Shown here one piece after another: positions 1-64,000 of a stretch of DNA of 64,000 nt (the first letter of the stretch is position 1; each line of letters opens with the position of its first letter). A program made the translations under genes and the position numbers. Below the pieces are notes generated by a model. That model did not search any database, had not been told where the DNA came from, and saw nothing but the letters and a program-made list of their open reading frames with translations. Source of the stretch: Allochromatium tepidum (GTDB taxonomy: Bacteria; Pseudomonadota; Gammaproteobacteria; Chromatiales; Chromatiaceae); contig NZ_AP024563.1 in assembly GCF_018409545.1 (NCBI RefSeq), positions 788,501-852,500 of the forward strand. The letters run 5' to 3'.

Positions 1-1
1 T

Positions 2-257
2 GAGCAACTGGAGTCCGGGTTGAGCAGTCCCAACCGAATGGCCGGTCAACACCGGCAACATGGGCCGTGGTCAGCCGTCGAAACCCAGCTTGCGCCATAA
101 AAATTGCCTCGGCGTTCATCCTGAACAGAGAACAACCTTGCGATTCGACGTTGACCCCGACCATGGAGCGTGAAACCTTCACGCTTGTAGATAACCTATC
201 TACAATGAAAAATTCTGATGAAAAATGAAGAAAAAATCAAGAATTGTTTTTTGCTCC
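2..257 (+). repeat. 256-bp dispersed repeat, copy A
   Basis: Bases 2-257 recur almost unchanged at 49823-50077. I count four substitutions and one 1-base deletion (a G of the GTGG near base 69 is missing in the other copy). Both copies have the same orientation and both end within the first codons of a gene: here 11 codons of the large membrane protein starting at 225, there the VanZ-like gene. Base 1 already differs from the other copy, so the left edge may be here. Internal dyads lie at 41-56, 114-126, 168-184 and 186-204. There is no recognisable transposase inside. It may be a MITE-like element or a duplicated upstream region. Confidence 0.93.
168..204 (+). promoter_or_regulatory. Tandem palindromes with identical ACC spacers (candidate double operator)
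   Basis: Two perfect inverted repeats sit one base apart. The first has 7-bp arms GCGTGAA/TTCACGC (168-174, 178-184). The second has 8-bp arms TGTAGATA/TATCTACA (186-193, 197-204). Both have the 3-base centre ACC, and the centres are 19 bp apart, close to two helical turns. They end about 20 bp before the start codon at 225, where a repressor or dimeric regulator would act. The copy at 49988-50024 is identical. The regulator is unknown; the pair could also fold as hairpins in single strands. Confidence 0.5.
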
Positions 258-3200
258 AGTCCCGGACGGTTTGCCGTATGGATGATTCTCCTGGTATTGG
301 CGCTGCCGCCGGCGCGTGCCGAGGCCCAAACTCTGTTCCCACCCGCCGAGTCCACGGCTCGATCGGGCAGCGACGAAAGTACCGGGATCGCGATCCCCAA
401 GTCACTCGAACCCTGGGTTCCCTGGGTGCTGGAGCAGGGACCGAACGGACGCGACCGGCGCGCCTGTCCGCTGGACGCGCGCGGCGTGAACCGGCTCTGC
501 GCCTGGCCGGGCCTGTTGCAGCTCGAACTGGACGCCGGGGGCGGCCGCTTCGAGCAGGTCTGGGAGCTGAAGGCCGAGGACTGGATCTCGCTGCCGGGCG
601 ACGTCGATCTCTGGCCGCAGGACGTGCGCGCCGATGACGTGCCACTGCCGGTCACGGCGCGCGACGGACGTCCGGCGGCCCAGCTACCCGCCGGCCGACA
701 TCGTCTGACCGGACGCTTCCAGTGGCGCGAGCGTCCCGAATCCCTCCCGCTGCCCCCCGAGACCGGACTCCTGACCCTGGCGCTCGATGGACGCGCACCG
801 ATCTCGCCGCGACTGGACCGGGACGCTCGGCTCTGGTTGCGCGATCCCGGCCAGACGCGCGCGGACGGGGAGGGCGATCATCTGCGGCTGGAGGTCTATC
901 GACGTATCGATGACGACCTGCCGCTGCGCATCCTGACCCGGCTCGAACTGGAGGTGTCCGGGCGCGCCCGCGAGATCCGGCTCGGCCCGGTCCTGCTGCC
1001 CGACGGCATCCCCTCGAATGTCGTCAGTCCCCTGCCGACCCGTCTGGAGCCGGATGGCACGCTGCGCGTCCAGGTGCGTCCCGGACGCTGGGTGCTGGAG
1101 GTCGCGAGCCACCATCCGGGCGCTGTGACCCGACTGGCGCGACCGGCCGATCTCGCCGCACCCTGGCCCGCGCGTGAGGTCTGGGCCTTCGCCGCCCAGC
1201 CCGAACGCCGCCGCGTCGAGCTGTCGGGCCTGGAGAGGCTCGACCCGAGCCAGACCGGGCTTCCGGGCGATTGGGCGCGGCTACCGGTCTATGCGGCCGG
1301 CCCAGGTGCGGTGCTCACATTCACCGAGCAGGGACGCGGCGACACGGACCCCGAACCGGATCGACTGCGGCTCGCGCGCGAGATCTGGCTCGACTTCGAC
1401 GGACAGGGCTATAGCGCGCGCGATCGTCTCGACGGCGATCTGACCCGAAGCCGGCGGCTGGAGGCCGCACCCGGTCTCGATCTGGGTCAGGCGCGGGTCG
1501 ACGGCGAGCCGGTGCTCATCACCCGGCTCGATGCCGACGCACCGCCCGGTGTCGAGGTGCGGCGCGGTCGCCTGGATCTGGTCGCCGACAGCCGTCTCGA
1601 CGCCAAATCCGACTGGATACCGGCCTCGGGCTGGTCGCTGGTGCTCGACGGCGCGACCAGTCGGCTGCATCTGCCGCCGGGCTGGGATCTGCTGGCCGTT
1701 TCCGGGGTCGACAATCGTCCCGACACCTGGCTGACGCGCTGGACGCTGCTCGATCTGTTCCTAGTGCTGATCCCGGCGCTCGGCGTCGGGCGTCTGTGGG
1801 GACTGGGCTGGGGTGCGCTGGCGCTCGTGACGCTGGCGCTCACCTGGCTCGAACCCGGTGCGCCGCGTCTGGTGTGGTTGCATCTGCTGGCCGCGGCTGC
1901 ATTGTTGCGTCTGCTGCCCGATCAGGGCGAATCGCGCGGGCTGGCGCGCTGGCGCACCTTCGTGCTCTGGTATCGGCGGCTGGCGGTGCTCGCGCTACTG
2001 GCGATCGGTCTGCCCTTCCTGGTCTCCGAGGTCCGCGGCGGACTCTATCCGCAGCTCGCCCAGCCGTACTGGAGTTCGACCGGCGGCGTGGCGGGCGCCC
2101 GAGCACCGGCGCCGACCTTCGCCTTCGAGAAGACGCTGACGGAGTCGGACGCACTCTTGCCTCAAGCCGAACCGGAGCCGGCACGTCGTGAAGGCAAGGT
2201 CTACGCCCCCTCATCGCTGGCGCGCCCAGCCGCGCCGCCACCGCCCCTGGAACGGCTCGACCCCAAGGCCCTGGTCCAGACCGGGCCGGGCATCCCGGAC
2301 TGGCAGTGGCGTCAGGTCGATCTGAGCTGGACCGGACCCGTCGGACCGAACGATGGGGCACGACTCTGGTGGCTGACGCCTGGCCGGCGTCTCGTGCTCG
2401 TATTCGTCGCCGGTCTGCTGCTGGTCGCGCTGGGACTGCGGCTATCGGATCTGAGTCTCTCGGGGGCGGATTTAAAACAGCGCTTGCAAAGTAAGTTTCG
2501 CGCCGGTGCTCCGCTGTCGCTGTTGGTGCCGGCTCTGATCCTGGGAGCGATGCTGACCCCACGTCCGACCCTGGCCGCCGACTTCCCGAGTCCGGCCCTC
2601 CTGGACGAACTGCGCACACGCCTGCTCGCGCCGCCCGAGTGTCTGCCCGAATGTCTGACGCTCGCCGGCCTCGTCCTGCGCGCCGAACCGGAGCGTTTGA
2701 CCCTGGATCTGACCCTGGACGCGGCGACGGCGATGGCCGCCGAGATCCTCGATGCCCGCTCGGGCTGGTCGCCGAGTTCGGTGATTCTCGATGGCGTCGT
2801 GCTGGAACGCCTGCGCCGCGACGGCGATGGACGTCTGCTGATCCCGCTCGATCCGGGCCGGCATCGGTTGCAGTTGACCGGCGCGCTCGGCGCCGAGACG
2901 CGCATCGACCTGCCGCTGGCGCTCGATCCGCGCCGGGTCGAGGTCGTCGCGGCCGACGGCTGGCGGGTCGAGGGCATCCGTACCGATGGTCGGCCTGGAC
3001 GCCAGATCCAACTGATCCGTCTGGCGAGCGCCGAGTCCGAGGGCGAGCGGCCACTGACCCAGGACGCCCTGCCGCCGCTGCTCCTGATCGAACGCCGGCT
3101 CGAATTCGGACTCGACTGGCGAGTCGAGACGCGGGTCAGTCGGCTCTCGGCGCCCGAGTTTCCCGCGCTGGTCCCAGTACCGCTGCTGCCGGGCGAGTCG

Positions 3201-4493
3201 GTCCAGACGGCGGCCCTCCAGGTCGAGGGCGGACAGGTCCGGGTCGCGCTCGCTCCGGGACAGACCGAGCTACGCTGGACCTCCAGCCTCAAACCCGTGG
3301 CCGAACTCGAATTGACGGCCGGCACGGATCCGCGTCTGACCGAATCCTGGTGGCTGGATCTCAGCCCGATCTGGCATCTGGACGGCATGGATCTGGCCCC
3401 GATCCATCATCGGGGCCAGGGCGAGCGCTGGCTGCCGCACTGGCGTCCGCTGCCCGGCGAGTCCCTGCGCCTACGGATCAGTCGTCCCGAGGGTGTGCCC
3501 GGTCCCACGTTGACGTTGGATCGCGTCGATGTCCAGGTCGAACCCGGACGGCGCGGCACGGACACGACCCTGACCCTGACGGCGCGGAGCACTCAGGGCG
3601 GCGTCTACAGGCTCCGGTTGCCCGAGGGCGCCGAGACCCGAACCCTGAGCATCGATGGCCGTACCCTTCCGCTGCCGAGCGGCCAGACGACATTGGTCGA
3701 GCTGCCGCTGGTGCCCGGCACTCAGGAGATGCTGGTCGGCTGGCGTCTGGAGTCACCGCTGACGGCGAGCTTCAGCCCGGCCGGCCCGGATCTGGGACAG
3801 ACCGCAGTCAATCTCACCCAGCGGCTACGTCTGCCCGATGACCGCTGGGTGCTGTTCGCCTGGGGTCCGGGGATCGGGCCGGCGGTGCTGTTCTGGGGGC
3901 TGTTCGTGGTACTGGTCGGCGTGGCGCTGGTGCTCGGGCGGGTGCGTCTGACGCCGCTGCGCCGGTACGACTGGCTGCTGCTCGGTCTGGGGCTGGCACT
4001 GTCCGAGGTCTGGGTGGCGCTGCTGATCGGCGGCTGGCTGTTCGCGCTCGGCTGGCGCCGGCGTCTGAATACGGCCGGCGTGCTCTGGTGGCGCTTCAAT
4101 CTGCTCCAGTTCGGGCTGGTGCTGCTCACGCTCCTGGCGCTGTCGGCCCTGATCGGCGCCGTCCGGCAGGGTCTGCTCGGCTATCCCGAGATGTGGATTC
4201 GCGGTCATGGCTCGAGTGCGACCCTGTTGAACTGGTATCAGGATCGCGGCGGTCCGCGTCTGCCCGAGGTCTGGGTGATCTCGGTGCCGCTGTGGGTCTA
4301 TCGCGCGCTCATGCTCGCCTGGGCGCTGTGGCTGGCTGTGCGGCTACTCGACTGGCTGCGCTGGGGCTGGCAGGGCTTCGCGCATCCGAGTCCTTGGCTG
4401 GATCGCCCCAAGCCGGGGGCCGGGCCGGATCCCGAATCCGAACCTTTGCGGCTCGACGGCTATGGCCGGGGCGACGCGGCCGGGCGCGGATGA
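225..4493 (+). CDS. Giant exported multi-TM protein of unknown function
   Basis: This is a protein of 1422 residues that I do not recognise. The N-terminus (basic KKKSR, hydrophobic core, then AEAQ) looks like a signal peptide. Residues about 40-500 are a soluble, beta-rich region full of Arg/Asp/Leu/Pro. Membrane segments cluster at about 505-610, 722-745 and 763-780; a second soluble block (780-1200) follows, and then five or six TM segments at about 1205-1390. The tail is hydrophilic. The first 11 codons lie inside the 256-bp repeat, so the native start may be ATG 282, which would still give a short signal peptide. Neither start has a good Shine-Dalgarno sequence. An envelope role is inferred only from topology. 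Confidence 0.85.
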   Translation: MKKKSRIVFCSSPGRFAVWMILLVLALPPARAEAQTLFPPAESTARSGSDESTGIAIPKSLEPWVPWVLEQGPNGRDRRACPLDARGVNRLCAWPGLLQLELDAGGGRFEQVWELKAEDWISLPGDVDLWPQDVRADDVPLPVTARDGRPAAQLPAGRHRLTGRFQWRERPESLPLPPETGLLTLALDGRAPISPRLDRDARLWLRDPGQTRADGEGDHLRLEVYRRIDDDLPLRILTRLELEVSGRAREIRLGPVLLPDGIPSNVVSPLPTRLEPDGTLRVQVRPGRWVLEVASHHPGAVTRLARPADLAAPWPAREVWAFAAQPERRRVELSGLERLDPSQTGLPGDWARLPVYAAGPGAVLTFTEQGRGDTDPEPDRLRLAREIWLDFDGQGYSARDRLDGDLTRSRRLEAAPGLDLGQARVDGEPVLITRLDADAPPGVEVRRGRLDLVADSRLDAKSDWIPASGWSLVLDGATSRLHLPPGWDLLAVSGVDNRPDTWLTRWTLLDLFLVLIPALGVGRLWGLGWGALALVTLALTWLEPGAPRLVWLHLLAAAALLRLLPDQGESRGLARWRTFVLWYRRLAVLALLAIGLPFLVSEVRGGLYPQLAQPYWSSTGGVAGARAPAPTFAFEKTLTESDALLPQAEPEPARREGKVYAPSSLARPAAPPPPLERLDPKALVQTGPGIPDWQWRQVDLSWTGPVGPNDGARLWWLTPGRRLVLVFVAGLLLVALGLRLSDLSLSGADLKQRLQSKFRAGAPLSLLVPALILGAMLTPRPTLAADFPSPALLDELRTRLLAPPECLPECLTLAGLVLRAEPERLTLDLTLDAATAMAAEILDARSGWSPSSVILDGVVLERLRRDGDGRLLIPLDPGRHRLQLTGALGAETRIDLPLALDPRRVEVVAADGWRVEGIRTDGRPGRQIQLIRLASAESEGERPLTQDALPPLLLIERRLEFGLDWRVETRVSRLSAPEFPALVPVPLLPGESVQTAALQVEGGQVRVALAPGQTELRWTSSLKPVAELELTAGTDPRLTESWWLDLSPIWHLDGMDLAPIHHRGQGERWLPHWRPLPGESLRLRISRPEGVPGPTLTLDRVDVQVEPGRRGTDTTLTLTARSTQGGVYRLRLPEGAETRTLSIDGRTLPLPSGQTTLVELPLVPGTQEMLVGWRLESPLTASFSPAGPDLGQTAVNLTQRLRLPDDRWVLFAWGPGIGPAVLFWGLFVVLVGVALVLGRVRLTPLRRYDWLLLGLGLALSEVWVALLIGGWLFALGWRRRLNTAGVLWWRFNLLQFGLVLLTLLALSALIGAVRQGLLGYPEMWIRGHGSSATLLNWYQDRGGPRLPEVWVISVPLWVYRALMLAWALWLAVRLLDWLRWGWQGFAHPSPWLDRPKPGAGPDPESEPLRLDGYGRGDAAGRG

Positions 4494-4500
4494 TCCGGAT

Positions 4501-4525
4501 CAAGGCGGCGCCTGTCGCCGCCTTG
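4501..4525 (+). terminator. Stem-loop after the giant membrane protein
   Basis: A perfect 10-bp GC-rich stem (4501-4510 with 4516-4525) and a 5-base loop begin 8 bases after the stop of the preceding gene. No T-run follows, so this may be a weak or Rho-assisted terminator or an mRNA-stabilising hairpin. Confidence 0.45.
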
Positions 4526-4578
4526 CAGAATCGCGTCCAGCCTTCGTCCATCCATTCATCCAGCGAGTCGATCCAACC

Positions 4579-5019
4579 ATGGCATCCATCATCACCGACG
4601 CCTTCACCCATGATCATCATGCCTGCGACCACCTGCTGGCTGCCGCCGAGAAGAGCCTGAGCAGCGGCGACTGGGAGGTCATCGCTCAGGCGTCCGAGGC
4701 GCTGATCTCGGCCGTCAACCATCATTTCGACGTCGAGGAGCAGACGCTCTTCCCGCGTTTGGCGAGCATCTATCGGGTCGCGTCCAATCCGATCGAGGTC
4801 ATGTGCTCCGAGCACGCCCAGATGCGCGCGCTACTCGGCGATCTGGGCGAGGCGGTGGCGCAGCGCGACCGCGACACCTGTCAGGGCGTGCTGGAGACCT
4901 TCCATTTCCTCACCCAGCAGCACAACTCCAAGGAAGAGATCGTGCTCTATCCCATGGCCGATGGCGCGCTGCGCGATCAGGCGACCGAGATCGCCGGGCT
5001 GGTGGCGCGTGAGTCCTGA
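4579..5019 (+). CDS. Hemerythrin-domain protein
   Basis: This is a 146-residue helical protein of the HHE/hemerythrin family, which binds O2 or NO at a di-iron site or acts in iron and redox sensing. Candidate iron ligands occur in the expected order: HDHH near residues 11-14, HHFDVEE at 48-54, EHAQ at 78-81, and HNSKEE at 115-120. ATG 4579 is the first start that keeps the usual N-terminal histidine motif close to the N-terminus. The gene overlaps the next one (GTG at 5009), suggesting translational coupling. With the DUF2249 and NnrS/COX1-like neighbours it forms a group often linked to nitrosative or oxygen stress; that role is inference. Confidence 0.88.
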   Translation: MASIITDAFTHDHHACDHLLAAAEKSLSSGDWEVIAQASEALISAVNHHFDVEEQTLFPRLASIYRVASNPIEVMCSEHAQMRALLGDLGEAVAQRDRDTCQGVLETFHFLTQQHNSKEEIVLYPMADGALRDQATEIAGLVARES

Positions 5020-5236
5020 GACCGGCGAGACATTCCAGCTCGACGTGCGCCGGCTCGAACCGCCCGAGCCGCTCGAACGCATCCTCGACACGCTCGCCGA
5101 CATGCCCAGGGACGCGCGACTGCGGGTCGTGCATCGGCGCGAGCCGTTTCCGCTCTACGATCTGCTGCGCCGTCTGGGCTATCAGTGGCATACCGAGGGC
5201 GCGGACGAGTATTTCGAGATCCTCATCCGGTCCTGA
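5009..5236 (+). CDS. DUF2249-domain small protein
   Basis: This is a 75-residue protein with the DUF2249 pattern: an early LDVR strand, a central helix PLERILDTLADMP, then a histidine-containing strand VVHRREPFPLYDLLRRLGY. DUF2249 resembles a TusA/SirA-like small alpha-beta fold and often accompanies hemerythrin domains. GTG 5009 overlaps the end of the hemerythrin gene by 11 bases, implying coupled expression. The biochemical role is unknown. An upstream in-frame ATG at 4961 lies inside the hemerythrin gene and would add sequence atypical of the family. Confidence 0.8.
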   Translation: MSPETGETFQLDVRRLEPPEPLERILDTLADMPRDARLRVVHRREPFPLYDLLRRLGYQWHTEGADEYFEILIRS

Positions 5237-5251
5237 AGCGGAGATCGCACC

Positions 5252-6532
5252 GTGCTCAATACCGCCGGACTCAGTCTGGATCAGGCCCCGCCGATCCGGG
5301 TGCCCTTCGCCTTCTTCCTGGCCGCGCCGTTCTTCGTCCTCCTGGCAGGCGTGCTGCTGCTGTGGCAGGGTGAGGCGGTCCTGCTGACGCGCTGGTCGCC
5401 GAGTGCCCTGGCGCTGACCCATCTGATCGCACTCGGTTTTCTGACCCAGGTGATGCTGGGCGCCTTGTTCCAGATGCTGCCGGTGCTGATCGGTGCGCGT
5501 GTGCCGGGGGCGACCTGGATCGCGTCGCTGGTGCAGGGGTGCCTGATCCTGGGGACGCTGGCGCTCGTGGCCGGACTTCAATGGGGCGGGACGGTCCGGC
5601 TCAGTTTGGGGGCGGGTGCGCTCGCGCTCGGGCTGACCCTGTTCATGGGTGCCGCCGGGGTCGCGCTCGCGCGTGGCAGGGGCGCACCGCGCACGCTCCA
5701 GGCGATGCGGCTGGCGCTCTTCGGACTGCTGATGACACTGCTGCTCGGCGTGTTGCTGGTGGCCGGTCTGCTCGGCGTGCCGATCGGCGGGTTGACCGCT
5801 TGGGTCGATCTGCATCTCGGTTGGGCGCTGCTCGGCTGGGTCGGGATGCTGATCCTGGGGGTCGGCTATCAGGTGGTGCCCATGTTCCATGTCACGCCGG
5901 CCTATCCGGCCTGGCTGGCGCGATCGGCGGCCTGGCTGATCCTGAGCGGCTTATTGATCGCGACCGCGTTCACGCTCATGGGTTGGAGTGGTGCGGCGGT
6001 CTGGGGATTCGGACCTGCGGTTGGAGTCCTGGCCGTTTTCGCCGTCGTGACCCTGGATCGACAGCGCCGGCGTGTGCGTCCGCGTATCGATGTCACGCTG
6101 CTGCACTGGTGGAGCGCCATGCTGAGCGCATTGCTGGCCGCACTGGTCTGGTTGTTCGGCGGACGACCGGAACTCATCGGCGTCCTGGTCCTGATCGGCG
6201 TCGGCCTCGGACTGCCGAGCGGGATGCTGTTCAAGATCATGCCCTTTCTGAGCTGGTTCCATCTCCAGCATCGGCAGGTCGCGGCACGGCGTTTCGACGT
6301 GCGGCTACCGCACATGCAGGCGTTCATCCCCGAGCGCTCGGCGCGCGTTCAGTTCGGGCTGCATCTGGGCGCGTTGTCGGCATTGACGTCGGCGGCCATC
6401 TGGCCGGACAAGACCTGGAGCGCCGGGCTGATGGCGCTCGGCGCGCTCATGCTGATGGGGGCCGCCGCGTTACTGAGCCGGCTCCAGTTCGACTGCTATG
6501 GACGCTATCTCGAAATCGGTCGACGCTTGTAG
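5252..6532 (+). CDS. Multi-TM protein, NnrS / heme-copper oxidase subunit I-like
   Basis: This is a 426-residue, almost wholly hydrophobic protein with about 12 TM helices. A conserved stretch near residues 50-80 has histidine, glycines and GALFQMLPVLIGAR, as in NnrS and in COX1-like proteins of sulfur bacteria. More histidines lie in membrane or loop positions (MFHVTPAY, LLHWWSAM, SWFHLQHRQ), compatible with heme or metal binding. The start is GTG 5252, 15 bases after the DUF2249 stop, so the three genes form one unit. A role in NO handling is inferred from NnrS and hemerythrin association. The COX1-like label is uncertain. Confidence 0.7.
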   Translation: MLNTAGLSLDQAPPIRVPFAFFLAAPFFVLLAGVLLLWQGEAVLLTRWSPSALALTHLIALGFLTQVMLGALFQMLPVLIGARVPGATWIASLVQGCLILGTLALVAGLQWGGTVRLSLGAGALALGLTLFMGAAGVALARGRGAPRTLQAMRLALFGLLMTLLLGVLLVAGLLGVPIGGLTAWVDLHLGWALLGWVGMLILGVGYQVVPMFHVTPAYPAWLARSAAWLILSGLLIATAFTLMGWSGAAVWGFGPAVGVLAVFAVVTLDRQRRRVRPRIDVTLLHWWSAMLSALLAALVWLFGGRPELIGVLVLIGVGLGLPSGMLFKIMPFLSWFHLQHRQVAARRFDVRLPHMQAFIPERSARVQFGLHLGALSALTSAAIWPDKTWSAGLMALGALMLMGAAALLSRLQFDCYGRYLEIGRRL

Positions 6533-6551
6533 ACCGCTTGCGAATCCGGCA

Positions 6552-6989
6552 TCACAGCAATTTCACGAGTGCCGCGATCGCGGCGACTTGGGCGAACGTC
6601 AAGGGCACGAGCCATTTCAGCAGATCGATCTTGACGCGCGCAACTTCACCGCGCACACGTTCGATATCGAGCTTGAGTTCGGAACGGAGCTGTTCGATCT
6701 CCAGCTTGAGATCGGCCCGTAACTGCTCGATCTCTTTTTGCAGTCGCTGCTCGGTGATTCGCAGGTCGGCTCGCACCTGCTCGATCTCGAGTTTGAGATT
6801 CGCCTGTACCTGCTCGATCTCCTTTTGCAACCGCAGCTCGGATTCGCGCACATGCCCCTGTGTGGCCAGCTCGGGCAGATGCGGATAGCGATCCTCCAGC
6901 CGCTCGAACGCCTCGGCGATCACCCGCGCTCGGGTGCGATCGTCAGGGGCGGTGCTCAGGGCTTCATACAGTTCGACGACGGAACTCAT
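6552..6989 (-). CDS. Coiled-coil protein with C-terminal membrane anchor (DUF1640-like)
   Basis: This is a protein of about 145 residues. A short helical head (VVELYEALSTAPDD, then RARVIAEAFERLEDR) is followed by a long heptad region built from near-repeats such as LQKEIEQ and LKLEIEQ, and a single C-terminal TM segment (LLKWLVPLTFAQVAAIAALVKLL). This is the layout of bacterial DUF1640/CCDC90-like coiled-coil anchors. ATG 6989 is preferred because a GGAG lies 9 bases upstream; ATG 6995 and TTG 7004 are alternatives. The charged heptads cause internal DNA repetition at about 6650-6840. It converges with the upstream gene, 19 bases apart. Function is unknown. Confidence 0.75.
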   Translation of the reverse strand: MSSVVELYEALSTAPDDRTRARVIAEAFERLEDRYPHLPELATQGHVRESELRLQKEIEQVQANLKLEIEQVRADLRITEQRLQKEIEQLRADLKLEIEQLRSELKLDIERVRGEVARVKIDLLKWLVPLTFAQVAAIAALVKLL

Positions 6990-7068
6990 GGGCATGATCT
7001 CCAAACCAGATCCTGTTGTGCCCTAGAGTACCCATCGATCGCCCCGGAGCCAAGCCACCCGGACGCGC

Positions 7069-8472
7069 TCAACTCTTGCGCTGAGTGAAACGCTTGAGCC
7101 GCTGCTTCTTGGCGATCTGACGCGCCGTGAGCGTGTTGCGCTTGCCCTGATAGGGATTGGAACCGCTCTTGAACTCCAGCCGCAGCGGAGTGCCGAGCAG
7201 ATCGAGTTCCTTGCGGAAGCGGTTGATGAGATAGCGCTTGTAGGTCTCGGGGACCACGTCGGTCTGGTTGCCGTGGATGACGATGATCGGCGGATTGCGT
7301 CCGCCCTGGTGGGCATAGCGCAGCTTGATGCGCCGGCCCTTGACCAACGGCGGCTGATGCTCCATCACCGCCGCTTCCAGCAGCCGCGTCAGCTCGGGCG
7401 TCGACAGATCGCGGGTGGCATTGGCATAGGCCAGATCCACATCGTCGAGCAAATGGCCGACACCACTGCCGTACAGCGCCGAGACCCGGTGCAGCTTGGC
7501 GAAATCCAGAAACGCCAGCTTGCGCGCGAACTGATCGCGCACCCGATTGCGCGCATCCGGGTCCAGCCCGTCCCATTTGTTGATCGCCACCACCAGCGCC
7601 CGCCCGCTGTCGATGATGTGCCCGGCGAGCGTGGCGTCCTGCTCGCCGATGCCTTCGTGCGCATCGATCACCAGGATGATGACGTTGGCTTCCTCGATTG
7701 CTTGCAGGGTCTTGATGACGCTGAATTTCTCGATCGGGTCATGGACGCGCGCGCGGCGCCGCAGTCCGGCCGTGTCGATCAGGGTGTAACGCTGATCGTG
7801 GCCGGGACGCTCGAAGGGGATGAAGATACTGTCGCGCGTGGTGCCCGGACTGTCGAACGTGACCTGCCGTTCCTCGCCGAGCAAGCGGTTGATGAGCGTC
7901 GACTTGCCCGCATTCGGGCGCCCGACGACCGCGACCTTGATCCGGTCGTCCTCAGTCTCCGCCGCATCCTCATCCAGGCTTTCGGGCAGTTGCTCGAAGA
8001 CATGGTCGATGAGTCCGCGGATGCCCAGGCCCTGGGTCGCGGACGCCGCCCAGGGGTCGCCCAGTCCGAGCCGATGGAAGTCGGTCACGGCCAGCGTTGG
8101 GTCCATGGTGTCGCTCTTGTTGACGACCAGGGTGATCGGCTTGCCGAGCCGGCGTAGCCGCCGGGCGATGTCGACGTCCTCGGGCGTGCAGCCGTCGCGG
8201 GTATCGACCATGAACAGCAGATGATCGGCCTCCTCGACGGCGCGCTGCACCTGTCGTTCCATCAGCGCTTCGATCCCCTCAGCGGCACTGCCGATGCCGC
8301 CGGTGTCGACGATGACATAGGGACGCGGTCCGATGCGACCGATGCCGTACTGGCGGTCGCGCGTCAGACCGGGAAAGTCGGCGACCAGGGCGTCCCGGGT
8401 GCGCGTGAGCCGGTTGAAGAGCGTCGATTTGCCGACGTTGGGGCGGCCGATCAGAGTGATGACGGGCAACAT
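7069..8472 (-). CDS. der: Ribosome-assembly GTPase Der (EngA)
   Basis: This is a 467-residue essential GTPase for 50S ribosome maturation. It has two tandem G domains, each with its P-loop ([15 protein letters not shown] near residue 8, [15 protein letters not shown] near 184), DTGG/DTAG G3 motifs and NKSD/NKWD G4 motifs. A C-terminal KH-like domain ends in the basic tail [13 protein letters not shown]. Length is typical. It is the last gene of the ndk-to-der operon, 5 bases after bamB, the common order in gammaproteobacteria. Confidence 0.98.
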
Positions 8473-8477
8473 GCGGA

Positions 8478-9779
8478 TCAGCGCTTCCCTTGAGCGGTGG
8501 TTTGATCGGATGGCGGCGTGCCGGATGAGGACTCGGCCGCCGGGGTCCGGGGTGCCGGCGGCGTCTTGGCGGCCGGCGCAGAGGGTAGGGTCGTCGTGGC
8601 CCCGAGCGTCAGTGCGGCGAGCGTGCCGTCGTCGGCATAGACATAGACCCGGTTGCCCGAGACCAGCGGACGGGCGGTGATCCCGGCCTTGGTCAGACGC
8701 ATCCGCCCCACCAGTCGCCCATCACGCTTGTCGAGCAGATGCAGATAGCCCTCGAAGTCACCGACCAGCAGCCGCTCGCCGAGCAGCGCGGGCGCGGTGA
8801 GCCGGCGATAGCGCAGTTGATCCTGCTGCCAGCGCCCGGCCCCGTCGGCCATCGCGGCGCCCCAGACACGATCCTCGGAATCGGTCACATAGAGTCCGTC
8901 GGCGTCGGCGACCAGTCCGGCATGGGCCGAGAGTTCGCGCCGCCACAGCACCTCGCCCAGCTCGCGATCCACGGCGGCCAAGTCGCCATTGTAGGCCCCG
9001 ACATAGACCGTCGAGCCGACCACGACCGGATCGGCATCGATATCGGCGATGCGCGCCAGTTCAGAGCGTCCGCTCGGACGGGTGACGATCACCTCCCACA
9101 GCGGCAGACCGTCCTTGGGATCGAGCTTGACCAGCTTGCCGCCGGAGAGTCCGACGATGATCCCGTTCTCGGTCAGGGCCGGGGTGCTGCTGCCGCGCAG
9201 GGTCAGAACCGGCGGCGGATAGTCGATGCGCCACTGGCTCTGGCCGGTTGCGGCGTCCAGGCCATGGAGACTGTCGTCGAGCGTATGGACGAAGACCCGG
9301 CCATCGGCCCCCAGACGCGGCACCGAGAGCACCTCGCTGCCGAGCTGGGTGCGCCAGAGTTCGCGCCCGTCCTGGGTCGAGAGCGCGACCAGTTCGCCCT
9401 GACTGGTGCCGAGCACCAGACGCTCACCGGCCACGTCCGGTCCGCCGCTGAAGGCCAGTCCCGTCTCGCGCTGCCAGAGTGTGCGACCCGAGTCGGCGGC
9501 GAGTGCCGCCACTCGACCCCGCGCATCGGCGACATAGAGCCGACCCTCGACGAGCGCAGGCACCAGATAGAGCTGCCGCCCCTCGGTGCCGCGCGTCGGG
9601 CGCGTCGACCAGAGTGTGTCGAACCGCGTCTCCTGCGCCAGGGGCGGCAGCGGCGAGGGCGGCGTCGGGTCTTTTTCCTTGCCGAACCAGGGGATACCGC
9701 CACAGCCGGCCAGCAGCATGGCCGGCACCAGAACCAGACTGAGCCGCAAGAGCGAAGATCCAGAGCAAAATCCAATCAT
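8478..9779 (-). CDS. bamB: Outer-membrane assembly lipoprotein BamB
   Basis: This is a 433-residue lipoprotein component of the BAM complex that inserts beta-barrel proteins. The signal peptide ends in the lipobox LLAGC at residues 22-26. The rest is a PQQ-type beta-propeller, with blades marked by repeats such as G.LVALDAxxGxxLWR (for example [16 protein letters not shown] and [16 protein letters not shown]). About 35 residues of Pro/Ala/Thr-rich tail follow the propeller, longer than in E. coli. It lies between yfgM (17 bases) and der (5 bases) in the operon. Confidence 0.96.
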
Positions 9780-9796
9780 GGCGGTATCCGGGCCGC

Positions 9797-10423
9797 CTAA
9801 CCGGCGGCGGGCAGGTTGTCGAGCTTGAGTCGGATCAGTTGTGAGAGACTGCTGCCCGACTCGATCGCACGCTGATAGGCCGCGCGCGCCGCGTCCGGAT
9901 CACCGCGCGCGGCGGCGATGTCGCCACGCACGGCGGCGAACTCACCGGCGAAGGCGGGACTGACGTCGTATTTGTCGAGCGTCCCGGCCGCCTCATCGAG
10001 CCGGTTCTCGGCGAACTGGAGGCGTGCCAGACGCAGGGCGGCCAGGCGCGCGATGGCCGGATCGGGCGCCGTGTCGATCGCGTTCCGGAGCATGGCCATG
10101 GCCTCGTCCGTCTGGCCGGCTTCATGGAGCGCCTTGGCCGCGACCAGGGCGCCGAGCGCCGGATAGGGCGTGGAGCCGAAATCGTCCTTGAGACTCTCGA
10201 CCCGCTTGGTCACGGCCTCGGTCTGGCGGTCGGCGGCATCGAGCATCAATTGCTCGAAGGCCATGGACGCCTGGCCGGCCGCGCCCTCCTGGTAGCCGAT
10301 CCACAACCTCCAGCCCCAGATGGCGCCCAGACCGATGGCCGCGCCGGCGATGACGGACAGACCATTCTCTTTCCACCAGGTCTTGATCGCCTCGACCTTT
10401 TCGTCGTCGGTTTCGTAGCTCAC
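9797..10423 (-). CDS. yfgM: YfgM-like ancillary SecYEG translocon protein (TPR)
   Basis: This is a 208-residue membrane-anchored TPR protein of the YfgM/DUF2133 family, which associates with SecYEG and periplasmic chaperones. A cytoplasmic head (YETDDEKVEAIKTWWKENG) precedes one TM helix (about 22-42), and TPR-type helical pairs fill the periplasmic part. GTG 10423 is chosen because GGAG lies 6 bases upstream and the resulting N-terminus matches the family. A TTG 15 bases earlier would add five residues. It lies directly upstream of bamB, as in E. coli. Confidence 0.9.
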   Translation of the reverse strand: MSYETDDEKVEAIKTWWKENGLSVIAGAAIGLGAIWGWRLWIGYQEGAAGQASMAFEQLMLDAADRQTEAVTKRVESLKDDFGSTPYPALGALVAAKALHEAGQTDEAMAMLRNAIDTAPDPAIARLAALRLARLQFAENRLDEAAGTLDKYDVSPAFAGEFAAVRGDIAAARGDPDAARAAYQRAIESGSSLSQLIRLKLDNLPAAG

Positions 10424-10447
10424 GACAGTCTCCGTCAATGTGTGGGT

Positions 10448-11710
10448 TCAAAGCGTCTCGGCGAGGAAGGAGGCCACATCCGCATGACGCAGCTCGCGCT
10501 GCTCGGACTCGCCGCGCAGATCCTTCACGCCGATGACGTCGCGTTCCAGTTCCTCGTCGCCCAGGATCAGGGCGAAGCGCGCCCCGCTCTTGTCGGCCTT
10601 CTTGAACTGGCTCTTGAAGCTGCCGCCGCCGCAGTTGGACTGTAGACGCAGACGGGGCAGGGCATCGCGCAGTCGTTCGGCCAGCGCGGGCGCGGCCGCT
10701 TCGGCGCGCTCGCCGACGGCGACCAGATAGGCGTCGAGGCGCCGCTCGGGGGCGAATCCGGACTGCTCCAGGATCTCGACCAGCCGCTCCAGCCCCATGG
10801 CGAAGCCGACCGCCGGGGTCGGTCGCCCGCCGAGCTGCTCGACCAGGCCATCATAGCGTCCGCCGGCGCAGACCGTCCCCTGAGCACCGAGATCCTCGGT
10901 GATCCATTCGAAGACGGTGCGATTGTAATAATCCAGTCCGCGCACCAGGCGCGGATTGATCTGATAGGTGATACCGGCGGCATCGAGTCCGGCGCACAGA
11001 CGCGCGAAGTGGGCGCGCGTCTCCTCGCCCAGGACGTCCATGAGACTGGGTGCGTCGGTCAGCAGGCGCTGGGTCTCGGGATGCTTGGAATCCAGGATGC
11101 GCAGCGGATTGGTGCTCAGCCGTCGCCGGCTGTCGGCGTCGAGCCGGTCGGCGCGCGCCTGGAGATAGGCGACCAGCCGCTCGCGATAGACCCGACGCTC
11201 GGCGCCGTCACCCAGGGTGTTGATCTCCAGCCGGAAGCCGTCGAGTCCCAGACGCCGCCACAACCGCGCCGTGAGCAGGATGACCTCGACGTCGATGTCG
11301 GGACCGGCCAGCCCGAAGGCCTCCACGCCGATCTGATGGAACTGCCGATAGCGTCCGCGCTGCGGGCGCTCGTAGCGGAACATCGGCCCCTGGTACCAGA
11401 GCCGCTGCGGCTGCACCAGCAGGCCGTGCTCGATGGCGGCGCGCACGCAGCTCGCCGTCCCCTCGGGACGCAGACTGAGACTGTCGCCATGACGGTCGGC
11501 GAAGCTGTACATCTCCTTCTCGACGATATCGGTCACTTCGCCGATGGAGCGTTTGAACAGCTCCGTCACCTCGACCAGCGGGGTGCGGATCTCGCTGTAG
11601 CCATAGCCGGCCAGCACCTCGCGCGCGGCCTCCTCGATACGGTGCCAGATGGCGATGCGCTCCGGCAGGATGTCGTTCATCCCACGGATGGCTTGGATGT
11701 ATTTGCTCAT
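10448..11710 (-). CDS. hisS: Histidyl-tRNA synthetase
   Basis: This is a 420-residue class II aminoacyl-tRNA synthetase that charges tRNA-His. It starts with the family N-terminus [16 protein letters not shown]. Class II motif 2 ([19 protein letters not shown]) lies near residues 109-127, and the histidine-specific loops [15 protein letters not shown] and CAGGRYDGL are present. A C-terminal anticodon-binding domain follows. ATG 11710 gives the canonical start; an in-frame ATG 84 bases upstream would add a non-homologous leader. It lies between rodZ and yfgM in the operon. Confidence 0.98.
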
Positions 11711-11753
11711 GAGTGCGGGCGGGAGTCGGAGCGGCCGATGCCGGCCGACGGAA

Positions 11754-12824
11754 TCATTCGAAGGAGTTCGGGTCGAGCGAGAAACGCGCGACATTGCCCT
11801 GGGCGCGGCGCTTGAGGTCGTAGGGCCGACCGCCGATCGTCAACCGGGTCGCGGCGGCGTTGCCGATGACGAACTTATAGGGCGGCTCGCCGTCGAGTAC
11901 GCGCCGATCGCCCGAGCGCATCTCGCCATTGAGCACCACGCGGCCGTTGGCGCCGCGCACGTCGACCCAGGAAGTGCCGGTGAATTCGAGCACGACCTCG
12001 GTGGATGTCGTCTCGGGGGCGGGGGCTTCCGCCTCTGCCTCTTCCGCGCTTTGTGCCTCCTGTTCGGCGTTGGATTCGGCCGGAGTGCCGGTCGTAGTCG
12101 TTACACCGGCCAGCGTGTTGGCGGCAACCAGGGTTTCAGCCGGTGCCGCCGTAGCGGGTGCCGCCGGCTCGGGTCGAGTGGTGTTCGTGCCGGCGAGCGC
12201 CCGAGCCTCCGTGGGTCTGAGCGGAATGCTCTCGGGAGGCGCGGAAATCGCCGGTTCAGGTTCGGATTGGGGTGAGGCGGCCGTCGTGCTGCTCGCCGCC
12301 CCACCGGGCGAACCCGGCGTCTTCGTCGGCGCGGCGATCACGCTCGCCGAATCCTCGGTCTTCGATGGCGCGAGCCTGTCCTGCGGCAACCCGGAATCGG
12401 TCTGACCACGCAGCCAGAGCGTACCCATTCCGGCCGCCACGCCGATCAGCAGGATGCCGATCACCCAAATCCAGCGTCCGGAGCCGCTCGTCGACTCGAC
12501 CGCGCCATTGGCGGCCTGCCCAAAACTGATCTCGTGAACCGGAACCCTGTCGCGATAGGCCGCGATGATGGGTGTCGGGTCGGCTCCCAGCAACCGGGCG
12601 TAATTCTTGAGGTAGCCGACGACGAACACGGGGGCGGGCAGGCGCTCATAGTGGTCGCCCTCGAGTGATTCCACCACATGGCGCTGGAGATGGAGTTGCG
12701 CTGCAACCCGCTCGATATCGAGCTTGCGGGACTCACGCAGCGCCCGCAGTCGGCGACCTGGGGTATCGTTTGTCTCCGGCGTGTTGGGATCGCCTGACGG
12801 CATGGTATTGATCGATGGGCTCAT
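11754..12824 (-). CDS. rodZ: RodZ-like cytoskeletal helix-turn-helix protein
   Basis: This is a 356-residue protein of the RodZ family, linking MreB to the cell wall machinery. The cytoplasmic HTH (about 24-90) contains [18 protein letters not shown] and the conserved [14 protein letters not shown] helix ([21 protein letters not shown]) lies near 133-153, followed by a long, low-complexity Ala/Pro/Thr/Glu linker. A C-terminal DUF4115 beta domain contains the family feature [14 protein letters not shown]. The gene is 122 bases downstream of pilW and 43 bases upstream of hisS. The ispG gene often found next to it is absent. Confidence 0.92.
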
Positions 12825-12946
12825 AGCGTGATCAGGAGTTGTTTTCTAGTGTATGGTGTCGCTCGACTGGGCAATTCGCACCGCAATCCGACTGGCTTCG
12901 AATGCGGTTGGCATGATCGGGCCGGTCTCGTCGCAACCATCCGGGT

Positions 12947-13732
12947 CTAGGGAGAGCGACCCGCTGGGGTGTTGGGGAAACTTTTGTGCAGCACGTCCTG
13001 GTAGAAGGCGGCGCGCTTGCGGTTTCCGAGTGCGCGCTCGGCCTCGATGCCGACCTGCAGGGCGATACGCGAGGCGGCGGGTGTGCGCACCGTTTCCGGT
13101 TTGAAATAACGGTCGATGTAGTCCTTGGCGGCCTTGGCGTCGCCGCGCCTCATGGCCAGCTCTCCCAGGCTGGCCAGCGGTGCGCCGAAGCCGGCGTTCG
13201 ACTGAATGGCCGCACGGTAATGGGTCTCGGCCTTGGTCGTGTCGCCCGCCTCGACGGCGCAGTTGCCGGCATTGGTCAGGGCGATCCAGGGCGTGGCGTA
13301 GACGGGATTCTTCGCCGCCTTGACGAACTGGGCATCGGCCTCGGCATAACGGCGCTGATTGCACAGGAAGGAGCCGTAGGCGTTGAGGACGTCGGGATTG
13401 TTGGGCGCGATTTTGACGGCGCGTTCGTAGTGCTTGGCCGCCTCGTCGGTCTGCTGCAACTGTTCGAGCAGGAAGGCCAGCCAGACGTGCGCCGGTGCAT
13501 ACTTGTCATCGGTCTTGACGGCCTGTTGAGCACGGCGCAGGGCGACCTCGGTCTGCCCGAGCCTGTGGTATTCCTTGGCCAGATCGACATAGAGCTTGGC
13601 CGGACTGTCATCCGGGGTCAGCCCCAGCGCCTCGTCGCCCGTCTTCAGGGTCGACTTGCCGCCACAGGCCAGCAGTGTCAGGCAGAGGCCGAGCACCAGC
13701 GGCAGGCGTAGAGCGAATCCGTGCATCGTCAT
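12947..13732 (-). CDS. pilW: Type IV pilus biogenesis/stability lipoprotein PilW (PilF)
   Basis: This is a 261-residue outer-membrane lipoprotein, the pilotin-type factor that stabilises PilQ multimers. The lipobox LTLLAC lies near residues 18-23. Six TPR units follow, with typical lines such as [20 protein letters not shown] and [21 protein letters not shown]. Its ATG overlaps the rlmN stop by 4 bases (ATGA), so translation is coupled. The order rlmN-pilW-rodZ is the usual gammaproteobacterial one. ATG 13732 or the ATG two codons later could be used. Confidence 0.93.
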
Positions 13733-14826
13733 CGCAGACCCACCCGTGTGTCCGCCTCGACCCGGACGCGCCCGAGCCGTCCGGTGCGATCCCGGACGCG
13801 CCCGACCAGCTGTCCGCAGGCGGCGGCGATCTCATCGCCGCGGGTCTTGCGCGTCATGGCGAAGATCCCCGAGCGGGTCAGACGCTCGCGGAAGGTCTCG
13901 ACCCGCTCCGGCGGCGAGGTGCCGAAATCGCTGCCGGTGAAGGGATTGAAGGGAATCAGATTGACCTTGGACGGCACCCCTTCGAGCAGCCGGATGAGTT
14001 GCTTGGCGTGGGTCGGGCTGTCGTTGATGCCGTCGAGCATCACGTATTCCCAGGTGATCTTGCGCCGCTTGTCGCCGGCGACATAGTGCTTGCAGGCCGG
14101 GATCAGCTCGGCGAGCGGATACTTGCGGTTGATCGGCACCAGTTGGTCGCGCAGTGCGTCGTTCGGCGCATGCAGCGAGACGGCCAGCGAGACGTCGCTG
14201 ACTTCGCGCAGCCGGTAGATGTTGGGCACGATGCCCGAGGTGCTCAGGGTCACGCGCTGCTTGGCCAGCATGTAGGCCAGATCGTCCTGCATGACGTCCA
14301 TGGCCTTGACCGCCGCCTCGAAGTTGGCCAGCGGCTCGCCCATGCCCATCATGACCACGTTGGTCGGTGCGGCGCCGAGCCGGCGCGCGGCATGCCAGAC
14401 CTGACCGATGATCTCGGCGACGCTCAGGTTGCGGTTGAAGCCCTGGCGCGCGGTGGCGCAGAAGGCGCATTCGAGCGCACAGCCGACCTGCGAGGACACG
14501 CAGATGGTGCTGCGCTTGCCCTCGGGAATGAACACGGTCTCGACCCGCTGCCCGTCGTCCAGCGCCATCACCCACTTGACGGTGCCGTCGGCGGAGGGAT
14601 GGGTCTGGAGGATGCGCGGTAGCCGGATCTCGACCGTATTGAGCAGGACGGTGCGCAGGCTCTTGGGCAGATCGGTCATGGCGTCGAAGTCGACGACGCC
14701 ATGCTTGTGCATCCACTTGAAGAGATTGCGGCCATGGAACGCCTTGAAGCCGAGCGCCGTCACCAGCGACTCGCAACCGGCGAGGTCGAGGTCGAGCGGA
14801 TTGGGCCTGGATTGGGTGGCGCTCAT
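13729..14826 (-). CDS. rlmN: Dual-specificity 23S rRNA/tRNA methyltransferase RlmN
   Basis: This is a 365-residue radical-SAM enzyme that methylates C2 of A2503 in 23S rRNA and A37 in some tRNAs. The cluster motif [10 protein letters not shown] (CxxxCxxC) lies near residues 116-125. The GMGEPLANF motif follows, and a conserved C-terminal cysteine (about residue 345, in [11 protein letters not shown]) is present for the methyl-cysteine step. Length is typical. It starts 21 bases after ndk and overlaps pilW by 4 bases. Confidence 0.97.
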
Positions 14827-14847
14827 GGCGATCCTGATCGTCTTCGA

Positions 14848-15276
14848 TCAGCGGGTGCGGGGGCAGACGCCCTCGGGGAAGAAGAAGGCGATCTCGACGG
14901 CCGCGTTCTCGGGCGAATCCGAACCGTGCACGGCGTTCTCGGTGAAGGAGTCGGCGAAGTCGGCGCGGATGGTGCCGGGCGCGGCCTGGGCCGGGTTGGT
15001 GGCGCCCATGATCTCGCGGTTCTTGGCCACAGCGTCCTCGCCCTCCAGCACCTGGACCATCACCGGACCGGAGATCATGAAGTCGACCAGTTCGTCGAAG
15101 AAGGGCTTGCCCTGATGGATGGCATAGAAGGCGCTGGCCTGCTCGCGGCTCATGTGCAGCATGCGCGCGGCGACGATCTTGAGTCCGGCGGCCTCGAAGC
15201 GGCCGAGGATGGCGCCGATGGCGTCCTTGGCGACGGCGTTCGGCTTGATGATGGAAAGGGTGCGCTCAATAGCCAT
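14848..15276 (-). CDS. ndk: Nucleoside diphosphate kinase
   Basis: This is a 142-residue enzyme that equalises nucleoside triphosphate pools. The N-terminus ([14 protein letters not shown]) and the catalytic histidine motif NAVHGSDS (about residues 115-122) are canonical. A good ribosome-binding site, TTAGGAG, lies 5 bases before ATG 15276. It is the first gene of the ndk-rlmN-pilW-rodZ-hisS-yfgM-bamB-der run, so the operon promoter should lie in 15277-15400. Confidence 0.98.
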
Positions 15277-15560
15277 GCGGGCTCCTAACGAAATGGGGCG
15301 TTTGATAATGGGAGTTTAGAGTCGGAATGCGACGCGGATTGGAACGCTGTCGGGAGGCGGCTGGTCCGGTCCGAACGCGGACTGTCCGACGGATTCCAGC
15401 GACGTCTGTGTCAGGTCGATCCCTAAGTCTAATGGTAGCGGCGTGGTCGGGCAATGGCGCAATGGTTTGGATCGCGGCCCGAGTGTTGTAGAGTCGCTCT
15501 GGTTCGCGCGCGTCGCCTGACGATGGCGGGACGTTTCTACACGATTCGATAGAGATTTGA
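15277..15560. promoter_or_regulatory. Divergent intergenic region between ndk and DHH gene
   Basis: This stretch of 284 bases must hold the promoter of the ndk operon (leftward) and probably that of the DHH gene (rightward). I see a ribosome-binding site for ndk at about 15282-15288, but no consensus -35/-10 pair that I would defend and no convincing small gene. Confidence 0.4.
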
Positions 15561-16577
15561 ATGAGCCGATACGACGTTTTCAATGGCGATGCCGACGGGT
15601 TGTGCGCCCTGCATCAATTGCGGCTGATCGAGCCGCTCGACACCCGGCTCGTGACCGGGCCCAAGCGCGAGATCGATCTGCTCGGGCGTGTTCCCGTGGA
15701 TCAGGCCGAGTCTGTGACTGTGCTCGACATCTCGATGGAGAAGAATGGCGCGGCCCTACGTTCTCTGCTGGAGGCCGGCGTCCGTGTAGCCTATTTCGAT
15801 CATCATTTTCCCGGTGAGATCCCGGCGCATCCGGGGTTGAGTGCGCATCTGGACATGCGGCCCGAGGTCTGCACCAGTCTGCTGGTCGATGCCTATCTCG
15901 ACGGGCGGGCGCGGGCCTGGGCCGTGGTCGGCGCCTTCGGCGACAATCTCGAGCGCTCGGCACGGCAGGCGGCCGAGTCGCTGGGTCTGGACGCGCCCGA
16001 GGTCGAGCGCCTGCGCGAGCTGGGGATCTGTCTCAATTACAATGGTTACGGCCCCAGTATCGAGGATCTGCACTTTGCACCGGATGCGCTCTATCGGCGT
16101 CTCCAGCCCTACGCCGATCCGTTCGACTTCATCAACGAAGAGGAGGCCTTCGCGCACCTGCGCGACGGCTATGCCGACGACATGGCGCGCGCTCGTGCCC
16201 TGACGCCCGAGTACGAGGACGCCCGGCATCGTCTCGTCATCCTGCCGGCCGAGCCCTGGGCGCGGCGCGCGAGCGGGGTCTATGCCAATGAACTGGCTCA
16301 GGCGGCGCCCGAAAAGGCGCACGCCATCCTCACGCGCCTGAGCACGGGCGGCTTTCTGGTCAGTGTCCGCGCTCCGGTGGCCCATCCTCAGGGCGCCGAC
16401 CAGATCTGCCGCCGCTTCCCGACCGGGGGCGGGCGCACGGGCGCGGCCGGCATCAACCATCTGCCCGAGACCGATTACGACGCCTTCGTGGAGGCGTTCC
16501 GCGCGGCCTTCGTCCGAACGCCCGTCGTCAGCGGGCGTTGGCATTCACGCTTCGCCATCACTGGAAAGCCCGTATGA
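15561..16577 (+). CDS. DHH-family phosphoesterase
   Basis: This is a 338-residue protein of the DHH superfamily, metal-dependent phosphoesterases acting on nucleotides or nucleic acid ends. The first metal motif FNGDADGLCA lies at residues 7-16, LDIS at 55-58, and the name-giving D80-H81-H82 in YFDHHFPG. A C-terminal DHHA1-like glycine motif (TGGGRTGAAGINHLP) is present. It lacks the CBS, PolyA-polymerase or RecJ extensions. The exact substrate cannot be read from sequence. It ends 43 bases before prfB and may be cotranscribed with it. Confidence 0.85.
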   Translation: MSRYDVFNGDADGLCALHQLRLIEPLDTRLVTGPKREIDLLGRVPVDQAESVTVLDISMEKNGAALRSLLEAGVRVAYFDHHFPGEIPAHPGLSAHLDMRPEVCTSLLVDAYLDGRARAWAVVGAFGDNLERSARQAAESLGLDAPEVERLRELGICLNYNGYGPSIEDLHFAPDALYRRLQPYADPFDFINEEEAFAHLRDGYADDMARARALTPEYEDARHRLVILPAEPWARRASGVYANELAQAAPEKAHAILTRLSTGGFLVSVRAPVAHPQGADQICRRFPTGGGRTGAAGINHLPETDYDAFVEAFRAAFVRTPVVSGRWHSRFAITGKPV

Positions 16578-16620
16578 CGACGGGGTATGATTTCAGACTT
16601 TTATCCGGCCGGGACTGCTC

Positions 16621-17719
16621 ATGCTCGACATCAATCCGATCGCCCATCAAATCGCCGACCTGAAGGGACGTGTCGAGTCCCTCAGGGGGTATCTTTGACT
16701 ATGCCGAACGCAAGGATCGGCTGACCGAGGTTCTGCGCGAACTGGAGGATCCGACCATCTGGAACGATCCGAGCCGCGCCCAGGCGCTGGGGCGCGAGCG
16801 CGCCGCGCTGGAAGCCGTGGTGCTCACAATCGACGAGCTGACCGGCGCGCTCGCCGACGCCGACGATCTGCTCGCGCTCGCCGCCGAGGAATCCGACGAA
16901 GCGACGCTCGAATCGCTGGTCGCCGATCTCAAGAGCCACGAGGCGCGTGTGTCGGAGCTGGAGTTCCGGCGCATGTTCTCCGGCGAGATGGACGCCTGCA
17001 ACGCCTTCGTCGACATCCAGGCCGGCTCGGGCGGCACCGAGGCGCAGGACTGGGCCGAGATGCTGCTGCGCATGTATCTGCGCTGGGGCGAGCGGCGCGG
17101 CTTCAAGACCGAGTTGTTGGAGGTCTCGGCGGGCGAAGTGGCGGGCATCAAGTCGGCCACCGTCAAGTTCGAGGGTGATTACGCCTTCGGCTGGCTGCGC
17201 ACCGAGATCGGCGTGCACCGTCTGGTGCGCAAGTCGCCCTTCGATTCGGGCAACCGGCGTCATACGTCCTTCTCGTCGGTGTTCGTCTCGCCCGAGGTCG
17301 ACGACTCGGTCGAGATCGAGATCAACCCGGCCGACCTGCGCATCGACGTCTATCGCGCCAGCGGCGCCGGCGGTCAGCACGTCAACCGGACCGAGTCGGC
17401 GGTGCGTATCACGCACAACCCGACCGGCATCGTGGTCCAGTGTCAGAACGACCGTTCGCAGCACAAGAACAAGGATCAGGCGATGAAGCAGCTCAAGTCC
17501 AAGCTCTACGAGCTTGAGATGCAGAAGCGCCGCGCCAGCCGGCAGGCGCTGGAAGAGACCAAGTCCGACATCGGCTGGGGCAGCCAGATCCGGTCCTATG
17601 TGCTCGACCAGTCGCGCATCAAGGATCTGCGCACCGGGGTGGAGATCACCAACACCCAGGGCGTGCTCGACGGCAATCTCGACCCCTTCATCGAGGCCAG
17701 CCTCAAGAGCGGGCTTTGA
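16621..17719 (+). CDS. prfB: Peptide chain release factor 2 (programmed +1 frameshift)
   Basis: This factor terminates translation at UGA and UAA. The gene is read in two frames: ATG 16621 through CTT at 16693-16695, then +1 into GAC at 16697. The product has 365 residues, like E. coli RF2. The peptidyl-release motif [16 protein letters not shown] and the recognition-loop motif SPFDSG are present. The in-frame TGA at 16696-16698 is the autoregulatory stop. A stem-loop and lysS follow (88-base gap), the classical prfB-lysS pair. Confidence 0.98.
16681..16699 (+). promoter_or_regulatory. prfB recoding site
   Basis: An SD-like AGGGGG (16684-16689) is followed by TAT, then CTT-TGA-C. This is the standard RF2 frameshift signal. 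When RF2 is scarce, the ribosome pauses at TGA, the upstream AGGGGG pairs with 16S rRNA, and the ribosome slips +1 at CTT, giving autoregulation of RF2. Confidence 0.97.
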
Positions 17720-17741
17720 ACCGCTGTCCGTTTCAGCCAGT

Positions 17742-17781
17742 GCGATCAGCCGGCCGCCGACCCAGGCCGCCGGCTGATCGC
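17742..17781 (+). terminator. Strong stem-loop between prfB and lysS
   Basis: Perfect 13-bp arms (17742-17754 and 17769-17781; GCGATCAGCCGGC and its complement) enclose a 14-base loop. The start of lysS is 26 bases further on. No T-run follows, so a Rho-independent terminator is doubtful. It may attenuate, process or stabilise a prfB-lysS transcript. Confidence 0.55.
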
Positions 17782-17807
17782 CGGATCACCTGGAGACTCC
17801 CAATCCG

Positions 17808-19325
17808 ATGAGCGACGCGCCATCAACCGCCACCGAGGCACTCAACGAGAACAAACTGATCGCCCAGCGGCGCGAGAAGCTGGCACGTCTGCGTGAGCGC
17901 GGCAACGCGTTCCCGAACGATTTCCGGCGCGATGCGCTGGCGGGCGACCTGCTGGCTCAGTATGAGGCGCTGGAGGCCGAGGAGCTGGAAGCGCGCGCGG
18001 TGCGAGTCAAGCTGGCCGGCCGACTGATGACCAGGCGCGTCATGGGCAAAGCGAGCTTTGCGCACATCCAGGATATGTCGGCGCGGATGCAGGTCTTCGT
18101 CCAGCGCGATCAGGTCGGCGAGGAGACCTACGACCACTTCAAGCGCGAACTGGATCTCGGCGACATCATCGGCGTCGAGGGTCAGGTGTTCAAGACCAAG
18201 ACCGGCGAGCTGTCGGTGCGCTGCGATTCGCTGCGTCTGCTGACCAAGGCCCTGCGTCCGCTGCCCGAGAAGTTCCACGGCCTGACCGACATGGAGAGCC
18301 GCTATCGCCAGCGCTATCTGGATCTGATCATGAACACGGGTACGCGCGACACCTTCCGCGTGCGTACCGCGATCGTGCAGTTCATCCGCGACTATCTCAA
18401 CGGTCGCGGCTATCTGGAAGTCGAGACGCCGATGATGCAGGTGATTCCGGGCGGCGCGGTGGCGCGACCCTTCATCACCCATCACAACGCGCTCGACATG
18501 CAGCTCTTCCTGCGCATCGCGCCTGAATTGTTCCTCAAGCGGCTGGTGGTCGGCGGCTTCGAGAAGGTCTACGAGATCAATCGCAATTTCCGCAACGAAG
18601 GCCTCTCGACCCGGCACAACCCCGAGTTCACCATGCTGGAGTTCTACGAGGCCTATGCCGACTATCACGATCTGATGGATCTGACCGAGGACATGCTTCG
18701 CCGGATGGCGACCGAGGTTCTGGGCACCACCCAGATCCAGTATCAGGGCGCGACCTATGATTTCGGTCGGCCCTTTGCGCGGCTGAGCGTGCGTGACGCG
18801 ATCCTCCGGTTCAATCCCGATCTGACGGCGGCGGACGTCGACGACTTGGATCGCCTGCGTGCGGTGGTCGAGCGTCATGGCGTCGTGCCGAAGCCGACCT
18901 GGGGTCTGGGCAAGCTGCAAGTCGAACTCTTCGAGCAGACGGTCGAGTGCCGGCTGATGGATCCGACCTTCATCACCCGCTATCCGACCGAGGTCTCACC
19001 GCTGGCGCGGCGCAATGACGAAGACCCGAGCGTCACCGACCGCTTCGAGCTGTTCGTCGGCGGGCGCGAGATCGCCAACGGCTTTTCGGAACTGAACGAC
19101 GCCGAGGACCAAGCCGAGCGCTTTCGTGCCCAGGTGGCCGAAAAGGAGGCCGGCGACCAGGAGGCCATGTACTATGACGCCGACTATGTCCGCGCCCTGG
19201 AGCACGGTCTGCCGCCGACGGCGGGCGAGGGCATCGGCATCGACCGACTGGTGATGCTCTTCACCGACTCGCCCTCGATCCGCGACGTGCTGCTGTTCCC
19301 GCACATGCGCCCGGAGTCGGTCTAG
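17808..19325 (+). CDS. lysS: Lysyl-tRNA synthetase (class II)
   Basis: This is a 505-residue class II LysRS. The N-terminal OB-fold anticodon-binding domain (about 65-175) includes [17 protein letters not shown]. The catalytic core contains motif 2, [18 protein letters not shown], and motif 3, [13 protein letters not shown], near the C-terminus. Length matches bacterial LysS. A GGAG lies 12 bases before ATG 17808. The stop overlaps by 4 bases the end of the convergent ygfZ gene. Confidence 0.98.
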
Positions 19326-20350
19326 GCCGGAAACCCATAGGGCGGCTCGCGCAAGCTGAGCACCGGCCCATCGACCCCGAGCCGGATGTCGCAACCGCTG
19401 TCGACGGCGGCGATCTCGGTGACGACCAGCAGGGCGTGGCGCCGGTCGCCGATCGGGCAGGCATCGACCACCCAGCCTTCCGTCTGTTGTGAGGCGCTGG
19501 AGGCGGCAGAGAGTTCATCGCCCGGTTCGGGCGGAACGTCGCGCTCGACTTCGGCCAGATACATGCGCCGCTTGAGCTTGCCGAGGAACTGCATGCGTGC
19601 GACGACCTCCTGTCCGGTATAGCAGCCCTTGTTGAAGCTCACGCCGTCGATGAGTTGCAGATTGAGCATCTGGGGCACGAAGGTCTCGACCGTCCGGTCA
19701 TAGACGTTCGGCAGACCGGCCTGGATGTCGAGCCGGGTCCAGTCGGCAGCGTTGGCGGGCGCGGCCTGGGGCGCGAGCGCCTCCCAGAGTGTGCGCAGCG
19801 GCTCGAATGGACCGAGCAGTTCGAAGCGTGGTGTAGGGCCGGGAATCCGGATCACGGCGATCTCGTCGGACTGGGCCAGTCCATTGGCCGGCGCCGGAGC
19901 CGGCAGTCCCTGAGCCGCGAGTAGCTCCGCCGCCGTCTCGCCCGCCAGCCCGATGCGGACCAGCTCGTCACCGGCATCGCTCAACGTGACCTTGGCGCGC
20001 AGGATGAAGCGGCTCAGGCGCTGGATGCTCTCGGCCACCCGCTCGCCTGGAGTCTGGAGATAGATGGTCTCGCCCAGACGCAGGACGCGAAACAGCGTCA
20101 AAATACGCCCCTTCTGGCTGCAATGCGCGCTGAGCTGGGTATGACCGGCCGACAGCTCGCGAATGTCGTTCGTGAGCTGTCCCTGCAGAAAGCTCGCTGC
20201 GTCCGCACCGCGCGCCGCGATCAGCCCGAGATGCGAGAGATCGAACAGCCGGCAGTCTGCGGGCGTCGCCGGTTCCGGGAACTGGACGCGCCCCAGGGCG
20301 TCGACGGACGCCGTACCGGCGGTCAGGAAGTCTCGCCATTGATTCATCAT
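19322..20350 (-). CDS. ygfZ: Folate-binding tRNA-modifying/Fe-S maintenance protein YgfZ
   Basis: This is a 342-residue protein of the YgfZ/GcvT-like family, using tetrahydrofolate to support Fe-S enzymes such as MiaB. The signature [13 protein letters not shown] with its conserved cysteine lies near residues 235-247. The N-terminal part shows the GcvT-type fold ([14 protein letters not shown]). ATG 20350 is chosen because a GAGG lies 8 bases upstream; an in-frame ATG 24 bases earlier is possible. It is convergent with lysS and divergent from the RNB gene. Confidence 0.92.
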
Positions 20351-20390
20351 GATATGGACCTCGAAAATAGACATCTAAGCCGCGTCCAGT

Positions 20391-22250
20391 ATGACATGCG
20401 GTTCCACCGGAGATAACAGCGCTTTGCCGACACATCAAGTGACACCGCCCCTCGATAGTCTGGTGCTCTACAAGACCAAACCGGCGCGCGTGGCCGCGCT
20501 CGGCGAGAAGATTGAGATCGAGCTGGAGGGCGGTCAGACCAAGCGCGTCCGGCCCAAGGACATCGAACTGCTGCATCCGGGGCCGCTGCGCCGGTTGTCC
20601 GAACTGGTGCCGCTCGACGGCGAGATGAACGCGGCCTGGGAGCTACTGGAAGGCGGCGAGACCACCCTGCGCGAGCTGGCCGAACTGGCCTTTAGTGATT
20701 ACACGCCGGCGACGGTCTGGGCCGCTTGGCAGTGCGTTGCCGAGGGGCTGGCCTTCGTCGGCACGCCCGAGTCGATCCAGGTTCGACCGCGCGACGTGGT
20801 CGAGCGCGAGCAGGCCGAACGCGCCGCCAAGGAAGCCGCCGAGCGCGACTGGCGTGCCTTCCTGGAGCGTATGGCCGCCGCGCGCCCGGCACCCGAGGAC
20901 GCCCCCAGGCTCAGCGAGGTCGAGCGTCTGGCGCTCGGTCAGTCCGAGCACAGCCGCATCCTGGAGGCGCTCGGCCATCCGCAGACCCCGGAGAGCGCCC
21001 ATCGCGCCCTGATCCGGGTCGGACACTGGCCCGAGCGGCACAATCCGCATCCGCGCCGCTGCGGCGCTCCCATCGCCGACGTCGAACTGCCGGTCCCGGA
21101 TCTCGACGAGGAGACCCGGCTCGACCTCACCCATCTGCCGGCCTATGCCATCGACGACGAGGGCAACCGGGATCCCGACGATGCCCTGAGCCTGGACGGC
21201 GATCGCCTCTGGGTCCATGTCGCCGACGTCGGTGCCCTGGTGCATCCCGACAGCGAGCTGGAACGCGAGGCACGCGCACGCGGCTCGAATCTCTATCTGC
21301 CCGAGGGCGTGGTCAACATGCTTCCCGGGCTCGTGACCGAGCGGTTGGGTCTGGGCTTGCAGGAGGTCTCTCCCGCGCTCTCCTTCGCCCTGCGCTGCGA
21401 CACGGACGGTGAGATCCGCGACATCGAGATCCATCGTACCTGGGTGCGCGTCACCCGCCTGAGCTATGAGGCCGTCGAGCACCGGCTGAACGAGGAACCC
21501 TTCGCCGCCCTGCGCGCCTTCACCGACCGCTTCCGTGCCCGGCGATTCGCCCAGGGCGCCAGCCGTCTGGCCCTGCCCGAGGTCAGCGTGCGGGTCGAGG
21601 ATGGTCGGGTCAACATCCGCCCGCTGCCGCGGCTCATGAGCCGCGAGCTGGTGACGGATGCCATGCTGATGGCCGGCGAAGCCGCCGCGCGCTTCTGTCT
21701 GGAGCACGAGATCCCGATCCCCTTCGCCGTCCAGCCGCCGCCCGACTCGGCCGAGGAGAGCACGGATCTGGCCGGCATGTATGCTCGTCGGCGCGGTTTC
21801 AAGCCGACGCGCCTAGTACTGGAGCCGGACCGGCACGCCGGCCTGGGCCTGGAGCGCTACACCCGCGCCACCAGTCCGCTGCGGCGCTATTCCGATCTGC
21901 TGGTCCATCAGCAGATCCGTGCCTGGCTCGACGGCGCTCCGCCGCTCGATCGCGCGAGCGTGCTGGAACGCATCGGTGAGGCCGAGCAGTCGTCGATCGC
22001 GGTGCGACGCGGCGAACGACTCTCGAACCAGCACTGGAAGCTGGTCTATCTCAAGGAGAATCCGGGCTGGAAGGGGCAGGGCGTGGTGGTGGCGCTCGAA
22101 GAACGCCGGGCCGTGATCCTGGTGCCGGAACTGGCGCTGGAAGCGCGCATTCGGGTCCGTGATGCCGTGACGCTCAATCAGCCGCTCCGGATCGCCGTCA
22201 ACGAGGTCGATCTACCGGATCTCAGTGCGAGTTTCCGCACGCTGGGTTGA
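20391..22250 (+). CDS. RNB-domain ribonuclease (RNase II/R family)
   Basis: This is a 619-residue exoribonuclease-like protein. A region of about 230 residues with charged helices precedes the RNB catalytic domain. The RNB domain carries the acidic active-site run AIDDEGNRDPDDALSL (about 255-270), VHVADVGALVHPDS, and the late YTRATSPLRRYSDLLVHQQI. A short S1-like end follows (NPGWKGQGVVVALEERR). The full cold-shock domains of RNase II/R are not evident, so it is closer to the shorter RNB proteins of proteobacteria and cyanobacteria. ATG 20391 is adopted; TTG 20424 is an alternative. Confidence 0.9.
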   Translation: MTCGSTGDNSALPTHQVTPPLDSLVLYKTKPARVAALGEKIEIELEGGQTKRVRPKDIELLHPGPLRRLSELVPLDGEMNAAWELLEGGETTLRELAELAFSDYTPATVWAAWQCVAEGLAFVGTPESIQVRPRDVVEREQAERAAKEAAERDWRAFLERMAAARPAPEDAPRLSEVERLALGQSEHSRILEALGHPQTPESAHRALIRVGHWPERHNPHPRRCGAPIADVELPVPDLDEETRLDLTHLPAYAIDDEGNRDPDDALSLDGDRLWVHVADVGALVHPDSELEREARARGSNLYLPEGVVNMLPGLVTERLGLGLQEVSPALSFALRCDTDGEIRDIEIHRTWVRVTRLSYEAVEHRLNEEPFAALRAFTDRFRARRFAQGASRLALPEVSVRVEDGRVNIRPLPRLMSRELVTDAMLMAGEAAARFCLEHEIPIPFAVQPPPDSAEESTDLAGMYARRRGFKPTRLVLEPDRHAGLGLERYTRATSPLRRYSDLLVHQQIRAWLDGAPPLDRASVLERIGEAEQSSIAVRRGERLSNQHWKLVYLKENPGWKGQGVVVALEERRAVILVPELALEARIRVRDAVTLNQPLRIAVNEVDLPDLSASFRTLG

Positions 22251-22373
22251 GCGGGGGCGAGCGTCGTGGAGGCGGGGTGCGCGAAGGGATTCGGCGCCTG
22301 ACGTGTGCCGGAAATGTCGATGTCGAGGGATTCGAGCCGACCGCCTTCGCGCTTTGGGTTTCGCTCGGAGCGA

Positions 22374-22916
22374 TCAGGCGCCCCAGGAGCGGACCGCGCC
22401 CGTGTCGAGATGGACGAAATCGGAGCGCCGGTAGTAACCCACGCCGCCACGCCCGAGCGACACGGCGGCATCGCGCAGATGACGGGTCGAGAGATCGGGC
22501 AAGCGCACGTCGATCGCCTGACCGTGCAGATGCAGGCTGCGCTCGGCTACACCGCTGGAAGCCCTTCTGAGTCGCGCGTTGGTTGCCGGCGAGCGGTAGG
22601 CGCTGATGACGTCGAAGCGGGCGTCGGTGTCGCCGAGCCTGAGCTTCAGGTCGTAGAGGATGTCGAACAGTTGCGGATCCATGTTCGTGACGTCGCCGGT
22701 GCGGAAGTCACGGAAGAAATGGTTCAGCCGTTGCAGCGCGGGGCGCTGGTAGGTGTCGCCGATGCGATAGGTGACATCGACCCATTCATCGGTATGCAGG
22801 TGGCGGAAAGACAGGACACGCGGACGTTCGGTCGTGCGGCGCGAGAAGAAGGGCGAGGCGGCAACGGGAGCGGCCGCCGCGGACAGGGCCATCCCTAGGA
22901 AGTAACGTCGATTCAT
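22374..22916 (-). CDS. DUF882 (YcbK-like, peptidase M15 fold) Tat-exported protein
   Basis: This is a 180-residue protein with a Tat-type signal (NRRYFLGMALSAAAA). The mature domain resembles YcbK/DUF882 peptidases of the M15A fold, which act on peptidoglycan peptides. Motifs present are SAYRSPATN, SLHLHGQAIDVRLPD (zinc-type histidine and aspartate) and DFVHLDTG near the C-terminus. ATG 22916 follows a G-rich ribosome-binding site and gives the clean signal peptide; longer frames add unrelated sequence. It is divergent from a lytic transglycosylase gene, supporting a cell-wall role. Confidence 0.88.
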   Translation of the reverse strand: MNRRYFLGMALSAAAAPVAASPFFSRRTTERPRVLSFRHLHTDEWVDVTYRIGDTYQRPALQRLNHFFRDFRTGDVTNMDPQLFDILYDLKLRLGDTDARFDVISAYRSPATNARLRRASSGVAERSLHLHGQAIDVRLPDLSTRHLRDAAVSLGRGGVGYYRRSDFVHLDTGAVRSWGA

Positions 22917-23237
22917 GTTCCCCCCGGTACATTTAGTGACGTTAGTCGATTTGGAGGCTCGATTATAGTGTGCTCGCCAGCCATGGCAAATGAAAATTTG
23001 TTCGATCTCAATTTCAGCGCGATTTTTATACTCCACACTAAAAACCAATCATAACTATCGAGATTCAAAGCAAACCGCCATGCATCCCGAGCAAGATATG
23101 ATTGGGCTTCGAGTGACTTTGGAATCAGGTGTTTGGCGCTCGTCATGGCGCCGGCTGTCTGCGAGATTCAGGCTGCTTTCAGGGCGCGAATGGACTATGC
23201 TATCCCGTGATCGTCGAATCTCTAAGGGGGGCGAGGG
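22917..23237. promoter_or_regulatory. AT-rich divergent promoter region
   Basis: These 321 bases separate two divergent cell-wall genes. The middle (about 22960-23080) is much more AT-rich than the surroundings, as expected for back-to-back promoters. TATAAA-like elements occur near 23030, but no clear -35/-10 pair is evident. A G-rich Shine-Dalgarno sequence (GGGGGGCGAGGG) precedes the transglycosylase start. I find no credible small gene. Confidence 0.45.
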
Positions 23238-23945
23238 ATGTATGGAACGCTGAGGACGGCCGTGATGATCGGTGCCGTTGCGCTTGCATCCTGGGGAACG
23301 GTACGGGCCGATATCTACAAATACGTCGACGCAGCGGGCAATGTCTACTTCACCGATACGCCGCTGCAGGGCAGCCGTTACAAGCTCGAATGGCATCGCG
23401 AGTCGCGCCGGGTCGCGCGCGAGGTCGAGCCGCAGGTGGAGTCGAGCATCGCGGCGCGCGGGCGCGTCATCACCAGCCGGCCCAAACCGGCTCCCAGTCT
23501 CAGTCAGTCGCAGTCGCAGCGGCGCGAACTCTATCATCATCTCGTCCTGGCCAACGCGCGCCGCTACGGACTCTCACCGAGTCTGCTCCATGCCGTCATC
23601 CGCGCCGAGTCGGCCTACGATCCCACAGCCGTCTCGCGGGCCGGCGCCCAGGGGCTGATGCAGCTCATGCCGGACACGGCCGCGCGCTACGGCGTCCGCG
23701 ACAGCTTCGATCCGGCCGAGAACATCCGCGGCGGTTCGGCCTATCTGCGCGATCTGCTCGACATGTTCGATCAGGACGTCAAGCTCGCGCTCGCCGGCTA
23801 CAACGCGGGCGAAGGGGCCGTGATCAAGTATGGCCGCCAGATTCCGCCCTATGCCGAGACCCAGGACTATGTGCGCAAGGTGCTGCGTTTCTATGCCGCC
23901 GAGCGCCCGAACAGCTTCATCATGTCGGCCCAGTCGGCCCGTTAG
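23238..23945 (+). CDS. Lytic transglycosylase (DUF4124 + SLT domain)
   Basis: This is a 235-residue exported enzyme that cleaves the peptidoglycan MurNAc-GlcNAc bond. A signal peptide (about 1-24) is followed by a DUF4124 segment (DIYKYVDAAGNVYFTDTPL, 25-43). The SLT domain (about 100-230) carries catalytic glutamate E124 in RAESAYDP, and the GAQGLMQLMPDTA and AGYNAGEGAV motifs. The strong ribosome-binding site directly upstream supports ATG 23238. The two-domain order is common in gammaproteobacterial Slt proteins. Confidence 0.94.
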   Translation: MYGTLRTAVMIGAVALASWGTVRADIYKYVDAAGNVYFTDTPLQGSRYKLEWHRESRRVAREVEPQVESSIAARGRVITSRPKPAPSLSQSQSQRRELYHHLVLANARRYGLSPSLLHAVIRAESAYDPTAVSRAGAQGLMQLMPDTAARYGVRDSFDPAENIRGGSAYLRDLLDMFDQDVKLALAGYNAGEGAVIKYGRQIPPYAETQDYVRKVLRFYAAERPNSFIMSAQSAR

Positions 23946-23951
23946 GCCGGC

Positions 23952-24170
23952 TCAGTCCTCGCCGATCACGCGCGTGTCACGCGGGGTCGAGAGCAGGCGT
24001 TCGGCCTCGCCCTGCTGGCGCGCGAAGATCAACCGATACTCCACGCCCGTCTCACGCGGCTCGTTCTGGCGCCGTTCGCGCACCAGTTCGCGTGCGCGCT
24101 GATACTGATCGACCGTTTCGAGATGCTCCAGTTGGCGGGGCGGGGAGATCTTGTAGACGAAGTACGGCAT
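23952..24170 (-). CDS. Small conserved-looking charged protein
   Basis: This is a 72-residue hydrophilic protein beginning MPYFVYKISPP and rich in Arg/Glu helices (YQRARELVRERRQNEPRE). There are no TM segments and no cysteines. It converges with the transglycosylase gene 7 bases away and diverges from the molybdoenzyme operon. Codon usage matches its surroundings, which supports a real gene. I do not recognise the family. Confidence 0.6.
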   Translation of the reverse strand: MPYFVYKISPPRQLEHLETVDQYQRARELVRERRQNEPRETGVEYRLIFARQQGEAERLLSTPRDTRVIGED

Positions 24171-24495
24171 GTCTCTTGTTTCCTGGTTCGGGTTAGGCGT
24201 GTATTGCTTGGAGATGCAGGCACGAGTGGCCTATATCCTGCGGCTGGACGGTTTTTCAAGGTAGCGCAGACGGTGTCCTGGCGCCAGAAGGCGTGCACTG
24301 TGCCCATACCACAGGTTCTCCTCCAGCGCCCCGCAATTGACCCATATCAAGCAATCCGAATCTTCCGATGGACCCATGACGGGCGCTTGCCGTAATGTTG
24401 CCTGCCGGCCCTCGCTTGCCGGTTGAAACGCGCAAGACACCCGAATCCCGCGGCCAAGACCCGGGATCCTATCGACCACCTCGGAGGACATCCTC
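24171..24495. promoter_or_regulatory. Upstream region of the molybdoenzyme operon
   Basis: This gene-free stretch of 325 bases contains the FNR-like box described separately, a GGAGGA ribosome-binding site 7 bases before ATG 24496, and the promoter of the small minus-strand gene. No other structure is evident. Confidence 0.5.
24337..24350 (+). promoter_or_regulatory. Candidate FNR/ANR box
   Basis: TTGAC-CCAT-ATCAA matches the FNR consensus TTGAT-N4-ATCAA with one mismatch. It lies 146 bases before the molybdopterin subunit start, where an oxygen-responsive activator of an anaerobic respiratory operon would bind. The promoter elements downstream are not clear. Confidence 0.5.
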
Positions 24496-27270
24496 ATGGC
24501 TTGGAGCATTCCACGCCTCTCCCGCCGTGCCTTCCTGAAAACCACAGGCTATGGCGCGGCCGGGCTGACACTCCTGTCGCCCGCTGCCCAGTTCGTCAAG
24601 ACCGCCGCCGCCAGGGACGAGACCATCGAAGAGGTCTCCTACAGCATCTGCAATTTCTGCTCCTCGCTGTGCAACCTCAAGGTCACGACCCACACCCGCA
24701 ACGGTGAGAAGCGCGTCGTCAAGCTCGACGGCAATCCGCATTCGACCCTCAATCGCGGCAAGATCTGCGCGCGCGGCCAGTCCGGACTGCGCCAGACCTA
24801 CGACACCGACCGCCTCAAGACGCCGCTGATCCGCGTCAAGGGCTCCAAGCGCGGCGAATATGCCTTCCGTGCCGCGAGCTGGGAGGAAGCCTACGCCTAT
24901 ATCGCCGAGAAGAGCAAAAACGCCGCGATCCGGCCCTGGGAATGGACCATGGTCGGCGGCTGGACCTCGTGCGTGTTCTACATGAACTGGGCCGTGCCCT
25001 TCGCCATGGCCAACGAGGTGCCCAACATCGTCGCCTCGCCGATGCAGCACTGCGTCACCACGGGGCACTTGGGCACGGATCTCGTCACCGGCAACTTCAA
25101 CATCCACGACGAGATGCTGCCGGACTTCGACAACGCCAAGTACATCCTCTTCATGGGCAACAATGCCTCCATCGGCGCGGTCTCGACCTGCCGCATGGTG
25201 CGCTTCGCCCAGGGGCGCAAGAAGGGCGCGAAGATCGTCTCGCTCGACCCGCGCCGTTCGGAGACGGCGGCCAAGGCCGACGAATGGATCCGGATCCGGC
25301 CCGGCACCGATCTGCCCTTCCTGCTGGCCATGATGCGCATCCTGATGGACGAGGGGCTGTACGATGCCGCCTTCCTGCGCAAGCACAGCAACATGCCCTT
25401 CCTCGCCTATCGCGACGAGGCCGGCGAGCTGCGGTTGCTGACCGACGAGCAGGACCGACCCCGCGTGCGGGTCGAGGGGAGCGACGAGGTGCGCACGGTC
25501 GCCGCCTTCGGCAACGACAATACGGTCGATGTCGACGGCAACGCCTTCACCCCGGCGCTCAGGACGCCCAAGGACTACAGCCTGGACGGACGGGCGGTGA
25601 TGACGGTGTTCGAGGCCCAGCTCCGGGAGCTCGAACCCTACACCGCCAAATGGGCCGCCGACATCACCGGCATCGACGCCGAGGTCATCGAGCGCATCGC
25701 CCATGAGTTCGGTACTACGCGCCCGGCGATCATCGATCCGGGCTGGCATGGCGCGCGCTACGGCAACATCATGATGACGCGCCGCGTCCAGGCCATGATC
25801 CAGGCGCTCACCGGCGGTCTCGACCGCGTCGGCGGCTGGATGAACTCGGCCGAGGTCCATCACAAGGCCGCGCGCATGTACGAGGCCATGGAGCATGGTT
25901 ATGAGATGGGCTCGCCGCTGGCCACGCTCGCCGGCATGGCCTTCGCCAAGATGGTCATCGGCGCACTGTCCAAGGGCGAGAACTTCTCGCACGGGCATCC
26001 CGGCTGGACCTGGGCCTGGAACGCGCAGGAGAAGGCCGCCGGACACTTCAGTGTCGCCCTGCCGGTGATGACCGAGTCCGGACTGCGCGAGTCGGTCGAG
26101 GGGCGGGTCAAGTTCAACGACGAGCCCTATCCGACGCGCGCCTTCCTGATCAACGCCTCCAATCCGGTGCGTCACTATTATCCCGACTCGCGCTGGAAGG
26201 AGACCCTGAGCCACGAGAACGTCGAGCTGGTGGTGATGATCGAGGTGCTGCCCTCGGACACCGCGCCCTATGCCGACGTCATCCTGCCCAACACCACCTA
26301 TCTGGAACGCGACGAGCCGACCCTCTACGGCAACGGCGTCAACCATGATCTGGCGTTGACCACGCGCTACGCGGCGATTCCGCCGCTCTACGACACCGAG
26401 GAGACGGCCGACATCCTGCTCAAGATGACCGAGATCATCTCGGGCAATACCGACACCTTCCACGACTGGGTCGAGAAGCTGACCGGTCTGAAGGCCGCGC
26501 CGGTCAAGGCCGCGCTCGAACGCAACCGTCAGACCATGAAGAAGGGCGCCTATCAGCTCGCCTGCCGCGAGGTCGCCTTCAATCAGGCCGCCGAACGGCT
26601 CGGGGTGACGCCGGATCATATCGACCGCGTGCTGCGCACCAAGGGCGTCTATCACGAGATCGACCGCGAGCAGATCCTCGAAGAGCACGCCATGCCCTGG
26701 AAGATGCCGGTGCCGACCGAGAGCGGACGGGTCGAGTTCTTCTCCAGCCTGATGCGTCAGTTGCGCGACGGCGGCCACACGGCGCCGAACTTCAATGTGC
26801 TGGCGGGTGATGTCCCGATCCGGTTGCGCTCCGGCTCGCCGCGCGAGATCGCCGCGCCCCTGGCCAAGGACGAGTTCTATTTCACCTACGGCAAGACGCC
26901 GACCGTCTCGCACGCCTCGACCAACAGCAACAATCCGGTGCTCTCGGCGATCAACGAGTTCAAGAGCGACGTCTACAAGGGGGTCTGGATCCATCCCGAG
27001 CGCGCCGAGCGGCTGGGGATTGCGATGGGCGATCCGATCCAGTTGACCAACACCCAGTCCGGCCAGCAGACCACGGGCAACGCCTATGTGACGCGCCTGA
27101 TCCATCCGGACGTCATCTTCGTCTACAGCTCGTTCGGCGTCGAGAACCCGGCCCTGTCGCGCACCCACGGCGACGGCACCGCCACCAGCAAGCTCATCCC
27201 CTATCAGGTCGAGCCGGTGGTCGCGGGCTTCCGCTCGCAGGAATTCACCGTCCGCGTCAACCGGGCCTGA
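24496..27270 (+). CDS. Tat-exported molybdopterin oxidoreductase, catalytic subunit (Psr/Phs/Soe/Arx-like CISM)
   Basis: This is a 924-residue catalytic subunit of the DMSO-reductase superfamily. A Tat signal (SRRAFLK, residues 9-15) implies periplasmic location. The N-terminal [4Fe-4S] ligands are C52, C55, C59 and C91. C185 in PMQHCVTTGH is the likely molybdenum ligand, typical of the polysulfide/thiosulfate reductase and arsenite/arsenate groups. C-terminal MGD-binding sequences follow. The next two genes are the Fe-S and NrfD-type subunits of a complex iron-sulfur molybdoenzyme. The substrate is not decidable. The sulfite-oxidising SoeA of purple sulfur bacteria is cytoplasmic, so the Tat signal argues against soeA proper. 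Confidence 0.88.
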   Translation: MAWSIPRLSRRAFLKTTGYGAAGLTLLSPAAQFVKTAAARDETIEEVSYSICNFCSSLCNLKVTTHTRNGEKRVVKLDGNPHSTLNRGKICARGQSGLRQTYDTDRLKTPLIRVKGSKRGEYAFRAASWEEAYAYIAEKSKNAAIRPWEWTMVGGWTSCVFYMNWAVPFAMANEVPNIVASPMQHCVTTGHLGTDLVTGNFNIHDEMLPDFDNAKYILFMGNNASIGAVSTCRMVRFAQGRKKGAKIVSLDPRRSETAAKADEWIRIRPGTDLPFLLAMMRILMDEGLYDAAFLRKHSNMPFLAYRDEAGELRLLTDEQDRPRVRVEGSDEVRTVAAFGNDNTVDVDGNAFTPALRTPKDYSLDGRAVMTVFEAQLRELEPYTAKWAADITGIDAEVIERIAHEFGTTRPAIIDPGWHGARYGNIMMTRRVQAMIQALTGGLDRVGGWMNSAEVHHKAARMYEAMEHGYEMGSPLATLAGMAFAKMVIGALSKGENFSHGHPGWTWAWNAQEKAAGHFSVALPVMTESGLRESVEGRVKFNDEPYPTRAFLINASNPVRHYYPDSRWKETLSHENVELVVMIEVLPSDTAPYADVILPNTTYLERDEPTLYGNGVNHDLALTTRYAAIPPLYDTEETADILLKMTEIISGNTDTFHDWVEKLTGLKAAPVKAALERNRQTMKKGAYQLACREVAFNQAAERLGVTPDHIDRVLRTKGVYHEIDREQILEEHAMPWKMPVPTESGRVEFFSSLMRQLRDGGHTAPNFNVLAGDVPIRLRSGSPREIAAPLAKDEFYFTYGKTPTVSHASTNSNNPVLSAINEFKSDVYKGVWIHPERAERLGIAMGDPIQLTNTQSGQQTTGNAYVTRLIHPDVIFVYSSFGVENPALSRTHGDGTATSKLIPYQVEPVVAGFRSQEFTVRVNRA

Positions 27271-27288
27271 AGGAGAGGATTCTGATCC

Positions 27289-27906
27289 ATGACTCACTAT
27301 GCAATGGTCATCGACCTCAACACCTGCGTCGGCTGCAACGCCTGCATGGCCGCCTGCGCGATGGAGAACCAGACCCCGGTCTGGGACAAGAACAAGTGGC
27401 GTACCTATGTGCACGACAAGGAGATCGGTCTCGGCTCGGACGTGCAGCGGCGCTTCTTCCCGCGGCTGTGCAACCACTGCGACAACCCGCCCTGCATGAC
27501 CGTCTGTCCGACCGGCGCGACCCGGAAGAAGGCCAACGGCATCGTCTTCGTCGACCAGGATCTGTGCATGGGCTGCGGCGCCTGCGCCATGGCCTGTCCC
27601 TATCATGCGCGCGTTCCGGTCACCCGGCGCGACATGCGCGAGGGACGCGAGTTCTACGGCTCGGACTATCGGCGCACCAGTCCGAGCATGGACAAGTGTT
27701 CCTTCTGCGATCATCTGGTCGAGCAGGGACGCAAGCCGGCCTGCGTCGAGACCTGTGTCGGTTATTCGCGGATGTTCGGCGATCTGGACGATCCCAATGA
27801 TCCGGTGGCCCAAATGGTGGCGAGCGGTGCGGCGCGGGCGCTGATGCCGCACATCGGCACCCGGCCCAATGTCTACTACATCGACGATATCCGCTGGAGG
27901 GGCTGA
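27289..27906 (+). CDS. Four-cluster ferredoxin subunit of the molybdoenzyme
   Basis: This is a 205-residue electron-transfer subunit. Sixteen cysteines fall into four groups: CVGCNACMAAC, CNHCDNPPCMTVC, CMGCGACAMAC and CSFC...CVETC. These would bind four [4Fe-4S] clusters, as in DmsB/PsrB/SoeB. There is no signal peptide, as expected for hitch-hiker export with the Tat-bearing catalytic subunit. It starts 18 bases after the catalytic gene and ends 3 bases before the NrfD-like gene. Confidence 0.94.
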   Translation: MTHYAMVIDLNTCVGCNACMAACAMENQTPVWDKNKWRTYVHDKEIGLGSDVQRRFFPRLCNHCDNPPCMTVCPTGATRKKANGIVFVDQDLCMGCGACAMACPYHARVPVTRRDMREGREFYGSDYRRTSPSMDKCSFCDHLVEQGRKPACVETCVGYSRMFGDLDDPNDPVAQMVASGAARALMPHIGTRPNVYYIDDIRWRG

Positions 27907-27909
27907 ACG

Positions 27910-28869
27910 ATGGACGTCAACATGACCTATGCGACCCAGGAGATGTGGACCTGGTGGCTCGCCATCTATCTCTACTTCGGCGGTCTCGGCGCGGCGACGC
28001 TGGCCGTGACCTTTCTGACCGATATGTATCTCAAGCCCAACCGCGCGCTGGTGATCTGGGGCGCGGGCGCGGGCGTGGTGCTGCTGGCGCTCGGCTCGCT
28101 GATGCTGTTCGGCCATCTGCTCGACAAGACGGCGGTGCTGACCGTGCTCAATCCGATGGCGATGCTCAATCAGTCGAGCGCCTGGATCGCCTGGGGCACG
28201 CAGTTCATCATCTGGATGATGGTCTGGGGCGTGCTCTATGCGCTGCCCTATGTGCGCGAGACCGAGTTTCCGCACAGGGTGCCGGGCATCCGCGACCTGA
28301 TCGACAAACCGTTCGTCATCGGTACCTCCAAGCTGGTGCAGCGGTTCCATCGCAGTGTCGGCTGGCTGGCGGTCATCAATGGCGTGGGCGTGGCGGTCTA
28401 CACGGGGTTGCTGCTGCAATCCTTCCCGGCGGTCGCGCTCTGGCACAATCCGGCGGTGCCGCTGCTGTTCACGGTCTCGGCCTTCTCGACCGCGATGGCG
28501 TTCCTGTTGGTGCTGATGTATACCCTGCTGCACGATCAGGCCGATGAGCACGTGCGGGTGCTCTATGAGCGCATCGATCTGGTGCTGATCGCCGCCGAGC
28601 TGGTGATCCTGTTCTCGCTCTACCAGTATCTCAAGAACGGCTCGGAGTCGGCCGTGCGCTCGCTGGAGCTACTGTGGAACGACTACGGCTGGCTGATCGG
28701 CTTCATCGGCTTCGGTCTGATCTTGCCCTTCCTGCTGGAACTCAAGGGCGTGATGCGCGGCTGGGGCAGCCGGGTGCCGATCCTGACGGCGGCGGTGCTG
28801 GTGCTGGCGGGCGGCTATCTGCTGCGGCATTACTTCATGTATGCCGGGGTCTATGCCTATCCCTGGTGA
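27910..28869 (+). CDS. NrfD/PsrC-like membrane anchor subunit
   Basis: This is a 319-residue integral membrane protein with about eight TM helices, opening with MWTWWLAIYLYFGGLGAATL, typical of NrfD/PsrC quinone-reacting anchors. It would connect the periplasmic catalytic and Fe-S subunits to the quinone pool. No heme ligand pattern is evident, as usual in this family. It completes the three-subunit operon with 3-18 base spacing. Confidence 0.92.
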   Translation: MDVNMTYATQEMWTWWLAIYLYFGGLGAATLAVTFLTDMYLKPNRALVIWGAGAGVVLLALGSLMLFGHLLDKTAVLTVLNPMAMLNQSSAWIAWGTQFIIWMMVWGVLYALPYVRETEFPHRVPGIRDLIDKPFVIGTSKLVQRFHRSVGWLAVINGVGVAVYTGLLLQSFPAVALWHNPAVPLLFTVSAFSTAMAFLLVLMYTLLHDQADEHVRVLYERIDLVLIAAELVILFSLYQYLKNGSESAVRSLELLWNDYGWLIGFIGFGLILPFLLELKGVMRGWGSRVPILTAAVLVLAGGYLLRHYFMYAGVYAYPW

Positions 28870-28905
28870 GGTGAGATCCAGGTTAAAGAATCGACCCGTC
28901 GCAGG

Positions 28906-29559
28906 ATGGGCAGAGCGAACGCGATGCCCATCTTCTCAGGTGCTCCTACGAGGATGCGTGTTCTGGACATCACCCAAGACCATTCGATGACATTCGACCG
29001 GGATCCAAGCCATCTGCGCCGACTGGCTATGCTGCTGGCGATGCCTGAGACGGATGCCCTGGAAGCGTTGCGCGAGATCGCCGACGAAGAACCCTGGCTC
29101 GCGGAGCCGATCGCCGAGCTGGAATCCCTGCCGCCGGAGCGCTGGCAGGCCGAGCACACGCGGCTGTTCGTCAGCGGCTATCCCAAGACGCCCTGTCCGC
29201 CCTTCGAGTCGGCCTATCGGCAGGGCAACATGGGCGGCACGGCGGCGCCGGATCTCCAGGGACTCTATCGGCGTGCCGGTTTGGAATCGGGCGAAGTGCC
29301 GCCCGACTATCTGGGCACGCAACTGGAGTTCGCGGCCTATCTGCTGGATGCGGGGTCGGGTGAGGGCGACACGGATTGTTCGGCCGGTACGCTGGCCGCC
29401 GAGCTGTGGAGCAACCATCTATGTCGCTGGCTGCCGCGTTTTGCCCGCGATCTACAGACACAGGCGGACTTGGCCCTGTATCGCGGTCTCGGCGAGCGTT
29501 TGGCGCGACTCTGTTCGACGGACGAGGATCGAACGTCGGAGCATTCGGATGACGTCTGA
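28906..29559 (+). CDS. TorD/DmsD-like molybdoenzyme chaperone
   Basis: This is a helical protein of up to 217 residues of the TorD/NarJ family, which proof-reads the Tat signal and inserts the molybdenum cofactor. Family features include LFVSGYPKTPCPPFESAY, GTQLEFAAYLLD and the late WLPRFARDLQ. The start is uncertain: ATG 28906, 28924, 28954 (after ACGAGG) or 28987 are all in frame. It overlaps the HybE-like gene by 11 bases. Its position after the NrfD gene matches CISM operons. Confidence 0.85.
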   Translation: MGRANAMPIFSGAPTRMRVLDITQDHSMTFDRDPSHLRRLAMLLAMPETDALEALREIADEEPWLAEPIAELESLPPERWQAEHTRLFVSGYPKTPCPPFESAYRQGNMGGTAAPDLQGLYRRAGLESGEVPPDYLGTQLEFAAYLLDAGSGEGDTDCSAGTLAAELWSNHLCRWLPRFARDLQTQADLALYRGLGERLARLCSTDEDRTSEHSDDV

Positions 29560-30109
29560 AGCCGCGTGGTGTCTCTGCTCCGAAGATCTCGCCGAAGATC
29601 AGGCACTGAGCGCGGCGGTCGTCACGGTCCACGCGCGTATTCTCGCCGAGACCTTGGCGGGCGATCCCATGCTCAACCTCGCCCTGCCGATCGAGGTTCG
29701 CGCCCTGCGTCGGGTCGAGGACTGGCGCGTGCTGTTGCTGCTGACGCCCTGGATGCTGGCGCGTCTGCTGTTCCCCGACCGTGCGCCATCGCTCGCGCTG
29801 CCCGAAGGCTGGTCGGCTGCCGAACGCACGGAAGCCAGGTATCTGGTTCTGGGGCCGCGTCTGACCTTCGATCTGTTCGGCCAGTCGCAACAGGCCCATC
29901 TCGGCTATCACGACCAACTCGGGCACTACCTGCTGCAACCGCTGTGTCTGAACATGGAACCCTATCGCGACGCCGATGCCGTCTTCGAGCGCTGGAGCGA
30001 GGTCATCCGCGTGCGCGACGAAAACATGGAAGCCGCACGCCGCGATTGCCCGATGCAGAAGGAGATCTCGCGGCGCGAGCTCTTCCGGCGCCTGAAGCCG
30101 GGTGATTGA
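29549..30109 (+). CDS. HybE-like protein
   Basis: This is a 186-residue protein resembling HybE, the chaperone of Tat-exported [NiFe] hydrogenases. Matching features are the DPMLNLALPIEVRAL stretch (pattern of small-subunit chaperones), LLLLTPWMLARLLFP, LGYHDQLGHYLLQPL, and a C-terminal SRRELFRRLK that mimics a Tat motif. No hydrogenase gene is nearby; it overlaps the TorD-like gene, so it probably serves this molybdoenzyme. The start ATG 29549 sits in the overlap. The family call is from memory of motifs. Confidence 0.65.
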   Translation: MTSEAAWCLCSEDLAEDQALSAAVVTVHARILAETLAGDPMLNLALPIEVRALRRVEDWRVLLLLTPWMLARLLFPDRAPSLALPEGWSAAERTEARYLVLGPRLTFDLFGQSQQAHLGYHDQLGHYLLQPLCLNMEPYRDADAVFERWSEVIRVRDENMEAARRDCPMQKEISRRELFRRLKPGD

Positions 30110-30178
30110 TCGGCTGGTCATCCCGGACACCATCTGCTACAAACGGATCGTCCGAACCATGCTGGAGAGACGAACCCG

Positions 30179-30638
30179 ATGCGAAGACTTCCGGTCTATC
30201 TGTTGCTCGACACGTCCTACTCGATGAGCGGCGAGCCGATCGAGGCGGTGAAGAACGGCGTGCAGCTCCTGGTCTCGACCCTGCGCCCGCGACGTCAGAA
30301 AGAGCACCAACGAGGCCAAGGGCGACTGGCGGCCGCTGCTCTTCGTCATGACCGACGGCAGCCCGTCGGATCTGCTCGCCTATCGTCACGCCATCCCCGA
30401 GATCCACAGGCGTCATTTCGGCTCCATCGTCGCCTGTGCCGCCGGTCCCAAGGCCAAGGACGAGGCGTTGCGCGAGCTGACCGATCGGGTGGTGCGGCTC
30501 GACACCCTGGACGCGGCGGCCTTCTCGGGGTTCTTCAAATGGGTCTCGGCCAGTGTCGCGGTCGGGTCGAGCAGCGCCGGGCTGGAAGGGCGGGTGACGC
30601 TGCCTCCGCCGCCGGCCGAGGTGCAGCTCGTGCTGTAG
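30179..30638 (+). pseudogene. TerY-type vWA-domain protein, internally deleted
   Basis: The 5' part encodes MRRLPVYLLLDTSYSMSGEP, the MIDAS motif (DxSxS) of TerY-like von Willebrand A proteins, up to VSTLRP. The frame then breaks near 30288-30296, and a different frame resumes with RKSTNEAKGDWRPLLFVMTDGSPSD through GFFKWVSASVAVG and a stop at 30638. Roughly 70 codons in the middle, compared with the family length of about 210, are missing. The deletion destroys the frame, so no functional vWA protein is expected. It lies 69 bases after the HybE-like gene. Confidence 0.85.
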
Positions 30639-30662
30639 CCAGTCAGGTTCGCGGATCGGCAA

Positions 30663-30998
30663 TCAGCCGGCGGCAATCGTCAGGTGGCCGACTGGTGCGG
30701 ATGTCGGTTTGACCTTGATCTCGATGTCGTAACCGAGCCGGGTCAGGCATTCCATCAATTTGCGCTCGGACAGGTTGGCGAATTGGCCTCGCAGCAGGGC
30801 CGATACCTTGGGTTGAGTAATTCCCATGCGACGACCGGCTTGTTCCTGCGTGAGACCGAGTCGGCGGATGGCACGGGTGATCTCGATCACCAGACCGGAT
30901 TTGATCTTAAGCTTTTCGGCCTCGGGCAGTTCAAGATCCGCGAAGACATTACCTGAACTCGTTTCGACCTCGATGCCTTCAATGATGCGTGTTGTCAT
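30663..30998 (-). CDS. higA: HigA-type XRE antitoxin
   Basis: This is a 111-residue helix-turn-helix protein. Helices IRRLGLTQEQAGRRMGITQPKVSALLRGQF (about 46-75) form an XRE domain of the HigA-2/'helix-turn-helix antitoxin' type, which normally neutralises and autoregulates with a Gp49-like HigB toxin. It overlaps the 3' end of the upstream toxin remnant by 20 bases, the usual toxin-first order of higBA. It is intact although its toxin is not. Confidence 0.85.
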   Translation of the reverse strand: MTTRIIEGIEVETSSGNVFADLELPEAEKLKIKSGLVIEITRAIRRLGLTQEQAGRRMGITQPKVSALLRGQFANLSERKLMECLTRLGYDIEIKVKPTSAPVGHLTIAAG

Positions 30999-31356
30999 GT
31001 CTCAGTTCCTGTGCAATCGTTTCGGCCACTTTCAACCGGGCGCGAATCAGCTCGATGTCTGCTTTTGGCGTCGAGATCCCGCTCTTGCTCTTCTTCTGGA
31101 AGCAATGCAGCACGAACACGGCTTCGGCGAATTCGACGGTGTAGACCGGCACGGTAGGTGCCGCCGGTATCGTCTTCGACGATCTCCAGGACGCCGGCGC
31201 CGCCGAATCCCTTGAGAACTTTGGCCGCCGCGTGCCGTTCGCCATGTTGAGCGAAATCCAGCGCATGACCGAAGAACTTCCGCACCCTGAGCGGAAGTTC
31301 CATCAGATCTTTTTGCTGCTTCCGACCCACAACAGGGGTTTTTGTCGATCAGTCAT
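30979..31356 (-). pseudogene. higB: HigB/Gp49-like (DUF891) toxin with two frameshifts
   Basis: Read from ATG 31356 the product starts MTDRQKPLLWVGSSKK, then hits a stop because a T-run at 31310-31314 (A5 in the coding strand) is one base short. The next frame gives DLMELPLRVRKFFGHALDFAQHG to EIVEDDTGGTYRA, and then an extra base at about 31146-31147 shifts again. The third piece, VYTVEFAEAVFVLHCFQKKSK to the stop at 30979, is the classic toxin C-terminus. Corrected, the gene would encode a typical RelE-superfamily mRNA interferase. A TATAAT-like box at 31364-31369 lies just before the start. Confidence 0.85.
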
Positions 31357-31409
31357 GCGAGGAATTATATCGTAAGTGGTATAAACAAAGCAGATATCGG
31401 ATTGCGTGA

Positions 31410-32290
31410 AATGGGATCAGCAACCACGGCAAGTATCGCGAGAGCATCTTCGAGCAGACCGGCGGCGACTACTGGCGCAACCTTTTCTGCTGGCCGACCG
31501 CGATGCTGGAGCACGAAGGCCGGCTCGGGCTGGTCGCGCCCGCCTATCCGCGTCATTTCTTCTTCGAGCACGGCTCCAGGAACGGCGACGTCCTCAAGAT
31601 CCGGGGCCGTGAGAAGGAAGGCAAATGGTTCGCCGCCGCCAATCTGCGCAACCGCTTCATGGAACCGCGCGAACTGGGCGACTGGCTCGGCCATCTCCGC
31701 GCCTGTCTGCTGCCGGCGCGCGCCGTGCGCCGGTTGCACATGGCCGGACTGGCGCACTCGGACCTGTCCTACAAGAACGTCCTGATCGACCCCTCGCGCG
31801 GCCGATCCTGCGTCATCGACGTCGACGGCCTGGTGGTGCCGGGCAAGTATCCGCCCGACGTGGTCGGCACGCCGGATTTCATCGCCCCGGAAGTGGTGAC
31901 GACCAGCCATCTGCCCAAGGACGACCCGGCGCGTCATCTGCCCCGACGCGAGACCGAAACCTCTATTCATCGCGCAAGGAAGGCCAGTTCCGACCGGACG
32001 ACCACCGGCTCATGGTCTGGACCGGCCAGTCGCTGTTCCACTGGCACGCCAACACCCTGATCGCGCCCAACGAGAAGCTCACCGAAGACCAGAAACGGCG
32101 CGTCGGCTATTTCGTCCTGCACGAAGGACGCTGGCGGCTGGTCAACGAGGGGCTGCCGGATCTGCTCGACGTCTCCAACCGGACGGCGGTTCCGGTCGGC
32201 GACCGGGTCGAGCTCAAGGATGGCCAGCAGATCCTGCCGGCCAGGGGCGAGGGCGGACGGTTGGTCGTGGTGCAGATGGTCAAGGCGTGA
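31410..32290 (+). pseudogene. TerY-associated Ser/Thr kinase remnant
   Basis: The open frame begins abruptly at 31410 with no start and encodes part of a protein kinase: YWRNLFCWPTAMLEHEGR, the catalytic loop HMAGLAHSDLSYKNVLIDP, the metal-binding segment VIDVDGLV, and GTPDFIAPEVV. At about 31957 the frame breaks; another frame continues NLYSSRKEGQFRPDDHRLMVW to a stop at 32290. The N-lobe and a large middle part are missing. The PP2C phosphatase normally between vWA and kinase genes of such triads is absent altogether. The order vWA...kinase supports one decayed locus. Confidence 0.8.
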
Positions 32291-32296
32291 ACGCGC

Positions 32297-34690
32297 TCAG
32301 AATGGCCACACCCACTCATCGACATCCGGCTTGTCGATGCCGTGATCATAGGCGTAGTTGCGGCACTCGATCTGCCGGTCGCGCAGCTTTTCCTTCACAT
32401 GCGCCCCGGCGACCTGGAGCCGCGGCACCCGGTTGATGACATCGATCGCCAGACTGAAGCGGTCGATCTCGTTGTTGATCGCCAGTTCGAGCGGCGTGTT
32501 GATGTTGCCCTTCTCCTTGTAGCCGCGCACATGCAGGTTTTTGTGATTGGTGCGCCGGTAGGCCAGTCGATGAATCAGCCAGGGATAGCCGTGGAAGTTG
32601 AAGATGATCGGGCGATCCTTGGTGAAGAGACTGTCGAAGTCCGCATCCGACAGCCCATGCGGATGCTCACCGGCGGGCTGGAGCTTGAACAGATCCACGA
32701 CATTGATGAAGCGGATCTTGATGTCGGGGAAGTGCTCACGTAACAGCGCCGTGGCCGCCAGCGCCTCCTTGGTCGGGATATCGCCGCACCCGGCCATCAC
32801 CACATCCGGTTCCGTGCCCTGATCATTGCTCGCCCAGTCCCAGATACCGATGCCCTTGGTGCAGTGCTTGATGGCCGCGTCCATGTCCAGATACTGGATA
32901 TGGTTCTGCTTGTCACAGACGATGACATTGATGTCGTCACGGCTCTGGAGACAGTGGTTCACCGTCGAGAGCAGGGTATTGACGTCCGGCGGCAGATAGA
33001 TGCGCGTGACCTCGGGGTTCTTGTTGACGACGACATCGAGGAAACCCGGATCCTGATGGGTGAAACCGTTGTGGTCCTGCCGCCAGACGGTCGAGGTGAT
33101 GAGCAGATTGAGCGAGGAGATGCGCGCGCGCCAGGGGATGTCCTCGCAGATCGACAGCCACTTGGCGTGCTGGTTGTACATGCTGTCGATGACATGGACG
33201 AAGGCTTCATAGGTGGCGAAGAAGCCGTGACGCCCGGTGAGGATATAGCCCTCGTACCAGCCTTCCAGCGTATGCTCGGAGAGCATTTCGAGCACGCGCC
33301 CGTCGGGTGAGAGTTCGCCGCCGTCGGCATCCTCGGGCCTGTAGTCGCACAGCCAGAGCTTTTTGCTGACCTCATAGACCGCATCGAGCTTGTTGGAGGT
33401 GTTCTCGTCCGGGCCGAAGACGCGGAAGTTGTCCGGGTTGCGCGCCATCACATCGCGCAGCAACGCGCCGGTCGGCTTGGTGTTCATGGCGCGCGCGGTA
33501 CCGGGCTTGTCGACGCGGATGGCATAGTCGCGGAAATCCGGCATCCGCAGCGCGCGGCGCAGCAGTCCGCCGTTGGCGTGCGGGCTGGCGCTCATGCGCT
33601 TGGTCCCTTGGGGCGCGAGTGCCTTGAGTTCGGGGATCAGTCGGCCCTGGGCGTCGAACAGCTCTTCGGGCTTGTAACTGCGCATCCAGTCTTCGAGTTG
33701 CTTGAGATGCGCCGGATTGTCGTGCATCCCCGAGAGCGGCACCTGATGCGCGCGCCAGAATCCCTCGACCTTGTGCCCATCGACCTCGGACGGCCCGGTC
33801 CAGCCCTTGGGCGTGCGCAAGACGATCATCGGCCAGTGGGCGCGCGTGGCCTCACCGCTGGTACGCGCGTCCTGCTGGATGGCCCGGATCTGGTCGTGAC
33901 AGGCGTCCAGGGTGGCGGCCATCTGCTGATGCAGGGTCAGCGGATCGTCGCCTGCGACGAAATGCGGCGTCCAGCCGTAGCCGCGCATCAGGCTCGCCAG
34001 TTCTTCATCCGGGATGCGCGACAACAGGGTCGGATTGTTGATCTTGTAGCCGTTGAGATGCAGGATCGGCAGCACCGCGCCGTCGCGGATGGGATTCAGG
34101 AACTTGCTCGAATGCCAGGAGGTCGCCAGCGGCCCGGTCTCGGCCTCGCCATCGCCGACCGCCACCGCGACCAACAGGTCCGGATTGTCGAAGGCCGCTC
34201 CGAAGGCATGTGAGATCGAGTAGCCCAGCTCGCCGCCCTCGTGGATCGAACCGGGCGTCTCGGGCGTGCAATGCGAGCCGATGCCGCCGGGGAACGAGAA
34301 CTGCTTGAAGAACGCCTTCAGACCCTCCTCGTCCTCGCTCTTGTTGGGATAGATCTCGGAGTAGGTGCCTTCCAGATAGACAGGCGCCAGCACCCCCGGT
34401 GCGCCATGCCCCGGACCGGCGAGAAAGATCGCGTCCTGATCGCGCTCGCGGATGATCCGGTTGAGATGCACATACATGAAGGAGAGTCCGGGACTCGCGC
34501 CCCAATGGCCCAGGAGTCGCTTCTTGATGTGCTCCGGCTTGAGCGGCTCGCGCAACAGCGGATTGTCGCGCAGATAGATCATGCCCACGGCCAGATAGTT
34601 GCAGGCGCGCCAGTAGGCGTCGATCCGGTCGAGCTGCTCGGGCGTGAGCGGGGTGGCGGTCGCGGGCGTGGTGTCGTGCGTCATGGTCAT
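32297..34690 (-). CDS. xfp: Xylulose-5-phosphate/fructose-6-phosphate phosphoketolase
   Basis: This is a 797-residue thiamine-diphosphate enzyme that splits xylulose 5-phosphate or fructose 6-phosphate to acetyl phosphate and an aldose phosphate. Family signatures are present: [42 protein letters not shown], and the typical C-terminus with WVWPF. Length is standard. The region before the start holds a fragment of the dispersed repeat (34692-34720), which supplies part of its leader. ATG 34690 or the ATG two codons later may be used. An acetate kinase partner is not in the window. Confidence 0.97.
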
Positions 34691-34691
34691 C

Positions 34692-34720
34692 CTGTTTTTT
34701 GCTCCTGAGTCCGGGTTGAG
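34692..34720 (+). repeat. Possible tail-to-head scar of the dispersed repeat
   Basis: Bases 34692-34705 equal the last 14 bases of repeat copy B (CTGTTTTTTGCTCC). They are followed, after one base, by 34707-34720, equal to bases 11-24 of copy A (GAGTCCGGGTTGAG). So the right end of the repeat is joined to its left end, in the same strand orientation. This may be the remnant of a tandem or circular form. The arrangement is directly visible; its meaning is inference. Confidence 0.5.
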
Positions 34721-34829
34721 ATCACATCGAAATACGATACAGGCCGATCGTGACCTTCTGATGATCGGACCGCCTGATCGTTCGACCTCAGGAGACGACG
34801 ACCGCCGACAAAGGCGCGTCCGACAGCTT

Positions 34830-34967
34830 TCAGATCAGTTCCTGGGTGACGAACAGATAGCCCAGCGCGACCGTGACCACGGCGATGGCCACGTAAGGGA
34901 GTAGAATGCAGATGCCCGGCAGGTCGTTGCAGATCCGACTGTACTTGCAGAGTTTACAGCTTCTCAT
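34830..34967 (-). CDS. 45-residue Cys-rich single-TM peptide
   Basis: This is a short gene starting [20 protein letters not shown], with four cysteines in the pattern CxxCx5Cx6C, then one TM segment ([19 protein letters not shown]) and the tail VTQELI. The cysteine cluster before the membrane suggests a metal or Fe-S site, or redox thiols on the cytoplasmic face. The reading frame is clean from ATG 34967 to TGA at 34830-34832. It is isolated between xfp and rimO. I cannot name a family. Confidence 0.65.
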
Positions 34968-35140
34968 CAGTCTCTCTGTCCGCTCGTCTGTGTGTGAATG
35001 GCGCTTCGGCTCGCCCGTGGACGGGCCGGAGCGGTGATCGATCTCGGGTATCCTTCAAAAGCCGCGCTATCCTTACCCAAGTTCGCGCCAGGTTCAATGG
35101 TTCCTTCCGTGCATTTCTCAACCCCAGGCATCGTCATCCC

Positions 35141-36505
35141 TTGAAGACCTCATCCAGCTCCAGTAGCGCGGTCCATCCGCACGGACTGGCCCCGCGTGTC
35201 GGCTTCGTCAGTCTCGGCTGCCCCAAGGCCACGGTCGACTCCGAACGCATCCTCACCCGGCTGCGTGCCGAGGGCTATCGGCTCCAGCCGACCCATGCCG
35301 AGGCCGATCTGGTCATCGTCAACACCTGCGGCTTCATCGATTCGGCGGTCGATGAGTCCCTGGACGCCATCGCCGAGGCGCTCGACGAGAACGGACGGGT
35401 GATCGTCACCGGCTGTCTCGGCGCGCGCGCGGAACTGGTGCGCGAGCGTCACCCCGAGGTGCTGGCCGTCACAGGCCCGCACGCGCTGGAAGAGGTGATG
35501 ATCGCCGTGCACGCGCATCTGCCGGCCCCGCACGATCCCTTCACCAGTCTCATCCCGCCGCAGGGCGTGCGTCTGACGCCCAGTCATTACGCTTATCTGA
35601 AGATCTCGGAAGGATGCAACCACCGCTGCCGCTTCTGCATCATCCCCAGTCTGCGCGGCGCTCTGGTCAGCCGCCCGATCGGCGAGATCCTCGACGAGGC
35701 CGGACGTCTGGTCGAATCCGGGGTGCGCGAACTGCTGGTGGTCTCGCAGGACACCAGCGCCTATGGACAGGATCTGGGGCATAGGCCCGACTTCTGGGGC
35801 GGGCGTCCGCTACGCACTCACATCACCGAACTGGCGCGGACGCTCGGCGAGTTGCCGGCCTGGATCCGGCTGCACTATGTCTATCCCTATCCGCACGTCG
35901 ACGAGCTCATCCCGCTGATGGCCGATGGGGTGATCCTGCCCTATCTGGACATGCCGCTCCAGCATGGCAGCGAGTCGGTCCTGCGCGCCATGCGCCGTCC
36001 GGCGGCGACCGAGAAGGTGCTGGACCGTCTGGCCCGCTGGCGCGCCGACTGTCCCGAACTGGTGCTGCGCAGTACCTTCATCGTCGGCTTTCCCGGCGAG
36101 ACCGAGGACGATTTCGAACGCCTGCTGGACTTCCTGCGCGAGGCGCGGCTCGACCGGGTCGGCTGCTTTCCGTATTCAGCGGTCGAGGGCGCGGCGGCCA
36201 ACGAACTGCCGAACCCGGTTCCGGAATCGCTCAAACAGGAGCGCCTAGAGCGCTTCATGGAGGTGCAGGCCGGTATCAGCCGCGAGAAACTGGCCGCGCG
36301 CGTCGGACAGCGGCTCACGGTGCTGGTCGACGTGGTGGAGGAAGACGCCATCATCACCCGCAGTTACGGCGACGCCCCCGAGATCGACGGCGAGGTCATC
36401 ATCGAGGGCGCCTGGGAGATCGATCCGGGCGACTTCATCGAGGTCGTGATCACCGAAGCCGGCGAACACGACCTCTGGGCGCAGCCGGTCGAGGACGAGG
36501 AGTGA
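35141..36505 (+). CDS. rimO: Ribosomal protein S12 methylthiotransferase RimO
   Basis: This is a radical-SAM enzyme of about 454 residues that methylthiolates Asp89 of ribosomal protein S12. The UPF0004 domain begins [17 protein letters not shown]; the radical-SAM motif is [11 protein letters not shown]; a C-terminal TRAM domain contains GQRLTVLVD. The start is uncertain. TTG 35141 gives a family-like N-terminus, while the open frame extends back to ATG 34994 through 49 residues that look non-coding. It converges with the DUF2892 gene. Confidence 0.93.
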
Positions 36506-36517
36506 CGGGCGTCAGTC

Positions 36518-36718
36518 TCAGAACGCCGGCCCGCTCTGCTTGCCGAGCTTCTTGAGGATCAGCGCCAGCGGACAGAAGCCGGTGAAGGCCGACTGGAACA
36601 GATTGGCGCCGACGAAGGCGGTGAACCACAGCCAGTAGGGGCTGACGAAATGGGCCAGCAACAGTGAGATCAGGATGAAGCCGCCGGCGACGGCGAAAAC
36701 GATGCGTTCGATCGACAT
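36518..36718 (-). CDS. DUF2892 (YgaP-like) small membrane protein
   Basis: This is a 66-residue protein with two TM segments ([16 protein letters not shown] and [20 protein letters not shown]) and the DUF2892 signature [21 protein letters not shown]. Such domains occur alone or fused to rhodanese domains in sulfur and heavy-metal contexts. It stands alone here, convergent with rimO with a 12-base gap. The start is ATG 36718. Confidence 0.9.
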
Positions 36719-36879
36719 GGAATTCTCTACACTTGATAGTGGGATGGATGGCGGTCGGATCTTACTGAGTCGAGGCGGCCTTGTTCAACCGAGCCCGGAT
36801 TCCAGCCGCGACACATCATCGTGCACGGACATTCGTTCGTGCGCGCACTCCGGCGCGTGTCGGGTCACGAGGTAGGGCG

Positions 36880-38523
36880 ATGAAGCACGACGATCTGTCC
36901 GTTTTGATCGAGGCACTGCGGCACCCTCGGGCCTATCCGCACGAGGTCGACGGCGTCGAGCACATCGAGACCCATATCTCGCATGTGCTGCTGGCCGGTG
37001 AGTACGCCTACAAGTTCAAGAAGCCGCTGGATCTCGGTTTTCTCGACTTCTCGACCCTGGAGCGGCGCCGGTTCTGCTGCGCGGAGGAACTGCGGCTCAA
37101 CCGCCGTCTGGCCCCCGATCTCTATCTGGACGTCGTCACGGTCAACGGCACGCTCGATGCGCCGCGCATCGACGGCACGGGGCCGATCCTGGAATACGGC
37201 GTCCGGATGCGCCGCTTCCCGCAGTCGGCCCTGCTCGACCGCCGGCCGGTGACGGCCGAGCTCATGACCCGGCTGGCCGAGCACATCGCCGACTTCCATG
37301 CCGGCCTCCCCCCGGCCGGTCCGAGCAGCGGTTTCGGCACGCCCGCGCGGGTGCTCGAACCCATGCTGGAGAATCTGACCCAGATCCGTGCCCGTCTCGA
37401 CGATCCTGAGGCGCAGGCGCGTCTGGAGTCTCTCGAAACCTGGATCCGCGCCCGCTTCGAGACACTGACGCCCGTGATCGAGCAGCGCCGTGCCGAGGGC
37501 TTCGTGCGCGAGTGTCATGGCGACATGCACCGCGGCAACATCGCCCTCGTCGACGACCGAATCCTGATCTTCGACGCCATCGAGTTCAACCCCAATCTGC
37601 GCTGGATCGACACCGCCAGCGAGATCGCCTTTTTCGTCATGGATCTGGAGCAGGAGGGCGAGCGTAGCGCGGCCCATCGCTTCCTCAACCGCTATCTGGA
37701 ACGCAGCGGTGACTATGGCGCCTTGGCCGTGCTCGACTTCTACAAGGTCTATCGCGCCCTGGTGCGGGCCAAGGTGCTCGCGATCCGTTGGGATCAGAGC
37801 GATCTGCCGACCGCTGAAGCGCAGTCCCTCCGCGACGACTTCGCACGCTATCTGGATCTGGCCCTGTCCTACACCCGGACGCGCCGCCTGCATCTGCTGA
37901 TCGCCTGCGGCCTGCCGGGCTCGGGCAAGAGCCGGCTGTCCTGTCGACTGCGCGAGGCGCTGCCGCTGATCCATCTGCGCTCGGATATCGAGCGCAAGCG
38001 GCTGTTCGGACTGGGCGAGCTGGCGCGAACCGCCAGCAGCATCGATCGCGGCATCTATTTCCCGCGCGCGACCGACTGGACCTACGAGCGTCTGCATCGT
38101 CTGGCCGACGGCATCCTGGCCAGCGGTTACGACGTGCTGGTCGATGCCACCTTCCTCGCCCGCCGGCGGCGCGAGCACTTCGCGGCCCTGGCGCATCGGC
38201 ATCGGGCCGGATTCGCGATCCTCGCGCTGGAGGCTCCGCTGGAGGTTCTGCGCGAACGGGTGGCGAGACGCCTCGCGGAGGGGGCCGATGTCTCCGAGGC
38301 CGATCTCTCGGTGCTGGAGCGTCAGTACGCGAGCCGTCAGCCCCTGAGCGATCTGGAGCACAGCCGCGCGCTCGTCATCGATACCAGTCGCGACAATGCC
38401 TTCCCCGAGATCCTCGACCATCTGCGCGCACTGCTCGCCGCCGAGCCGGCACCGGAACGAAACCCTAATGTCGACGTGCCGCCCGCCGAATCCAGTCGGG
38501 ATCGACAGCGGGGTTCGGCATGA
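36880..38523 (+). CDS. Aminoglycoside-phosphotransferase-like plus P-loop kinase fusion
   Basis: This is a 547-residue two-domain protein. The N-terminal part (to about 335) resembles aminoglycoside/choline-type kinases, with the catalytic loop CHGDMHRGNIAL and the metal motif IFDAIEFN. The C-terminal part is an AAA_33/gluconate-kinase-like P-loop domain with GLPGSGKS near residue 346 and the later DVLVDATFLARRRRE. This fusion is conserved in many proteobacteria, but the substrate is unknown. ATG 36880 is preferred because AGG lies upstream and it gives the family N-terminus; the frame runs further upstream without homology. Confidence 0.85.
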   Translation: MKHDDLSVLIEALRHPRAYPHEVDGVEHIETHISHVLLAGEYAYKFKKPLDLGFLDFSTLERRRFCCAEELRLNRRLAPDLYLDVVTVNGTLDAPRIDGTGPILEYGVRMRRFPQSALLDRRPVTAELMTRLAEHIADFHAGLPPAGPSSGFGTPARVLEPMLENLTQIRARLDDPEAQARLESLETWIRARFETLTPVIEQRRAEGFVRECHGDMHRGNIALVDDRILIFDAIEFNPNLRWIDTASEIAFFVMDLEQEGERSAAHRFLNRYLERSGDYGALAVLDFYKVYRALVRAKVLAIRWDQSDLPTAEAQSLRDDFARYLDLALSYTRTRRLHLLIACGLPGSGKSRLSCRLREALPLIHLRSDIERKRLFGLGELARTASSIDRGIYFPRATDWTYERLHRLADGILASGYDVLVDATFLARRRREHFAALAHRHRAGFAILALEAPLEVLRERVARRLAEGADVSEADLSVLERQYASRQPLSDLEHSRALVIDTSRDNAFPEILDHLRALLAAEPAPERNPNVDVPPAESSRDRQRGSA

Positions 38524-38670
38524 GCCGGCGCGCCCAGATCCGGGGTGGGCCGGTCGCTCAGCGGTGATTCGACCCGGCGAGTCTCCCTGGAGTCTGGCGC
38601 GCTCGTGCTCGAAGCGTCACAATATATCCGTCATCTCCAATACACTTATCCTGTGGTCGACGAGGGAGCG

Positions 38671-39960
38671 ATGTCAGACACATTTCTCGGCATACAGCCG
38701 ATCTTCGACCGCGACCAGCACATAATCGCTTACGAATTGTTGTTTCGTGGTCTCTTCGGCGGATTCGAGGACGACCCGATCGACCCCGATGCGGCGACCT
38801 CACAGGTCATCCTCAACGCCTTCACCGACATCGGTGTGGAGCGTCTCGGGCGCGACAAGCTGCTCTTCCTGAATCTGACCGAGGGCCTGCTGAAGAGCGA
38901 CCTCATCCGGACCCTGCCGCCGGATCGGGTGGTGCTGGAGATCCTGGAGACCGTGCGGATCACGCCCGCCCTGGTCGAGTCCGCCAGGTCACTGGTCGGT
39001 CTGGGCTTCACGCTGGCCCTCGACGACTTCGTCTACTCGCCCGAATGGGATCCGCTGCTCGAGATCGCCCGGATCGTCAAGTTCGACGTGCTCGGTGACG
39101 ATCGCGCTGCGATCACGGCCAAGCTGGCTTCGCTTCCACGGACCTGTCGTCCGCGCTTGCTCGCCGAGAAGATCGAGACGCACGAGCAGTTCCAGGACTG
39201 TCTCGGTCTGGGATTCGATCTCTTCCAGGGGTATCACCTGGCCAGACCCGAGGTGCTCGCCGGCAAGCGCCCACCCGCCAATCATGTGCAGGCCCTGCGG
39301 TTGCTGGCGCGTCTGCAGGACGACGACATCGGCTTGCAGGAGGTCGAGCGCATCATCAGTCAGGACGTCACCCTGAGCTATCGTCTGCTGCGCTTCATCG
39401 GCAATGTCGCCGTCTCTCAGGCGCGTCCCATCCAGACCATGATGCAGGCCATCTCCCTGGTGGGTCTGCGTACCGTGCGCCAGTGGGCGGCACTCCTGAC
39501 CCTGGGGTCACTGGACTCGGTCAATCCGTACAGCTTCACGCGCTCCCTGACCTATGCGCGCTTCTGTCAGATCGTCGGTGAACGCCGTTTCAGCCAGGAC
39601 AAGGACGCGCTCTTCACCGTGGGCCTGTTCTCCAACCTCGACGAGATCCTGTTGATCCCCTTGCACGAGGCCCTGGAACACCTGCCCCTGGATCTCCGCA
39701 TCAAGCAGGCCATTCTCGAACACAAGGGACTGCTCGGCGCCGTCCTGGCCTATGCCAAGGGCTTTGAGGACGACGAGCGATCCTCGGATGAGTCGCTGCC
39801 GGGTCTGGACGCCGAAACGCTCGCCGTCTATTTCCTCGAGGCCTTTGCCTGGGCGCGCGATCTCCAGCAGCAGGTCGAGACGGGTGATCGCGACGCACAC
39901 GATCAGGAACGCCATCCTCCCCGCGACGACCTCAGAGCACGATCACGACCACGCCGCTGA
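38671..39960 (+). CDS. EAL-HDOD signalling protein (YuxH-like)
   Basis: This is a 429-residue protein with an N-terminal EAL-like domain and a C-terminal HDOD domain. The EAL signature is degenerate (YELLFRG), as usual for YuxH-type members, and the LDDF motif is present, so it probably binds rather than cleaves c-di-GMP. HDOD features include a conserved ISQDVTLSYRLLRFIG segment. GAGGGAG lies just upstream of ATG 38671. The last 29 bases overlap the 3' end of the convergent EamA gene. Confidence 0.9.
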   Translation: MSDTFLGIQPIFDRDQHIIAYELLFRGLFGGFEDDPIDPDAATSQVILNAFTDIGVERLGRDKLLFLNLTEGLLKSDLIRTLPPDRVVLEILETVRITPALVESARSLVGLGFTLALDDFVYSPEWDPLLEIARIVKFDVLGDDRAAITAKLASLPRTCRPRLLAEKIETHEQFQDCLGLGFDLFQGYHLARPEVLAGKRPPANHVQALRLLARLQDDDIGLQEVERIISQDVTLSYRLLRFIGNVAVSQARPIQTMMQAISLVGLRTVRQWAALLTLGSLDSVNPYSFTRSLTYARFCQIVGERRFSQDKDALFTVGLFSNLDEILLIPLHEALEHLPLDLRIKQAILEHKGLLGAVLAYAKGFEDDERSSDESLPGLDAETLAVYFLEAFAWARDLQQQVETGDRDAHDQERHPPRDDLRARSRPRR

Positions 39961-40807
39961 GCATGAGTACGCCGGCCGGCAACCGCACCGCCATCCCCGG
40001 CTCGCGGAAGATCAGCGCGCCATAGAGGATGCCGAACAGCAGGCTGGTGCGTTTGACGGCGATCATATAGGCGACCTCGATCTTCTGGATCGCCAGGAAA
40101 TGGGTGAAGACCATGATCCCGAGCAGTCCGCCGACCGTCAGCACGGCCCAGGGGTGTCGCGCGAGCCGCACCAGCCGACTCGGACGCGGCAGGACGATGA
40201 CCACCGCGACCGCGATCCCGAGCAGCGCGAAATAGAAGGCACCGAAGGATTCGGGCGGCAGATAGCGCATCGCGCCCTTGCCCAGGGTTGCCGTGAGCGC
40301 ATAGAGCGCGGCGACGCCGAGCATCATCCGTGATCCGGGTTCGTCGAGGATGGCGACGAAGGGCGCGACCCAGCCCTGCCAGTTGCGCCGATGGGCATGG
40401 GCGCTGTTGAGCAGCCAGGCCCCGGCGACGACCAGCAGGATGCCCAGGACGCCGCGTGCCGAGACCTGTTCGCCGAGCAGCAACCAGGCCACACCGATCA
40501 CGAACACCGGGGTGAAGGCCAGATAGGGCAGGGTGAGCGAGAGCGGATGGTCGCGGATCGCCGCCACATAGAGCCACATGGCGGCCATCTCCAGCGGCAG
40601 CATGACGCCCATCCAGCCCCAGAAGGCCCAGGGCAGTTCGGCGATCGGCGGCATCCCGATCAGCAACGGCGTCATCAGCAGTCCGGGGAGGCAGAAGCGC
40701 ACCACCAGCAGCTCGCTCGCCGTGAGATCGCGCAACCAGGCCTTGGCCGCCGCGTCGGCGCTGGCCAGAGTGAAGGCGCAGATCAGCGCCAGCGCGATCC
40801 AGCTCAT
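39932..40807 (-). CDS. EamA/DMT-family transporter
   Basis: This is a 291-residue membrane protein with about ten TM helices in two EamA repeats, as in drug/metabolite transporters such as RhaT or YdcZ relatives. The start MSWIALALI at 40807 overlaps the dusA stop by 4 bases, so the genes are translationally coupled. The substrate is unknown. Its 3' end overlaps the EAL-HDOD gene on the other strand by 29 bases. Confidence 0.88.
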   Translation of the reverse strand: MSWIALALICAFTLASADAAAKAWLRDLTASELLVVRFCLPGLLMTPLLIGMPPIAELPWAFWGWMGVMLPLEMAAMWLYVAAIRDHPLSLTLPYLAFTPVFVIGVAWLLLGEQVSARGVLGILLVVAGAWLLNSAHAHRRNWQGWVAPFVAILDEPGSRMMLGVAALYALTATLGKGAMRYLPPESFGAFYFALLGIAVAVVIVLPRPSRLVRLARHPWAVLTVGGLLGIMVFTHFLAIQKIEVAYMIAVKRTSLLFGILYGALIFREPGMAVRLPAGVLMLSGVVVIVL

Positions 40808-41808
40808 GGACGTGCGTAGTCGCCGAATCCGAGTACTTCGACCCCGGCGCCCGGCCGGTGGGCCTGTTCGCTGATGCGTCGCCGCCAGGCACGCGCACCG
40901 GGCCGGCCCCGGAAGAGCCCGAGCAGATGGCGGCTCATGGCGCTCATCGGCACACCGGCGGCGAGCTGGCGTTCGGCGTAGGGGATGAAGGCTTCGAGCA
41001 CCTGCCGGCGTGTCGGCCGGGGGTGATCGTCGCCGAAGACGCGCCGGTCGGCCTCGGCCAGGATCCAGGGATTGTGATAGGCCGCGCGTCCGATCATGAC
41101 CCCATCGAGATCGCTCAGGAAGTCGACGGCCGCGTCCAGGGTCTCGATGCCGCCGTTGATGACGATCGGGAGACACGGGAAGTCGCGTTTGAGATCACGC
41201 ACCACCTCGTAGCGCAGGGGCGGGATGTCGCGATTCTCCTTCGGACTCAGGCCCTTGAGCCAGGCCTTGCGCGCGTGGACGATGACGGCATCGCAACCGG
41301 CCTCGCTCAGTCGACCGACGAAGTCGACGAGTTCGGCATAGCTGTCGCGCTCGTCGATGCCGATGCGATGCTTGACCGTCACCGGCACCCGCACCGCCGC
41401 ACGCATCGCCGTCACGCACTCGGCCACCAGCGCCGGCTCGGCCATGAGACAGGCACCGAAGCGTCCGTTCCGGACCCGGTCGGATGGGCAGCCGACGTTG
41501 AGATTGATCTCGTCATAGCCCCAGTCCTCGGCCATCCGCGCACAGCGCGCCAGATCCTTGGGGTCGGAGCCGCCGAGCTGGAGCGCCACCGGGTGCTCGG
41601 CCGGGTCATAGCGCAGAAAGCGCTCCCGGTCGCCGTGGATCAGGGCGCCCGTGGTGATCATCTCGGTATAGAGCAGGGTGTGGCGGCTGATCAGACGCAG
41701 GAAGTATCTGCAGTGTCCGTCAGTCCAGTCGAGCATGGGCGCAATTGATAAACGTCTCGCGTTTTGCAGCGCGAGACGTCGTGTGGAGCTGTCTGTCGTC
41801 GGAGGCAT
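40804..41808 (-). CDS. dusA: tRNA-dihydrouridine(20/20a) synthase
   Basis: This is a 334-residue flavoenzyme reducing uridines 20 and 20a of tRNA. The N-terminal signature APMLDWTDGHCRYF, the FMN/tRNA motif NLNVGCPSDRV with its catalytic cysteine, and VKHRIGIDERDSY identify DusA. Length is typical. It precedes the EamA gene with a 4-base overlap. Confidence 0.96.
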   Translation of the reverse strand: MPPTTDSSTRRLALQNARRLSIAPMLDWTDGHCRYFLRLISRHTLLYTEMITTGALIHGDRERFLRYDPAEHPVALQLGGSDPKDLARCARMAEDWGYDEINLNVGCPSDRVRNGRFGACLMAEPALVAECVTAMRAAVRVPVTVKHRIGIDERDSYAELVDFVGRLSEAGCDAVIVHARKAWLKGLSPKENRDIPPLRYEVVRDLKRDFPCLPIVINGGIETLDAAVDFLSDLDGVMIGRAAYHNPWILAEADRRVFGDDHPRPTRRQVLEAFIPYAERQLAAGVPMSAMSRHLLGLFRGRPGARAWRRRISEQAHRPGAGVEVLGFGDYARP

Positions 41809-41821
41809 GAGCGTGTCGGGA

Positions 41822-41857
41822 ATGATGGGGGCCGAGCTGGATGGCTGGCCCCATCAT
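41822..41857 (-). terminator. Stem-loop downstream of the sulfatase gene
   Basis: Arms ATGATGGGGGCC (41822-41833) and GGCCCCATCAT (41847-41857) pair with one bulged G around a 13-base loop. It lies 13 bases beyond the end of the minus-strand sulfatase gene and 14 bases before dusA. No long T-run follows on the minus strand, so its efficiency is doubtful. Confidence 0.5.
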
Positions 41858-41869
41858 ACCGAAAAAGGC

Positions 41870-43768
41870 TCAAAGCGGCGTTTGCGAACCAGACTGCACA
41901 GCGGCGGCGCGGAAGCGGCGATTGGGAAGATGCAATTCGAGCAAGGTATGCTGACTGCCGCTGAAGAGATCGGTACGCAGGGTCTCGACGGCCTGGAGCC
42001 GGCGCGTCGACTCGCTGCACGCGGCGGCGTCGGTCTCGGCCCCGCGACAGACCCGATCCTCGTCCGCGGCGACGACGAGGTGAACGCCGGGCAGCGGACG
42101 GATGCGACTGGACTCGCCCGCCTGAGCGGCCAGCTTGAGGATGCTCGGCCGCTGATCGCCGAGCCGGTCGAGCAGCAGTGCCGGCAGCTGATAGGCCGGA
42201 ATATCACCGACCGCCACCGGCCCATGCTCCCCATCGATCAGGATGAGCGGCGTCTCGACCAGGGTGCGGAACATGGGGTCGGTGAACTCGCCGCGCCGGC
42301 CGGCCAGCAGACCGGATTCGGTATAGCCGCCGAAGTTCGGCGTCAGCGCCGGCAGATGGTCGCCGAAGAGCACGATCAGGCCGTCCGGATCGGCCGCCCG
42401 TAGCTCGCGCAGAAACGCCATGAGTTCACGCGATTTGTAATAGAGCGTATTGGCATAGGCCGCGACGACCTCGTGCCCCTCGGCCGCCGTGATGACCGCC
42501 GGGCGGCGTTCGTTGAGCGGGTAGGGCAGATGGCCGAAATAGGTCAGCAGATAGTTGAACACCGGACGCGACCCGCCAAGCGTCCCGGCTCCACGCAGCC
42601 GCTCCATGACCTGCCGGTACATGGATTCATCACTCAGAAAGGCCCGGTTCATGTCATCGAGCACGAAGTCCTGATCGGCCCAATAGGTCTCGAAACCGAT
42701 GCGCCGATAGGCATTGACCCGGTTCCAGAAGGAGGCCGCATTCGGATGCGAGGCCAGACTGTGATAGCCCGCTTCGCCTAGATGACGCGGCAGACAGGGC
42801 ACGTCGCGTTTGAGTCCGGTCTCGAAGAAGACATTGTCCGCCGTCACCGGAAAGCCGCACAGGATCTCGAACTCGGTGTTGGCCGTATAGCCGCCGAAGA
42901 CGGGCGCGAGCAGGTGCGAGTGTCCGGCCTGCGCCCAGAGCCGACGGAACTCGGGATCGAGCGGGTCGGCCGAGAGCCGGGAGGCGGTCAGCGCCATCGG
43001 ATCCCAGAACGACTCCAGGACGATCATGTGCAGATTGCGCCTGGGTCGAGCGAAGCCGGCGCCGGCCGTATTCTCCGTGACCTTGACGAACTCGCTCGCC
43101 CGCTCACCCGCCACCAGCCGCAGCGCCTGATCGACCTCAGGCGCCGTCGGCGGCGGCACACGCCGTGCCAGCGCGCGCGTGGTCTCCTGGAGCAGATGGA
43201 TCGGCAGACCGCGCGACTGATAGTTCGCCGGCTGATTCCAGACCGAGTGCCCGAAATGCCGATCCATCGCCCGCACCAGATCGGCCGGAAAGCTGACGAC
43301 CAGTCCGACGGCCGCGCCGACGAGCGCCAGATTGACCCAAGTCCAACGGCGTTTCCAGTCGATCGACCAGACGAGCAGCAGGGTCGGCACCGACACCAGC
43401 AGCACGGCGGCGACCAGCGACCAGCCGTCGAGCAGCAGGAACATGTTGCGCGCCGCCGCGAAGTCGTCCGGCATCACGGGCGCACCCAGGGTCGAGAGCT
43501 TCATGGCATTGCCGAAGGTCAGCACGCTGAAGACGGCCATGGTCGCGATCATGAAGCGCGTCAGCGAGCGGGCCATCGCGAACAGCACCACGCCGAGCAG
43601 CAGATGGGCGACGAGATCGCGGGTGTAGGCCGAGGCCCAGGGGCTGACCTGGAGGAACCGGCCGCCGGCCCGGATGGCGAGCCAGTGCCAGACGAGTACG
43701 AACAGCAGCGCCGCGCACCAGGACAGTACGCGCGAATGGGCACGAACGAAGGCGAGCACGGAGTTCAT
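41870..43768 (-). CDS. LTA-synthase-like membrane sulfatase (phosphoglycerol transferase family)
   Basis: This is a 632-residue protein. The N-terminal half has about five TM helices (to about 165). The C-terminal sulfatase domain carries LHMIVLESFWDP (metal-binding Glu), GGYTANTEFEILCGFP with the candidate nucleophile threonine, and LFGDHLPALTPNFGG. Relatives include LtaS, MdoB/OpgB and EptA-type enzymes that transfer phosphoglycerol or similar groups to envelope glycans. In a Gram-negative background an OpgB-like role in periplasmic glucan or other glycan modification is likely but unproven. Confidence 0.85.
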   Translation of the reverse strand: MNSVLAFVRAHSRVLSWCAALLFVLVWHWLAIRAGGRFLQVSPWASAYTRDLVAHLLLGVVLFAMARSLTRFMIATMAVFSVLTFGNAMKLSTLGAPVMPDDFAAARNMFLLLDGWSLVAAVLLVSVPTLLLVWSIDWKRRWTWVNLALVGAAVGLVVSFPADLVRAMDRHFGHSVWNQPANYQSRGLPIHLLQETTRALARRVPPPTAPEVDQALRLVAGERASEFVKVTENTAGAGFARPRRNLHMIVLESFWDPMALTASRLSADPLDPEFRRLWAQAGHSHLLAPVFGGYTANTEFEILCGFPVTADNVFFETGLKRDVPCLPRHLGEAGYHSLASHPNAASFWNRVNAYRRIGFETYWADQDFVLDDMNRAFLSDESMYRQVMERLRGAGTLGGSRPVFNYLLTYFGHLPYPLNERRPAVITAAEGHEVVAAYANTLYYKSRELMAFLRELRAADPDGLIVLFGDHLPALTPNFGGYTESGLLAGRRGEFTDPMFRTLVETPLILIDGEHGPVAVGDIPAYQLPALLLDRLGDQRPSILKLAAQAGESSRIRPLPGVHLVVAADEDRVCRGAETDAAACSESTRRLQAVETLRTDLFSGSQHTLLELHLPNRRFRAAAVQSGSQTPL

Positions 43769-43908
43769 GGGCGTTCCGAAACGGCAGGAGCAGGAGAGTG
43801 CGATCTGAAAATCCTAGTGGATCGTCACAAAAATGTCTTGCAATCTTAACGAAATCGCCATTTTTCCGTAATTGATGCATTGGCCAACCGCGCACCAGCC
43901 AAGTTGCC

Positions 43909-43914
43909 TATAAT
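43909..43914 (+). promoter_or_regulatory. Candidate -10 element for the BLUF fusion gene
   Basis: A perfect TATAAT lies 63 bases before ATG 43978 in an AT-richer divergent region (43769-43977). No good -35 hexamer is found 16-18 bases upstream, so the promoter may need an activator. Confidence 0.35.
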
Positions 43915-43977
43915 CCTCGTCTCAAGACATCACCGTTGATGCCGGCCGCCCCCGGCCGCGCCGCGTCTGGACGATCC

Positions 43978-46900
43978 ATGACCGATTCGACCGCCAAACC
44001 GATTCGACTGGGACTCCTGAGTCCACTGACCGGCCTGGTCTCCATCTACGGCCAGGAAATCGCCCGGGCCGGTCGGATCGCCTGTGACGAGGTCAATGCC
44101 GCCGGCGGCCTCCTGGGCCGACGACTGGAGCTGATCGTCGAGGACGACGGCAGCCTGCCGGAGACCGCCGTGCCTGCCGCCAAGCGCCTGCTCGACGAAC
44201 ACGGCTGCACCGCCCTGATCGGCAATCTGCTCTCCAACTCGCGCATCGCTGTGGCCGACCGGGTCGCCGAGGTGCGTCAGGTGCCCTATCTGAACTTCTC
44301 GTTCTACGAGGGCAGCATCCACAGTCGCTATTTCTTCCATTTCGCCGCCCTGCCCAATCAACAGATCGAGCGCATGATTCCCTACATGGCGCGCGAGATC
44401 GGCCCCAAGATGTTCTTCGCCGGCAGCAACTACGAATGGCCGCGCGGCTCGATCGATGCGGCCACGCGCGCCCTGCGCGAGCTCGGCGGCGATGTGGTGG
44501 GCGAGGAATATCTGCCGTTGGGGAGCGCGCCGATCGACAAGCTCCTCGATCGTGTGCGCCGCTCGGGCGCGGACGTGTTCGTGCCCTATTTCGCCGGTTC
44601 GGAACAGGCGCGCCTGCTGACGCGCTTCTCCCAACTCGGGCTCAAACGACGCATGGCCGTGGTCATGGGGCACTATGACGAAGCCATGGCCGCCACGCTC
44701 GCGCCCGAGGTGCGCGAGGGTTTCTATTCCTGCAACACCTATTTCATGGCGCTCGACACCCCGGTCAACCGGCGCTATCTGACGGCCCTGGCCAAGCTCC
44801 CGGAGGTCACCGGGATCTGGCCCGACGGCAACGGCGTACTGACCAATTTCGGCGAGGGCGTCTATCTGTGCGTGCATGCCTTCGCCCGCGCCGCCAATCA
44901 GGCCGGCTCGCTGGAGACCCAGGCACTGCTCGACGCCCTGGAGCAGGTCGAGGTCGAGGGGCCGCAGGGCCTTGTCTGCATGGATCCGGCGACCCATCAC
45001 GCCCACGTCAACACCTATCTGGCGCGCGCCACCTTCGATGGCCCTTTCGAGCTCGTCACCACCTTCGGGCGTCTGCCGCCGCATATTCCGGAGCGCTATC
45101 GTCACGGGGTGGATCCGGGAGCGCTCCGGCTCCGCGAGTCCCCGCGCCCTGTTCCGCATCAGGAGATACTCTCGGCGCCACGCCCGCCCGAGACCACCGA
45201 CCACATCCTGTCGAGCATCGATGTCGGCGTGCTGGCGGTCGAGGCCGATGGCGTCATCATGGAGGCCAACCGGCGCGCCGGAGACATGTTCGGCTACAGC
45301 GTCGAGGAACTGGTCGGACTGCCGCTCCAGGAACTGATTCCACCCGCGTTCCGTCAGGCCCACGCCGCGCATCTGGAGGCCTTCCTGAAAGCCTCGACGC
45401 TGGAGCGACGCATGAGTCAGCGTCCCGAGCTCAGCGGCTATCGCAAGGATGGCTCGACCTTTCCGGTGGAGGTCTCGCTCTCCAAGTTCCGGATCGAGGA
45501 GCGCTGGGTGATGGTGGCGACCATGGTCGACGTCACCGAGCGCCGGCTCGCCGAGGAGGATCTGGTCTGGCGTGCCATTCACGATCCGCTCACGGGGTTG
45601 GCCAATCGGGCCATGATCCACGAGCGTCTGGAGCGCGCCCTGCATCGCTCCAAACGGCAGGGCCACAGCGTGGCGCTGCTGTTCATCGATCTCGACGGCT
45701 TCAAGCTCGTCAACGACAGTCACGGTCATCAGGCCGGCGATGAGCTGCTCAAGACGATCGCCCAGCGGCTGATCGATCATGTGCGTCCGGGCGACATCAT
45801 CGGCCGGCTCGGCGGCGACGAGTTCGTGGTGCTCTGCGACCAGGTCGAGAGTCCGGCGGCGGTCGCCAATCTGGCCGACCGGCTCAACGATCTGCTGCGC
45901 GAACCGGTGGAACTCTCGGGACGGCGCCTGTTCGCCACCGCCAGCATCGGTCTGGCCATCGGGCACGGCACCACCCACAGCGCCGACGAGCTGCTGCGCA
46001 ACGCGGATGCCGCCATGTATCAGGCCAAGGAGCAGGGACGCGACGGCTGGCGCTTCTTCAGTGAGGAGATCCACGAACAGGCGCGGCGGCGGCTCGACAT
46101 CATCAACGGCCTGCGTCAGGCCATCGAACGCGACGAGTTCCAGGTCCGGTTCCAGCCCATCCTCTGCGCCCAGAGCCAGATCGTTCGCGGCGCCGAACTG
46201 CTGTTGCGCTGGTTCCCGAGCGGGGGCGAGGTCTCGCCGGCGCACTTCGTCCCCATCGCCGAGATGAGCGGCTCGATCGTGCCGATCGGCAAGTGGGTGT
46301 TCCGTCAGGCCTGTCTGGCCGAACGCGAGTGGCGCGACCGCTTCGGCGTCGAGGCGCCCTATGTCAGCGTCAACGTCTCGGCACGCCAGCTCAACGACGA
46401 ATCACTGGTCGAGGAGTTCCGGGGGATGCTGGCCGAGACCGGGGCCGATCCCGAGCGCATCCTGCTGGAGCTGACCGAGACCTCGCTGATGAGCGACGTC
46501 ATCTTCAATCTCAGCGTGCTGCACCAGCTCGCCGGACTGGGGCTGCGGGTGGCGGTCGACGACTTCGGCACCGGCTATTCCTCGCTGGCGCAACTGCTGC
46601 GTCTGCCCCTGAGCAAGCTCAAGATCGACCGCGAGTTCGTCGACGGACTCGACAAGCGTCACGACAGCCGCGCCATCGTGCATGCCGTGTGCAGCATGGC
46701 GCGTGCCATGAACCTCGAGGTGATCGCCGAGGGGGTCGAGAACGCCAGTCAGTTCGGTTATCTGCGCGATCTGGGATGCGACTATGTCCAGGGGTTCCAT
46801 TTCTATCGTCCGCTGTCGCCCGATGAGTTCCTGGCCCTGCTGCACGAAGCCGGCGCCGCCGGGCGTCTGGCCGGCTCGGACGATCTCTATTCGCTGCTCT

Positions 46901-47343
46901 ATGTCAGTCAGGCCGCCCGTCCCATGGACGAGTCCGAGCTGAAGGCGTTGCTCGAAAAGGCGCGCGAGTCCAATCGCTCCCAGGGCATCACAGGCTTCCT
47001 GCTCTATTTCAGCGAATCCTTCATGCAGATCCTGGAGGGACAGCGTTCGCGTGTGCGGGCGTTGCTGGAGCAGATCCGGCGCGATCCGCGGCATCACAGT
47101 CTGCGGATCGTTTTCGAGGGCGGGATCCGGCAGCGCGCCTTCGTCGGCTGGAGCATGGGCTTCCGCGACATGGAGCACATCACCCATGCCCGGCTCGTCC
47201 CTAGCGGCAACGGGCGCAAGATCGACTTTCTCGAAATGGCCGAGGATCCGCGCGTCTGTTACAACTTCATCACGGCCTTTGCGCCGGATACCGGTCAGCT
47301 TCCGACGATCTGGGATGGGGGCCGGGACGATCCGCGACGCTGA
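43978..47343 (+). CDS. Binding-protein-fold / PAS / GGDEF / EAL / BLUF fusion
   Basis: This is a 1121-residue soluble sensor. Residues about 8-390 form a Leu/Ile/Val-type substrate-binding fold (AmiC/UrtA-like; LLSPLTGLVSIYGQEIARAG) without a signal peptide. PAS covers about 405-525. GGDEF (530-700) carries an intact GGDEF at 612-616. EAL (705-955) shows E740-L-L instead of EAL but keeps LELTET, DDFGTGYSS and IAEGVE. The C-terminal BLUF domain (969-1065) has the flavin residues Y975, N999 and Q1017, plus W1058 and M1060. It would couple a ligand and blue light to c-di-GMP. ATG 43978 gives the compact start; 43936 is also in frame. Confidence 0.92.
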   Translation: MTDSTAKPIRLGLLSPLTGLVSIYGQEIARAGRIACDEVNAAGGLLGRRLELIVEDDGSLPETAVPAAKRLLDEHGCTALIGNLLSNSRIAVADRVAEVRQVPYLNFSFYEGSIHSRYFFHFAALPNQQIERMIPYMAREIGPKMFFAGSNYEWPRGSIDAATRALRELGGDVVGEEYLPLGSAPIDKLLDRVRRSGADVFVPYFAGSEQARLLTRFSQLGLKRRMAVVMGHYDEAMAATLAPEVREGFYSCNTYFMALDTPVNRRYLTALAKLPEVTGIWPDGNGVLTNFGEGVYLCVHAFARAANQAGSLETQALLDALEQVEVEGPQGLVCMDPATHHAHVNTYLARATFDGPFELVTTFGRLPPHIPERYRHGVDPGALRLRESPRPVPHQEILSAPRPPETTDHILSSIDVGVLAVEADGVIMEANRRAGDMFGYSVEELVGLPLQELIPPAFRQAHAAHLEAFLKASTLERRMSQRPELSGYRKDGSTFPVEVSLSKFRIEERWVMVATMVDVTERRLAEEDLVWRAIHDPLTGLANRAMIHERLERALHRSKRQGHSVALLFIDLDGFKLVNDSHGHQAGDELLKTIAQRLIDHVRPGDIIGRLGGDEFVVLCDQVESPAAVANLADRLNDLLREPVELSGRRLFATASIGLAIGHGTTHSADELLRNADAAMYQAKEQGRDGWRFFSEEIHEQARRRLDIINGLRQAIERDEFQVRFQPILCAQSQIVRGAELLLRWFPSGGEVSPAHFVPIAEMSGSIVPIGKWVFRQACLAEREWRDRFGVEAPYVSVNVSARQLNDESLVEEFRGMLAETGADPERILLELTETSLMSDVIFNLSVLHQLAGLGLRVAVDDFGTGYSSLAQLLRLPLSKLKIDREFVDGLDKRHDSRAIVHAVCSMARAMNLEVIAEGVENASQFGYLRDLGCDYVQGFHFYRPLSPDEFLALLHEAGAAGRLAGSDDLYSLLYVSQAARPMDESELKALLEKARESNRSQGITGFLLYFSESFMQILEGQRSRVRALLEQIRRDPRHHSLRIVFEGGIRQRAFVGWSMGFRDMEHITHARLVPSGNGRKIDFLEMAEDPRVCYNFITAFAPDTGQLPTIWDGGRDDPRR

Positions 47344-47441
47344 AGGCCAAAGGGCGTACCGTATCGGGCGGCACCGGATGTCTTCCCGTCCGGCCTCGAT
47401 ATTCAACGACACACTACCGATCCAGTCAGGAACCAAGAATC

Positions 47442-48113
47442 GTGGCAAAGACAAAAGCGATCTCGACCGACGACGTACTGCTGATGCTGTGCACCTCTGT
47501 GAAGAAGGTGCTCTCGGTGGCCACCCGGACCCAGATCACCTATTCGCCCATGGTGCAGAAGATCACGCGCACCTGTCTGCGGCCGGACATCGGCTGCTTC
47601 GTGCTCTTCGACGGCAGCTTCTCGGGTCTGGTCATCATCAACTTCTCGGCCCCGGCCGCCATGGAGATCTATCGTGCCTACATGATGAGCATGGGGATGC
47701 CGGAGTCCGAACTGGCCACCCAGCATACGTCCGAAGAGGTCGGCAACATGCTCGGTGAGTTGATGAATCAGATCGTCGGGGATTTCACGGGCAACGTGGG
47801 CAGTGAGCTGCTGGTCTCGATCAATCAGAACCAGCCCAAGATGCTCACCATCAACAAGGAGGTGGTGGTCAGTATCGACACCAATCTGGATCGTGCCCAG
47901 GCGCGGCGCGTCTCCTTCTCGACCGCCAATCGCAACGTCTTCTACATGGAACTGGCGATGGATCGCACCGAATTCATCCAGCTCCATGAGTTCGAACGCG
48001 AGGAGACCGATCCGGATCGCATCGTCGAGGAGATCGGCCGGCAGGAGACACTGGCGAGCACGAGCAATCAGACGCTCGTCGATCAGAGCCTGCTCGACGA
48101 ACTGGGGCTTTGA
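47442..48113 (+). CDS. DUF3334 protein (CheX-like)
   Basis: This is a 223-residue protein matching the DUF3334 pattern: an N-terminal STDDVLLMLCTSVKKVLS, RTCLRPDIGCFVLFDG, NMLGELMNQIVGDFTGNV and RTEFIQLHEFE. The middle resembles the CheC/CheX phosphatase fold (E...N helix). It follows the BLUF fusion with a 98-base gap and may act in the same signalling path. The start is GTG 47442. No enzymatic role has been assigned to the family as far as I know. Confidence 0.85.
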   Translation: MAKTKAISTDDVLLMLCTSVKKVLSVATRTQITYSPMVQKITRTCLRPDIGCFVLFDGSFSGLVIINFSAPAAMEIYRAYMMSMGMPESELATQHTSEEVGNMLGELMNQIVGDFTGNVGSELLVSINQNQPKMLTINKEVVVSIDTNLDRAQARRVSFSTANRNVFYMELAMDRTEFIQLHEFEREETDPDRIVEEIGRQETLASTSNQTLVDQSLLDELGL

Positions 48114-48134
48114 ACCACGTCCAGTCTGAGTGAG

Positions 48135-48283
48135 ATGCAGCGCGAAGCCGAGACGGGGCGGTTGGTGCCGCATGAGTCGTTGGAGGCGCACACGGCACCG
48201 GCGCGCTGGACAGCGGATCGAGGGCACCTTGTCAGTCGCGAAACGGTGCGTCGGGCACTCAAGCGCCTGGGGTTTTCAGCGTG
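48135..48283 (+). mobile_element. IS630-like transposase N-terminal fragment
   Basis: A short frame encodes TAPARWTADRGHLVSRETVRRALKRLGFS. The VSRETVRRALKRLG helix-turn-helix is the N-terminal DNA-binding motif of IS630/Tc1-type transposases. No catalytic DDE part follows; at about 48280 the frame runs into a truncated AAA/PDDEXK gene. It is a remnant, with no terminal inverted repeats seen. Confidence 0.55.
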
Positions 48284-48286
48284 GGG

Positions 48287-49411
48287 CGCACCGGCGGCGG
48301 TCTGGCGCGGCTGTTCATCACCGGGGTCTCACCGTTGACGATGGATGATGTGACCAGCGGCTTCAACATCGGCAACAACATCAGCCTGGATCCCACCTTC
48401 AATGGCCTGCTCGGCTTCAACCACGCCGAGTTGGAGACTCTGTTCGCCGCCTTCGGACAGGATCCGGCACCCCATCGCGCCGTGATCGACGCCTGGTACA
48501 ACCACTATCATTTCGAGGACGAGTGCCGGGAGCCCATCGTCAACAGCGACATGGCGCTCTACTACCTGAAAGCGCTGGTGGCCGAAGGCCGGCCGCCGCG
48601 CGAACTCATCGACCACAACGTCCGCATCGACTACGGCAAGCTGCGCCATCTGGTACAGATCGACCGGCGGCTCAACGGTAACTTCAGCCATCTGCGCACC
48701 ATCATCGAATCCGGCGAACAGATCGGGCGCGTCCAGACCAGCTTTCCGGCCGAAGCCCTGCATCAATCCGAGAACTTCATCTCGCTGCTCTACTATCTGG
48801 GGTTGCTGACCTTCGCCGGCGAGCGGCGTGGACTGCCGCTACTGCGTATCCCCAACCAGACGGTGCGCCAACTCATGTGCGGCTATCTGCGCGAGGGCTA
48901 CGCCGAGGCCGGTGTGTTCACACCCGCGACCTGGGAGATCGCCGACCGGCTCAGCCGCCTGGCCTACAACGGCGACTGGGAGCCGTTCTTCGACTATCTG
49001 GCCGAGCGCATCGCCGAGCAGGCCGGCGTGCGCGACTATCTGCAAGGCGAGAAGATGATCCGGAGCTTCCTGCTCGCCCGGCTCAATCTGACGCCCTACT
49101 TCCGGGTCTGGAGCGAGCAGGAACAGGGCGGCGGCTTCGTCGATCTCTATCTGGCGCCCTTCTATTTCCGCTATCCGGACATGCGCCATGCCTATCTGAT
49201 CGAGCTGAAATACGTCAAGCGTTCCGAAGACACGCCCAAGCGGCGCACCGAGCTGATGGAGGCGGCGCGGTCGCAGTTACGCCGCTATGCCGGGGATGTG
49301 CGGGTACGCGAACATCTGGGGCCGGCGCATCTGCACGCCCTGGTGCGGCTCTACAGCGGCTGGGAGCTGGTGCAGCGTGAGGCGCTCGATCCGGCGGCGG
49401 ATGCACCCTGA
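48287..49411 (+). pseudogene. AAA-ATPase-like / PDDEXK (DUF1703) protein, 5'-truncated
   Basis: The frame begins inside the AAA-ATPase-like domain at ARLFITGVSPLTMDDVTSGFNI and continues to the PD-(D/E)XK-like end (GGGFVDLYLAPFY, HAYLIELKYVKRS with the nuclease-type E-x-K). The usual N-terminal 200 or so residues with the Walker A motif are missing. The sequence upstream is an IS630-like fragment, so an insertion or deletion probably removed the 5' part. GTG 48281 is an accidental start. The remaining 370 codons have no interruption, so the loss may be recent. Confidence 0.8.
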
Positions 49412-49444
49412 GTGTCCGGCGCTTGCCGGTGTCGGAGTCGGCGG

Positions 49445-49600
49445 CTACACCCAGAGCGATTCGAGTTCCAGGGTCAGCTCGACGAAGGGTGGGGCCTGAA
49501 CGACATCCGCGCCGCCGGCCCGGAGCTCAAGCTGCCAGGCGCCATCCGGCAGTGCATAGACTTCCAGGGTGCGTTTGGCCGGATCGAGCAGACCATCGGC
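49445..49600 (-). pseudogene. Uma2 (DUF820) endonuclease C-terminal remnant
   Basis: About 50 codons encode DPAKRTLEVYALPDGAWQLEL, then APPFVELTLELESLWV and a stop. This is the characteristic C-terminus of Uma2/DUF820 restriction-like proteins common in Chromatiales and cyanobacteria. The catalytic core is absent and the frame upstream turns into unrelated sequence. Confidence 0.6.
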
Positions 49601-49822
49601 TCGATGGCGGCAATTTCGCGTGTTTGCTGTAGAGACCCCGGATACTACAATACCCCACTCAAGGCTGGGAGAATCCAACTCGTCACGTCCGGGTCTCCAT
49701 CACACACAACCGAGACACACCCGAGAAGCCCATGCCCTTCAATCTGTTCCTAAAAACCTAAACAAAGTTGCTTATGGTGGTTTTTAAGTGATTCGCTCTC
49801 CGTTGATAGCGCCCTGGTGGGC
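49601..49822. other. Gene-free remnant region before repeat copy B
   Basis: These 222 bases link the Uma2 tail to repeat copy B. They contain only a 9-codon open frame (MPFNLFLKT, about 49732-49761). The sequence is less GC-rich than its surroundings at 49745-49795. I see no gene, tRNA or terminal inverted repeat. Confidence 0.5.
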
Positions 49823-50077
49823 GAGCAACTGGAGTCCGGGTTGAGCAGTCCCAACCGAATGGCCGGTCAACACCGGCAACATGGGCCGTGTCAGCCGTCG
49901 AAACCCAGCTTGCGCCATAAAAATTGCCTCGGCGTTCATCCTGAACAGAGAACAACCTTGCGATTCGACGTTGACCCCGACCATGGAGCGTGAAACCTTC
50001 ACGCTTGTAGATAACCTATCTACAGTGGAAAATCCTGATGAAAAATGAAGAAAAAATCAAGAACTGTTTTTTGCTCC
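49823..50077 (+). repeat. 256-bp dispersed repeat, copy B
   Basis: This is nearly identical to 2-257, in the same orientation, 49.8 kb apart. Differences are one missing G in the GTGG near 49890 and four transitions near the 3' end. The right edge (TTTTTTGCTCC) again lies inside a coding start, this time of the VanZ-like gene. The left flank contains only decayed genes, as expected for an insertion-prone site. Confidence 0.93.
49988..50024 (+). promoter_or_regulatory. Tandem palindromes, copy B
   Basis: The same two dyads with ACC centres as in copy A (49988-50004 and 50006-50024) lie 14 bases before ATG 50038. They are unchanged although bases just downstream differ between copies, which hints at selection or recent duplication. 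Confidence 0.5.
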
Positions 50078-50466
50078 TCGTACCCCTCTATCGCGTCGGT
50101 TTGATACTCTGCCTGATGGCCACGCTCTATCTGGCCCTGACGCCCGTTCAGTCATCGTTCGGACTCGGCTACGACAAGGCCGATCATCTGCCGGCCTTCC
50201 TGGTCATGGCCTGGATGGCCGACGGCGGCTGGCCGGGACGCGAGCGGGCCTGGAAGCGCGCAGGATGGCTGCTGTGCTACGCGCTGTTCCTCGAATCCTT
50301 GCAGCACGAGCTGCCCTATCGCGACTTCTCCTGGTTCGATCTGCCGGCCGACCTGCTGGGGCCGGCGCTCTATTCGGGACTCAAGTGGCGCTTTCCCCAG
50401 TGGAAGGTCTTTCCACGCACCCCATCTCAGCCACAACCGCTCCCCCAAGCCAATGGAGACACTTGA
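50038..50466 (+). CDS. VanZ-like membrane protein
   Basis: This is a 142-residue protein with about four TM segments and VanZ-like features: an early hydrophobic helix (VGLILCLMATLYLAL), DKADHLPAFLVMAW (the conserved D-K-x-x-H), and SLQHELPYRDFSWFDLPADLLG. The first 13 codons (MKNEEKIKNCFLL) come from the repeat. Without them the gene could start at ATG 50116, but that would cut TM1. The frame used is not the frame used by the gene at 225. It lies next to a TauD-like gene. Function is unknown. Confidence 0.8.
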   Translation: MKNEEKIKNCFLLLVPLYRVGLILCLMATLYLALTPVQSSFGLGYDKADHLPAFLVMAWMADGGWPGRERAWKRAGWLLCYALFLESLQHELPYRDFSWFDLPADLLGPALYSGLKWRFPQWKVFPRTPSQPQPLPQANGDT

Positions 50467-50470
50467 CACC

Positions 50471-51346
50471 ATGCCGGATTCACCCTTCGCGCTCGACGAC
50501 GACTCGGCCTACCAACGCTGGCGCGAGCGCAAGCTCGAACAGGCCCCGACCGATCTCGGGGCGCTGATCGTCGAGGTTCGCGACCCGCGCCGACTCACGG
50601 ACGCCGAGCGCACGGCCATCCTGGACCGCTGCCGGATCGCCAACATGGCCATCTATGTCGGCGCCACGGGCGACGACCCGGACAAGGAGATCCCGCGCGC
50701 ACTCGGCGCGAGCCTGGGTCTGCATCGGCTCGATCACAATCCCGGCGCCGACGAGGACGCCATCACCTCGCTGACCGTGCGGACCGATGCCCGTCATCGC
50801 GACTACATCCCCTATTCGAACCGTCCCATCTCCTGGCACACCGACGGCTATTACAACAGCCCCGAGCATCAGATCCAGGGTCTGCTGCTGCACTGCGTCC
50901 ATCCGGCGGCGGATGGCGGGGCGAACGATCTGCTCGACCACGAGATCGCCTACATCCTGCTGCGCGACCGCAACCCCGAGTTCATCCGCGCCCTGATGCA
51001 CCCGGAGTGCATGACCATCCCGGCCAACCATGTCGACGGCGAGGAAGTCCGACCCGACCAGCCCGGCCCGGTATTCTCGGTGCGCCCGGATGGACGGCTA
51101 CACATGCGCTATACCAATCGCGCCCGCAACATCCGCTGGCGCGACGATCCCGTCACCCTTGAGGCCGTCGCAACGCTCAAGACCCTGTTCGAGCAGGGCA
51201 CGGACTGGAGTGTCCGCGGGCGACTGGAATCCGGCTGGGGGCTGATCAGCAACAATGTGCTGCACACCCGGAGCGGCTTCACCGACGGTCCGGTGCCGCG
51301 TCTGATCTATCGGGCGCGCTATTACGACCGGCTCCAGGACACCTGA
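50471..51346 (+). CDS. TauD/TfdA-like Fe(II)/2-oxoglutarate dioxygenase
   Basis: This is a 291-residue protein with the dioxygenase metal motif SWHTDGYYN (HxD). The second histidine lies near the C-terminus (NNVLHTRSGF), followed by arginines for 2-oxoglutarate (RLIYRARYYDR). The substrate is not known; the TauD group includes taurine, alkylsulfonate and other substrates. ATG 50471 is preferred over ATG 50453, since GGAG precedes it. It is 4 bases after the VanZ-like gene. Confidence 0.88.
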   Translation: MPDSPFALDDDSAYQRWRERKLEQAPTDLGALIVEVRDPRRLTDAERTAILDRCRIANMAIYVGATGDDPDKEIPRALGASLGLHRLDHNPGADEDAITSLTVRTDARHRDYIPYSNRPISWHTDGYYNSPEHQIQGLLLHCVHPAADGGANDLLDHEIAYILLRDRNPEFIRALMHPECMTIPANHVDGEEVRPDQPGPVFSVRPDGRLHMRYTNRARNIRWRDDPVTLEAVATLKTLFEQGTDWSVRGRLESGWGLISNNVLHTRSGFTDGPVPRLIYRARYYDRLQDT

Positions 51347-52198
51347 GACGCCGGCCGCGAGGCATGAGACGCGCGCTCCTGGCCGTGCTCGTCGCGCTGG
51401 TCGGGTGCGCGAGTCCGACGAACCCGTCTGATCCGACCGAGCGGATCGCGCAGACACTGGGGCTGGAACGACGTCTGGTCGAGGGCGCCGGATTTCGGCA
51501 TCTGGTGTGGATCCGGGGCGATCCGTCCGCGGCCCGGCGCGTCCACGTCTATCTGGAGGGCGACGGCACGCCCTGGCTCGACCGCCGTCGCGTCGCCGCC
51601 GATCCGGGGCCGCGTCAGCCGCTCGCGCTGCGACTCATGGCGCTCGATCCAACCCCATCGATCCTGGTCGGACGTCCCTGTTATCACGGTCTGGCGCGCG
51701 CTCCCGGCTGCTCGCCCTGGCTCTGGACCCACGGGCGCTATGGCGAGCCGGTCGTCGTCAGTCTGGCGCGCGCCGTCGAGCGCGTGCTGCCGGCGGACGG
51801 CGATCGCGAGCTGGTCCTGATCGGTCACAGCGGCGGCGGCACCCTGGCCGTGCTGCTCGCGCCGCGTCTGAAGGGCGTGACGGCCGTGGTCACGCTCGCG
51901 GCCAATCTCGACGTTCGCGCCTGGAGCGCGCATCACGGCTACAGCCCCTTGAGCGGGTCGCTCGATCCGGCCGAGGAGCCGCCGCTCGATCCCAGCATCC
52001 GCCAGATCCATCTCCGGGGCGAGCGCGACGACACGGTGCCGCTCCAGACCCTGGCGCGCTATCGGGCGCGCAATCCGCACGCCAGGGTCGAGGTGGTGGC
52101 GGGAACCGACCATCGGCGCGGCTGGGTGGAACACTGGCCGGCCTTGCTGGAGTCGGTCCGGACGGTCGTCGGGCCGGACCGCACGACCGAACCCGGCG

Positions 52199-58095
<5,897 letters not shown>

Positions 58096-58164
58096 GTCGC
58101 GCTCGTTTGGGCATGATGTCGAACGGTTCTCGAATCTCGACGCTTCCCTGACGTGTCTTTTGGA

Positions 58165-58181
58165 TAGAATGCCGTATTCTA
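58165..58181. promoter_or_regulatory. Inverted repeat in divergent kinase / CheB-CheR promoter
   Basis: TAGAAT and ATTCTA arms are separated by 5 bases (GCCGT), midway between divergent genes starting at 58095 and 58304. Each arm resembles a -10 hexamer, so it may be a pair of overlapping promoters or an operator. No -35 match was found. Confidence 0.35.
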
Positions 58182-58303
58182 ACCCCTGCCCGCCTCGACC
58201 GCCGTCGATTTGCGACATGGCCGCGTCCCCTAGGGGAATGGAGGCCGGAGCCTTCTGGGCGCGTCCCAACCCAAGCCGTAGAACACCCATTGGATCGTCG
58301 CCG

Positions 58304-61249
58304 ATGAAAAAGAACGCCCCGCCCAAGAGCGAGGGAACCGATTCCTCCAAGTCCACACCCTTCGACGGCTATGTCGTCTGTATCGGTGCCTCGGCCGGTG
58401 GTCTCGACGCGCTGGAGAAGTTCTTCAAGGCCTGCCCGACCGATCTCGGCGCGGCCTTCGTGGTGGTGCAGCATCTGTCGCCCGACCACAAGAGCATGAT
58501 GAGCAATCTGCTCGCGCGCCACACCGAGATGCCGGTGACCATGGTCGAGGACGACATGCCGATGGACGCCAACCACGTCTATCTGATCCCGCCCGGCGCC
58601 ATCATGCATGTGACCAAGGGACACCTGCATCTGACGCCGAAGAATCCGCGCGGCCTGACCCTGCCGATCGACATCTTCTTCTCCTCGCTGGCCGACGTCT
58701 ACGACCGCCACGCCGTCGGCATCATCCTCTCGGGCACGGGCACCGACGGCACGCGCGGCTCGGTGGCCATCAATGCCGCCGGCGGTTTCCTCATGGCGCA
58801 GGATCCGGAATCGGCCAAGTTCGACGGCATGCCGCGCAGTGTGATCGCCACCGGGCTGGTCGATGCCATCCTGCCGGCCGAGGAGATCCCGGCGCGGCTG
58901 CTGGCGCACATCCGCAACATTCCCTACGAAGAACCCGAGGTCGAGCCGCCGCGTCAGGTCGCGCACGCCAACATGACCAGGGATGAAGTGCTGGCGGCAC
59001 TGCTGCATCTGCTGCATCAGGTCGGCGGGATCGACTTCTCCGACTACAAGCCGACCACGGTCATGCGCCGCATCGACCGGCGGATGCAGGTGCGTCACAC
59101 CCCGGAGCTGTATCAGTACTACGACCTGCTCGAACACGACCGCAACGAAATCATTACGCTAAGGCGCGAGATGCTGATCTCGGTCACGAGCTTCTTTCGC
59201 GATCCCGAGACCTTCAGCGTGCTGGCCGACACGGTGATCGGCCCCATGGTCGCCGATCGTCCGCCCAACGAACCGATCCGGGTCTGGATCGCGGGCGTGG
59301 CCACGGGCGAGGAGGCCTACACCATCGGCATGCTCTTCATCGAAGCCTTCGAGCGCGAGCGCCGCTGGCCGAACCTCAAGATCTTCGCCACCGACGTCGA
59401 TCAGTCCTGCGTCGAGACGGCCAGCGTCGGTCAGTATCCCGAATCGGCCGCCGCCGAGCTCTCGCCCGAGCGCCTGGAGCGCTTCTTCACCCGGCAGGGC
59501 GACCGCTTCGTCATCAAGAACGAACTGCGCCAGTGCATCGTCTTCGCCCGGCACAATCTGCTCGCCGATCCGCCCTTCACCAAGATGGATCTGGTGGTCT
59601 GCCGCAATACGCTGATCTATTTCAACACGGCGGCCCAGGAACATGCCCTGCGCTCGCTGCAATACGCCATCCGCGAGGGCGGCGTGCTGCTGCTCGGCCC
59701 CAGTGAGTCACTGTCGTCCGTGACCGAGGGCTTGCAGACGATCAGTGCCAAGCACAAGCTGTTTCGGCGCATCGGCGCCATTTCGCTGCCCTTCCTCGAA
59801 CGCCGGGGTGCGACGCTGCTCACACCGCCGACGCTCAGCAAGCCGCCTCAACTGGCCAAGTCGCGCCATGGCGCCAGCGAAGCCTCGGTCGCCACTCTGG
59901 GCGTCACCGCCCTGCTTTCGCTCTATACGCCGCCGGCGATCGTCGTCAATCACCACCACGAGGTGATCCATCTCTTCGGCGACGTCAATCCCTATTTCCA
60001 GACCCGCGAGGGCGCGGCCAGTCTGGAGATCAGTCGCCTGCTGCCCGAAAAGCTCACACCCGTGGCCGCGGCGCTGCTCTACAAGGCCACGCGCGACCGC
60101 TGCTCGATCATCTCCGATCTGATCGACGTGACGCTCAAGAGCGGCGAGCAGCGCACCATCCGGTTGTCGGCCCATCCGCTGCACAACGACAGCGAGGAAC
60201 GCCTGACCCTGCTGTGCTTTGAGCCGGCCCCGAACCAAGCGGTGGCCACCGCCGCCGAGCCGGTCGATGTCGACGCCGAGACCATGGCGCGCGTGGCCGT
60301 GCTCGAACGCGAGCTGGGTGCCACGCGCGAGAGTCTCCAGGCGACCATCGAGGAACTGGAGACCTCCAACGAGGAGCTTCAGGCCACCAACGAAGAGCTC
60401 ATGGCCTCCAACGAGGAGCTGCAAAGCTCCAACGAGGAGTTGCAGTCGGTCAACGAGGAGATGAGCACCGTCAACGCCGAGTTCCAGGAGAAGATGCTGG
60501 TGCTCAACCGCGTCAACGCCGATCTCGACAGCATGGCCAAGGCCGCCGGCGTGGCCACCATCTTTCTCGACGCCGATCTGCACATCACGCGCTTCAGCCC
60601 GGACGCGACCCAGATCTTCAAGCTGCGCGAGTCCGACACGGGGCGTCCGCTGGGCGACATCTCGCACGTGCTGCGCTATCCGAGTCTGATCGAGGATCTG
60701 CGCCGGACCCTCGGCACCCAGCGCCCGGTCGAGACCGAGGTGGTCACGCTGGATGACAAGAAGACCTATCTGGTGCGCATCCTGCCGTATCTGATCCCCT
60801 CGACCACCATCAACGGCGTGGTGGCCACCTTCGTCGACGTGACCGCCTTCCATGACGCGCGCCGGCTGCAATCCATCCTCGATGCCCTGCCCGAACACGT
60901 CGCCGTGCTCGATCACAGCGGCTGCATCATCATGGTCAATGCCGCCTGGCGACGCTTCGCACGTGCCAACGGCGACAAGGATCTCAAGCATTCCGGGCCG
61001 GGGGTGAACTATCTGGAGATCTGTCAGCCGGGCATGAGTCAAGAGGATGGCTATGCCGAGGAGGCCTATCGCGGTCTGCGCCAGGTGCTCGAAGGGACGT
61101 TGCCGATCTTCTCGATGGAGTATCCCTGCAACTCACCGAGCGAGGATCGCTGGTTCGTCATGAACGTCGCGCCCGTGATGAGTCAGGACATCGGCGTGGT
61201 GGTCAGTCATATCAACATCACGGCCTGGCGCCGGAGTCGCGCGGCTTGA
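58304..61249 (+). CDS. CheB-CheR-PAS fusion (methylesterase/methyltransferase)
   Basis: This is a 981-residue fusion. CheB (about 22-200) has the triad S30 (IGASAGG), H57 (VVQHLSPDH) and D148 (SGTGTDGT). CheR (220-485) contains ITSV-type VTSFFRDPETF and the SAM loop AGVATGEEAYTIG. A coiled coil (655-745) is built from repeats of SNEELQ/TNEEL. Two PAS domains follow. Such proteins lack MCP partners here and probably act on a local kinase. ATG 58304 follows the promoter region. The stop overlaps the next gene's TTG start (TTGA). Confidence 0.95.
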   Translation: MKKNAPPKSEGTDSSKSTPFDGYVVCIGASAGGLDALEKFFKACPTDLGAAFVVVQHLSPDHKSMMSNLLARHTEMPVTMVEDDMPMDANHVYLIPPGAIMHVTKGHLHLTPKNPRGLTLPIDIFFSSLADVYDRHAVGIILSGTGTDGTRGSVAINAAGGFLMAQDPESAKFDGMPRSVIATGLVDAILPAEEIPARLLAHIRNIPYEEPEVEPPRQVAHANMTRDEVLAALLHLLHQVGGIDFSDYKPTTVMRRIDRRMQVRHTPELYQYYDLLEHDRNEIITLRREMLISVTSFFRDPETFSVLADTVIGPMVADRPPNEPIRVWIAGVATGEEAYTIGMLFIEAFERERRWPNLKIFATDVDQSCVETASVGQYPESAAAELSPERLERFFTRQGDRFVIKNELRQCIVFARHNLLADPPFTKMDLVVCRNTLIYFNTAAQEHALRSLQYAIREGGVLLLGPSESLSSVTEGLQTISAKHKLFRRIGAISLPFLERRGATLLTPPTLSKPPQLAKSRHGASEASVATLGVTALLSLYTPPAIVVNHHHEVIHLFGDVNPYFQTREGAASLEISRLLPEKLTPVAAALLYKATRDRCSIISDLIDVTLKSGEQRTIRLSAHPLHNDSEERLTLLCFEPAPNQAVATAAEPVDVDAETMARVAVLERELGATRESLQATIEELETSNEELQATNEELMASNEELQSSNEELQSVNEEMSTVNAEFQEKMLVLNRVNADLDSMAKAAGVATIFLDADLHITRFSPDATQIFKLRESDTGRPLGDISHVLRYPSLIEDLRRTLGTQRPVETEVVTLDDKKTYLVRILPYLIPSTTINGVVATFVDVTAFHDARRLQSILDALPEHVAVLDHSGCIIMVNAAWRRFARANGDKDLKHSGPGVNYLEICQPGMSQEDGYAEEAYRGLRQVLEGTLPIFSMEYPCNSPSEDRWFVMNVAPVMSQDIGVVVSHINITAWRRSRAA

Positions 61250-62925
61250 AAAGGCGTCAACTCAATTTCACCCGACTGCGCGAGCGCGCCGAGCGGGCGA
61301 TCGCCGATGGACAGGCCGGTCCGGCCCTGTCCCCGGAACAGGATGATTCCAAAGCACTGGAACTCTCGCATCTGATCGAGGAACTGCGGGTCTATCAGGC
61401 CGAACTGGAGATCCAGAACGATGAGCTGATCCATGCGCAGGAGCACATCGCGAGCGCCATGGATCGCTATCGGCGGCTCTTCGAACATCTGCCGGTTCCG
61501 GCGGTCGTGGTCGATGCCGGCGGTTTCATCGTCGAGGCCAACGAGCAGGCGCACGAGGTGCTGGGCATCAGTCGTCATGTCGCCCTGCAGCGCGGCTCGC
61601 TGTTCCAGCTCTTCGATTTCCCGAGCCGCACCCGGCTGCACAGTCTCATGCGCACCGCGCTCGACGTCGGCCCCCATCAATTGGACTCCATGGCGCTGAA
61701 GGCCGGCGGCGAGGCCGAGACGTTCTTCGACGTGCACCTCATGCCGCTGAGCGAGCGTACCTCGGACGATCGGCAGATCCTGGTGGTCCTGGTCGATCGC
61801 AGTGCCGAGCAGGCCCTGCGCGTGCTCTCACACGATCTCATGCAGGCCAAGCTGGCGGCCGAGCAGGCCGGCGTCGCCAAGAGCGCCTTTCTGGCCAACA
61901 TGGGGCATGAACTGCGCACGCCCATGAATGCGCTCATCGGGCTGTCGAGCCTGCTGCTCGACGGCCCCGAGGCCATGACCCCGCATCAGCGCGACTATCT
62001 GCTCAAGATCCATGACTCGGCGGCGGCACTCTCCAGCCTGCTCAACGACATCCTGGACTATTCCCAGATCGAGGGCGGCGATCTGCATCTGGAGTCCAAG
62101 CCGCTGAATCTCGACAACCTCCTGGATCGCACCCGGCAGATCTACGGACCCTGCGCCGAGGAGAAGGGACTCGCCTTTTCCTATGCCAGGGCGGCGGACG
62201 TGCCGTCCGTGCTCGCCGGCGATCCGCTGCGTCTCCAGCAGGTGCTCGATCATCTGGTCGACAACGCCATCGAGTTCACCGAGCGCGGCGGCGTCCGGAT
62301 TCGGGTCGAGCTGGTCGCCGCTCCCGAGTCGGTCGGCTCGAAGACGGCGGGCGGTAGGCGCGTCGTCCTGTGCTTCTCGGTCGAGGACACCGGCAGCGGC
62401 CTGACGCCCGAGCAGTGTCAGGCGCTGTTCGTCCCCTTTCAGCAGGGCGACATGTCGGCCAGTCGCGTCCACGGCGGTACCGGCCTGGGGCTGAGCCTCA
62501 GCCGGCGTCTGGTCGAGCTGATGGGCGGTGAGATCGGCGTCGAGAGCCGACTGGGCGAGGGCAGTCGCTTCTGGTTCAGGGTTCCGCTGCGTCTGGTCGA
62601 CATCGACGACTATGCCGCCGGCCGTGCCGCTCCGGAACCGGACCCCGCCGGCGCCCCCCCCGAACGCGCACCTGGGCCACGCACGGCGCCCCGGCGACCG
62701 GATCTGGACGCCCTCCATCCGAAGCTCCAGACGCTGGTCTGGATGCTCGACAATCGGCAGAGTCGGGCCCGCCGGCTCAGTCACGAGATCGAATCCCTGT
62801 TACAGGGTTCCGCGTTACAGACGGACTATGCGCCGATCGCCGCTGCGATCGCCCGGCTCGACTTCGAGCAAGCCCTGGCCGGGGTAAGACGTCTGGTTCG
62901 CACACAAGATTGGGACTTGCCATGA
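61246..62925 (+). CDS. PAS-histidine kinase
   Basis: This is a 559-residue soluble kinase. An N-terminal coiled coil (LSHLIEELRVYQAELEIQNDEL) leads to PAS (about 75-195), HisKA with GHELRTPMNALIG, and HATPase_c with GTGLGLSLSRR. The C-terminal module (LDNRQSRARRLSHEIE, DYAPIAAAIARLDFEQA) is shared with the two divergent kinases. Start TTG 61246 overlaps the CheB-CheR stop, and its own stop overlaps the next ATG (ATGA), so the three genes are translationally coupled. No receiver is attached; the next gene supplies one. Confidence 0.93.
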   Translation: MKRRQLNFTRLRERAERAIADGQAGPALSPEQDDSKALELSHLIEELRVYQAELEIQNDELIHAQEHIASAMDRYRRLFEHLPVPAVVVDAGGFIVEANEQAHEVLGISRHVALQRGSLFQLFDFPSRTRLHSLMRTALDVGPHQLDSMALKAGGEAETFFDVHLMPLSERTSDDRQILVVLVDRSAEQALRVLSHDLMQAKLAAEQAGVAKSAFLANMGHELRTPMNALIGLSSLLLDGPEAMTPHQRDYLLKIHDSAAALSSLLNDILDYSQIEGGDLHLESKPLNLDNLLDRTRQIYGPCAEEKGLAFSYARAADVPSVLAGDPLRLQQVLDHLVDNAIEFTERGGVRIRVELVAAPESVGSKTAGGRRVVLCFSVEDTGSGLTPEQCQALFVPFQQGDMSASRVHGGTGLGLSLSRRLVELMGGEIGVESRLGEGSRFWFRVPLRLVDIDDYAAGRAAPEPDPAGAPPERAPGPRTAPRRPDLDALHPKLQTLVWMLDNRQSRARRLSHEIESLLQGSALQTDYAPIAAAIARLDFEQALAGVRRLVRTQDWDLP

Positions 62926-64000
62926 AAGAACACGACCTTCCACGCCTCCTCATCGTCGACGACACGCCGACCAACATCGAGATCCTGCTCGGGATGCTGG
63001 AAGACAGCTATGACACCAGCTTCGCCACCTCCGGGCGACAGGCGCTCGAACTGCTCGCCAAGACCGCCAAGCCGGATCTGATCCTGCTCGACGTCATGAT
63101 GCCCGAGATGGACGGCTATGAGGTCTGCGCGGCGCTCAAGTCCGATCCGGTCACACGCGAGATCCCGGTGATCTTCGTCACCGCGCGCACGGACTCCGAG
63201 AGCGAGGTCCGTGCATTGTCGGCCGGCGGCGTGGACTTCGTGCACAAGCCGGTCAACAAGCCGGTTCTGCGCGCGCGTGTGGCGCTGCATCTGGAGCTGG
63301 AGCGGCGCGCGCGTGATCTGCGCACCGCCAATGCCGAGCTGACGCGCCATCGCGATCACCTGGAGGATCTGGTGCATGAGCGGGTGCGTGAGCTGGCGCT
63401 GGCGCGCGACGAGGCCGAGAGCGCCAATCGCGCCAAGAGCGTCTTTCTGACCAACATCGGCCATGAGCTGCACACCCCCATGCATCAGATCATGGGACTG
63501 GCCTATCTGGCCAAACGCGACAGCCAGGACGAGCGTTTGCGGACACGGATGGATCAGCTCGAACGCGCCTCGCAGCGTCTGCACCAGATCATCACTGATC
63601 TGCTGACGCTCAGTCGCGCCGAGTCCGAGCGGCTGGAACTGGAGATCGCGGATTTCGATCTGGAAGCGCTGTGCGCGCGGGTCATCGGGCGCTTCGAGGC
63701 GTCGGCCGGCTCCAAGGGGCTCGAATTGGTCCGGCGGATCGAGCCGGGCGTTCCGCGCTGTCTGCGGGGCGATGCATCCCATCTGGAACAGATGCTCGAT
63801 GCCTTGCTGAGCAATGCCGTCAAGTTCTCGGAGCGGGGATGTGTGCGGCTCGTCGTCACGGCGATCGAGGCGCGTGAAAAGGCGGTGACCCTGCGTTTCG
63901 CCGTCGAGGATCAGGGGATCGGTCTGTCGCCCGAGGCGCGCGCGAACCTGTTCGAGCCGTTCCGCCAGGGCGACGGCTCCATGACGCGCCGCCATGAGGG
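62922..64000 (+). CDS. Response-regulator / histidine kinase (partial)
   Basis: The gene continues beyond the window. At least 359 residues are visible: a receiver domain (about 8-120) with acceptor D57 in LLDVMMPEMDG and LIVDDTPTNIEIL, a coiled coil, HisKA with H181 in GHELHTPMHQIMG, and the start of HATPase_c. The H-box is unusual, with HELHTPM instead of HELRTPM. It is the natural partner of the kinase just upstream. Confidence 0.9.
   Translation, partial: MKEHDLPRLLIVDDTPTNIEILLGMLEDSYDTSFATSGRQALELLAKTAKPDLILLDVMMPEMDGYEVCAALKSDPVTREIPVIFVTARTDSESEVRALSAGGVDFVHKPVNKPVLRARVALHLELERRARDLRTANAELTRHRDHLEDLVHERVRELALARDEAESANRAKSVFLTNIGHELHTPMHQIMGLAYLAKRDSQDERLRTRMDQLERASQRLHQIITDLLTLSRAESERLELEIADFDLEALCARVIGRFEASAGSKGLELVRRIEPGVPRCLRGDASHLEQMLDALLSNAVKFSERGCVRLVVTAIEAREKAVTLRFAVEDQGIGLSPEARANLFEPFRQGDGSMTRRHE

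Follow-up and report, generated by a model that had tools for sequence, protein, structure and literature searches.

A protein-free IS607-type element of Allochromatium tepidum carrying a conserved structured RNA that probably represents a TnpB guide-RNA scaffold

Two near-identical stretches of the Allochromatium tepidum genome, separated by 49.6 kb, were found to be copies of a dispersed element of the IS607 family that contains no protein gene and that is occupied almost entirely by a conserved RNA located on the strand encoding TnpB in the related full-length transposons. The whole of the evidence indicates that this element probably carries a TnpB guide-RNA (reRNA/ωRNA) scaffold; in trans, TnpA would move the element and TnpB would use its RNA. 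What the alignments directly show is the conserved RNA, from which we infer both the transcription of the element and its use by TnpB.

In the window (the whole stretch of 64,000 nucleotides that was analysed), positions 2-257 and 49823-50077 lie in the same orientation and share 251 identities, with four mismatches and one gap, as reported in the preliminary description. The 256-bp block first noted is the inner part of a larger unit, an element of 330 bp. Copy 1 occupies positions 1..253 (-) of the window (C1:788424-788753, 330 bp), with 77 bp of its right end located beyond the left edge of the window; copy 2 (49744..50073, (-); C1:838244-838573) is complete, with 330 bp aligned over positions 1-330. 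The last four bases of the repeat, CTCC, belong to the host target, which reads GGAG on the opposite strand, and include its 2-bp core; they form the left-end flank of both copies (254..257 and 50074..50077, both (-)), i.e., a target with an AG core and a putative TnpB TAM. The genome of A. tepidum (3.38 Mb, two contigs) harbors nine long copies besides shorter matches; contig 1 carries seven of the long copies and contig 2 the other two. Six of the nine align over positions 1-330; one aligns over 11-330, has an internal duplication at its left end and is 343 bp long in total; one aligns over 1-283 and carries another right-end type; the last one aligns over 55-330 and has a different sequence at the left end. 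At L003:1383-1513(+), a contig-2 copy adjoins a sequence that resembles the right end of an IS200/IS605 element, together with an HgcC match below the gathering threshold. The second right-end type (ending ATTCGGAGCAG) is common to one small element (L005, C1:655770) and one tnpB element (L011, C1:2759812), which suggests that right ends have been exchanged.

Terminal inverted repeats, the classical mark of MITEs, were not found in the element, whose sole inverted pair of at least 10 nt is internal (49896-49907/49959-49970). The MITE-like nature proposed for the repeat is nevertheless borne out by the dispersion of the copies over both contigs, by the existence of a parent transposon and by empty sites in relatives, while nine dispersed copies with clean ends speak against an upstream region copied by recombination; the search of this genome and of its relatives disclosed many copies and empty sites rather than only two copies embedded in a larger duplication. 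The sites orthologous to the two window insertions are about 437 kb apart in genome G103 and on separate contigs in G124, an arrangement that has no bearing on excision. Recombination between the two direct copies, leading to the excision of the intervening 49.6 kb, is a possible candidate event.

The parents of the element are to be sought among five larger elements residing in the same genome. The right end (RE, the last 114 bp) matches four of the five at 94-100% over at least 113 bp, and the fifth, in which the right end is of the other type, matches at 88% over 217-283; the left 23 bp (LE) match three of them at 92%, a match that is weak when taken alone (E 0.28) and that falls at the expected places. 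The three larger elements having both ends (2082 bp as cut here) encode a TnpA composed of a MerR part plus a resolvase (209 aa in the one that was translated) and a TnpB of 465 aa; the remaining two lack LE and contain at most a tnpA remnant, and in one of them tnpB is broken. According to NCBIfam, TnpA matches NF033518 (IS607 transposase) with 222.8 bits (cut-off 110) and TnpB matches NF040570 (guided TnpB) with 104.9 bits (cut-off 100). The parent TnpB can be aligned with Cas12f and TnpB-type proteins of solved structure across the acidic motifs GVDKGY, AAEDL and DADQN, which we take to be the RuvC triad; its zinc-ribbon region contains fewer cysteines than that of the solved proteins, and its relatives in the PDB are distant, the best being 9nzq (Cas12f, E 3.5e-7). 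An IS200/IS605 (Y1) origin, first guessed from the TnpB right end, was ruled out because the parents carry a serine recombinase. The 330-bp block is a non-autonomous IS607-family element, that is, a MITE in the wide sense. Several IS605/IS607 groups coexist in the two contigs of A. tepidum, in which 22 TnpB-domain and six Y1-transposase matches were retrieved.

According to the available text of PMC6188088 and PMC10711439, IS607 elements have neither terminal repeats nor target duplication and recombine at a shared dinucleotide, which is GG in IS607 itself and in ISXfa1. A GG core was not found in the elements analysed here, whose ends read host-GG-AG/C...AAC-AG/host: the dinucleotide common to both junctions is AG, preceded by G (GGAG/AGAG). 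Of the 11 elements of A. tepidum, 10 have GGAG as their left flank and the remaining one has AGAG; in Thiorhodospira sibirica, GGAG and AGAG occur in 30 and 8, respectively, of the 38 readable copies (two of the 40 copies having no readable left end). The joined flanks of ten insertions (seven small elements and three IS607 transposons) were compared with eight genomes of the genus, A. tepidum included, and gap-free empty sites were retrieved in relatives for seven of them (4/7 small elements and 3/3 IS607), with no target duplication beyond the core dinucleotide at any of these seven. The empty site of copy 1 in G124 is identical around the junction, with 262/262 positions aligned at 95%. The site of copy 2 (L002) is covered at 73% in one relative, and in two others the match reaches only 12-13 bases past the junction; for the L005 insertion, one flank only was recovered. 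At the L004 site, the interval between the flanks is about 70 bp longer in genomes G124, G140, G103 and G073 than in A. tepidum. The L004 copy (C1:1071488-1071817) splits a GGDEF gene into pieces that correspond to positions 27-55 and 82-161 of the profile.

On the tnpB strand, the conserved RNA runs as far as the right end, beyond which a variable flank is found; in T. sibirica, 38 of 38 flanks are different from one another. In copy 2 it extends from a hairpin, referred to as P1, to the right end (49744..50023, (-)), and in copy 1 it occupies positions 1..203 (-), its 3' part being located outside the window; it is delimited by covariation and would correspond to the guide-RNA scaffold. RNAalifold predicted 66 pairs on the alignment of 15 copies, from which the structure itself was derived, and 26 of these pairs are compensated, against 13.5±2.3 in shuffled alignments (0/500) and 5-7 in slid ones, with 96.5% of the cells paired. 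With the addition of another family (17 rows, reduced to 16 distinct ones), 31 of 54 pairs are compensated, against 17.2±2.1 in shuffled (0/500) and 5-10 in slid alignments, a count that leans towards the model to which this alignment was fitted. In the same 16 rows, further pair types are not above the shuffles (397/500 as high), helix 4 is only 82.5% paired, and helices 1 and 7, which were not seen in the tnpB elements, have 5/7 and 5/6 compensated pairs, respectively. Copy 2 alone (49744-50025) folds 4.5 standard deviations below its shuffles (z -4.5). Folding is more favourable for the tnpB strand (-54.7, with a covariation term of 6.4) than for the other one (-43.8, with 3.4), and the ratio of G-U to A-C pairs is 75:9 on the tnpB strand, where the fold itself favours G-U, and 34:14 on the other strand in its own fold.

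Hairpin P1 (helix 1; 50007..50023, (-), in copy 2) was not seen in the tnpB elements, where pairing at the matching place is poor. Upstream of it, a weak promoter-like site (TTGATT-N17-CAGGAT; 50032..50060, (-)) ends 8 nt before P1; its score, computed on the identical left end of L003, is not above that of the shuffles. The position of the site recurs in other lineages, the best promoter-like site ending 6-9 nt before P1 in seven of eight sequences (not all of them independent) vs. 32-55 of 500 shuffles each. The search of Rfam with nine loci (seven with the element and two with tnpB, E up to 5) gave four hits, none of which falls wholly within an element. The HgcC hit in L003 (RF00062, 30.6 bits, gathering 50) reaches no further than the initial bases of the left end, which is also touched by PreQ1 in L066 (E 2), and RAGATH-33 in L065 (E 1.6) is located away from the RNA; in G114, some 50 nt separate the right end of a copy from a HEARO RNA situated beyond it on the same strand (L075:1127-1405(-); RF02033, 83.6 bits, gathering 83). 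An IStron or a group I intron was ruled out, since no Rfam match to one was retrieved.

The element is not confined to A. tepidum. At the family level, 14 of 146 genomes, A. tepidum included, match it partly or wholly (tnpB right ends counted), with full-length copies at 86-91% in G004, G119 and G098 and more diverged copies at 72-83% over part of the length. A covariance model built on the 5' 201 positions gave scores above 100 bits in 8 of the 210 genomes that represent the order and in 3 of 369 genomes of the class sample (A. tepidum, G325 and G440); in the phylum sample (398 genomes) the RNA was found in A. tepidum only and in none of the other 397. Among the matches of the model below 100 bits (19-79) are truncated copies as well as right ends of tnpB. 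Since the searches at the family, order, class and phylum levels score 5 to 11 candidates per genome, the copy numbers are lower bounds. A pattern representing the RNA core retrieved 60 stretches from a collection of 84,980 species, all of them in purple sulfur bacteria and Achromatium (T. sibirica, Candidatus Achromatium palustre, Chromatium okenii, Rhabdochromatium marinum, Thiocystis violacea and a Halochromatium), and no match in viral contigs; the RNA is present in 60/60 of these stretches, with 62 matches of 169-236 bits, 40 of which in T. sibirica. Relatives of the IS607 TnpB (E up to 1e-10) occur in 16 of the 19 genomes checked. G147, a genome 88% complete, has the RNA and no TnpB match; in G031 TnpB is represented solely by a 45% relative, and its locus yielded no right-end motif.

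A structure of the same kind is embedded in the tnpB gene of the full-length transposons. The 3' 114 nt of the element are common to the TnpB-encoding elements; upstream of RE, weak hits within the reading frame of tnpB were obtained with the 5' part of the model, used with filters off in one search of 34 kb (L133, 14.9 bits; L140, 6.0 bits), and these scored 22.2 and 7.9 bits, respectively, when just 200-base stretches were given. The correspondence of the 5' domain, weak in sequence, would be based mainly on helix order and covariation. The alignment of 23 tnpB 3' ends revealed the same helix order as in the small element: the first shared hairpin (loop GGU, stem CCGUCGA/UCGACGG and compensated variants) is followed by a long-range stem, by a stem around UCGCAAA, by an inner hairpin and then by the shared 3' helices. 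In this structure, assembled by hand from two folds of one alignment, 16 of 63 pairs are compensated (11 among the 44 of the 5' part), against 8.7±1.7 in shuffled (0/500) and 1-9 in slid alignments; no compensated pair was found in the inner hairpin (helix 4). The alignment (A3) takes in two G385 fragments, which are themselves deletion elements, and leaves out the empty L104 row; the covarying tnpB loci in it include L012:1422-1782(-) and L140:2541-2892(+), and the variants of the hairpin encode RRGS followed by T, A or S. The same helix order, together with the covariation, implies that the tnpB message holds a conserved structure starting about 350-360 nt before the right end and lying mostly in coding sequence.

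In the small element, a short hairpin (helix 7) takes the place of about 100 nt of the tnpB coding linker, and P1 stands in front. Genome G385, belonging to another family, harbors a separate protein-free IS607-type deletion element (L115:1289-1703(+)), with a second copy at the corresponding place of L120 on the other strand and with different flanks; here tnpB is joined to a different left end, the junction being situated about 17 nt upstream of the same hairpin, and the frame is open for the last 113 or so codons of tnpB. The fact that two separate deletions have kept the same segment suggests that it represents a functional unit.

It might be argued that the element is an ends-only MITE, whose RNA is a leftover of the right end of the parent, and that it moves through TnpA without any use by TnpB. 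This is an unlikely explanation, even though it has precedents: the available text of PMC7290912 describes a PATE-like derivative of IS605 in which LE and RE are retained along with the final 58 nt of tnpB, and tnpA alone is required for IS607 transposition (PMC6188088). A neutral relic, however, would be expected to lose its pairing, whereas helices 1 and 7, which were seen in the protein-free lineage only, still covary; their covariation among the small elements implies that selection continued within that lineage after the loss of the proteins.

The relationship between the element and TnpB was assessed also from the right ends. The tails of the elements and those of the co-resident TnpB genes have a mean identity of 0.87, vs. 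0.77 in shuffled pairings (0/10000), a difference that is not corrected for kinship. The own TnpB is the best right-end match in five of nine genomes; in G004, G119, G098 and T. sibirica it is not the closest one, ranking 4, 13, 4 and 6 of 14, respectively. The comparison used 5 of the 40 elements of T. sibirica, 4 of the 11 of G052, 3 of the 4 full ones of G004 and 4 of the 6 of G325, and one of the two G440 copies gave no tail. On the other side of the element, the GGAG flank is close to AGGAG, the TAM found in 18 of 22 strains for the other IS607 TnpBs tested in PMC11061315 (as far as its available text goes). The reRNA of ISXfa1, an IS607 element, was determined by small-RNA sequencing as a molecule of about 150 nt that includes a fixed right-flank nucleotide (PMC10711439, available text); since it is much shorter than the conserved RNA described here, the 5' domain of the latter may be located outside the mature guide RNA. 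By analogy with the IS607 reRNAs (PMC10711439, PMC11061315), the 20 nt of host sequence adjoining the right end of copy 2 (49724..49743, (-)) would represent its guide.

On this basis, the following mechanism can be proposed. TnpA would move the element in trans; the element would be transcribed from a promoter in its left end, and the transcript would run past the right end into the host DNA, so that a host stretch would become the guide. The TnpB produced by full-length elements might then use the RNA of the small element to cut empty sites, in which GGAG lies beside the guide, and the repair following the cut would allow the element to be kept or recopied. At the two window sites the insertion interrupted codons 3 and 5, and ATGs on the outward strand may supply new starts. 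We lean, with some hesitation, towards an even broader picture, in which these are mobile guide-RNA genes, i.e., RNA-only selfish elements that borrow TnpA for their mobility and TnpB for their persistence and for which each insertion creates a guide against its own empty site, the stretch of about 360 nt in tnpB being dual-coding, with a frame that is also a long guide-RNA scaffold.

A different role for the same RNA, namely binding and limiting TnpB, or acting on the tnpB mRNA, without any guiding to empty sites, appears improbable. The 40 copies of T. sibirica could indeed titrate TnpB, and P1 is specific to the element; the order of right end, core and flank that a guide needs is kept in the copies that were read, which argues weakly against this role, since insertion alone would give the same arrangement.

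The effects on the host genes can be followed at the two window insertions. The first gene (225..4493, (+)) is cut from its native start (MSG..., outside the window), and its start would now be an ATG of the element, giving MKKKSRIVFC followed by the native SSPGRF...; in G124 the same gene reads MSGSSPGRF... across the empty site, codon 3 being the one interrupted by the element. The second gene (50038..50466, (+)) would start at an element ATG in the other frame, giving MKNEEKIKNCFL followed by the native LLVPLY...; its product, called VanZ-like in the preliminary description, had no Pfam match. Its predicted empty site reads MPFNLLVPLY..., with codon 5 interrupted, and a remnant of the native start is still present at 49732..49761 (+), consisting of MPFN, five element-encoded codons and a stop. 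Both native starts now run into stops, reading MSGCS-stop in the first gene and MPFNLFLKT-stop in the second. The outward strand of LE contains two ATGs in different frames with no stop downstream, and each of the window genes is in frame with one of them; the open frames suggest that both genes may use these ATGs as new starts. Another insertion has split a MazG gene (a match to MazG of Pfam was found in the intact G103 gene and in the 5' piece of A. tepidum), and the 3' part of this gene is likewise open from an element ATG. The L008 copy (C1:1343234-1343553) immediately precedes a glutathione peroxidase gene and lies at a GGAG that has the appearance of the ribosome-binding site of this gene.

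It had been proposed that the repeat could be a mobile promoter, and a cassette donating promoters or start codons and activating the downstream genes would agree with two window genes that begin inside the element in two frames, as well as with the open 3' part of mazG. As the main function of the element this is nonetheless very improbable, because other copies split the GGDEF and mazG genes or face the glutathione peroxidase gene with their right end, and because the conserved part is an RNA on the strand opposite to the window genes. The location of the copies at gene starts can be accounted for by the insertion at codons 3 and 5 and by the survival of the frame, and hence gives no evidence of a promoter; the contribution of the element to the two window genes, judged from their reading frames, would be the start codon. 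That the structure acts as DNA, or as an architecture bound by TnpA, and not as RNA is hardly credible, since, although hairpins near the ends matter for the Y1 transposases of IS200/IS605 (PMC7290912), the IS607 TnpA is a serine recombinase that inserts double-stranded DNA (PMC10711439; both sources in their available text), and the better folding of the tnpB strand and its excess of G-U over A-C pairs point to RNA.

The element shares with the IS607 transposons ISXfa1 and ISFba1 the serine TnpA, the TnpB, the dinucleotide core, the TAM-like left flank and an RNA reaching the right end; it differs from them in having no protein genes and an AG rather than a GG core. Its conserved RNA is also longer, about 280 nt in the element and about 360 nt in tnpB, compared with the reRNA of about 150 nt of ISXfa1 and the 187-nt scaffold of ISFba1, as given in the available accounts. 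Guide RNAs located apart from the nuclease gene, or fused to other RNAs, occur in the stand-alone ωRNA loci of IscB/TnpB systems and in IStrons; unlike these, the RNA described here constitutes nearly the whole transposon, and no intron match was found in Rfam. The PATE-like IS200/IS605 derivative of Halanaerobium (PMC7290912, available text) also consists of LE joined to the tnpB 3' end and RE, with no intact gene; in contrast to it, the present element has IS607 ends, many copies, a distribution over several families and a covarying RNA that is kept without a coding frame. The reRNAs derived from RAGATH-18 are structured guide RNAs of IS607 TnpBs, as is proposed for the RNA described here, and the TAM of these TnpBs is AGGAG; in the available text of PMC11061315 they lie outside the tnpB frame, whereas the RNA of the parent overlaps the frame here, and no Rfam hit falls wholly inside the element in the seven loci containing it. 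Ends-only elements of the TnpB family were already known (PMC7290912, available text), and the guide-RNA-only design is unusually clear in the present case; no description of an IS607 element made solely of guide RNA was found in the open-licence literature, in the text available from it.

The window insertions provide an example of how the start codons of host genes can be reset by such elements. TnpB is regarded as the ancestor of Cas12, and the family described here makes the trans action of TnpB guide RNAs on behalf of TnpB-less elements directly testable: 40 natural copies were found in a single cultured bacterium, T. sibirica, and each of the 38 readable ones has its own flank. Moreover, the structure of the small element, being freed from the coding constraint, suggests which parts of the tnpB message may represent the RNA scaffold.
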